Shown one piece after another: positions 1 to 36,267 of a stretch of 36,267 nucleotides of DNA. Position 1 is the stretch's first letter, and each line of letters begins with the position of its first letter. The position numbers and the translations under genes are program-made. A model generated the notes under the pieces. That model worked only from the letters and a program-made list of their open reading frames with translations. It ran no database searches and was not told where the DNA came from. Location: positions 1-36,267 of the IMG/VR virus record IMGVR_UViG_3300034063_000604; one strand, 5' to 3'. Source of the DNA: a virus.

Positions 1-3000
1 CAAAAGTTTCTTTTGTTTATCGCAATAGTCAAACATTCAACGTAGGAGAAAAGGTAACATTTGAATCTTCAGGAATTAATGCTATCGTTTCCTCTTGCAG
101 CAAAGGGGACAAAGAAATTACAGACTACTACACTGCTTCCAATGGAATGGAACCAGGATTTTACAATTATGGATTTCTGATTAGAAAGAAAAATTCTCCA
201 ATTCCTTCACGAAGAATGAAAATTGTATATGATCATTTTACGGTGGAATCTTCAGACCGAGGAGACTTCTTTACAGCATCTAGTTATAGTCAAAACGATA
301 GAATTTATCTGACATCTATTAATGGCGTATCATCAAAACAAGATTCTTTAATAGACATAAGACCAAGAGTTTCTAATTATTCTACATCTTCATCTATCTC
401 TCCATTTGATTTTAGTGGAAGAGATTTTACTTCTTCTGGTGCAAGTGTTTCAGATCCATTAGTCAGTGATGAATCATTAATTATATCCTATGAGTTTTAT
501 TTGCCAAGAATTGATTGCCTTTATTTGGATAAAGATGGGAAATTTTTATATCAAAAAGGAACTCCATCACTCAATCCTACTGAACCAAGATCATTGGATG
601 AGTCAATAAAAATTGCAACACTGACACTCCCTGCATATACTTACAGTGCCACTGAAGTAACTATTCAAAAATCAAGCCATAAACGCTATAGAATGTCTGA
701 CATTTCTAAGCTGGAGCAGAGAATTTTTAACGTAGAATACTACACACAACTTTCTTTATTAGAAGCAGATACTTCAAATTTAACTATTGCAGATTCTTCT
801 GGTCTGGATAGATTTAAGTGTGGATTTTTTGTCGATAATTTTAAATCACACAACAGTCATAGTCCTAATCATCCAGATTTTGAGGCATCAATTGATAAAT
901 CTGAAGGAATTTTAAGACCATCCCATTTTACTACAGCACTAGATTTGATGGTCGGTTCAGAATCTTTGATTGGAATTGGCAGCACTGCAAATCCAGATGT
1001 TGATGCAAATTTTGTTACTGATTTGGATGGTGTTAACATCAAAAAATCTGGAAGAATGTTAACTTTAACATACAGTGAAGTTAAAGTTATTGATCAACCA
1101 TTTGCCTCTAGAATTGAAAATGTAAATCCTTTTGCGGTGGTATTTTATCAGGGAACTTTGGAATTGAGTCCTCAATCTGATGTTTGGATTGATCAAAAAC
1201 GAATCTCTGCTTTAACACCAGAAGTTAATGATTTATATGATAAAACAATTAAGGAGTTAGGGGTTAACGAAAAAACAGGATTTGCACCAATAGAATGGAA
1301 CTCTTGGGAGACGTATCATACTTCTGTACAGAAAAGTAATCCTGTTGAAATTCCTGGTACAAGAGAAACAACGGTCAAACGCAATCCTACAGCAGATGAA
1401 CTAAAAGGTGTACCAAATACACGAGTAGCAGATCCAGGTCGTAATGGTCTTACTACTCTTACAAGAACAACGGCAGATTTTACTACAACAGAGACCACCA
1501 CATCCCAACAAGCTAGAAGTGGAATTCAAAGTAAAGTAACCCCAGTAATTGAGTCTGTTGACCTTGGTGATCGTATTGTAAGTAGAGATATAATCCCTTA
1601 CATGAGATCACGAAACATTGAATTCAGAATTAGTAGATTAAAACCAAATACCAGATTTTATGTATTTTTTGATGGTGTTGATGTTACAAAATATTGCACT
1701 CCAAAGTTCATAGAAATTACTATGTACACTGGAAGTACACCATTTAAGATTGGTGAAAAAGTTACTTGTAAGAAAAACATTGATGGAGATAAGAAGCAAG
1801 AGGTAATGACCTTCAGAGTTGCACATCCACAGCATTTGGAAGGAGATTATCGCAAACCAAGTGATAGGATAGGAAATAGTCCATATGATAATAGTAAAAA
1901 ACTTCAAGATAGTTATACTTCAACCAGCACAGTATTAAATGCTGATTTGTTTAGTTTATCTTCACAGATTACACAATTTAATGGATATTTAAATACTGGA
2001 TTTACCCTCAATGGAGTGACTAGCGGAGCTGAGGCAAGAGTTACAAATCAACGATTGGTATCTGATGATGTTGGCGATCTTTATGGTACATTATACATAC
2101 CAGATCCAAATGTAAAAGAAAACCCAAGATGGGAAACAGGATCAAAAACAATAAGATTTACCACAAGTTCAACAAATTCTAAAGTTGGTGGAGTTGTTCA
2201 AAGTTCTGCTGAGGCAAGTTTCTATTCTCAAGGAGAACTTGATACAATTCAACAAACAACTTTAAGTATAAAACTTCCTCTCGTAGAGTCTATTCCAAAA
2301 ATTGATACAAGAACAGTAAAAACTGTCGATAAAACTACACAAAAGGATGCTTTGATTTCTCAATCATCTACAACGTATTATGATCCTTTAGCACAATCTT
2401 TTGCAGTTGACGAAAAAACTGGAATCTTTTGTACTTCAGTTGAGGTTTATTTCAGAACAAAAGATGATAAGTTACCTGTTACAATGCAATTGCGAGAAAT
2501 GAAAGGAGGATTTCCTACTACAACAATTCTTCCTTTCTCTGTAGTAAAGTTAACACCAGATAAAGTCAACATTTCTGAAGATGCATCTAAACCTACAAAA
2601 TTCACTTTTGAAAGTCCTGTTTATTTACAAGGAACAACAGAATATGCTGTGGTTTTAGTAACAATTTCAGATAAGTATGAAGCTTGGATTTCTAGAATGG
2701 GAGAAATTGATATTTCAACTATTAATTTGGAAAATTCAAAGCAAGTTGTTATTTCTTCACAACCTTATCTTGGATCGCTCTTCAAATCTCAAAATGGAGC
2801 AACTTGGGATGCAAGTCAATTGGAAGACTTAAAAATGAAGGTCTATAAGGCACAATTTGTAAGTCAACCAGGAATTGTAAGATTCTACAATCCAGAGTTG
2901 CATAAAGGTAATAATCAACTTGCTAAATTAGCAAAAAATCCAATTAGAACTAACTCAAAAAGAGCAATTGTTGGATTGGGAACTACATTCTCTAACGTTG

Positions 3001-4898
3001 ATGTTGTTCCTGGCGTTAAAATTAGTCAACAAAATAACACAACAGCAACTGCAACTCTAATATTGACTGCAGGAACAGTTGCTACAGGTTCAACTTCATT
3101 AACAATTACAAATGCTGGAGTCGGATACACTCCTTATTCTGGATCTGCTACTTATTATGATGTTCCTTTAGATCCACTAGAGTTTACTAGTTGGAGACAA
3201 GATCAAGGAAGTGGACTCGTTGGTATCGTTACCATTACCGATGGACGAGTTAGTGGCGTCACAGTAACAAGTGGAGGTAAAAACTTTAGTGTTGGTAATG
3301 TTGTTGGTATTTCAACAATTGGTGATGGAAATGGAAGATTTGCACAATTTACTGTTGGGATTATTTCTGCTACTAATGCATTAGTTGTTAAAGATATTCA
3401 AGGACAGTTTACTGTTGGTGTGAATACTGTTACGTTCACAGATCCAGATACTTTGGTCACATCTCCAATTGTATCTGGTGGTGTAATAAATGAGATTAGT
3501 TATAGTCCAACATTTGATGGATTACACTTCCGTGTCAATCATAGAGCTCATGCAATGAATTCGTTTGCAAATTTTGTAGAAATTTCAAGTGTTGATTCTG
3601 ATGTTTCTCCAACCAGACTTTCCGATGATTATGCTCAAAATTCTACAGATAGTATTAACGTTGTCAGCACTGCAAACTTTAGTTCTTTTGAAGGAGTGGG
3701 AGTTGGAACAACAAATCCAGGATATATTCAAATTGATGATGAAATCATCAGATATACAGGAACTACTGCTACCAGTTTAACTGGAATTACTCGCTCCATT
3801 GATTCCACACCAAAAGCATCTTATGACCAAAATGATAGCGTTTTTAAATATGAATTTAAAGGCGTTTCATTGAGAAGAATTAATAAAGTTCATAATAAAA
3901 CATTGGTTACAATACCAGGAGAAGATTACCTTGATGAAGGATATCTGTTAAAAACAGAAGGTCTTGATCATTATTATTTAAAAGTTGACATGTCATCCAA
4001 TGGTACAAACAGATCAAGTGGAGTAGGTTTCCCTAAACTGTTCTTCAAGGAAACGAGTTATGGTGGAGGAAATAGTGTTTATGCCTCTCAAAACATTCAG
4101 TTTGAAACATTAACACCAAACATTCAAACAATGCTTCCATCTGGAACATCTATTTCAGGAAGAGTTAGAACAATTAGTGCAACCAGTATTGGTGGAAATG
4201 AAGAATCATTCATAGATCAAGGATTCCAGGAAATTAGTTTAAATAGTCAAAATTCATTTGATACACCAAGAATGATTGCATCAAGAGTTAATGAAGATTA
4301 TTATCTTACTAATCTTCCCGCCAATAAATCATTTACTCTTGAGGTATTAATGAATTCTGACAATAGAAATTTATCTCCAGTCATAGATCTTGATCGCGTA
4401 AGTATGGTAACTACTACCAATAGAATAAATGTACCATTTTCTAGTGTAGATTCTTGGAAAACTCATCCTGCTCCATCTAAAACTGGAAAAGATCCTTGTA
4501 TTGCAACTTATGTTAGCAAAGTTGTTGAACTTGAAAATCCAGCAACTTCATTGAAAGTTCTTTTTGCTGCCTTTAGAAATCTCGATAATGACATCAGAGT
4601 TTTTTATAAGATTATTAGAGTTGGAGCAACTCAAAATGTAACAAGTGAAAAATTTGTTCCTTTTCCTGGTTATGGAAATATAAATAGTGATGGAAATGTA
4701 ATTTTAATCGAAGAAAGCACTGGTCTTCCAGATGATAAAGTTATTCCTAGTAGAACAACTACAGAATTTAAAGAATTCACGTACACAGCAAATCCTTTAC
4801 CAAAATTCACTAAGTTCCAAATTAAAATTGACATGACTTCAACAAATCAGGCGATCGTACCAAAAATTAAAGATCTGAGAGCAATTGCATTAGCGTGA
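1..4898 (+). CDS. Giant virion structural protein (tail/baseplate-associated), 5' truncated
   Basis: The reading frame is open from base 3 to the stop at 4896-4898 (about 1631 residues visible), so the gene starts outside the window; the ATG at 147 is only an internal Met. The protein is Ser/Thr/Asn-rich and beta-type throughout. Landmarks are a conserved DPLAQSF segment near base 2380, followed by a sandwich-like domain to about 2860. A glycine-rich segment with GVGYTP lies near 3118, and a module with YIQIDDEIIRYTG lies near 3650-3850. It sits directly upstream of the neck genes, where cyanomyoviruses carry very large tail or baseplate structural ORFs. I do not recognise a specific T4 counterpart; a gp10- or fibre-like role is possible. 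The virion location is an inference from composition and position. Confidence 0.8.
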   Translation, partial: KVSFVYRNSQTFNVGEKVTFESSGINAIVSSCSKGDKEITDYYTASNGMEPGFYNYGFLIRKKNSPIPSRRMKIVYDHFTVESSDRGDFFTASSYSQNDRIYLTSINGVSSKQDSLIDIRPRVSNYSTSSSISPFDFSGRDFTSSGASVSDPLVSDESLIISYEFYLPRIDCLYLDKDGKFLYQKGTPSLNPTEPRSLDESIKIATLTLPAYTYSATEVTIQKSSHKRYRMSDISKLEQRIFNVEYYTQLSLLEADTSNLTIADSSGLDRFKCGFFVDNFKSHNSHSPNHPDFEASIDKSEGILRPSHFTTALDLMVGSESLIGIGSTANPDVDANFVTDLDGVNIKKSGRMLTLTYSEVKVIDQPFASRIENVNPFAVVFYQGTLELSPQSDVWIDQKRISALTPEVNDLYDKTIKELGVNEKTGFAPIEWNSWETYHTSVQKSNPVEIPGTRETTVKRNPTADELKGVPNTRVADPGRNGLTTLTRTTADFTTTETTTSQQARSGIQSKVTPVIESVDLGDRIVSRDIIPYMRSRNIEFRISRLKPNTRFYVFFDGVDVTKYCTPKFIEITMYTGSTPFKIGEKVTCKKNIDGDKKQEVMTFRVAHPQHLEGDYRKPSDRIGNSPYDNSKKLQDSYTSTSTVLNADLFSLSSQITQFNGYLNTGFTLNGVTSGAEARVTNQRLVSDDVGDLYGTLYIPDPNVKENPRWETGSKTIRFTTSSTNSKVGGVVQSSAEASFYSQGELDTIQQTTLSIKLPLVESIPKIDTRTVKTVDKTTQKDALISQSSTTYYDPLAQSFAVDEKTGIFCTSVEVYFRTKDDKLPVTMQLREMKGGFPTTTILPFSVVKLTPDKVNISEDASKPTKFTFESPVYLQGTTEYAVVLVTISDKYEAWISRMGEIDISTINLENSKQVVISSQPYLGSLFKSQNGATWDASQLEDLKMKVYKAQFVSQPGIVRFYNPELHKGNNQLAKLAKNPIRTNSKRAIVGLGTTFSNVDVVPGVKISQQNNTTATATLILTAGTVATGSTSLTITNAGVGYTPYSGSATYYDVPLDPLEFTSWRQDQGSGLVGIVTITDGRVSGVTVTSGGKNFSVGNVVGISTIGDGNGRFAQFTVGIISATNALVVKDIQGQFTVGVNTVTFTDPDTLVTSPIVSGGVINEISYSPTFDGLHFRVNHRAHAMNSFANFVEISSVDSDVSPTRLSDDYAQNSTDSINVVSTANFSSFEGVGVGTTNPGYIQIDDEIIRYTGTTATSLTGITRSIDSTPKASYDQNDSVFKYEFKGVSLRRINKVHNKTLVTIPGEDYLDEGYLLKTEGLDHYYLKVDMSSNGTNRSSGVGFPKLFFKETSYGGGNSVYASQNIQFETLTPNIQTMLPSGTSISGRVRTISATSIGGNEESFIDQGFQEISLNSQNSFDTPRMIASRVNEDYYLTNLPANKSFTLEVLMNSDNRNLSPVIDLDRVSMVTTTNRINVPFSSVDSWKTHPAPSKTGKDPCIATYVSKVVELENPATSLKVLFAAFRNLDNDIRVFYKIIRVGATQNVTSEKFVPFPGYGNINSDGNVILIEESTGLPDDKVIPSRTTTEFKEFTYTANPLPKFTKFQIKIDMTSTNQAIVPKIKDLRAIALA

Positions 4899-5149
4899 TG
4901 AGTGAACTTATACCAGTTGAAGGAAAAATAGGATTATTTAGAGATCCTCAAAGTAATGCTATCGTAAATAAAAACAAAGTGGAATATCAATCTTACATAG
5001 AAAGAAAAAAAATTACAGAGTCCAAAGAGAAGAAAATTGAAAATGTCCAAAGTGATGTTTCTTCTCTTAAGGACGAGGTGAATAAAGTAAAAGATGATTT
5101 AAATGAAATTAAAAATTTGCTTCAATGCCTAGTCAATCAGAATAAATAA
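4898..5149 (+). CDS. Small coiled-coil virion-associated protein (83 aa)
   Basis: ATG at 4898 overlaps the upstream stop as TGATG, indicating translational coupling; a GTG one codon earlier (4895) is an alternative. The first 30 residues contain a conserved-looking segment (LIPVEGKIGLFRDP). From about residue 33 the protein is a charged heptad-like helix rich in Lys, Glu, Asp and Val, ending in LLQCLVNQ, consistent with a coiled coil. Small proteins of this type precede gp13 in cyanomyoviruses. A structural or assembly role is inferred from position only. Confidence 0.75.
   Translation: MSELIPVEGKIGLFRDPQSNAIVNKNKVEYQSYIERKKITESKEKKIENVQSDVSSLKDEVNKVKDDLNEIKNLLQCLVNQNK
5141..5148 (+). promoter_or_regulatory. 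Possible late promoter -10 box upstream of gp13
   Basis: AATAAATA differs from the T4 late box TATAAATA at one position and overlaps the stop of the upstream gene. It lies only 10 bases before the gp13 ATG, leaving almost no leader, so it may be a chance match in AT-rich sequence. Confidence 0.25.
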
Positions 5150-5157
5150 TTCAAAAA

Positions 5158-5991
5158 ATGGCACAACCAAGTAGTAAGACAGAACTAATACAGTATGCCA
5201 AGAGACAACTTGGTTATCCAGTACTAGAAGTTAATGTAGCTGACGAACAATTTGATGATCTTTTGGATGATGCTCTCCAATATTTCCAAGAGAGACACTT
5301 TGATGGTGTTGAACTGATGTATTTGAAATATGCTCTTACTGAAGCAGATGTTGCAAGAGGTAGAGGATCAGGGAGTGCTGGAATTACTACTACTACAGCA
5401 ACATCGACAATAGTTGGAACTGCTACAACATTTAACTTTTTAGAAAATTCTAATTACATTGAAATCCCACCAACAGTTATTGGAATTAATAGAATTTTTA
5501 AAGTTGATACCAGCACAGTTTCAGATGGTTTGTTTAACATTAGATATCAATTATTCCTGAATGATCTTTACTATTTCAGTTCTGTTGATCTACTACATTA
5601 TTCGATGGTCAAAACATACTTATCTGACATCGAATTTTTATTGACCCCAGAAAAGCAAATTAGATTTAATAAAAGACAAGACAGACTTTACATTGACACT
5701 GATTGGGAAAGATTGAAGGCAGGAGATTTTATTGTTATAGAATGTTATAGGATTTTAGATCCTACAAATTATGCAAGAGTTTATAATGATTCTTTCTTAA
5801 AGAGATACTTTACTGCATTAGTAAAGAGACAATGGGGGCAAAATTTGATCAAATTTAATAATGTAGCACTTCCTGGTGGAGTAACACTTAATGGTAGACA
5901 AATCTATGAAGATGGTCAGAGAGAATTGGATGCAATACAAGAAAAAATGTCTTCCACTTATGAACTTCCACCTCTCGACATGATTGGATAA
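5158..5991 (+). CDS. gp13: gp13-like neck protein
   Basis: This 277-residue protein matches the T4 gp13 family in length (309 in T4) and position, immediately before gp14. The N-terminus has the typical helical segment (LIQYAKRQLGYP, then DEQFDDLLDDALQYFQERH), followed by a Thr-rich loop at about residues 74-90 and a beta/alpha region. The C-terminus ends with YELPPLDMIG. In T4, gp13 and gp14 form the neck that closes the portal after packaging and provides the tail attachment site. It starts at ATG 5158, eight bases after the previous stop, without a clear Shine-Dalgarno sequence. Confidence 0.88.
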   Translation: MAQPSSKTELIQYAKRQLGYPVLEVNVADEQFDDLLDDALQYFQERHFDGVELMYLKYALTEADVARGRGSGSAGITTTTATSTIVGTATTFNFLENSNYIEIPPTVIGINRIFKVDTSTVSDGLFNIRYQLFLNDLYYFSSVDLLHYSMVKTYLSDIEFLLTPEKQIRFNKRQDRLYIDTDWERLKAGDFIVIECYRILDPTNYARVYNDSFLKRYFTALVKRQWGQNLIKFNNVALPGGVTLNGRQIYEDGQRELDAIQEKMSSTYELPPLDMIG

Positions 5992-5997
5992 TCACTT

Positions 5998-7356
5998 ATG
6001 TTAAATCCATTTTTTACTCAAGGAAGTTCTGGGGAACAAGGTTTAATTCAAGATCTTGTTAATGAGCAAATTAAAATGTATGGTATTGAGTGTTATTACA
6101 TTCCAAGGAAATTTGTCACAACCTCCAAAGTTATTGAAGAAGTAATTCAATCAACATTTGATCAGGCATTTCCTCTTGAAGCATATGTCAATACTTACGA
6201 TGGATTTTCTGGGCAAGGTGACATTCTTTCAAAATTTGGATTAGTCCAAAAGGATGAACTTGTTCTTACAATTTCAAGAGAAAGATTTGAGAGTCAAATA
6301 GGACCTTTTCTTCAAGAAAGTATAGAAAAATATGTTCGAGTAAGACCAAAAGAAGGTGACATTGTTTATTTTCCATTGTCAAAGAACTTCTTTGAAATTA
6401 AGTTCGTAGAGCATGAAAAACCTTTTTATCAATTAGGAAAACTTTATACTTACGAACTTAAGTGCGAACTCTTTGAGTATGAGGATGAATTGGTAGATAC
6501 TGGAAACGATGAAATTGATTCTGTAGTGGAAAAAGAAGGATATAATGCAAGAATTATTCTTGCAGGAATTGGTGATACTGCTATCGCATTTACTGGAATT
6601 GTGGATGGAGCAATTCAATCTATGTTTGTTGAATATGAAGGATATGGTTACACATCTACCCCCATCGTATCAATAAGTACAGCACCATCTGGTGGAATTA
6701 ACGCTTCTGCAGTTGCAATTACGACAAGCAAATCAGGAATTACCACATCATCTTCAATCTACAAAGTTTTTGTGGTAAATCCAGGAAGAGGATATTTGGG
6801 GATTCCAACTGTGACTGTTTCTGGACCAGGAATCGTGACCGCAAAAATTTCATCTCAAGGATCAATTGGTATTGTAACAATTACTAATGAGGGACAAAGT
6901 TACTTTAGTGTTCCATCAATTACATTCTCTTCTCCAAATGTTGGAAATGGTATTACAGCAACTGCAGAAGCTGTTGTAAGTTCTGCTGGAACGATTAGTC
7001 AGATTAGAGTTACAAATACTGGATTTGGTTATACAGAAGCTCCAACAATTACGATTGCACCTCCAAATCTAATTGCTACAGGAACTTTCACATTAGGTGA
7101 AAAAATTGTTGGATCATCTTCAAGTGTAACAGCAAGAGTCAGAACTTGGGATGAATCAACTTCAACATTAGACATTTCAATCATAACTGATCATAAATTG
7201 AGTGTAGGAGAGCAGATAGTTGGTCAAGAATCTGGAGCAACTTATGTAATTAAGAGTATCAGTTACAATGATCCTTCAGAAGGAAATGATGACATTGAAG
7301 CAGAGGCAGATTTAATTTTGGACTTTTCAGAATCTAATCCATTTGGAACTTACTAA
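5998..7356 (+). CDS. gp14: gp14-like neck protein with repeat-containing C-terminal extension
   Basis: Residues 1-165 look like the gp14 neck protein core: N-terminal LNPFFTQGSSGEQGLIQDL, then YGIECYYIPRKFV and RVRPKEGDIVYFPLSKNFFEIKFVE. The protein has 452 residues, against 256 for T4 gp14. The extra length is beta-rich and has at least four copies of a G-x-G-Y-x-x-x-P-x-[IV]-x-[IV] motif at residues 216-227, 263-277, 299-313 and 342-356. A GEKIVG...TARV segment follows at 367-381. The core joins gp13 in the head-neck; the extension probably projects from the particle. It starts six bases after gp13. Confidence 0.86.
   Translation: MLNPFFTQGSSGEQGLIQDLVNEQIKMYGIECYYIPRKFVTTSKVIEEVIQSTFDQAFPLEAYVNTYDGFSGQGDILSKFGLVQKDELVLTISRERFESQIGPFLQESIEKYVRVRPKEGDIVYFPLSKNFFEIKFVEHEKPFYQLGKLYTYELKCELFEYEDELVDTGNDEIDSVVEKEGYNARIILAGIGDTAIAFTGIVDGAIQSMFVEYEGYGYTSTPIVSISTAPSGGINASAVAITTSKSGITTSSSIYKVFVVNPGRGYLGIPTVTVSGPGIVTAKISSQGSIGIVTITNEGQSYFSVPSITFSSPNVGNGITATAEAVVSSAGTISQIRVTNTGFGYTEAPTITIAPPNLIATGTFTLGEKIVGSSSSVTARVRTWDESTSTLDISIITDHKLSVGEQIVGQESGATYVIKSISYNDPSEGNDDIEAEADLILDFSESNPFGTY
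6643..7065 (+). repeat. Four degenerate GxGYxxxPxVxI protein repeats inside gp14
   Basis: The encoded units are YGYTSTPIVSIS, GRGYLGIPTVTVSGP, GQSYFSVPSITFSSP and GFGYTEAPTITIAPP, spaced about 36-47 residues apart. They are diverged at DNA level, so this is an old protein repeat rather than recent DNA duplication. Confidence 0.75.
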
Positions 7357-7359
7357 ATA
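7352..7359 (+). promoter_or_regulatory. Late promoter -10 box (ACTAAATA) before gp15
   Basis: ACTAAATA lies 19 bases before the gp15 ATG and overlaps the end of gp14. The same octamer recurs at 20421-20428, also upstream of a virion gene, supporting CTAAATA as a variant of the T4 late box in this phage. Confidence 0.5.
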
Positions 7360-7377
7360 GTAAAAAAATGTTTTGAA

Positions 7378-8436
7378 ATGGATACATATTTTTATCATCA
7401 AATAATCAGAAAAACCGTTATTGGTTTTGGAACATTATTCAATAACATCAGAGTCAAACACTCTGATGCGAATGGGGGTGGTGTAAGTATGTTAAAGGTG
7501 CCATTATCATACGCACCAACACAAAAGTTTTTAGCAAGATCGAGACAAGAATCTTTAAACAAAAAAGTGGAAGTTAATGTGCCAAGAATGTCATTTGAGA
7601 TGACTGGCATTTCTTATGATCCATCAAGAAAAACAAGCGTTACTCAAACTTTTAAATCATTTCCAACATCAGATGGAAAGTTATTGAAAAAGGTTTACAT
7701 GCCTGTTCCATATAATCTTTCATTTGAATTGAATTTATATTCAAAATTAAATGATGATGCTCTACAAGTTATTGAACAAATTTTACCATTTTTCCAACCA
7801 TCACTCAACATCACAATTGATTTGATTTCTTCCATAGGAGAAAAGAAAGATGTACCTGTGGTTCTGGAAAGCATTTCTCAAACAGATGATTATGAGGGGG
7901 ATTTTGAATCCAGAAGAACTATCATTTATACTTTAAGATTTACTGCAAAAACACATCTTTTCGGTCCAGTATCGGATACTACAGATGGTCTTATCAAGAA
8001 AGTTATTGTCGATAATTACGCATCGACTGACGTTAAAACTGCTCAAAGATCTTATCGTTATACTGTTACCCCTAGAGCAATTAAAGATTATAATGATGAC
8101 AATACAACCGTATTGGATGGTTCTATCAATACAGTAGTAGGAAAAGTTTCTGTTTCGGATGCATCATCACTTACTGCTGAATCTAGAATTAGAATAGATG
8201 AAGAGACGATGTACATCAAGTCTATTGAAGAAAATGTCTTGTATGTGATCAGAGGTTATGATGGTACTACTATTCAAAGTCATGAACATGCTGCATCAAT
8301 CGACATTCTCAATTCTCTTGATGATGCATTAGTAGAACCAGAAGATGATTTTGGATTCAACGAAACTACAGTTTTTTATGACATTGGTGGTGAATTTGTT
8401 CCAGAACAATCTACTGGTAGAGATCCAATTGTATAA
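7378..8436 (+). CDS. gp15: gp15-like tail sheath stabiliser / tail terminator
   Basis: The protein has clear gp15 features: N-terminal YFYHQIIRK...GTLFNNIRVKH, then VPLSYAPTQKFLARS, then IEQILPFFQPSLNITID. These are co-linear with T4 gp15 (TLMGDLFSNIQIKR, VPITYASKEHF, VEQILPYFQPHFNTTM as I recall them). In T4 it caps the finished tail and joins it to the neck. At 352 residues it is about 80 longer than T4 gp15. Residues 255-311 form an extra module with IRIDEETMYI and VIRGYDGT that resembles a segment of the giant protein at 3650-3850. It starts at ATG 7378 downstream of a late-type box. Confidence 0.88.
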   Translation: MDTYFYHQIIRKTVIGFGTLFNNIRVKHSDANGGGVSMLKVPLSYAPTQKFLARSRQESLNKKVEVNVPRMSFEMTGISYDPSRKTSVTQTFKSFPTSDGKLLKKVYMPVPYNLSFELNLYSKLNDDALQVIEQILPFFQPSLNITIDLISSIGEKKDVPVVLESISQTDDYEGDFESRRTIIYTLRFTAKTHLFGPVSDTTDGLIKKVIVDNYASTDVKTAQRSYRYTVTPRAIKDYNDDNTTVLDGSINTVVGKVSVSDASSLTAESRIRIDEETMYIKSIEENVLYVIRGYDGTTIQSHEHAASIDILNSLDDALVEPEDDFGFNETTVFYDIGGEFVPEQSTGRDPIV

Positions 8437-8438
8437 TT

Positions 8439-8891
8439 ATGACAAATTCAAAAAAACTCAAAAAGACAGATCCAATTGGAGATTCTTTAGGAATTGAGTC
8501 TCAGATTATTTCTGTTGATGCTACTTCCGTAACTGAGTTGGTTTCTAATTCTACAGACTCACCAAAAGAATCTATTGACGTAGATCAAATTCAAAAAGAT
8601 TATGAGTATAGTAGAGGAAATTTATATTCGTTGGTGGAAAAGGGGCAAGAAGCAATTAATGGTATTTTAGAATTAGCACAAGAAAGTGATAGTCCTAGAG
8701 CTTATGAAGTTGCTGGTCAATTAATTAAAAGCGTAGCTGATACTACAGATAAATTAATTGATCTGCAGAAAAAAATGAAAGATTTATATGAAAATCAGCC
8801 CAAGGGTCCGACTAATGTTACGAATGCTTTGTTTGTTGGATCAACTACCGAACTATCAAAATTACTTAAGAACAATAATTTAAATAAATAG
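8439..8891 (+). CDS. gp16: gp16-like small terminase subunit
   Basis: The protein has 150 residues (T4 gp16 has 164). The central region (EYSRGNLYSLVEKGQEAING to about KMKDLYE, residues 48-117) is almost wholly alpha-helical with coiled-coil character, like the oligomerising core of T4-type small terminases. It sits two bases after gp15, at the T4-conserved position. It recognises concatemeric DNA and stimulates the large-subunit ATPase. Unlike in T4, its gene does not abut gene 17; three genes lie between them. Confidence 0.82.
   Translation: MTNSKKLKKTDPIGDSLGIESQIISVDATSVTELVSNSTDSPKESIDVDQIQKDYEYSRGNLYSLVEKGQEAINGILELAQESDSPRAYEVAGQLIKSVADTTDKLIDLQKKMKDLYENQPKGPTNVTNALFVGSTTELSKLLKNNNLNK
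8883..8890 (+). promoter_or_regulatory. Possible late promoter box (AATAAATA)
   Basis: One mismatch to TATAAATA, at the very end of gp16, 22 bases before the GTG of the next gene; the spacing matches other late boxes in this window. Confidence 0.4.
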
Positions 8892-8911
8892 TATCAAAAG
8901 TCTTTTAAAAA

Positions 8912-9277
8912 GTGGCAAATACTAACATAACATTTGACTCTGGAACAGGAAATCCTTTTCCTGTAAATTTGACCATTTATACTGGTGTTGACTTTTTTTA
9001 TACTTTTAATCCAAAAACATCGAGTAATGGATCCTATGATTTTACTGATTATTCAGGATCTTGCCAAATAAAAAAACATCCAACAGCAACTTCTGGAATT
9101 GTTACTTGTTCGGTTTCTTTTCCAGGATTATCTAGAATACAAATTTCTTTAGGATCTACGGAAACAAAGTTATTAACTGAAGGTAGACATGTTTATGATG
9201 TCAATGTATCTGTTGGTGGATCATTTTTTAAAGTTGTGACAGGAACTGCTATGGTGAGAACGGGAGTCTCAAGTTAA
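8912..9277 (+). CDS. Small beta-rich hypothetical protein (121 aa), probable virion protein
   Basis: The start is GTG at 8912; no upstream in-frame ATG fits. The sequence is Ser/Thr/Gly-rich with alternating hydrophobic residues (VNLTIYTGVDFFYTF, SRIQISLGSTETK, RHVYDVNVSVGG), consistent with an all-beta, Ig-like or head-decoration fold. It follows a late-type box and directly abuts the next gene (stop at 9275-9277, ATG at 9278). No family is assigned; a structural role is inferred from composition and late-gene context. Confidence 0.7.
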   Translation: MANTNITFDSGTGNPFPVNLTIYTGVDFFYTFNPKTSSNGSYDFTDYSGSCQIKKHPTATSGIVTCSVSFPGLSRIQISLGSTETKLLTEGRHVYDVNVSVGGSFFKVVTGTAMVRTGVSS

Positions 9278-11500
9278 ATGAACGAACAATTAAAGTCACA
9301 TAAAACAGTTGAACAGATTGCAAAGAAGCATCGTCTTGATGTTTCTTTTATTGCGAATCAACTTAAGATGGGAGTTCCGATTGAGCATGAACATACTAAA
9401 AATAATGTAATGGCAATGGACATTGCTCTTCAACATTTAGATGAAATACCAGATTATTATACACGTTTAAAGAAAATGGAATCGGATGCCAAAAAACATC
9501 ATAGAAAATTTAAAGATGTTTCGGAAGCATGTTGGAAAGGGTATACCCAAAAAGGATTGAAGAAGAAAGGAAATAAAATAGTTCCTAATTGTGTTCCCAC
9601 AAACGAAGAGACAACATCTGGAGATGAAGGTCTTCATGATTGGTTTAACAAATCAAAATCATCTGACGGAAAAAAGGGGTGGGTGCAACTTGGTGGAAAA
9701 CACGCAGGAAAACCCTGTGCTCGTCAACCTGGACAAACTTCCACACCAAAATGTGGTAGTTCAAAAATGGCAGCAAATTTATCTTCAGAAGACGAAGAGA
9801 GAGCAAGACGCAGAAAAAATAGATTAGATCCAAATCAACCAGAAAAAACAGGTGGTGCAAAACCAACAAATGTAAGAACAGAAGAATGGTCTGATAAATA
9901 TAAGAAGTCTATAAATTGTGAAGATCCAAAAGGATTTTCCCAAAGAGCACACTGTCAAGGAAGGAAAAAGAAAATGAATGAACAGAGTTTTCAAATTGAT
10001 ACTTCTGCACATAAATCCGCACAGAGACAGCAGAAGATTAGAAATCTTGCCAGCGGAACTAATAATCCGAATGAAAAAGCAGCGGCACAAAGAAAACTTT
10101 CTGGACCTTCATTGCCATTGGCAGATGAATACCTCAATGAAGTAAAAGATAAACCAGGAAAAGGTAGCGGGAAAAAAGATGCTTGCTATAATAAAGTTAA
10201 GTCTCGTTATGATGTTTGGCCAAGTGCTTATGCATCTGGTGCTCTTGTAAAATGTCGTAAAGTTGGTGCTGCAAACTGGGGAACAAAATCAGAGGCAAAA
10301 GAGGATCAAAGATATTGTCCACTTTGCAAGAAAAATGAAATAAAATCAGAATGTAGTTTTGGTCCTTCTTTATGGGAAAAATATTCAATTGCAAAAGTTC
10401 ATCCAGCAAATGAAGAGAAAGATTATGAGTATCAAATGGCACGTAATGAACTTCAAACTGCAAAGAGGGCAATTGATAAATTGATGAAGAAATTAAAAGG
10501 AGAAGGAAACATGGAAGCATGGGTTCAATCAAAAATTTCTAAGGCAGCAGATTATCTTGATAGTGTTTCTGATTACATGGAAGGTGATAGAGAAGAAATT
10601 GAAGAAGGACTTGATAAAAAATTTGATTCGATGAGAAAGCGTGGTGGTAGAAGTGCTCCTGCAGATCAACGCAGTATTGGTGGTGAAGCAAATAGAAGAA
10701 ATAAAGATTATTGGGCAGATGAGGGCGGTAAAAATAGAGATAGAGGTGCTGGAAACAAAGCAAAAAGAAGAGCAGCAGAACTTAATAAAGAAGAATTTGA
10801 AATTGAAGAGTCATCAAACCTTATGAAGTATAATGAGTATGGTCAAACATACATGATTAGATTTACTTGGAGAGGTTTGATGTATAAAGTTCAAATCTTT
10901 ATACCTTCTCTGAAAAAACCATCTGCACAAGAAATTAAAACTCAGTTGGATAAAATCTATCCTGGTGCTCAATTGCTTCAATTTGAACCAAGAGAAAATG
11001 ATCCTGTAGATCCTACAATCGTTTTTGCTAAGGAGGATCGTGAGTATCGCAGATTGATGGCTCAGGAACGTAAAGCAGAAAGAGAAAAAGAATCAAAACG
11101 TGGTGGACAAAGAAGTCACACTCCAGGAAAAAAAGCTGTTAGCGCAGGTAAAGACTATGCAAATTATCAGGAGAAAAGTATTTCTGCTCATGACAAAGCA
11201 ACCAAAGGTAAACACACCATTGGCAATCCCTTTGCAGAAGAATTAGTAAATGAAGTAGCAGCATGGCAACGTTCAGAAGGTAAAAATAAAAAAGGTGGTT
11301 TGAATGAGAAGGGACGCAAATCTTACGAACGTGAAAATCCTGGAAGCGACCTTAAGGCACCATCGAAGAAAGTTGGAAATCCCCGTAGAGCATCTTTCTG
11401 TGCCCGTATGTCAGGCATGAAAAAGAAACTTACTTCGGCAAAGACTGCCAATGATCCCAATAGCAGGATAAATAAGAGTTTAAGAGCTTGGAACTGTTGA
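9278..11500 (+). CDS. Large basic mosaic protein of short Cys/Lys-rich modules (740 aa)
   Basis: This is a string of small modules joined by charged linkers. Residues 8-74 carry IEHEHTKNN...LDEIPDYYTRLKKME, like DUF5661. Residues 82-106 carry SEACWKGYTQKG. Residues 117-200 carry GLHDWFNKSKSSDGKKGWVQ and paired Cys. Residues 213-231 carry FSQRAHCQGRKKK. Residues 293-336 carry KDACYNKVKSRYDVWPSAYA and LVKCRKVGAANWG, like DUF5872. Residues 347-359 have CPLC and a later Cys. Residues 413-435 carry AWVQSKISKAADYLDS. Residues 706-740 carry ASFCARMSG...KSLRAWNC, like DUF6321. Family names are from memory. The protein is very basic and could be packaged or DNA-binding; function is unknown. It abuts the previous gene without a gap. 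Confidence 0.8.
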   Translation: MNEQLKSHKTVEQIAKKHRLDVSFIANQLKMGVPIEHEHTKNNVMAMDIALQHLDEIPDYYTRLKKMESDAKKHHRKFKDVSEACWKGYTQKGLKKKGNKIVPNCVPTNEETTSGDEGLHDWFNKSKSSDGKKGWVQLGGKHAGKPCARQPGQTSTPKCGSSKMAANLSSEDEERARRRKNRLDPNQPEKTGGAKPTNVRTEEWSDKYKKSINCEDPKGFSQRAHCQGRKKKMNEQSFQIDTSAHKSAQRQQKIRNLASGTNNPNEKAAAQRKLSGPSLPLADEYLNEVKDKPGKGSGKKDACYNKVKSRYDVWPSAYASGALVKCRKVGAANWGTKSEAKEDQRYCPLCKKNEIKSECSFGPSLWEKYSIAKVHPANEEKDYEYQMARNELQTAKRAIDKLMKKLKGEGNMEAWVQSKISKAADYLDSVSDYMEGDREEIEEGLDKKFDSMRKRGGRSAPADQRSIGGEANRRNKDYWADEGGKNRDRGAGNKAKRRAAELNKEEFEIEESSNLMKYNEYGQTYMIRFTWRGLMYKVQIFIPSLKKPSAQEIKTQLDKIYPGAQLLQFEPRENDPVDPTIVFAKEDREYRRLMAQERKAEREKESKRGGQRSHTPGKKAVSAGKDYANYQEKSISAHDKATKGKHTIGNPFAEELVNEVAAWQRSEGKNKKGGLNEKGRKSYERENPGSDLKAPSKKVGNPRRASFCARMSGMKKKLTSAKTANDPNSRINKSLRAWNC

Positions 11501-11503
11501 ATT

Positions 11504-11671
11504 ATGGATCCATCCAAAATTGAACTTGAAAACATTAATAAAATGTTTGAGTATGAAAAGTTAGCAAGAATTATAGATGAATTAAACGAAGAACAAGCAA
11601 AAGATTTTGCAAAGGCATACATTAAACTATATTTAAAGCAACAAGAAGTTATTGCAGCACTTGATTTATGA
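11504..11671 (+). CDS. Small helical protein (55 aa) coupled to gp17
   Basis: ATG 11504 is three bases after the previous stop, and the gene ends in an ATGA overlap with gp17 (ATG 11668, TGA 11669-11671), so it is probably translationally coupled to the terminase. The predicted peptide is charged and helical throughout (KIELENINKMFEYEKLARII, then AKDFAKAYIKLYLKQQEVIA). No family is recognised. An accessory role in packaging is a guess based on coupling. Confidence 0.72.
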   Translation: MDPSKIELENINKMFEYEKLARIIDELNEEQAKDFAKAYIKLYLKQQEVIAALDL

Positions 11672-13317
11672 AAGCTGATGACATTTATCTTGGCAACCCG
11701 AACCTTAAAAAGGCAAACGTTGCTGTTGAATTTACACAAGATCAAATTCAAGAATTCATTCGTTGTAAAGACGATCCAGTTTATTTTGCAAAAAATTATG
11801 TAAAAATTGTTTCTCTGGATGAGGGTCTTGTTCCATTTGACATGTACCCATTTCAAGAGAGGATGATTCAACGATTTCATGATAATCGTTTTAACATCTG
11901 TAAGATGCCTAGACAGACTGGTAAATCAACCACTGTAGTCTCTTATTTGCTCCACTACGCGGTCTTTAACGACAATGTTAACATCGCTATCCTAGCAAAC
12001 AAAGCATCCACAGCCAGGGACCTTCTAGGGCGTCTTCAGCTTGCTTATGAGAATCTTCCCAAATGGATGCAGCAGGGAGTGGTCAATTGGAATAAACTGT
12101 CTCTAGAATTGGAGAATGGATCCAAAATCTCTGCAAACTCAACGTCTAGTTCTGCTGTTCGTGGTGGATCTTATAATGTGATCTTTTTGGACGAATTTGC
12201 ATTCATTCCAAATAACATTGCAGATCAATTTTTTGCATCTGTTTATCCTACGATTTCATCTGGTAAGAAAACAAAAGTTATTATAGTTTCAACCCCACAC
12301 GGTATGAATCACTTCTACCGTATGTGGCATGATGCTGAAAGGGGAAAGAATGAATATGTACCGACTGATGTTCACTGGTCAGAAGTACCTGGAAGGGATG
12401 AGGTATGGAAAAAGCAAACAATTGCTAATACTTCAGAACAACAATTCAAAGTAGAATTTGAAACTGAATTCTTGGGATCAGTTGATACTCTCATCTCACC
12501 AAGTAAACTCAATAGTTTAGTTTATGATGATCCAAGAACCAATGGTGAAGGAATGGATGTTTATGAAGATCCACAAGATGAACACGATTACCTGATTACC
12601 GTAGACGTTGCTCGTGGAGTTGGTATTGATTATTCTGCATTTGTGGTTGTTGACATTACAACATTCCCACATAGAGTTGTTGCAAAATTCAGAAATAATG
12701 AAATTAAACCAATGCTATTTCCAAGTATAATACATGAAATGGCAAAAGGATATAATAATGCATACATTCTTTGTGAAGTTAATGACATTGGAGATCAGGT
12801 AGCATCAATTCTTAATTTTGATTTGGAGTATCCAAATGTCCTTATGTGCTCTATGAGGGGTCGTGCTGGACAGATTGTTGGGCAAGGTTTTTCTGGTAAA
12901 AAGACTCAACTTGGAGTCAAAATGTCAAAGACGGTTAAAAAGGTCGGATGTTCTAATCTCAAAACCTTAGTAGAAGAAGATAAAGTGGTCTTCAGAGATT
13001 ATAACATCATCAGTGAGCTCACAACATTCATTCAAAAAAATAATTCATTTGAAGCAGAAGAAGGTTGTAATGATGACCTTGCAATGTGTATGGTGATTTA
13101 TGCTTGGTTAGTGGCACAAGATTATTTTAAAGAACTCACCGACCAGGACGTTAGAAAAAGATTATATGAAGAACAAAAGAATCAATTAGAGCAAGACATG
13201 GCTCCTTTTGGATTTATTGAAGATGGCACAGGAGAAACATCTTTTGTGGATGATCAAGGAGATCGTTGGTATACTGATGAATATGGAGACATAAGTTACA
13301 TGTGGGAGTACCGTTAA
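11668..13317 (+). CDS. gp17: gp17-like terminase large subunit (ATPase/nuclease)
   Basis: This 549-residue protein (T4: 610) has both motor and nuclease domains. Walker A is PRQTGKST at residues 81-88. Walker B is VIFLDEFAF at 171-179, with the catalytic Glu at 176. The coupling motif region is STPHG at 208-212. The RNase H-like nuclease shows D313 (in TVDVARG), E370 (CEVND) and D469/D470 (CNDDLAMCM), matching the Asp/Glu/Asp triad of T4 gp17. It packages DNA into the prohead through the portal and cuts the concatemer. It overlaps the 55-residue gene by four bases. Confidence 0.95.
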   Translation: MKADDIYLGNPNLKKANVAVEFTQDQIQEFIRCKDDPVYFAKNYVKIVSLDEGLVPFDMYPFQERMIQRFHDNRFNICKMPRQTGKSTTVVSYLLHYAVFNDNVNIAILANKASTARDLLGRLQLAYENLPKWMQQGVVNWNKLSLELENGSKISANSTSSSAVRGGSYNVIFLDEFAFIPNNIADQFFASVYPTISSGKKTKVIIVSTPHGMNHFYRMWHDAERGKNEYVPTDVHWSEVPGRDEVWKKQTIANTSEQQFKVEFETEFLGSVDTLISPSKLNSLVYDDPRTNGEGMDVYEDPQDEHDYLITVDVARGVGIDYSAFVVVDITTFPHRVVAKFRNNEIKPMLFPSIIHEMAKGYNNAYILCEVNDIGDQVASILNFDLEYPNVLMCSMRGRAGQIVGQGFSGKKTQLGVKMSKTVKKVGCSNLKTLVEEDKVVFRDYNIISELTTFIQKNNSFEAEEGCNDDLAMCMVIYAWLVAQDYFKELTDQDVRKRLYEEQKNQLEQDMAPFGFIEDGTGETSFVDDQGDRWYTDEYGDISYMWEYR

Positions 13318-13329
13318 GAGATTCAATTT

Positions 13330-13337
13330 TATAAATA
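13330..13337 (+). promoter_or_regulatory. Late promoter -10 box (TATAAATA) before gp18
   Basis: An exact match to the T4 late consensus in the short gap after gp17. It lies 37 bases before the gp18 ATG, with an AGGGAG Shine-Dalgarno sequence at 13362-13367. Confidence 0.8.
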
Positions 13338-13373
13338 ATCATAGAAACATGAGACTACTGTAGGGAGAATTAA

Positions 13374-15635
13374 ATGGCTAACATCGGATTAGTATCTCCA
13401 GGGGTAAAAGTTAATGAGGTTGATTTAACTAGAGGTGGTATTACTGACACTGTAGATAATGTTGGTGTAATTGCTATTCCTTCGGCAAGAGGACCAGTAC
13501 AAAAAATTTATGAAGTTAACACAGAAGATGATCTGGTAAATTATTTTGGTACTCCTAGAGAAGAAAACGACGAATATGCATATTGGTTAACTGCTTCTAG
13601 TTTTCTTTCTTATGGTGGAAGACTGAAGGTTGTTCGTTGTGATGATTCATCTTTAAGAAATTCCAATGTTAGATCTGGAGCTGGTACTTCGGTTCTTTCG
13701 TCTTTGAAAATTAAAAATAATGACGATTTTAATGATAATTATACTACAGCAACAACTTGGTTTGTTGCTGCAAAAAACCCAGGTACATGGGCAAATAATT
13801 TAAAAGTTTGCGTAATTGATAATGCTGCTGATCAGATTCTGAATGTTGGATCCGCAGTTACTACAATGTTTGCTTCTGGAGCAATTAAAGTAGGATACGG
13901 TATCACACAATCATTTACTGATAAGTCTGTTCCTAAGATTGGTAAAAAGCAAATTATTAATGGTTATCTGCAGGGAGTCATCACTGGTATCGGATATAGT
14001 ACAATCAATGTAAAAGTTACCAACTGGACTGATAGAGAAGGAAACATTTATCCAATTCCAAACCCACCAGGAACCAAGAATCAAAGATCTTACGGAGCGA
14101 CTTATAAGTTTAGCGTAGGAATCGGTTCAACAAATAAACCAGCAAATGGAATTTCAATTGTTGGTGCCGCATCAAGTGCAGAAAATCCAGCTGCTGGACT
14201 TGTAACTTTTGGAACTGTTTACTCAGCACTCGACTGGTATTCAGAGCAAAAATTAGGATTAAAGAACATTGATGAATACTGGTCTAAGTATGCATCAAGA
14301 CCAGTTACTAGTAAATTCTCTTATGATCGTGCAGGTGGAAATGATCTTATGCACATTCTTGTGATTGACGATGGTGGTTCAATCACTGGTAATGTTGGAA
14401 CAATCTTAGAGAAGTACTTAAACGTAAGTAAGGCAAAAGATTCCAAAACAAGTCTTGGAAAACCAAATTATTATGTCGATGTTATTAATCAAAGTTCAAA
14501 ATATCTGTTTGCAGCAGGAACTTTAACTGGTGCTCAATCAAACTTCCAAGGAACTCTGAGAGAGACTATCGAATCTGATAGAGATCAGTCTTTAGCATTT
14601 ACTCCTGTTGGTATTTCTTCTGGATCATGGCAACAAAACACTCAGGGCACCTATTTTGGTGTTGTTGGCAATAAGTCAATGACATTGAATGGTGGAGTTG
14701 GATATGGAGCAACTGTTGATCTTGCTGGAATTGTAACCGCATACTCACTATTAACCAGTGCTCCAGATGAACAGATTAACTTTATTCTTGGTGGACCTGG
14801 AATGGGTGGAACAAGTTATTCTGACATCATTCTCAACTCTCAGGCAAAAGCAAATCTTCTGATTGACATTGCCGAAGAAAGAAAGGATTGTATTGTTGTA
14901 ATTTCTCCTCCTAAGGACTGCTATTTTAACGCAGAATCTAACGATAAGATTACTAATAACATTACAGAATTCTTCGAAGACGTAGATTCTTCATCTTATG
15001 CGGTATTTGATAGTGGTCTTAAGTACATGTTCGATAAGTACAATAACAAGTACCGCTATGTTCCTTGCAATGGTGACGTTGCTGGTATTATGGCAAGAAC
15101 GGTCAAAGATAATTTTGTTTGGTTCTCACCAGCTGGACCACAAAGAGGTGTTCTAAGAAATGTCGTAAGACTTCAGTATAGCCCAAATCAATTGCAGAGA
15201 GATACTCTCTATTCTAATAGAATTAATCCAATCATCACAAACTCTGGTCAAGGAACAATTCTCTTTGGTGATAAAACTGCGTTATCTTATCCAAGTGCCT
15301 TTGATAGAATCAATGTTAGAAGACTTTTCCTTCTGCTTGAGGACAGAATTGAGAGATTTGCTAGAGATCAACTCTTCGAATTCAATGATGAAGTTACAAG
15401 AGCTAACTTCAGAAACGTAGTTGAACCATATCTTCGTGATGTTCAAGCAAAGAGAGGCATTCAGGACTTTGTTGTTATTTGTGATGATAGCAATAATACT
15501 CCAGAAGTGATTGATGCTAATGAGTTTAGAGCTGACATCTTTATCAAACCAGCTCGTAGTATTAACTTCATTGGTCTGAACTTCGTTGCTACGAGAACTG
15601 GAGTTTCCTTCTCCGAAGTTGTCGGAACTGTTTGA
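13374..15635 (+). CDS. gp18: gp18-like contractile tail sheath protein
   Basis: The N-terminus (VSPGVKVNEVDLTRGG, then GVIAIPSARGPVQKI) and the C-terminus (INFIGLNFVATRTGVSFSEV) are characteristic of myovirus sheath proteins. The C-terminal core includes DRINVRRLFLLLEDRIERFA at about residues 645-665, also typical. The protein has 753 residues, about 95 more than T4 gp18, with the extra length in the Gly/Ser-rich middle. It polymerises around the gp19 tube and contracts at infection. It is preceded by a consensus late box and a good Shine-Dalgarno sequence. Confidence 0.95.
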   Translation: MANIGLVSPGVKVNEVDLTRGGITDTVDNVGVIAIPSARGPVQKIYEVNTEDDLVNYFGTPREENDEYAYWLTASSFLSYGGRLKVVRCDDSSLRNSNVRSGAGTSVLSSLKIKNNDDFNDNYTTATTWFVAAKNPGTWANNLKVCVIDNAADQILNVGSAVTTMFASGAIKVGYGITQSFTDKSVPKIGKKQIINGYLQGVITGIGYSTINVKVTNWTDREGNIYPIPNPPGTKNQRSYGATYKFSVGIGSTNKPANGISIVGAASSAENPAAGLVTFGTVYSALDWYSEQKLGLKNIDEYWSKYASRPVTSKFSYDRAGGNDLMHILVIDDGGSITGNVGTILEKYLNVSKAKDSKTSLGKPNYYVDVINQSSKYLFAAGTLTGAQSNFQGTLRETIESDRDQSLAFTPVGISSGSWQQNTQGTYFGVVGNKSMTLNGGVGYGATVDLAGIVTAYSLLTSAPDEQINFILGGPGMGGTSYSDIILNSQAKANLLIDIAEERKDCIVVISPPKDCYFNAESNDKITNNITEFFEDVDSSSYAVFDSGLKYMFDKYNNKYRYVPCNGDVAGIMARTVKDNFVWFSPAGPQRGVLRNVVRLQYSPNQLQRDTLYSNRINPIITNSGQGTILFGDKTALSYPSAFDRINVRRLFLLLEDRIERFARDQLFEFNDEVTRANFRNVVEPYLRDVQAKRGIQDFVVICDDSNNTPEVIDANEFRADIFIKPARSINFIGLNFVATRTGVSFSEVVGTV

Positions 15636-15638
15636 TCT

Positions 15639-15646
15639 ACTAAATT
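15639..15646 (+). promoter_or_regulatory. Weak late-type box (ACTAAATT) before gp19
   Basis: Seven of eight bases match the ACTAAATA variant seen twice elsewhere. It lies 24 bases before the gp19 ATG, the same spacing as several other late boxes. A TAAGGAG Shine-Dalgarno sequence follows near 15655-15661. Confidence 0.3.
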
Positions 15647-15669
15647 CTTAAAGTTAAGGAGTTAAAAAA

Positions 15670-16269
15670 ATGGCAATCACTTTTAGAGAAAGAACAATTG
15701 ATGACTTTAAAGGAAAATTAGTTGGTGGTGGTGCTAGGTCTAATTTATTCGAAGTAGAACTTCCAATCATTGAAGGCACTGCATCTGGAAAGTCAACTAA
15801 AGAAGTTGAAGAACTGATGAGATTTATGATTAAGGCAACTTCACTTCCTGCATCAACTGTTGCTTCAGTTCCAGTTCCTTTTAGAGGAAGACAGTTGCAT
15901 GTTGCTGGAGACAGAACTTTTGATGATTGGTCAGTAACTGTCATCAATGACACTGACTTCTCTATTCGTTCGTCTCTGGAAAGATGGATGAATTTAATCA
16001 ACAAGCATGAAGATGCATCTGGTTTAACGAATCCAACTGATTATCAGAAAAATGCTACCGTTTATCAACTCGGTAGAGGACAGAATTCAACTGGTGATGG
16101 AAACATTCCTGTTCTGAGACAGTATAAATTCTACGGAATTTGGCCTACTGCAATTGATGCAATTCCTCTTGATTATGGTGCTGATAACCAAATTCAGGAA
16201 TTTAATGTAACCTTCAAAGTTCACTGGTGGGATGCTCTCAAATCTGATAACGCTTCTGACCTTACTTAA
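15670..16269 (+). CDS. gp19: gp19-like tail tube protein
   Basis: The protein has 199 residues (T4: 163) and lies directly after the sheath gene, as in all T4-like phages. Recognisable segments include RSNLFEVELPII near the N-terminus and FMIKATSLPASTVASVPVPF at about residues 56-75. RTFDDWSVTVIND and LERWMNLINKH follow, then a C-terminal VTFKVHWWDALKS. This pattern is typical of gp19 and related tube proteins. Stacked hexamers form the inner tail tube. It has a clear Shine-Dalgarno sequence (TAAGGAG). Confidence 0.93.
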   Translation: MAITFRERTIDDFKGKLVGGGARSNLFEVELPIIEGTASGKSTKEVEELMRFMIKATSLPASTVASVPVPFRGRQLHVAGDRTFDDWSVTVINDTDFSIRSSLERWMNLINKHEDASGLTNPTDYQKNATVYQLGRGQNSTGDGNIPVLRQYKFYGIWPTAIDAIPLDYGADNQIQEFNVTFKVHWWDALKSDNASDLT

Positions 16270-16273
16270 TTCC

Positions 16274-16281
16274 TATAAATA
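16274..16281 (+). promoter_or_regulatory. Late promoter -10 box (TATAAATA) before gp20
   Basis: An exact T4 late consensus in the 37-base gap between gp19 and gp20, 26 bases before the gp20 ATG. Confidence 0.78.
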
Positions 16282-16306
16282 AGGTATAGCAGTTTAAATC
16301 TATAAA

Positions 16307-18007
16307 ATGGCATCTCTGTTTGGTTTTTCTATTGACGATTCATATAAGAAAAAAAGCAAAGGAGTAGTCTCTCCAGTCCCCGAAAACAATGAGGACGGAG
16401 CAGACTACTTTTTGTCTAGTGGTTTCTATGGTCAATATCTTGATATTGAAGGTGTTTATAAAACTGAATATGATTTAATTCGTAGATACAGAGAAATGGC
16501 ATTGCACCCAGAAGTTGATGGTGCAATCGAGGACATTATTAGTGAAGCAATTGTATCGGATTTGAATGATTCTCCAGTTCAAGTTGAACTTTCAAATTTG
16601 AACGTAAGTGATAAATTAAAGGAAGTTATTCGTACTGAATTTCAATACATCAAAGATTTGATGGACTTTGATAAAAAGGCACATGAAATCTTTAGAAATT
16701 GGTATGTAGATGGAAGAGTTTATTATCATAAAGTTATTGATTTAGAGAATCCTCAAGAAGGAATTAAAGAATTACGTTACATTGATGCTTTAAAAATTAA
16801 ATTTGTTCGTGAGCAGAAAAAGGAAAGCAATAACGTCAATCAACTTCCTGCCTCCGTATTATCAACAAATACTAGATCATACGAATTTCCTGGAATTGAA
16901 GAATATTTTGTATTCAATCCCAATACATCAAGCAATACCAGAAACATTAGTGGTATACAAATGGGTCTTCAACAAAGAGACTCTATTAAAATTGCAAGAG
17001 ATGCAATTGCATACTGCACATCTGGTCTTGTAGACAGAAATAAGTACACGGTTTTATCTTATTTACATAAAGCAATTAAAGCACTCAATCAACTTCGTAT
17101 GATCGAAGATGCTTTGGTTATCTATAGACTCTCTCGTGCTCCAGAAAGAAGAATTTTTTACATTGATGTTGGTAATCTTCCTAAGGTAAAAGCAGAACAA
17201 TACCTTCGTGAAGTCATGTCAAGGTATCGCAATAAACTCAGTTATGATGCCGCAACTGGTGAAATTCGTGATGATAAGCGTTACATGAGTATGCTTGAAG
17301 ATTTCTGGCTTCCTCGCCGTGAAGGTGGTAGAGGAACTGAAATTACCACTCTTCCTGGTGGTCAGAATCTTGGAGAACTAACTGACGTTGAATACTTCCA
17401 GAAAAAACTTTATCGTGCTCTTGGAGTTCCAGAATCAAGATTAAATTCATCTGATGGTTTTAATCTTGGTCGTTCTTCAGACATTCTGAGAGATGAACTG
17501 AAATTCAGTAAGTTTGTTGGAAGAATGAGAAAGAGATTTAGTAATCTCTTTCATGATATTCTCCGTTCGCAATTAATTCTTAAGAATGTTGTAACTCCAG
17601 AAGAATGGGATCTCATGAGTGATCACATTCAATATAATTATCTTTATGATAATCATTTTGCTGAACTCAAAAATGTTGAGATCATGCAAGAGCGTATGGG
17701 TGTTCTTGCTGCTGTAGATCCTTATGTTGGAAAGTACTTCTCTCTGAAGTATGTAAGACAAAATGTTCTCAGGCAAACTGATAGTGAAATGTTGGAGATT
17801 GATGCTGACATTAATTCCGAAAGAGAAGCAGGATTGATTCCTCCAACTGAGACAGAAATGATGCAAATGCAATTGGATCAGCAAGCAGCAGAAATGGGTC
17901 AACAACCTTCTGGTGGTGCAATGGGTCAAATTCCACAAGATCCTGGAATTTCTGATGCTAAAACAGGAACAGAAGCACCATCAATTCCCAAAGGTGGAAC
18001 AATCTAA
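16307..18007 (+). CDS. gp20: gp20-like portal protein
   Basis: The protein has 566 residues (T4: 524). Typical portal segments are visible: YKTEYDLIRRYREMALHPEV with DGAIEDIISEAIV at about 53-86, RAPERRIFYIDVGNLP at about 280-295, KLYRALGVPESRL at about 370, and KRFSNLFHDILRSQLILKN at about 415-433. The last 60 residues are Gln/Gly/Met-rich and probably disordered. Twelve copies form the vertex ring that nucleates the prohead and serves as the channel for gp17. The region is widely used as a cyanomyovirus marker. Confidence 0.95.
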   Translation: MASLFGFSIDDSYKKKSKGVVSPVPENNEDGADYFLSSGFYGQYLDIEGVYKTEYDLIRRYREMALHPEVDGAIEDIISEAIVSDLNDSPVQVELSNLNVSDKLKEVIRTEFQYIKDLMDFDKKAHEIFRNWYVDGRVYYHKVIDLENPQEGIKELRYIDALKIKFVREQKKESNNVNQLPASVLSTNTRSYEFPGIEEYFVFNPNTSSNTRNISGIQMGLQQRDSIKIARDAIAYCTSGLVDRNKYTVLSYLHKAIKALNQLRMIEDALVIYRLSRAPERRIFYIDVGNLPKVKAEQYLREVMSRYRNKLSYDAATGEIRDDKRYMSMLEDFWLPRREGGRGTEITTLPGGQNLGELTDVEYFQKKLYRALGVPESRLNSSDGFNLGRSSDILRDELKFSKFVGRMRKRFSNLFHDILRSQLILKNVVTPEEWDLMSDHIQYNYLYDNHFAELKNVEIMQERMGVLAAVDPYVGKYFSLKYVRQNVLRQTDSEMLEIDADINSEREAGLIPPTETEMMQMQLDQQAAEMGQQPSGGAMGQIPQDPGISDAKTGTEAPSIPKGGTI

Positions 18008-18013
18008 TAAATA
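18006..18013 (+). promoter_or_regulatory. Possible late promoter box (AATAAATA) before gp67
   Basis: One mismatch to consensus, overlapping the gp20 stop, 24 bases before the gp67 ATG; the spacing matches other late boxes here. Confidence 0.45.
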
Positions 18014-18036
18014 GAGTAGTTATTTAATTGATTCTT

Positions 18037-18231
18037 ATGGACGAATTAATGGATTTGATTATTGGTGGCGAATCGGCAGAAGCAAGTGATAAAATTAAAG
18101 AGGTTCTTTTTGCGAAAGCAGCAGAAAGAATTGAACTTGCTCGTCCAATTGTAGCAAATTCAATGTTTGGAAACACCGATTACTCCGTTTATGAACAAGA
18201 AGTAGAAGAGTTTGAAAACGATGAGGATTGA
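18037..18231 (+). CDS. gp67: gp67-like prohead core protein (64 aa)
   Basis: The ATG at 18037 is chosen over an in-frame TTG at 18028. The peptide has the gp67 layout: N-terminal MDELMDLIIGG, a central helical region with KAAERIELARPIVANSMF, and a strongly acidic tail (EEFENDED). It lies between the portal and the protease/scaffold genes, as in T4. In T4 it is an internal scaffold component processed by gp21. The assignment rests on size, position and the acidic C-terminus. Confidence 0.75.
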   Translation: MDELMDLIIGGESAEASDKIKEVLFAKAAERIELARPIVANSMFGNTDYSVYEQEVEEFENDED

Positions 18232-18234
18232 TAG

Positions 18235-19089
18235 GTGTCCGATCTATCAGATTTTTTTCAATCAATAAGTGTAGCAAAAAGACAACAAAAAGAAGAACTT
18301 GAATCTATTTTAGGTTCTTCTTTTTTAGATGATTTGTGCGAAACTGTTATAGTAGATTTAAAGACTACTAAAAAAAAAGAAAAAGAACAAAAAGAAAAAC
18401 TAGAAGTTTTTGAACATTTAGTTGAAGAAATTGTAGAAAAAATTTCTGATGATCAGGAAGAAGAATTAATAGTAGAAGAACTTGAAGAAGAACCAGAACT
18501 GGTAGAACAATCTTTAGGTCTTCTCGCAGAACCATCTGAGGTTAAACAACAAAAAGATCCTCTTACTCCACTCAATCAAAACTTTGCAACACTTGAAGAT
18601 CTCAATAAGCATTATAATCTTTTAGTTAATAGAATTCAACAACAACTTTCCACATTAGGTGGTGGCGGTGAAACTCAATTAAGATACTTGGATGATGTTG
18701 TAGGTATTGCAACTAATTCTGGTGCATATAATGGAAAATATTTGCAATGGAACTCTACGACAAATAGAGCAGAATTTACCGATCCAAGTGACTCAGAAAA
18801 CACCACGGTAGTTTTTGTTACTGGTATTACTACATATTATCAGGCAACAAATACTGATGATTATATTGGTGTAAACGCGAATGTTCCCGTAGAAATTAGA
18901 TTGCCATCATCTCCTATTATTGGTAAAAAAATTACTGTAAAGGATGAGGGCAATAAGATATCTACATATAACATCACAGTCACAGTAGGTGCTGGAGTAA
19001 GTGTCGAAAACGATAATTCAGTTGTGATGAAAATAAATCATCAAAGTTTTACTTATTTTTACAACGGTTCTAACTGGTTTTTAGTATAA
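18235..19089 (+). CDS. gp68-like acidic coiled-coil fused to a beta domain (284 aa)
   Basis: The GTG start at 18235 is three bases after gp67. Residues 1-110 are charged and helical (KRQQKEELESILGSSFLDDL, then long Lys/Glu runs), as expected for a prohead core protein at the T4 gene 68 position. A short helix follows (ATLEDLNKHYNLLVNRIQQQ, about 122-141), then GGGG. The remaining ~135 residues are beta-type (GKYLQWNSTTNRAEFTD, GKKITVKDEG, QSFTYFYNGSNWFLV) and resemble C-terminal domains of virion surface proteins. T4 gp68 has 141 residues, so the beta domain is extra. The gp68 link is tentative. Confidence 0.68.
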   Translation: MSDLSDFFQSISVAKRQQKEELESILGSSFLDDLCETVIVDLKTTKKKEKEQKEKLEVFEHLVEEIVEKISDDQEEELIVEELEEEPELVEQSLGLLAEPSEVKQQKDPLTPLNQNFATLEDLNKHYNLLVNRIQQQLSTLGGGGETQLRYLDDVVGIATNSGAYNGKYLQWNSTTNRAEFTDPSDSENTTVVFVTGITTYYQATNTDDYIGVNANVPVEIRLPSSPIIGKKITVKDEGNKISTYNITVTVGAGVSVENDNSVVMKINHQSFTYFYNGSNWFLV

Positions 19090-20417
19090 TGTCATACAAT
19101 CCCCTTCCCCAACCTGCATCTATAGGATTTGGAACATTTGGTTCTACTGGTATCGTAACAGTTACCAATGTTCATCCTCTTCCAACTTACCTAGAAAACA
19201 TTGAAGTATCAAGTAAAGGAAGACTTAAGGTAACTACTCCAGAAACTATTTTCTTTAATACATTTCAATATGGAATTGAGACTGATGTATGGGATACTAG
19301 AGTTAGTGTTGGTGGAACAGCAGTTTGGGATTATATTATAAGTGGTGTTGGAATGTCTGTGACTTCTTCTGCAGGTTCAGAAGTCATTCGTCAAACTAAA
19401 AATGTGATGAGATACATTCCTGGAAGACCAGCAGAAATTGCTTTTGCTGTCAGATTAGAACAACCAAAATCGGGTGTCCGTAGAAGATTTGGTTTATTTG
19501 ATGGACAAGATGGGTTTTATTTTGAAGATGATGGTGGGGATTATGCATGTGTCATGATTAATAGTAATGGTCCAAGTGGCATTATTACTGAAAGATACTC
19601 TCGTTCTCAATGGAATGGGGATAAGTTAGATGGTAATGGACCAAGTGGTATTGTTGCTTCTCCCTCCGCACAGCAAATGATTGTTATGGAGTATGAGTGG
19701 TATGGCGCAGGACAGATTAAATTTCACTATGAAATAAATGGAAAAGTACATACCATTCATACAATCAATACAGGAAACAGACTTCCTTATCCTTGGTCTA
19801 AAACTCCTTTTCTTCCAATTCGTTTAGAAATTAAAAACACTACAGGGGTTTCTACTGGTCCTCATTATTTGTATCAAGGTTCTAATTCTTTAGTTTCCGA
19901 AGGATTTACTGAAAAGTTAGGCATTGCACAGAATGTTGGAACTGCAGTGACTGGTAGAATTTTACCAGTAGCACAAACGTATTATCCACTCATTTCAATT
20001 CGTCTAAAATCCACAGCACTTACAGGTATTGTTCTTCCAACATTCTTCCAAGCAGCAAGTTTGTATCAAGCAAGTCCAAGTCAAAATGCGACAGTTATTA
20101 GTTTAGGATATAAACTTATCCGAAATGCAAATTTGACTGGTGGAGCTTGGGTTGATATGCCAGATGAAAATGCTTTTACACAATACAATAGAACTGCTAC
20201 TGGAATTGGAACTGCAGGTATTGATTTGGATAGTGGATTTATCATCGGAGGAAATAGTGGTAGTGGCATTCGTTTAGATAAGGATACTGTCTATCAAATT
20301 GGTAGAAGTGGCATTGGAACAATTAGCGATACTCTCACTCTTGCAGTTGCAGTTTTGGATAGTGGTGTAACAAATGCAGTTGCTTATGGTGCGATGACTT
20401 GGATTGAGCAAAGATAA
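19089..20417 (+). CDS. Beta-rich virion structural protein (442 aa)
   Basis: The ATG overlaps the previous stop (TAATG), so the two genes are coupled. The protein is almost all beta and Gly/Ser/Thr-rich. Segments such as AFAVRLEQPKSGVRRRFGLF, DGFYFEDDGGDYACVMINS, and YEWYGAGQIKFHYEINGKVH look like a concanavalin- or jelly-roll-type fold. NGPSGI occurs twice (about residues 160 and 180). Similar proteins occur in marine myoviruses near head genes, but I know no defined function. Its place between prohead core and protease genes suggests a capsid accessory or head-fibre role (inference). Confidence 0.72.
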   Translation: MSYNPLPQPASIGFGTFGSTGIVTVTNVHPLPTYLENIEVSSKGRLKVTTPETIFFNTFQYGIETDVWDTRVSVGGTAVWDYIISGVGMSVTSSAGSEVIRQTKNVMRYIPGRPAEIAFAVRLEQPKSGVRRRFGLFDGQDGFYFEDDGGDYACVMINSNGPSGIITERYSRSQWNGDKLDGNGPSGIVASPSAQQMIVMEYEWYGAGQIKFHYEINGKVHTIHTINTGNRLPYPWSKTPFLPIRLEIKNTTGVSTGPHYLYQGSNSLVSEGFTEKLGIAQNVGTAVTGRILPVAQTYYPLISIRLKSTALTGIVLPTFFQAASLYQASPSQNATVISLGYKLIRNANLTGGAWVDMPDENAFTQYNRTATGIGTAGIDLDSGFIIGGNSGSGIRLDKDTVYQIGRSGIGTISDTLTLAVAVLDSGVTNAVAYGAMTWIEQR

Positions 20418-20420
20418 AAT

Positions 20421-20428
20421 ACTAAATA
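20421..20428 (+). promoter_or_regulatory. Late-type box (ACTAAATA) before the 173-residue gene
   Basis: Identical to the octamer before gp15, in a 34-base gap, 24 bases before the next ATG. Confidence 0.5.
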
Positions 20429-20451
20429 ACATATAAAAGGTATTAATAGCA

Positions 20452-20973
20452 ATGTCGGTTTTAAAAATTGTTCAAAGTGTGAATACATTGGCTGTTACTG
20501 GAACAGCTGCAACAACAAATGGAATTACACTGCAAAGTGGAATTTTGAGAGTTTCTGCGGCATCTACTGGTTGCCACATTCAAATTGGAGAAACTCCAGT
20601 TGCAACTACAAATGGTTTTTATGTAAGTCCAAATCAACCAGAATTGATTAAAGAAAGAGTTGCAAGACAGAGAATTGGGTCTACAACTACTGGAGCAACT
20701 ACATTAATTACTTTTGAAGAAAATGCTGGTAATCCATTTGTAGTTGGTGATTATGTAACCATTGAGAATACAAGTGCTGCAGGATTTAACACATCACACA
20801 ATCAAGTAACTGCTGCTACTGACAATTCAATTACTATCGCATTTAATAGTGCATCAATTACAGGAATTGGTATTACAAATGCAACTGTAGCAAGAAGCGT
20901 AAGAATTTCCGCAATTGCTGCAGGCACTGCAACGAATCTTCACGTTTCAGAAGTTCAAATTGCAGGTGGTTAA
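20452..20973 (+). CDS. Hypothetical beta-rich structural protein (173 aa)
   Basis: Thr/Ala/Ser/Gly-rich with short hydrophobic strands. The N-terminal half (VNTLAVTGTAATTNGITLQS, then GCHIQIGETPVATTNGFYVS) looks like a compact sandwich. The C-terminal half (NPFVVGDYVTIENTSAAGFN, then NSITIAFNS) looks like a second small beta module. It is a late gene by its upstream ACTAAATA box and lies directly before the protease. A head-decoration role is plausible, but no family is recognised. Confidence 0.7.
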   Translation: MSVLKIVQSVNTLAVTGTAATTNGITLQSGILRVSAASTGCHIQIGETPVATTNGFYVSPNQPELIKERVARQRIGSTTTGATTLITFEENAGNPFVVGDYVTIENTSAAGFNTSHNQVTAATDNSITIAFNSASITGIGITNATVARSVRISAIAAGTATNLHVSEVQIAGG

Positions 20974-20976
20974 ATA

Positions 20977-20984
20977 CATAAATA
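20977..20984 (+). promoter_or_regulatory. Late promoter box (CATAAATA) before gp21
   Basis: One mismatch to TATAAATA, just after the previous stop. By T4 spacing transcription would begin near 20990, leaving only about seven bases before the inferred gp21 start. Confidence 0.5.
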
Positions 20985-20996
20985 AAACATATTGAG

Positions 20997-21665
20997 CTGG
21001 CGGAAAAAACAATTAAACTAATCACAGAAGAAATTGAAAATGTAGAAGTTATCGTTGAGAATCGCAACGGTAAAAAATCCTTGTACATTGAAGGAGTTTT
21101 TCTTCAAGGAAACATTTGCAACCGTAATGGTAGAATGTATCCTATGAATGTATTGTCCCGCGAAGTGGGAAGATACAATGAAAACTTTATTCAAAAAGGT
21201 CGTGCTTTAGGAGAACTCGGTCATCCTGATGGTCCTACCGTCAATCTTGACCGTGTTTCTCATAAGATTGTTTCTCTTCGTCAAGAAGGAAACAACTACA
21301 TTGGAAAAGCAAAGATTCTCGAATCAACTCCAATGGGTAAAATTGCATCGTCACTTTTAAGTGAAGGTGTAAAACTCGGAGTTTCTTCTCGTGGAGTTGG
21401 TTCTCTCAAGCAAAGCAATGAAGGTTATAGCATGGTAGGAGAGGATTTTACTCTTGCTACTGCTGCTGACATTGTTGCTGACCCATCTGCTCCTGATGCA
21501 TTCGTATCTGGAATTATGGAAGGTAAAGATTGGGTTTGGGATAATGGAATTCTTCGTGAAAGAATTGCAGAGAGAACATATAAAAGAATAAATACATTAG
21601 TTGATCAAAAACGCTTGGATGAACAGAAATTGAATCTGTTCAATGACTTCCTTGCAAATCTTTAA
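20997..21665 (+). CDS. gp21: gp21-like prohead maturation protease, inferred CTG start
   Basis: Homology to T4 gp21 (S78-type serine protease) is clear: LYIEGVFLQGNICNRNGRMY at residues 29-48, GELGHPDGPTVNLDRVSHKI at 72-91 with the candidate catalytic His76, and GVSSRGVGSL at 128-137 with the nucleophile Ser130/131. PSAPDAFVSG follows at 163-172. The first standard start codon (TTG 21081) would delete conserved N-terminal sequence. The frame is open upstream and reads (L/M)AEKTIKLITEEIENVEV from CTG 20997, giving 222 residues (T4: 212). ATT 20991 is another possible start. It cleaves scaffold and capsid proteins after L/I-x-E. Confidence 0.85.
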   Translation: MAEKTIKLITEEIENVEVIVENRNGKKSLYIEGVFLQGNICNRNGRMYPMNVLSREVGRYNENFIQKGRALGELGHPDGPTVNLDRVSHKIVSLRQEGNNYIGKAKILESTPMGKIASSLLSEGVKLGVSSRGVGSLKQSNEGYSMVGEDFTLATAADIVADPSAPDAFVSGIMEGKDWVWDNGILRERIAERTYKRINTLVDQKRLDEQKLNLFNDFLANL

Positions 21666-21667
21666 AT

Positions 21668-21675
21668 TATAAATA
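21668..21675 (+). promoter_or_regulatory. Late promoter -10 box (TATAAATA) before gp22
   Basis: An exact consensus immediately after gp21, overlapping a second ATAAATA at 21673-21679. It is 37 bases before the gp22 ATG, the same spacing as for gp18 and gp23. Confidence 0.8.
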
Positions 21676-21711
21676 AATATAGATTTTAACAGGTAAAATC
21701 GGAGAGTTCAA

Positions 21712-22779
21712 ATGTCCCGTGGTAAAAACTTACAAGAAATGGAAGTAGGCACTGTTCAATCCAAGTCCGCAGTGAATGCATCGGCAAGTGCTCCAGATCC
21801 AATGCAGACTATGGCTGGTGTTAGTTATGAGGATTTAGGTGGTCCTGATCCATCAAATTACAGACCAGATGACGATTCAGCAAAGCTGAAGGATGCTGGT
21901 GCAGGTCTCAAGAAAGTTTCTCTCGTTGCTGCTAAAAAGGTAGCAAAAGAAGAGTATGAAGAGGTTGAAGAGGAAGCACTTGAAACCGAAGAAGAGTACG
22001 AAGAAGTTGAAGAGGAAGAAGTTTTTGAAGAAGAAGCACTTCCAGAAATCAACGATAATGTTGACATCGAAGATGATGTCAATGCTCTTCTCGTAGGTGA
22101 AGAACTTTCCGAAGGTTTCAAAGATAAAGCAAAAACTATTTTTGAAGCTGCTCTCAAGTCAAAAGTTATTGAGATGAGAGAAGCTTTTGAAGCACATTAT
22201 GAAGCAAAACTCGTTGAGGAAGTTGAAGTCCTCAAAGAAGAGTTAATTGAGAGAGTAGATTCTTATCTTGAGTATGTTGCTGATGAATGGTTTAACGAAA
22301 ATGTTCTGGCAATTGAGAAAGGTCTCAAGTCAGAACTTACAGAATCGTTCCTTGATGGACTCAAGGGACTTTTTGAAGAAAATTATGTATCAATCCCTGA
22401 AGATAAATATGATGTTGTTGAGAATATGGCAAATAAACTTGACGAAATGGAGACAAAACTCAACGAGCAGATTGAGAAAAACATTTTCCTGAACAAGCGT
22501 CTCGCAGAGTCGGTTGCAGATGGAATCCTGTTTGATGTTTCTGAGGGTCTGACGATTACTCAGAAAGAGAAGCTTGCTTCACTTGCCGAAAGTGTTGAGT
22601 TTGAGAGTGAAGAGTCTTATAGAGAGAAGCTTGAAGTATTGAAAGAATCATACTTCCAACAAGCTGCTCCATACAGAAGTGAAACCGAAACCCTTAACGA
22701 ATCCGCACAACCTGGCGTAGATTATTCTGACGCAATGAGTGCATACGTTAATGTGCTTTCCAAATCAGTTCAAAAGTGA
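21712..22779 (+). CDS. gp22: gp22-like major prohead scaffold protein
   Basis: The protein has 355 residues (T4: 269), is strongly acidic and mostly helical, and lies between the protease and the major capsid genes as in T4. An acidic tandem block occupies residues 80-110. The rest is coiled-coil rich (for example LNEQIEKNIFLNKRLAESVA at about 253-272). Candidate gp21 cleavage sites of the L-x-E type include ELSE|G at about residue 134. It forms the internal core around which gp23 assembles and is degraded at maturation. The Shine-Dalgarno sequence GGAGAG lies just upstream. Confidence 0.9.
   Translation: MSRGKNLQEMEVGTVQSKSAVNASASAPDPMQTMAGVSYEDLGGPDPSNYRPDDDSAKLKDAGAGLKKVSLVAAKKVAKEEYEEVEEEALETEEEYEEVEEEEVFEEEALPEINDNVDIEDDVNALLVGEELSEGFKDKAKTIFEAALKSKVIEMREAFEAHYEAKLVEEVEVLKEELIERVDSYLEYVADEWFNENVLAIEKGLKSELTESFLDGLKGLFEENYVSIPEDKYDVVENMANKLDEMETKLNEQIEKNIFLNKRLAESVADGILFDVSEGLTITQKEKLASLAESVEFESEESYREKLEVLKESYFQQAAPYRSETETLNESAQPGVDYSDAMSAYVNVLSKSVQK
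21949..22041 (+). repeat. Acidic tandem repeat in gp22
   Basis: Encodes two near-copies of EEYEEVEEEA/EEYEEVEEEE, separated by LETE and ending in FEEEAL. The DNA is a purine-rich GAA/GAG tract, prone to slippage, and may vary in copy number between relatives. Confidence 0.7.
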
Positions 22780-22788
22780 TTTAAATAT

Positions 22789-22796
22789 TATAAATC
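22789..22796 (+). promoter_or_regulatory. Late promoter -10 box (TATAAATC) before gp23
   Basis: Seven of eight consensus bases, 37 bases before the gp23 ATG. An AGAGG Shine-Dalgarno element follows at about 22819-22823. Confidence 0.65.
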
Positions 22797-22832
22797 GTAA
22801 ACACCCAAAACACAAAAAAGAGGTAAACGCAA

Positions 22833-24233
22833 ATGTTCAACGCAGAACATCTGCAGGAAAAGTGGGCACCACTCTTAGACCATAATGGTCTGGATCACAT
22901 CAAGGATCCCCATCGTAGAGCCGTAACCGCTGTCCTGTTAGAGAACCAAGAAAGATTCCTTCGTGAAGAGAGAGCATTCCTCTCCGAAGCTCCAACCGTT
23001 AACACCAACTCTGGTGCTAATGCTGGTTTTAGTGCTAATGCAAGTGCAACTGGTCCAGTTGCTGGTTTTGACCCTGTTCTGATCTCTCTGATCAGACGTT
23101 CAATGCCTAATCTGGTTGCTTATGATCTGGCTGGTGTTCAACCAATGAACGCTCCTACTGGTCTGATCTTTGCAATGCGTTCACGTTACACCAATCAGTC
23201 TGGTACTGAAGCACTGTTCAACGAAGTTGACACTGCATTCTCAGGTATCGGTACTACCAACGGTGCAATGGGTTCAACCAGCGCAGGTATGGTCAATGCT
23301 GCTGTTGGTCTGGGTACAACTGGTCAAGGTGGTTCAAACCCTGGTCTTCTGAATCCTTCTACTAACGCCACTCAAGCTGCTTACAGCGTTGGCGAAGGTA
23401 TGAGAACTGATGAGGCAGAAAACCTTGGTTCAGTTGGTGGTTCAGCATTCAACGAAATGGCTTTCTCAATCGAGAAAGTTACCGTTACTGCAAAGTCACG
23501 CGCACTGAAAGCTGAGTACTCACTGGAACTGGCACAAGACCTGAAGGCAATTCATGGTCTGAATGCTGAAGCAGAACTGGCTAACATTCTCTCCACTGAG
23601 ATTCTGGCTGAGATCAACCGCGAAGTTATCAGAACCATCTATAAGGTTGCTGAAACTGGTGCTCAAGTCAATACCCAAACTGCTGGTACTTTCAACCTTG
23701 ACGTTGACTCCAACGGTCGTTGGTCGGTTGAGAAGTTCAAGGGTCTGCTCTTCCAAATCGAGCGTGATGCAAACGCAATTGCACAGAGAACTCGTAGAGG
23801 AAAGGGTAACATCATCCTGTGCTCTGCTGACGTTGCTTCAGCACTGACCATGGCTGGTGTTCTCGATTACACCCCTGCACTCAATGCTAACCTGAACGTT
23901 GACGATACTGGCAATACCTTTGCTGGTGTTATCAATGGTAAGTACAGAGTCTACATTGATCCTTATTCGGCAAACGTTGCTGCAACTCAGTACTACGTTA
24001 TCGGTTATAAGGGTTCTTCACCTTATGATGCTGGTCTCTTCTACTGTCCTTATGTTCCTCTCCAAATGGTTCGTGCCGTTGGTGAGAACACATTCCAGCC
24101 TAAGATCGGCTTCAAGACCCGTTACGGAATGGTTGAGAACCCATTCTCGCAGGGTACTACCCAAGGTTCTGGCACTCTGACTGTTAATAGCAACCGCTAC
24201 TACAGAAGAGTTTCTGTTACCAACCTGATGTGA
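22833..24233 (+). CDS. gp23: gp23-like major capsid protein
   Basis: The protein has 466 residues (T4: 521 before cleavage). The N-terminus (WAPLLDHNGLDHIKDPHRRA) is the gp23 leader; FLSE|APTV at residues 49-56 is the likely gp21 cleavage site. Further gp23 motifs include LISLIRRSMPNLVAYDLAGV at about 75-94, VQPMNAPTGLIFAMRSRY at 94-111, ARALKAEYSLELAQDL-type sequence near 225, GNIILCSADVASAL near 325, and the C-terminal GFKTRYGMVENPF. Codon choice differs from neighbours (CTG, AAC, ACC, TTC), as expected for a very highly expressed gene. It is followed by a strong terminator. Confidence 0.97.
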   Translation: MFNAEHLQEKWAPLLDHNGLDHIKDPHRRAVTAVLLENQERFLREERAFLSEAPTVNTNSGANAGFSANASATGPVAGFDPVLISLIRRSMPNLVAYDLAGVQPMNAPTGLIFAMRSRYTNQSGTEALFNEVDTAFSGIGTTNGAMGSTSAGMVNAAVGLGTTGQGGSNPGLLNPSTNATQAAYSVGEGMRTDEAENLGSVGGSAFNEMAFSIEKVTVTAKSRALKAEYSLELAQDLKAIHGLNAEAELANILSTEILAEINREVIRTIYKVAETGAQVNTQTAGTFNLDVDSNGRWSVEKFKGLLFQIERDANAIAQRTRRGKGNIILCSADVASALTMAGVLDYTPALNANLNVDDTGNTFAGVINGKYRVYIDPYSANVAATQYYVIGYKGSSPYDAGLFYCPYVPLQMVRAVGENTFQPKIGFKTRYGMVENPFSQGTTQGSGTLTVNSNRYYRRVSVTNLM

Positions 24234-24255
24234 TTTATTTCACATAGTTCAGTGA

Positions 24256-24280
24256 GGGTCCCAAACGGGACCCTTTTTTT
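24256..24280 (+). terminator. Intrinsic terminator after gp23
   Basis: GGGTCCC (24256-24262), loop AAAC, GGGACCC (24267-24273), then seven T. It insulates the capsid transcript from the downstream genes. Confidence 0.93.
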
Positions 24281-24283
24281 ATG

Positions 24284-24291
24284 AATAAATA
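24284..24291 (+). promoter_or_regulatory. Late-type box (AATAAATA) before gp3
   Basis: One mismatch to consensus, directly after the terminator T-run, 25 bases before the next ATG. Its position after a terminator makes it functionally plausible. Confidence 0.55.
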
Positions 24292-24315
24292 TAGTTAAAG
24301 GAATTATTTTAGATC

Positions 24316-24909
24316 ATGTCAGAATCACCATTTTTGAGTCAGGTTTCGAATAGAAATTTTCTTTCCCCTATTGGATTTAAGTTTATTCTTACAAAAATTC
24401 CAAAGGTAGATTTTCTGTGCCAAACTGCAATGATCCCTTCAATTAGCATGGGAACAGCACAGCAACCATCTTACTTGAGAGACATTCCAGTTCCTGGAGA
24501 TAAAGCAATTTTTGAAGATCTCACACTTCGTTTTCTCATTGATGAAAACATGGAGAACTATCTCCAAATTTATAATTGGATTATTGGTCTTGCTTATCCA
24601 GAGACTCTAGAGCAATTTGCAAATCTCAAAGATTTAGATCCAATCAAAAGACCAGTAACTCCAAACGATTCTTATCAAAAATTTGCAGAATACTCCGATG
24701 CAACTCTGCAGATTTTAAATAGCAATTATAGAGTTAATAGACAAATTAAATTTAAAAACTTATTTCCAGTTTCTCTTTCAACACTGGAATTTGATGCTAC
24801 AAATAGAGATTATAATTATTTTACAGCAACGGCATCATTTAAATATTCTGGATACGAAATTCAAGATTCACAAGGACACAGATTAGACAACGGACCATCT
24901 AGATACTGA
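24316..24909 (+). CDS. gp3: gp3-like tail completion / tail-tube terminator protein
   Basis: The protein has 197 residues (T4 gp3: 176). Features: N-terminal FLSPIGFKFILTKIP, MIPSISMGTAQQPS, IPVPGDKAIFEDLTLRFLID, ENYLQIYNWIIGLAYPE, then a C-terminal PVSLSTLEFDATNRDYNYFT region. This pattern belongs to the tail-tube-like fold shared by tube terminators and gp19 paralogues. Cyanomyoviruses carry gp3 just after gp23, so position favours that call; a tube-like paralogue is the alternative. In T4, gp3 caps the tube and fixes its length. It is driven by its own late-type box. Confidence 0.72.
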   Translation: MSESPFLSQVSNRNFLSPIGFKFILTKIPKVDFLCQTAMIPSISMGTAQQPSYLRDIPVPGDKAIFEDLTLRFLIDENMENYLQIYNWIIGLAYPETLEQFANLKDLDPIKRPVTPNDSYQKFAEYSDATLQILNSNYRVNRQIKFKNLFPVSLSTLEFDATNRDYNYFTATASFKYSGYEIQDSQGHRLDNGPSRY

Positions 24910-24918
24910 TTTTTAATT

Positions 24919-25359
24919 ATGATTATGGATTTGGAAACAATTCAAAAAATGTGGGAAAAAGATTCTCACATCGACATTGATGAGATACACAATGAATCAA
25001 TTCAAGTATCTCAGTTACATGCAAAATATTATGACATTTTAAATAACTTAATACTACTAAGAGCAAGAGCAAAACAACAGGAAAAAAACATTCGCCATGA
25101 AAGATATGAATACTACACTGGAAAAGCAGATCCAGAAGTGTACATAAAAAATCCTTTTCCTAAAAAAATTAGAGATAAAGAAACTCTACAAAAATACTTA
25201 GATGCTGATGAAAAACTTTCTGAGATTGTATTGAAAATGGAATATTATGATGTAATGGTTAGTTACTTAGAAAGTATTATCAAACAAATCTTCAATAGAA
25301 GTTATCAAATCAAAAATTCAATCGAATGGCACAAATTTACTGCTGGTTATAATACATGA
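24919..25359 (+). CDS. uvsY: UvsY-like recombination mediator
   Basis: The protein has 146 residues (T4 UvsY: 137). The layout matches T4: N-terminal LETIQKMWEKDSHIDIDEIH, then YDILNNLILLRARAKQQEKN and RHERYEYYTGKADPEVY (T4 has KARLDYYSGRGD at this place), then KMEYYDVMVSYLESIIKQIF and a C-terminal IKNSIEWHKFTAG. UvsY loads the UvsX recombinase on gp32-covered single-stranded DNA. The ATG at 24919 or 24925 could be used. The gene ends in an ATGA overlap with uvsW, so the pair is coupled. Confidence 0.88.
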   Translation: MIMDLETIQKMWEKDSHIDIDEIHNESIQVSQLHAKYYDILNNLILLRARAKQQEKNIRHERYEYYTGKADPEVYIKNPFPKKIRDKETLQKYLDADEKLSEIVLKMEYYDVMVSYLESIIKQIFNRSYQIKNSIEWHKFTAGYNT

Positions 25360-26819
25360 CAAATTTGATTATCAAGAAGAAAAACGAAGTATACGTCACT
25401 ATACAATCAGATCCTCACGTTTATCAAGAACTTTCAGACTATTTTACATTTGAAGTTCCTGGTGCAAAATTCATGCCCCAATTTAGAAACAAATATTGGG
25501 ACGGAAAAATTCGTCTTTTTGATACAAGACATAATCAAATTTATGTTGGATTGCTTGACAAAGTAATTTCTTTTTGCAAGAACTATAAGTATACCTACGA
25601 ATTTGAAGAGAACAAGTTTTATGGACTTCCATTTGAAGTTAATGAAAACATCTCTTTAGAAGGTGTTGGAGATTACATGAAATCAATTAGTGCTCATTCT
25701 CCAAGGGATTATCAAATTGAAGGAGTTTATGATGCTCTTCGCCACAATAGGAAACTTCTAATTTCTCCAACTGCATCTGGAAAGTCTTTGATGATCTATT
25801 CAATCGTGAGGTACTTTCACGATAAGAACAAAAAAACATTGATTGTTGTTCCAACAACATCATTGGTTGAGCAAATGAGTAAAGATTTTTCTGATTATGG
25901 TTGGGACTCAGAAAAGTATTGTCATAAGATCTATCAAGGAAGAGAAAAGAAAACAAATCATCCAGTTGTCATCACAACTTGGCAATCAATTTATAAATTA
26001 GAAAAATCTTTCTTCGAAGACTTTGATGTTGTAATTGGAGATGAAGCTCACTTATTCAAGTCCAAATCATTAATTACGATCATGACTCACCTACATCATG
26101 CAAAGTATAGATTTGGTTTTACAGGAACTTTAGACGGAACACAGACACATAAGTGGGTCTTAGAAGGTCTATTTGGTCCTTCATATAAAATCATTCGTAC
26201 TGATGAATTAATTGAAAAAGGTTATCTTTCAAAATTCAACATCAAAATTATAACTCTCAAACATCCACCTCAAAGATTTGCTACATATGAGGATGAAATT
26301 AAATACTTAATTAGTAATGATAGAAGAAATAATTTTCTTAAAAATCTTACAATTAATCTGAAAGGAAACACATTAGTTCTATACAGTAGAGTCGAAAGTC
26401 ATGGACAGATAATTTTTGATTTGATAAATAACTTTAAGAATGATGAGCGAAAGTGCTTTTTCATTCATGGTGGTGTAGATGTTGATGAAAGAGAAGCGGT
26501 TAGAAAAATTACAGAAAAAGAAACAGATGCAATAATCATTGCTTCATACGGAACATTTAGTACTGGTATTAATATTAAAAACCTTCATAACGTAATTTTT
26601 GCTTCTCCTTCTAAATCTAGAATCAGAAATCTACAATCCATTGGTAGAGTTTTAAGAAAAGGAAATAATAAATTTAAAGCAACTTTGTATGATGTTGCTG
26701 ATGATATTTCTCATAACTCACATAGAAACTACACTCTAAATCATCTCATTGAAAGAATTAAAATATACAATGAAGAAAAATTTAATTATGAACTTATCAA
26801 CGTTAATTTAAAATTATGA
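25356..26819 (+). CDS. uvsW: UvsW-like SF2 DNA/RNA helicase
   Basis: The protein has 487 residues (T4: 503). An N-terminal DNA-binding region (FEVPGAKFMPQFRNKYWDGK) precedes the helicase core. RDYQ (117-120) is the Q-like motif. Walker A is SPTASGKS at 137-144, and motif II DEAH is at 229-232. Motif III-like GFTGTL lies near 253, and motif VI QSIGRVLRKG lies in the C-terminal lobe. In T4, UvsW unwinds R-loops and branch-migrates recombination intermediates, switching replication to the recombination-dependent mode. It overlaps uvsY and the next gene by four bases each. Confidence 0.95.
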   Translation: MTNLIIKKKNEVYVTIQSDPHVYQELSDYFTFEVPGAKFMPQFRNKYWDGKIRLFDTRHNQIYVGLLDKVISFCKNYKYTYEFEENKFYGLPFEVNENISLEGVGDYMKSISAHSPRDYQIEGVYDALRHNRKLLISPTASGKSLMIYSIVRYFHDKNKKTLIVVPTTSLVEQMSKDFSDYGWDSEKYCHKIYQGREKKTNHPVVITTWQSIYKLEKSFFEDFDVVIGDEAHLFKSKSLITIMTHLHHAKYRFGFTGTLDGTQTHKWVLEGLFGPSYKIIRTDELIEKGYLSKFNIKIITLKHPPQRFATYEDEIKYLISNDRRNNFLKNLTINLKGNTLVLYSRVESHGQIIFDLINNFKNDERKCFFIHGGVDVDEREAVRKITEKETDAIIIASYGTFSTGINIKNLHNVIFASPSKSRIRNLQSIGRVLRKGNNKFKATLYDVADDISHNSHRNYTLNHLIERIKIYNEEKFNYELINVNLKL

Positions 26820-27211
26820 CAGAGGATTTTTTAGCAGTTATAAAATTAATTTCTGGTGAAGAAGTTTTATCTAAAGTTTGTCCATTGGATGACGAAGAGG
26901 ATACTCTTGTATTAGACTGTCCTGTTCAAATGTCATCAGATAAATCTAGAAGCATGAACATTAACATAGTTCGTGTTGAACCTTGGATCAAAACAGGAAC
27001 AGAATCTATCTATTTAATTAAAATGGATAAAATTGTTACTATTTCAGAAGTCTTTGATCAAAAGATACATAGAATGTATAATAAATTTATTCATGCTTAC
27101 TTCTTCAATGGATGTGAGGTCCCTGAGAATAAGATGACCAAAGAGATGGGATACGTTTCGTCAGTTAAAGAAGCAAGATCATCCTTAGAAAAGATCTTTA
27201 ATAATAGCTGA
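26816..27211 (+). CDS. Conserved small protein, possibly LSm-like (131 aa)
   Basis: ATGA overlap with uvsW shows coupling. The first ~75 residues (FLAVIKLISGEEVLSKVCPL, TLVLDCPVQMS, VRVEPWIKTG, IYLIKMDKIVTISEV) resemble an Sm-like barrel: a strand with SGEE, a short hydrophobic strand, and a final strand with a DKIVTI-type end. The C-terminal ~50 residues are helical and charged. Similar proteins follow uvsW in cyanomyoviruses as I recall. An RNA-binding role is suggested by fold resemblance only. Confidence 0.72.
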   Translation: MTEDFLAVIKLISGEEVLSKVCPLDDEEDTLVLDCPVQMSSDKSRSMNINIVRVEPWIKTGTESIYLIKMDKIVTISEVFDQKIHRMYNKFIHAYFFNGCEVPENKMTKEMGYVSSVKEARSSLEKIFNNS

Positions 27212-27261
27212 TACCCTAACTTTCAACCCTGACAGAGTTATTATAAACAGTTTTAGCAACC

Positions 27262-27290
27262 TTGTCAAGTGTTTAAAAATGTGTTATCAT
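27262..27290 (+). promoter_or_regulatory. Sigma70-like promoter for gp55
   Basis: -35 TTGTCA (27262-27267) and -10 TATCAT (27285-27290) are separated by 17 bases; each has five of six consensus bases. The predicted transcription start is near 27297, downstream of two upstream in-frame ATGs, which fixes the gp55 start further down. Host RNA polymerase should read it early. Confidence 0.72.
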
Positions 27291-27338
27291 ATGAACACTA
27301 GATGTAAAAGTACTATGCCCTTAAATCTAAAGGTAGCA

Positions 27339-27815
27339 ATGCCAAAGAAAAAGAAACCAGAGCACTACGTTAATAATAGTGATTTTCTTCAGGCAATCAT
27401 TGTGTATAAACGTGAAGTGACAACAGCAGAATCTCTTGGTCTGCCAAAACCAATGATTAGTAATTACATCGGGGAATGTTTCCTTAAGATGGCGAATCAT
27501 TTGGCATACAAACCAAATTTTGTAAACTACATGTTTAAGGAGGACATGATTTGTGATGGTATTGAAAATTGTATACAATGTGTAACTAATTTTAATCCAG
27601 AAAAATCAACTAATCCTTTTGCTTATTTCACACAAGTCATTTATTACGCATTTTTGAGAAGAATTCAAAAAGAAAAGAAACAACTTGAAATTAAATCCAA
27701 AATTATTGAAAGGTCTGGATTTGATGAAGTCTTTTCAATTGATGACTTGACAGGAGATGATGGATCAATTTATAATTCCATTAAGGATAATATTCATAAT
27801 AAATTGAATCGTTAG
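27339..27815 (+). CDS. gp55: gp55-like late sigma factor
   Basis: The ATG at 27339 is chosen because earlier in-frame ATGs (27279, 27291) fall in or next to the promoter. From here the N-terminus (PKKKKPEHYVNNSDFLQAI) aligns without gaps to T4 gp55 (SETKPKYNYVNNKELLQAI). An AAAGG element lies upstream. The 158-residue protein has the sigma region 2-like core: DMICDGIENCIQCVTNFNPE, then NPFAYFTQVIYYAFLRRIQK. It directs RNA polymerase, with the gp45 clamp in T4, to TATAAATA late promoters such as those listed here. T4 gp55 has 185 residues. Confidence 0.92.
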   Translation: MPKKKKPEHYVNNSDFLQAIIVYKREVTTAESLGLPKPMISNYIGECFLKMANHLAYKPNFVNYMFKEDMICDGIENCIQCVTNFNPEKSTNPFAYFTQVIYYAFLRRIQKEKKQLEIKSKIIERSGFDEVFSIDDLTGDDGSIYNSIKDNIHNKLNR

Positions 27816-27818
27816 TGA

Positions 27819-28859
27819 ATGAAAATTGCAATTATAACAGATCAGCATTTTGGTGCTCGTAAAAATTCCAAAATGTTTCATGATTATTTTCTTAAATTTT
27901 ATAATGATGTTTTCTTTCCATATCTAGAAGAACACAACATTAAGACTGTCATTGACATGGGAGATACATTTGACAGTCGTAAAGGAATTGATTTTTCATC
28001 TCTTGCCTGGGCAAAAAATAATTACTACGACAAACTTTCTGCAATGGGATGCAAAGTCATTACTATTGTGGGAAATCATACTGCTTACTATAAAAATACA
28101 AACGAAGTTAATGCAGTTGATCTTCTTCTTCGTGAATATAAAAACGTAGAAATTATTTCGAAACCTTGTGAAAGAATTTTGGGATCTTTAAAGGTATTGA
28201 TGATTCCTTGGATTAATTCCAGTAATGAGGAAAAATCATTGAAGATGATTAGAAATAGTTCTGCAGATGTTGCATTTGGTCATTTGGAATTGAGTGGATT
28301 TTCTCCTTATCGTGGTCATGTTATGGATTGTGGTATGGATAGCAATCTCTTTGATAAGTATAAGAAAGTTTTTTCAGGGCATTATCATACTCGTTCCAAT
28401 AATGGAAAAATCTTCTATTTGGGAAATCCTTATGAGATTTATTGGAATGATGTTAATGATAAAAGAGGATTTCACATCTTCGATACTGAAACATTGGAGC
28501 ATACTCCAATAGACAATCCTTATAGAATGTTTTATAATGTTTATTATGAAGATACTCCTTATCAGACTTTTAACTTTAAGGAGTATGAAGGAAAAATTGT
28601 AAAAGTTGTTGTTCGCAAAAAAACAGATACGAAACAATTTGAAAAATTTGTGGATAAACTTTATGAAGCAAATGTATCTGATCTTAAATTTGTAGAGTCA
28701 ATAGAACTAGTTGTCAATGAAGAATTTGAAGCAGAAGAGTCTGAAGACACTCTTTCTATTTTAAATCGCTATGTTCAAGATTCTGAAGTATCCTTAGATA
28801 AGGCAGTTCTCACTACAATGCTTCAAACTATATATAAAGAGGCTTGCGAAATGGTCTGA
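27819..28859 (+). CDS. gp47: gp47-like recombination nuclease subunit (Mre11/SbcD family)
   Basis: The protein has 346 residues (T4: 339). All metallophosphoesterase motifs are present: D8-x-H10 (TDQHFG), G48-D49 (DMGDTFDSRK), G85-N86-H87, H155 (GHLELS) and G187-H188-Y-H190-TRS. With gp46 it forms the nuclease that resects double-strand ends for recombination-dependent replication. It starts three bases after gp55 and overlaps the next ORF by one base (TGATG). Confidence 0.96.
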   Translation: MKIAIITDQHFGARKNSKMFHDYFLKFYNDVFFPYLEEHNIKTVIDMGDTFDSRKGIDFSSLAWAKNNYYDKLSAMGCKVITIVGNHTAYYKNTNEVNAVDLLLREYKNVEIISKPCERILGSLKVLMIPWINSSNEEKSLKMIRNSSADVAFGHLELSGFSPYRGHVMDCGMDSNLFDKYKKVFSGHYHTRSNNGKIFYLGNPYEIYWNDVNDKRGFHIFDTETLEHTPIDNPYRMFYNVYYEDTPYQTFNFKEYEGKIVKVVVRKKTDTKQFEKFVDKLYEANVSDLKFVESIELVVNEEFEAEESEDTLSILNRYVQDSEVSLDKAVLTTMLQTIYKEACEMV

Positions 28860-29125
28860 TGTTTATACTTACAATAAAGGGTTTGGAGGATGAAGGTGCT
28901 TATGCAGTAGAAAGAGAGGATGGTGAAAAGGTCCTTCTTTTATTTGAAGAATCTGATGATGCTGTTCGCTATGCATTAATGCTTGAAGATGATGATGAAA
29001 ATCCAGAAATGGATGTTATAGAAGTTGATGATAGAATTGCAATAAAGACTTGCGAAATGTATAATTACGAGTATAATATAATTACCCAAGATGACATTGT
29101 AATTCCACCTAGAAAGAGCGATTGA
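28859..29125 (+). CDS. DUF3110-like small protein (88 aa) between gp47 and gp46
   Basis: The ATG at 28859 overlaps the gp47 stop (TGATG); a TTG at 28844 is less likely. The pattern (EKVLLLFEESDDAVRYALML, then acidic residues, then ITQDDIVIPP) closely resembles DUF3110 proteins of cyanobacteria, which have VLMFE-x-EDDATRYALLLEAQDF and end in PP. The protein is acidic and compact. The family's biochemical role is not known to me. Placement inside the nuclease operon suggests co-expression with gp46/gp47. Confidence 0.82.
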   Translation: MFILTIKGLEDEGAYAVEREDGEKVLLLFEESDDAVRYALMLEDDDENPEMDVIEVDDRIAIKTCEMYNYEYNIITQDDIVIPPRKSD

Positions 29126-29133
29126 GGTAACTT

Positions 29134-30846
29134 GTGATTATTTTTCAGAAAATTCGTTGGCGTAACTTTTTAAGTACGGGAAATCATTGGAGTGAGATTG
29201 ATTTTCGGAAAAACAATAATACGCTAATCATTGGCAGTAATGGTGCGGGAAAAAGCACCATTCTTGATGCCTTGACATTTTCTTTATTTGGGAAACCATT
29301 TAGGAAGATTAATAAACCACAGTTGGTCAATTCTTCAAATGAGAGAGATTGTTTAACTGAAATTGAGTTTTTAATCGGAGCAACTCAATGGAAAGTTGTT
29401 CGTGGAATTAAACCAAACATCTTTGAGATCTATAGAAATAATGTTCTATTGGATCAATCAGCAGCTGCTTTGGATCAGCAAAAGTGGTTGGAACAGACTG
29501 TTCTCAAAATGAACTATAAGTCTTTTACTCAAATTGTAATTTTGGGTTCAAGTACTTTTGTTCCTTTTATGCAGTTGTCTGCTGCTAACCGTAGAGAAGT
29601 TATTGAAGATCTTCTTGACATTAAAATCTTTTCTTCAATGAATGTTATTATTAAAGATAAGATTCGTTCCTCTAAAGAGGAAATTCGTACTCTAGAATTG
29701 AAGAAAGAAAATCTCAAAGATAAAATGAAGATGCAGCAAAACTTCATTGAGGAACTTGAGAATCGTGGAAATGCCAACATAAATGCCAATAAAGAAAAAA
29801 TTGCCAATTTAGATTCTGAAGTTGGCATTTACATGAATGACAATTCCAAAATCGAAGAAAACATTTTTAAGTATACTAAGGATCAGGAAGAAGTTACTGG
29901 TGCTAGTAATAAGTTAGTAAAACTGAACAATCTTAAGGGTAAAATTTCGCAAAAAGTATCTGTCATTACCAAAGAGCATAAGTTTTTCACAGAGAATACG
30001 GTATGCCCTACTTGTACTCAAACTATAGAAGAAGAGTTTAGGGTAAATAGAATTACAGACGCTCAAAATAAAGCAAAGGAACTCCAACTAGGTTATAAAG
30101 AACTAGAGGAGACTATAAGGTTAGAACAAGAACGAGAGCGTCAATTCACTGCTCTATCTAAGGAGATTACAAAACTCAATAATGAAATTTCTCAAAACAA
30201 TACTCGGATTTCCCTCAACCAGAGACAAATTCGAGATCTTGAATCTGAAATTCAAACTATTACCGAACAACTTGAAAACAGAAATACTGAGCATGAAAAG
30301 TTAAAAGAATTTAATCACCAATTACAAAATACCTACGAGCAGTTATCTTCCAAAAAAGAAGAAATTAATTATCTAGATTTCTCTTATTCGCTTTTAAAGG
30401 ATGGTGGAGTTAAAGCAAAAATCATTAAGAAGTACTTACCGCTGATAAATCAGCAAGTAAACCGTTATCTTCAGATGATGGATTTCTACATCAATTTTAC
30501 TCTTGATGAAGAGTTTAACGAAACCGTCCAATCACCTATTCATGAAGACTTTTCTTATAGTTCTTTTAGTGAAGGTGAAAAGATGAGAATTGATCTTTCT
30601 CTTCTCTTTACTTGGAGAGAAGTTGCTAGATATAAAAATTCTGTTAACACTAACTTACTGATTATGGATGAGGTTTTTGATTCATCACTTGATGGATTTG
30701 GAACCGATGAGTTTCTTAAAATCATACGTTATGTCATTAAAGATGCTAATGTTTTTGTAATCTCCCATAAGACTGGCATGGAGGACAGATTTGAAAGTGT
30801 CATAAGATTTGATAAAGTCAAAGGATTTTCTCGTATGGTGTCTTGA
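29134..30846 (+). CDS. gp46: gp46-like recombination nuclease subunit (Rad50/SbcC family)
   Basis: GTG start at 29134, giving IIFQKIRWRNFLSTGNHWSE as in T4 gp46. Walker A GSNGAGKST is at residues 34-42 and a Q-loop-like TQIVILGSS at 132-140. Two long coiled coils (about 165-280 and 300-410) flank a CPTC zinc hook at 291-294. The signature SFSEGEKMR is at 477-485 and Walker B LLIMDEVFDSS at 508-518. At 570 residues it is close to T4 (560). It is the ATPase partner of gp47. The transcript probably ends at the hairpin at 30964. Confidence 0.96.
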   Translation: MIIFQKIRWRNFLSTGNHWSEIDFRKNNNTLIIGSNGAGKSTILDALTFSLFGKPFRKINKPQLVNSSNERDCLTEIEFLIGATQWKVVRGIKPNIFEIYRNNVLLDQSAAALDQQKWLEQTVLKMNYKSFTQIVILGSSTFVPFMQLSAANRREVIEDLLDIKIFSSMNVIIKDKIRSSKEEIRTLELKKENLKDKMKMQQNFIEELENRGNANINANKEKIANLDSEVGIYMNDNSKIEENIFKYTKDQEEVTGASNKLVKLNNLKGKISQKVSVITKEHKFFTENTVCPTCTQTIEEEFRVNRITDAQNKAKELQLGYKELEETIRLEQERERQFTALSKEITKLNNEISQNNTRISLNQRQIRDLESEIQTITEQLENRNTEHEKLKEFNHQLQNTYEQLSSKKEEINYLDFSYSLLKDGGVKAKIIKKYLPLINQQVNRYLQMMDFYINFTLDEEFNETVQSPIHEDFSYSSFSEGEKMRIDLSLLFTWREVARYKNSVNTNLLIMDEVFDSSLDGFGTDEFLKIIRYVIKDANVFVISHKTGMEDRFESVIRFDKVKGFSRMVS

Positions 30847-30860
30847 GACACCAGATAACA

Positions 30861-31031
30861 ATGCAAGTTCCAAACCGATACCATCATTCTAAGAAGGAGC
30901 AGAAGCGGAAACTGAAACCGCAAGCACTCCGACAAGCAAAGGCACGTCGCCAAGCACTCAAGAAGCGTCTCAATCAACGAGACGCTTTTTCTATAGTTAT
31001 GTTAAGCAATTGTTGTAATTTCCATACATAG
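30861..31031 (+). CDS. Possible small, very basic peptide (56 aa)
   Basis: ATG 30861 lies 14 bases after gp46. The first 40 residues are dominated by Lys, Arg, Gln and His (for example KKEQKRKLKPQALRQAKARR), and this part has higher GC than its surroundings. The reading frame runs through the terminator hairpin at 30964-30993 and ends in a hydrophobic/Cys tail that looks non-coding. It could be a real nucleic-acid-binding peptide or a spurious ORF. Confidence 0.35.
   Translation: MQVPNRYHHSKKEQKRKLKPQALRQAKARRQALKKRLNQRDAFSIVMLSNCCNFHT
30964..30993 (+). terminator. Intrinsic terminator after the gp46 operon
   Basis: Nine-base stem AAGCGTCTC (30964-30972) / GAGACGCTT (30980-30988) with a seven-base loop and a T-rich run. 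It closes the gp55-gp47-gp46 transcript. Confidence 0.85.
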
Positions 31032-31101
31032 TAGTAGAATGATGAGGTGATAGAGATGAAAGAAATCTCTTTGTTATGCTATTCTTTGTGCGGAGGTCAT
31101 T

Positions 31102-31263
31102 ATGCACAACTTAATTTCATACAATCAACTTGCTTTCTGGAAACAATCTGAAAAAGAAACTGAAGATAATGAATTGGTGAATGACTATTACCGATGTTTG
31201 ACCGAATGTAGTGATGATACGCAAACGTGCAAAAGAACTTGCAGACTAGTCTTTATGAAATAA
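31102..31263 (+). CDS. Cys-rich miniprotein with twin CX3C motifs (53 aa)
   Basis: ATG 31102 is preceded by a strong GGAGG Shine-Dalgarno sequence at 31092-31096, five bases away, much better than most genes here. The C-terminal half reads YRCLTECSDDTQTCKRTCR, i.e. C-x3-C, six residues, C-x3-C, on a predicted helical hairpin. Four cysteines so arranged could form two disulphides or bind a metal. The N-terminal half is charged and helical. It is a monocistronic gene between two terminators. Similar short Cys-pair peptides are common in cyanomyovirus accessory regions; no function is known. Confidence 0.78.
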   Translation: MHNLISYNQLAFWKQSEKETEDNELVNDYYRCLTECSDDTQTCKRTCRLVFMK

Positions 31264-31290
31264 GATGGACAGTTTTTAAACTGTCTACTG

Positions 31291-31314
31291 GGAGGTCGCA
31301 AGACCTCCTTTTTT
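31291..31314 (+). terminator. Intrinsic terminator with GCAA tetraloop
   Basis: GGAGGTC (31291-31297), GCAA loop, GACCTCC (31302-31308), then six T. A perfect inverted repeat GACAGTTT/AAACTGTC (31268-31285) immediately precedes it, making a tandem hairpin. Confidence 0.93.
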
Positions 31315-31316
31315 AG

Positions 31317-31322
31317 TATAAT
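31317..31322 (+). promoter_or_regulatory. Candidate -10 element (TATAAT) before the VWA gene
   Basis: An exact sigma70 -10 hexamer three bases after the terminator T-run. No -35 hexamer is visible because that region is the terminator stem. Expected start is near 31329, about 16 bases before the ATG. Confidence 0.42.
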
Positions 31323-31344
31323 ACAAGCATACGAAACAAATCAA

Positions 31345-33528
31345 ATGCCTGTCAATCACGAAATCAAGTCCCAACTTGCTAAGTTGCTTGCCACTGAGGA
31401 TCTTGTGGTGGAGCATAAAAAGGTTGAAACTGCCTGCTTTAACGTTCATACCCGTGTATTGACTCTTCCTCTCTGGGAACGTGCTAGCAGCACCGTATAC
31501 GATCTTCTGGTGGGGCATGAAGTCGGTCACGCACTTTATACTCCCGATGAAGATTGGACTGAGACTGTAAAGATTCCACAACAATTCGTGAATGTGGTGG
31601 AGGATGCTCGCATTGAGAAACTGATGAAGCGTCGTTATGCTGGTCTTGCCAAAACTTTCTTCAATGGTTATAAAGAGTTGAAGGAAGATGATTTCTTTCA
31701 GTTGGAAGATGAAGATGTTTCTTCCTTCAATCTTGCAGATCGGGTGAATCTTTATTTCAAAATTGGTAATTTTATTCCTCTCGATTTTATTCCTGAGGAG
31801 AAAGAAATTGTTGACTTGATTTCTGCAACAGAAACTTTTGCTGATGCATTGATTGCTGCAGAAGAACTTTATAAGTACTGCAAAAAGGAGAAAGAACAGA
31901 AACAAAAAGTTGCTCAATTTGATTCGCACGATCAGCAGGGTAATTCTACTGATGCTGGTGATGAGCAAGTTGAAGTCGAACAAGATCCAAACTCTGAAGA
32001 GGATGGTGATTCTAACTCATCACAAACTCAACAATCTGAAGAAACTGGTTCTTCTGAAGGAGATGCAACTAGATCTGATCTTCCTGGTGATGAAGCAGAA
32101 CCTGAGATTCGCACTGCAGAATCTTTGAAGGATAAAATTCGTGATCTTGTGAATTCTGATGGTCATGAGAATGTGTATGTTGAGATTCCACAAGTAAATC
32201 TTGAAACGGTCATTGGTAAAAATATCGAAGTTCATTATGATATTGATGCCTGCTTTGGTCATCAACAAATGAAGCACAATGAACTAGCATCTGAAAATAA
32301 TTTCAAACCAACTCATCTTTTTCAAGAAGTTGATAATGAATACAAGAAATTTAAACTTTCTGCACAAAAAGAAGTTAATTATCTTGTAAAGGAATTTGAG
32401 TGCCGTAAGGCAGCAGATTCCTATGCCCGTTCTTCAACTGCTAGGACGGGTGTTCTTGATACTTCCCGTATTCATTCATACAAGTATACAGAAGACTTGT
32501 TTAAGAAAGTCACTGTGATTCCCGATGGAAAAAATCACGGTCTAGTATTTGTTTTGGATTGGTCTGGATCAATGCAAAATGTTCTTCTAGATACTTGCAA
32601 ACAACTCTTCAATCTTATTTGGTTCTGTAAAAAAGTTTCCATTCCTTTTGAAGTTTATGCCTTTACGAATGAATGGAGGCGAGGTGAATACAATTATGAA
32701 GATGGAACGTACAAAGCAGCAGATCGCAATTCACACTATGAGAAAAAACAAGGTCTTCTTCAAGTTGATGAGACTTTTTCTTTGATGAATTTGCTCACGA
32801 GTAAAATTTCTGCTAAAGATCTGGAGCATCAAATGGTAAATGTGTGGCGTCTTGCTGCGTGTTTTTCTGATTTGTATTATACAAATTATACATATCCAAC
32901 TCGTTTGTGTCTTTCTGGAACTCCTTTGAATGAATCTTTGATTTCACTTCATCAAATTCTTCCCAAGTTTCAGAAAGAAAATAAACTACAAAAAGTTCAG
33001 TGTATTGTATTAACCGATGGTGAGGCAAATTATGTTCCCTATCATCGTGAAGTTAAACGTAATTGGGAAAATGAACCTTATCTTGGTCTTTCTAGTGTAA
33101 ATCCTCATAATACTTTTCTTAGGGATCGCAAACTTGGAACTACCTATAAATTTGATGGAAGGTATCATCAATTTACAGACACTCTTCTCAATAATCTGAA
33201 AGATAAGTTTCCTTCGGTAAATTTTATTGGTATTCGTGTTCTTGCTGGTCGTGATGTGAATCGCTTTATCAATCTGTATCATACTTGTGCTGATAAGTAT
33301 TATGATACGATTCAAAATGACTGGAAAAAACTGAAAAGTTTTACGATTAAAAATTCTGGTTACGATGCTTATTTTGGTCTTTCTTCTGTTGCACTTTCTC
33401 AAGATACTGAGTTTGAAGTTGCAGAAGATGCTTCTAAAGCACAAATCAAATCTGCTTTTGTGAAATCTTTGAAAACTAAAAAACTCAATAAAAAGGTTCT
33501 TGGGGAGTTCATCTCTCTTGTTGCATAA
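31345..33528 (+). CDS. CobT-like VWA protein with HEVGH metallopeptidase-like motif
   Basis: The protein has 727 residues. The N-terminal domain contains HEVGH at 58-62 followed by VVEDARIEKLM at 84-94, a gluzincin-like zinc site arrangement. Residues 195-255 are an acidic Ser/Gln/Glu linker. The C-terminal VWA domain has a complete MIDAS: DWSGS at 405-409, Thr526 in SGTPLNESL, and Asp558 in VLTDGEANY. This is the layout of CobT-type partners of CobS/MoxR AAA+ ATPases, and a CobS-like gene lies 0.8 kb downstream. No CobN-like chelatase subunit is in the window, so a cobalt-chelation role is not shown; a protein-remodelling or protease role is equally possible. Confidence 0.85.
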   Translation: MPVNHEIKSQLAKLLATEDLVVEHKKVETACFNVHTRVLTLPLWERASSTVYDLLVGHEVGHALYTPDEDWTETVKIPQQFVNVVEDARIEKLMKRRYAGLAKTFFNGYKELKEDDFFQLEDEDVSSFNLADRVNLYFKIGNFIPLDFIPEEKEIVDLISATETFADALIAAEELYKYCKKEKEQKQKVAQFDSHDQQGNSTDAGDEQVEVEQDPNSEEDGDSNSSQTQQSEETGSSEGDATRSDLPGDEAEPEIRTAESLKDKIRDLVNSDGHENVYVEIPQVNLETVIGKNIEVHYDIDACFGHQQMKHNELASENNFKPTHLFQEVDNEYKKFKLSAQKEVNYLVKEFECRKAADSYARSSTARTGVLDTSRIHSYKYTEDLFKKVTVIPDGKNHGLVFVLDWSGSMQNVLLDTCKQLFNLIWFCKKVSIPFEVYAFTNEWRRGEYNYEDGTYKAADRNSHYEKKQGLLQVDETFSLMNLLTSKISAKDLEHQMVNVWRLAACFSDLYYTNYTYPTRLCLSGTPLNESLISLHQILPKFQKENKLQKVQCIVLTDGEANYVPYHREVKRNWENEPYLGLSSVNPHNTFLRDRKLGTTYKFDGRYHQFTDTLLNNLKDKFPSVNFIGIRVLAGRDVNRFINLYHTCADKYYDTIQNDWKKLKSFTIKNSGYDAYFGLSSVALSQDTEFEVAEDASKAQIKSAFVKSLKTKKLNKKVLGEFISLVA

Positions 33529-33531
33529 ATA
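33524..33531 (+). promoter_or_regulatory. Late promoter box (CATAAATA) before the capsid-targeted gene
   Basis: One mismatch to TATAAATA, at the end of the VWA gene, 16 bases before the ATG at 33547. It is the only clear late-type box in the 3' non-structural region, consistent with a virion-packaged product. Confidence 0.6.
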
Positions 33532-33546
33532 TTTAAAAAACTTAAG

Positions 33547-34101
33547 ATGAAAACTTTTAACGAATTTATTTCTGAGGCAAGAGAATTAAATGAGACTTCT
33601 CTCACTCGTGTGATGAGAAAGTCTGAAAAAGGTGGTACAGCAATTCTTTCTGGTCAACGCGGAGATAAGTCTAAAAAAGAAAACAAGGAAAGGTCTGCAA
33701 GAACAGAAAGAAGAATTAGAGGTGCTGGACTACCAGGACCTACTAAAGTATCTGGACGTTACACAGAAAACCCAGGAACTCCAGAAGAGAAAAAGGTGGG
33801 AGAAAAGTCTCATGTAGTTTCTTCTGGCAAAATGGGTAAGAGAAAGTTTAAAAAAACTATAGAGAAACTTGGAACTGAAGGCGGATTGAAGCATAAGCGT
33901 AATGTGAAAGGTTCATCCAAAGATGATCAAGATTCTGTACTGATTCAACGTAAAGGTGGTGGAGAAGCAACACTTAAAGGAACTTCAAAAACATCTTGGC
34001 CAGGTAAAGGTAAAAATGTTAAAGTTGGTGGTATGAAACCAGGAAGAACTGGTGAATTTGATACAAAAGTCAAAAACAAAACATTTACATATGAAGCATA
34101 A
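33547..34101 (+). CDS. Putative internal head protein with capsid-targeting leader
   Basis: The N-terminus MKTFNEFISEAR matches the T4 internal protein (IPI/II/III) leader MKTYQEFIAEA at all but three places; in T4 it is cleaved after the Glu by gp21. Here cleavage would be FISE|AREL, the same x-S-E|A form as the gp23 site. The remaining ~174 residues are very basic (Lys, Arg, Gly) and include AILSGQRGDKSKKENKERSA, LPGPTKVSGRYTENPG, DQDSVLIQRKGGG and a C-terminal SWPGKGKNVK...PGRTGEFDTK, suggesting a compact fold rather than pure low complexity. It is preceded by a late-type box. It is probably packaged and injected; its target is unknown. Confidence 0.83.
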   Translation: MKTFNEFISEARELNETSLTRVMRKSEKGGTAILSGQRGDKSKKENKERSARTERRIRGAGLPGPTKVSGRYTENPGTPEEKKVGEKSHVVSSGKMGKRKFKKTIEKLGTEGGLKHKRNVKGSSKDDQDSVLIQRKGGGEATLKGTSKTSWPGKGKNVKVGGMKPGRTGEFDTKVKNKTFTYEA

Positions 34102-34276
34102 ATTTCCATTAGAACACGTAGTTAATTACAATACTCAGGAAATTTGGGTGTTGTGTGACAGTGCAATTACTGCCATGGGACTTCCTGCATTGGTAAAACA
34201 ATACTATCCAGGGTATAAACCAAAAATTGGAACCAAAGAACAACTTAATAAATTACGCAACCAGTTGGTAAACTGA
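34091..34276 (+). CDS. Small hypothetical protein (61 aa)
   Basis: The ATG at 34091 overlaps the end of the upstream gene by 11 bases; an in-frame TTG at 34052 would extend it further into that gene and is less likely. The peptide (NYNTQEIWVLCDSAITAMGL, then LVKQYYPGYKPKIGTKEQLN) looks like a folded small domain with a C-terminal helix. A terminator follows seven bases after the stop. It is likely co-transcribed with the internal-protein gene. No family is recognised. Confidence 0.65.
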   Translation: MKHKFPLEHVVNYNTQEIWVLCDSAITAMGLPALVKQYYPGYKPKIGTKEQLNKLRNQLVN

Positions 34277-34282
34277 CCACTA

Positions 34283-34303
34283 GGGGTCTCTGGGACCCCT
34301 TTT
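34283..34303 (+). terminator. Intrinsic terminator after the 61-residue gene
   Basis: GGGGTC (34283-34288) pairs with GACCCC (34294-34299) around a five-base loop and is followed by TTTT. Confidence 0.85.
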
Positions 34304-34309
34304 CTGTTC

Positions 34310-34315
34310 TATACT
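34310..34315 (+). promoter_or_regulatory. Candidate -10 element (TATACT) before the CobS-like gene
   Basis: Five of six -10 bases just after a terminator, as also seen before the VWA gene. No -35 hexamer is visible. Expected start is near 34322, about 23 bases before the ATG at 34345. Confidence 0.35.
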
Positions 34316-34344
34316 AACTTCAGTTGAAACAAACACCCCACATC

Positions 34345-35472
34345 ATGACTCGCATTCAAATGACCGACGATCAAATTCTTAACGATCTCAAAAGCACATT
34401 TGGTGGCAAAATCACTGCTGCTGATGTTCGTGGTTATTGTGCATCCAAAAATCTTTCTTATCCCACTGTAACCAAACGACTGGAAACTTTTAAAGTTGGT
34501 CGTGGTAAGTGGAATCTGGAAGTTACTCCGCAACGTGTGGAAGAAATTGAACGTTCATTCAATAATGTTTCTGTTCTTCCTGAAGTTCATCAAAATCTTA
34601 TTCCGTCAAAAGATGATACCTTCGTCAAGTTTGGTAACTTTAACGATATTAAAAAAATTATTGAGTCCCGTCTTTTCTATCCTACGTTCATTACGGGTCT
34701 TTCGGGTAATGGCAAAACGTTCAGCGTGGAGCAAGCGTGTGCTCAACTTAAGCGTGAACTGATTCGTGTCAACATCACCATTGAGACCGACGAGGATGAT
34801 CTGATTGGTGGTTTTCGTCTTGTGAATGGTGAAACTGCTTGGCACAATGGTCCTGTGATTGAGGCACTTGAGCGTGGTGCAGTTCTTCTTCTGGATGAGA
34901 TTGATCTTGCTTCTAATAAAATTCTTTGTCTTCAATCTGTTCTAGAAGGTAAAGGTGTCTTTCTGAAGAAGATCGGCAAGTTCGTCAAACCTGCTGCAGG
35001 ATTCAACGTGATTGCCACTGCAAACACCAAGGGCAAGGGTTCTGATGACGGTAGGTTCATTGGCACCAACGTGCTCAATGAAGCGTTTCTGGAGCGGTTT
35101 CCTGTGACTCTGGAGCAGTCTTATCCTGCTCCTGCAACCGAGCAGAAGATTCTGGAAGGGGTTGCTCTGGATCTTGGTGTGGAGGATCGTGACTTCTGCA
35201 AGCGTCTTGTTGATTGGGGTGACATCATTCGTAAGACTTTCTATGATGGTGGCATTGAGGAAATCATCAGCACCCGTCGTTTGGTTCACATCATTCGTGC
35301 TTACAGTATCTTCAACGATAAGGCAAAGGCAATTCAAGTCTGCGTGAATCGTTTTGACGATGAAACTAAAACTGCTTTTCTGGAACTGTATGATAAAGTT
35401 GATGCAGATTTTGTGATGCCTTCTCAACCTGAACTTACTGCAGAATATGTTGACGTAAAGAAAGCAAACTGA
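34345..35472 (+). CDS. cobS: CobS-like AAA+ ATPase (MoxR/CbbQ type)
   Basis: The ATG at 34345 gives 375 residues; TTG 34324 and ATG 34360 are alternatives. An N-terminal winged-helix-like region (ILNDLKSTFGGKITAADVRG) precedes the AAA+ core: Walker A GLSGNGKT at 118-125, Walker B LLLDEID at 181-187, sensor 1 ATANT at 224-228, and NEAFLERF at 245-252 near the expected arginine finger. Genes annotated cobS are near-universal in cyanomyoviruses. In bacteria CobS partners CobT and CobN in cobaltochelatase; here only the CobT-like VWA protein is nearby, so the substrate is open. Codons are more GC-rich than in the neighbouring genes. Confidence 0.9.
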   Translation: MTRIQMTDDQILNDLKSTFGGKITAADVRGYCASKNLSYPTVTKRLETFKVGRGKWNLEVTPQRVEEIERSFNNVSVLPEVHQNLIPSKDDTFVKFGNFNDIKKIIESRLFYPTFITGLSGNGKTFSVEQACAQLKRELIRVNITIETDEDDLIGGFRLVNGETAWHNGPVIEALERGAVLLLDEIDLASNKILCLQSVLEGKGVFLKKIGKFVKPAAGFNVIATANTKGKGSDDGRFIGTNVLNEAFLERFPVTLEQSYPAPATEQKILEGVALDLGVEDRDFCKRLVDWGDIIRKTFYDGGIEEIISTRRLVHIIRAYSIFNDKAKAIQVCVNRFDDETKTAFLELYDKVDADFVMPSQPELTAEYVDVKKAN

Positions 35473-35480
35473 TAGAATGT

Positions 35481-35509
35481 GGGAAGGTAAAAAGTGCCTT
35501 CCCCTTATT
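35481..35509 (+). terminator. Hairpin after cobS, possible weak terminator
   Basis: GGGAAGG (35481-35487) pairs with CCTTCCC (35497-35503) over a nine-base loop, but only a short, broken T-rich tract follows. Confidence 0.5.
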
Positions 35510-35929
35510 ATGGATAATCAAGAAAATCAATTTTATGATAGGTATACTTTTAGTATATCTTCAGATTCATCAGACCTTATAAAAATTGACAAAACACCTG
35601 TTATGAGCGAATCAAAGAATCATCTTTGGAAATACAACGAAGATAAAATTCTCAAGGATGTTGAGGATTATGTAACCAGCACTTATCACGGTCATTATTG
35701 TGGCGATGAATCTGGTTATGATGACATTCAAACAATTGATCTGATGGCAGCAAAGAAACTGGCAGCAGGTTTTTGTCAGGCGAATATCCTTAAGTATGGT
35801 AGTCGCTATGGTGATAAAGATGGACGCAATAAGCGTGACTTGATGAAAGTTATTCACTATGCTATGCTACTGCTTCACTTTGACAAACATTATTCCCGTA
35901 AAGATAATGGTCTGACCGAATTCCGTTGA
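35510..35929 (+). CDS. DUF3310-like small protein
   Basis: The start is uncertain. ATG 35477 lies in the hairpin; ATG 35510 (139 residues) is listed; ATG 35603 (108 residues, SESKNHLWKYNEDKILKDVE) would begin nearer the conserved part. The C-terminal core, FCQANILKYGSRYGDKDGRN then DLMKVIHYAMLLLHFDKH, follows the DUF3310 pattern (N-I-x-KY-x2-R-x-G-x-K-x-G...DLxKxxHY), which is common in phages. The molecular role is unknown to me. It ends two bases before the upstream candidate gp45 start. Confidence 0.72.
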   Translation: MDNQENQFYDRYTFSISSDSSDLIKIDKTPVMSESKNHLWKYNEDKILKDVEDYVTSTYHGHYCGDESGYDDIQTIDLMAAKKLAAGFCQANILKYGSRYGDKDGRNKRDLMKVIHYAMLLLHFDKHYSRKDNGLTEFR

Positions 35930-35952
35930 TTATGAAACTCCCTAACAAAACT

Positions 35953-36267
35953 ATGAAACTCTCTGACAATACCCTTGCTCTCCTTAAGAACTTTGCTGGC
36001 ATCAACAACTCTATTCTTGTGAAGCAAGGTAATCGTCTCCGCACGATTTCTGTTGCCAAAAACATTCTTGCCGAAGCAGAAATTACTGAAGATTTTCCCC
36101 GTGACTTTGCGATTTATGACCTGAACCAGTTTCTGAATGGTTTGAGTCTTCATCAAGACCCCGACCTTGATTTTACTGAAGATTCCCACTTGAGCATCAA
36201 AGAAGGTAAGCGTCGTGTGAAGTATTTCTTTGCCGACCCGAATGTGATTATCTCTCCGCCTGATAAG
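35953..36267 (+). CDS. gp45: gp45-like sliding clamp, 3' truncated
   Basis: From ATG 35953 the protein reads KLSDNTLALLKNFAGINNSI, co-linear with T4 gp45 (KLSKDTTALLKNFATINSGI). FAIYDLNQFLNGLSLHQD follows (T4: VAIYDLNGFLGILSLVND), then YFFADPNVII. The frame is open to the window edge after 105 codons, about half of the T4 length of 228. An in-frame ATG at 35932 would add seven residues (MKLPNKT). The clamp tethers gp43 polymerase and, in T4, activates gp55-dependent late transcription. Confidence 0.93.
   Translation, partial: MKLSDNTLALLKNFAGINNSILVKQGNRLRTISVAKNILAEAEITEDFPRDFAIYDLNQFLNGLSLHQDPDLDFTEDSHLSIKEGKRRVKYFFADPNVIISPPDK

Follow-up and report, generated by a model that had tools for sequence, protein, structure and literature searches.

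A predicted SAM lyase with a T4 internal-protein-type capsid-targeting leader in T4-like cyanophages

A T4-like cyanophage encodes a 184-residue protein in which a leader of the T4 internal-protein type precedes a predicted SAM lyase. We consider it likely that this enzyme is made late in infection, targeted to the prohead scaffold, trimmed by the head protease, and packaged; its probable injection would deplete the SAM of the host. The window analyzed here comprises 36,267 bases, and this 36-kb fragment alone is the available genome of the phage. The gene lies at 33547-34101 on the plus strand, and the translation of its open reading frame begins MKTFNEFISEARELNETSLTR (N-terminal translation, MKTFNEFISEARELNETSLTRVMRKSEKGG). 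Its upstream neighbor is a phrog_459 "peptidase" gene (31345-33528) and its downstream neighbor is a CobS-type ATPase gene (34324-35472). The window also contains T4-type genes for the head maturation protease, the scaffold, and the major capsid protein, as well as a late sigma factor (Table 1). As the preliminary description had stated, the product is basic, with a computed pI of 10.3 (10.45 for the mature part, with 43 K/R versus 18 D/E).

Table 1. Features of the predicted lyase gene and of the head genes in the window (arrows mark predicted cleavage positions)
Feature	Positions	Strand	Basis or remark
Late-promoter-type box CATAAATA	33524..33531	+	ATAAATA/CTAAATA upstream kept in homologues
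Whole gene, 184-aa precursor of predicted capsid-targeted SAM lyase	33547..34101	+	Leader, alignment, Pfam, model
Leader, residues 1-16, predicted capsid-targeting sequence	33547..33594	+	F4, F7 = targeting positions 4, 7 of T4 IPIII
Candidate first prohead-protease site ISE↓A, residues 8-10	33568..33576	+	Not a kept site in close relatives
Prohead-protease-type site LNE↓T, residues 14-16, putative cut after E16	33586..33594	+	Conserved
Predicted SAM lyase domain, residues ~20-149, ferredoxin/PII-like fold	33604..33993	+	Pfam, PDB profile, model
G70-R71-Y72 = Svi3-3 G56/Y58 (SAM ribose, sulfonium contacts)	33754..33762	+	Alignment
E86-K87-S88 = catalytic Svi3-3 E69 (T3 E68) and S71	33802..33810	+	Alignment
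Q128-D129 = Svi3-3 Q104/E105	33928..33933	+	Alignment
T4 gp21-type head maturation protease, presumed processing enzyme	21012..21665	+	phrog_207 E=2.4e-75
gp22-type prohead scaffold, presumed leader docking partner	21712..22779	+	phrog_237 E=2.4e-104
gp23-type major capsid protein; own site FLSE↓A at residues 49-52	22833..24233	+	phrog_138; sequence

The leader of the window protein, MKTFNEFISEA, is identical at 8/11 positions to those of T4 IPII and IPIII, both of which begin MKTYQEFIAEA, and at 7/11 positions to that of IPI, which begins MKTFKEFTSTTTPVSTITE↓A (read from NC_000866). The earlier proposal that the open reading frame at 33547 opens with nearly the T4 internal-protein sequence is thus borne out, and the leader is kept in relatives. 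In T4 IPIII, targeting is achieved mainly via residues 4 and 7 and processing via residues 8 and 10 (PMC9026906). The aromatic targeting positions of the T4 internal proteins are present here as F4 and F7. Of 158 distinct homologues, 141 have F or Y at position 4 and 142 have F at position 7. A strict leader pattern, M[KR].[FYLI]..F[LIMV].E at the protein start, opens only 4/219 S-CREM2 CDS and two S-SCSM1 ORFs, which argues that such a leader is rare and not typical of cyanophage proteins in general. Among the 219 S-CREM2 proteins, 10-residue matches to IPIII reached at most 5/10, and no other ORF of the 36-kb window showed a leader-type start. PHROG 8765, "internal virion protein," matched the leader weakly (E 0.17) and was not taken as proof. 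Leaderless homologues that retain the core, which the preliminary description had named as counterevidence, were not found within the T4-like cyanophage clade; the solved T3 and Svi3-3 SAM lyases keep the core without a leader, beginning near residues 20 and 24 of the window protein.

In the homologues, the leader runs up to a conserved protease-type site. The motif [LIVM]-x-E↓[STGK] was present in 158/158 distinct homologue N termini, the residue after the conserved Glu being small except for a single Lys, and in the window protein it reads LNE↓T and ends at residue 16. A hydrophobic-x-Glu site that ends the propeptide, a sequence feature of the T4 internal proteins, is accordingly found here. 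An alignment of 71 sequences shows no variation at E16, and a further homologue (L036, with TSM and so missed by the pattern) carries a hydrophobic-x-Glu site as well. The site opens an SSL-R segment, which is LNE↓TSLTR in the window protein and IQE↓TSL, LEE↓SSL, IQE↓SSL, or LCE↓GGL in relatives. Across the distinct homologues, the distribution of leader lengths spans 7-22 residues and peaks at exactly 10, as in many relatives (e.g., MKTFKEFIQE↓SSLSR), and at 16; T4 propeptides span 10-19 residues (PMC9026906). The preliminary description had placed the cut at residue 10 (ISE↓A), likening it to an LSE↓A site in gp23. The window gp23 does contain a site of this type, FLSE↓A. Residue 10 was rejected as a family-wide cut, the corresponding site being M-x-E↓C in most close relatives and absent from some. 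Judged from the alignments, the cut at residue 10 was probably misplaced, and LNE↓T at residue 16 is the conserved site. Cleavage after E16 would leave almost exactly a T3-like core, since the structural alignment with T3 starts at model residue 20, on T3 residue 3; the predicted mature N terminus lies ≤3 residues from this start. The E-SSL-R segment also occurs in SAM-lyase-like relatives from Campylobacter phage CP220, where the protein is annotated as hypothetical, and from Prevotella Lak megaphages, where it is unannotated (L275 2968-3594, L276 902-1789, and L277 899-1771). Because the segment is kept in these phages, conservation of E16 may be partly structural.

On profile matches and a structural model, residues ~20-149 are a SAM lyase. 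The Pfam profile PF23780 (S-AdoMet_lyase) scored 28.3 bits on the window protein (cutoff, 28.0), over residues 33-105 only, and it matched 70/71 relatives (best E, 2.2e-22). Apart from this marginal match, the lyase link at the sequence level came from family alignments only: a PDB search with the single window sequence and an NCBIfam search returned no match. With the family profile, the PDB search retrieved the T3 SAM lyase (E 0.0036), placing E86 on T3 E68, mutation of which abolishes rescue, and Q128-D129 on T3 QD; Svi3-3 was retrieved more weakly (E 1.2 and 0.1). The assay published for Svi3-3 and T3 is rescue of an E. coli strain with an ilvA deletion. DUF3293 matched 18 relatives, and this identity was set aside, as the matches were weaker than those to PF23780.

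Structure prediction and fold comparison, as suggested in the preliminary description, likewise led to the T3 enzyme. The AlphaFold2 model of the window protein, a single chain, is of moderate confidence (pLDDT 67, pTM 0.62), and its top six Foldseek matches were all T3 or Svi3-3 SAM lyases. In VIA-align, T3 scored Z 13.1 and 12.6, Svi3-3 scored 7.7 and 7.5, and the best unrelated chain reached 6.6; the match to 8bb1 (Z 13.1) extends over 133 residues with an rmsd of 3.1, and the model has the ferredoxin/PII-like alpha-beta fold. The Svi3-3 ligand residues G56, Y58, E69, S71, and Q104 correspond to G70, Y72, E86, S88, and Q128 of the window protein, all of which are invariant in 71 homologues with 32-92% identity to it. 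The strictly conserved Gly, Glu, and Gln and the active-site Tyr that characterize phage SAM lyases are therefore all present. Phage SAM lyases are trimers with active sites at the interfaces. The core has a dN/dS of about 0.10, indicating purifying selection, and we infer that the window protein catalyzes the SAM lyase reaction. The mature part showed no similarity to IPI, and only the leader resembles T4 internal proteins. The earlier remark that the mature part bears no evident similarity thus holds with respect to T4 but overlooked its SAM lyase identity.

The late-type box reported upstream of the gene is present and conserved in homologues; taken alone, it is no more than expected by chance. 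ATAAATA lies ≤60 nt upstream in 71/144 distinct homologue upstream regions, versus about 4% in shuffles, and the distance from box to ATG is 15 nt in the window and 16-24 nt in homologues. Two copies of CATAAATA were found in the AT-rich window versus 2.4 expected, so that significance of the window box by itself was rejected and only its conservation counts. All matches of ATAAATA in the window (16/16) are on the plus strand and none on the minus strand, several of them directly 5' of structural genes. The gp21-type protease gene lacks an ATG. Its conserved N terminus, TIKLITEEIENVEVIVENRNGKKSLYIEG (compare MKLIREEIETVELL in S-CREM2), is in frame and apparently read from an ATT at 21012, 27 nt downstream of an ATAAATA box, whereas the mechanically called ORF starts at a TTG at 21081. 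From its sequence, this ATT appears to be either a rare start codon or a sequence error.

Evidence from virions comes from a homologue, ORF6 of S-CREM2, which begins MKDFDSFLEE...LEE↓SS. In the S-CREM2 report (PMC10665884), ORF6 is annotated as a SAM hydrolase, and 19 unique peptides identified it in virions purified on CsCl (Table 3 of that report); the authors suggest that it enters the host to act against restriction and caution that such proteins may co-purify with virions. By analogy with ORF6, on which the mass spectrometry was performed and for which carry-over is possible, packaging of the window protein is likely. Searches of viral contigs yielded >500 related stretches; scans with the window protein gave mostly close relatives, and divergent queries were needed.

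To place the leader in a wider context, the N termini encoded by the S-CREM2 genome were compared with the published virion proteome (PMC10665884). Strict-leader proteins were found in virions in 4/4 cases, versus 52/219 overall (Fisher p=0.0029, an exploratory value because the pattern was defined once the family was known and because ORF6 itself is part of the test). The four are the ORF6 lyase, ORF13, the ORF14 kinase, and the ORF154 cytidylyltransferase. S-SCSM1 replicates the association weakly (1/2): its virion-detected NMNAT begins MKSFLQFLKE↓A, and ORF30 (L270 44215-44535), a hypothetical protein of 106 aa that carries no virion annotation, begins MKTFKQFMSE↓S and is a candidate for either a missed cargo protein or a counterexample. 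The cytidylyltransferase of S-CRM01 begins MKLFNQFFKE↓A. A search with the kinase region matched S-CREM2 itself and no other entry.

Several observations at related loci also concern the leader or the lyase gene. The virion-detected S-CREM2 "Cas9" ORF12 (L088 7704-10313) contains a leader-like RFASFMAE↓A at a distance of 17 residues from its annotated N terminus, with a CTG codon preceding the R of RFASFMAE, compatible with an alternative start or an internal leader. Small neighbor proteins with leader-like starts (MKSFKQFLEEA, MKDLSKFLRE) are encoded at P-SSM2 PSSM2_115 (L084 6507-6767) and L083 1753-1980, and their N termini suggest clusters of packaged cargo. In S-CREM2 (L082 4947-7245) and S-N03 (L083 4949-7113), a DNA adenine methylase gene immediately precedes the SAM lyase gene, which places a SAM consumer beside a SAM destroyer.

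Taken in order, the proposed pathway would run as follows. Late expression would yield a SAM lyase precursor with a T4 internal-protein-type leader, through which the precursor would bind the gp22 scaffold as the prohead is built. A gp21-type protease would then cleave after Glu16, and possibly after Glu10 too, and the freed basic enzyme would stay with the packaged DNA and be ejected alongside it. Injection with the DNA is probable because the lyase carries the same address tag that T4 uses for head loading. In the Synechococcus host, the lyase would trimerize and convert SAM to methylthioadenosine and homoserine lactone, so that SAM would be drained at time zero and type I/III restriction-modification, BREX, and host methylation would be stopped before phage gene expression. 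T3 SAM lyase counters restriction and BREX, both of which require SAM (PMC8406200 and PMC12255297). The injected counter-defense role that had been proposed is likely, but the predicted target is the metabolite SAM, since the mature part is a SAM lyase, rather than an unknown host defense bound in the manner of IPI. T4 internal proteins are present at about 360 copies (PMC9026906). Svi3-3 turns over about 9.5 times per second. As a rough estimate of feasibility, about 300 packaged copies working at 9.5/s would have a capacity near 3,000 SAM per second. At that rate and with resynthesis ignored, a SAM pool of the order of 100,000 molecules in a small Synechococcus cell would be gone within about a minute.

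Other readings have to be weighed against this pathway. It is unlikely that the lyase acts only inside the producing cell, with its presence in virions due to carry-over and its leader coincidental or otherwise used. Co-purification was raised by the S-CREM2 authors themselves (PMC10665884), and the SAM lyase of T3 works early and inside the cell (PMC8406200). However, the late box is conserved, the reverse of early expression in T3; 158 distinct homologues retain the leader and the site; and the 4/4 strict-leader S-CREM2 proteins detected in virions include unrelated enzymes.

The remaining two alternatives accept packaging and differ over what the protein does. We regard as quite improbable that a packaged, injected PII-like lyase acts on SAM-AMP, the type III CRISPR messenger, and would thus be an injected anti-CRISPR. 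According to PMC12255297, SAM-AMP lyases have this fold with the same catalytic Glu and Gln, and the phage-encoded candidate AcrIIIB4 is active; the same source places Thr (T112) four residues after the conserved Gln in the SAM-AMP lyase and a hydrophobic residue there in SAM lyases (Ile in Svi3-3). A SAM-AMP substrate is disfavored because L132 replaces this Thr in the window protein, and the best structural matches are SAM lyases. Least probable of all is a basic structural or DNA-condensing internal protein built on a lyase fold whose catalysis has been lost. The strongly basic product would suit such a role, as with T4 internal proteins among packaged DNA; yet none of the Svi3-3/T3 ligand residues varies among the 71 homologues, purifying selection acts on the core, and a scaffold role needs no ligand residues. 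A packaged, catalytically active SAM lyase thus remains the preferred reading.

The presence of the lyase in S-CREM2 virions and the idea of injection are already published (PMC10665884). What is new is therefore confined to the capsid-targeting leader with its conserved protease site, their conservation across the sampled viral contigs, and the link to other virion cargo. We lean slightly toward the broader view that a widespread family of T4-like cyanophages preloads a SAM-destroying enzyme by the T4 capsid-targeting route, so that it acts before transcription, and that further injected cargo enzymes bear the leader too, including a kinase, a cytidylyltransferase, and a Cas9-like nuclease. 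T3 SAM lyase is known as an early-expressed counter-defense and the T4 internal proteins as injected inhibitors; joining the two would disarm SAM-dependent defense without the delay of gene expression. If true, the T4 internal-protein strategy would reach beyond protein inhibitors of single nucleases to the injection of an enzyme able to disarm many SAM-dependent defenses at once. The leader, which picks out virion-detected enzymes of S-CREM2, would also provide a simple rule for predicting injected cargo among "hypothetical" cyanophage proteins.

Compared with known systems, S-CREM2 ORF6 (WNL50925.1) is homologous over the whole window protein (45% identity) and shares the leader and an LEE↓SS site, but it has 414 aa with a C-terminal extension, versus 184 aa in the window; the available part of PMC10665884 draws no link to a capsid-targeting leader or protease site. 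The SAM-AMP lyases of C. botulinum and the candidate AcrIIIB4 belong to the same PII-like lyase superfamily, with conserved Glu and Gln, whereas the adenine-contacting Thr is Leu in the window protein and no capsid-targeting leader is described for them in the available part of PMC12255297. The T4 internal proteins IPI, IPII, and IPIII, which among themselves share only the leader (PMC3012670), resemble the window protein in the capsid-targeting leader, the hydrophobic-x-E↓small site, the basic mature product, and the packaged cargo role, here predicted. IPI, a GmrSD inhibitor that counters host restriction after injection, likewise has its cut site displaced from the targeting head, to residue 19. 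The mature parts, however, are unrelated, and IPI binds and inhibits an enzyme, whereas the window protein is a predicted enzyme. With the T3 SAM lyase (SAMase; PDB 7ock and 8bb1) and Svi3-3 (6zm9), the window protein shares the fold, the Gly-x-Tyr, the catalytic Glu, and the Gln-acidic motif, but both of those enzymes are leaderless, Svi3-3 lacking the 1-16 segment in the structural alignment, and neither has the long insertion before Q128. The T3 lyase is expressed early, whereas the window gene carries a late-type box. The window protein is thus predicted to be delivered as a T4 internal protein and to act chemically as a T3 SAM lyase.
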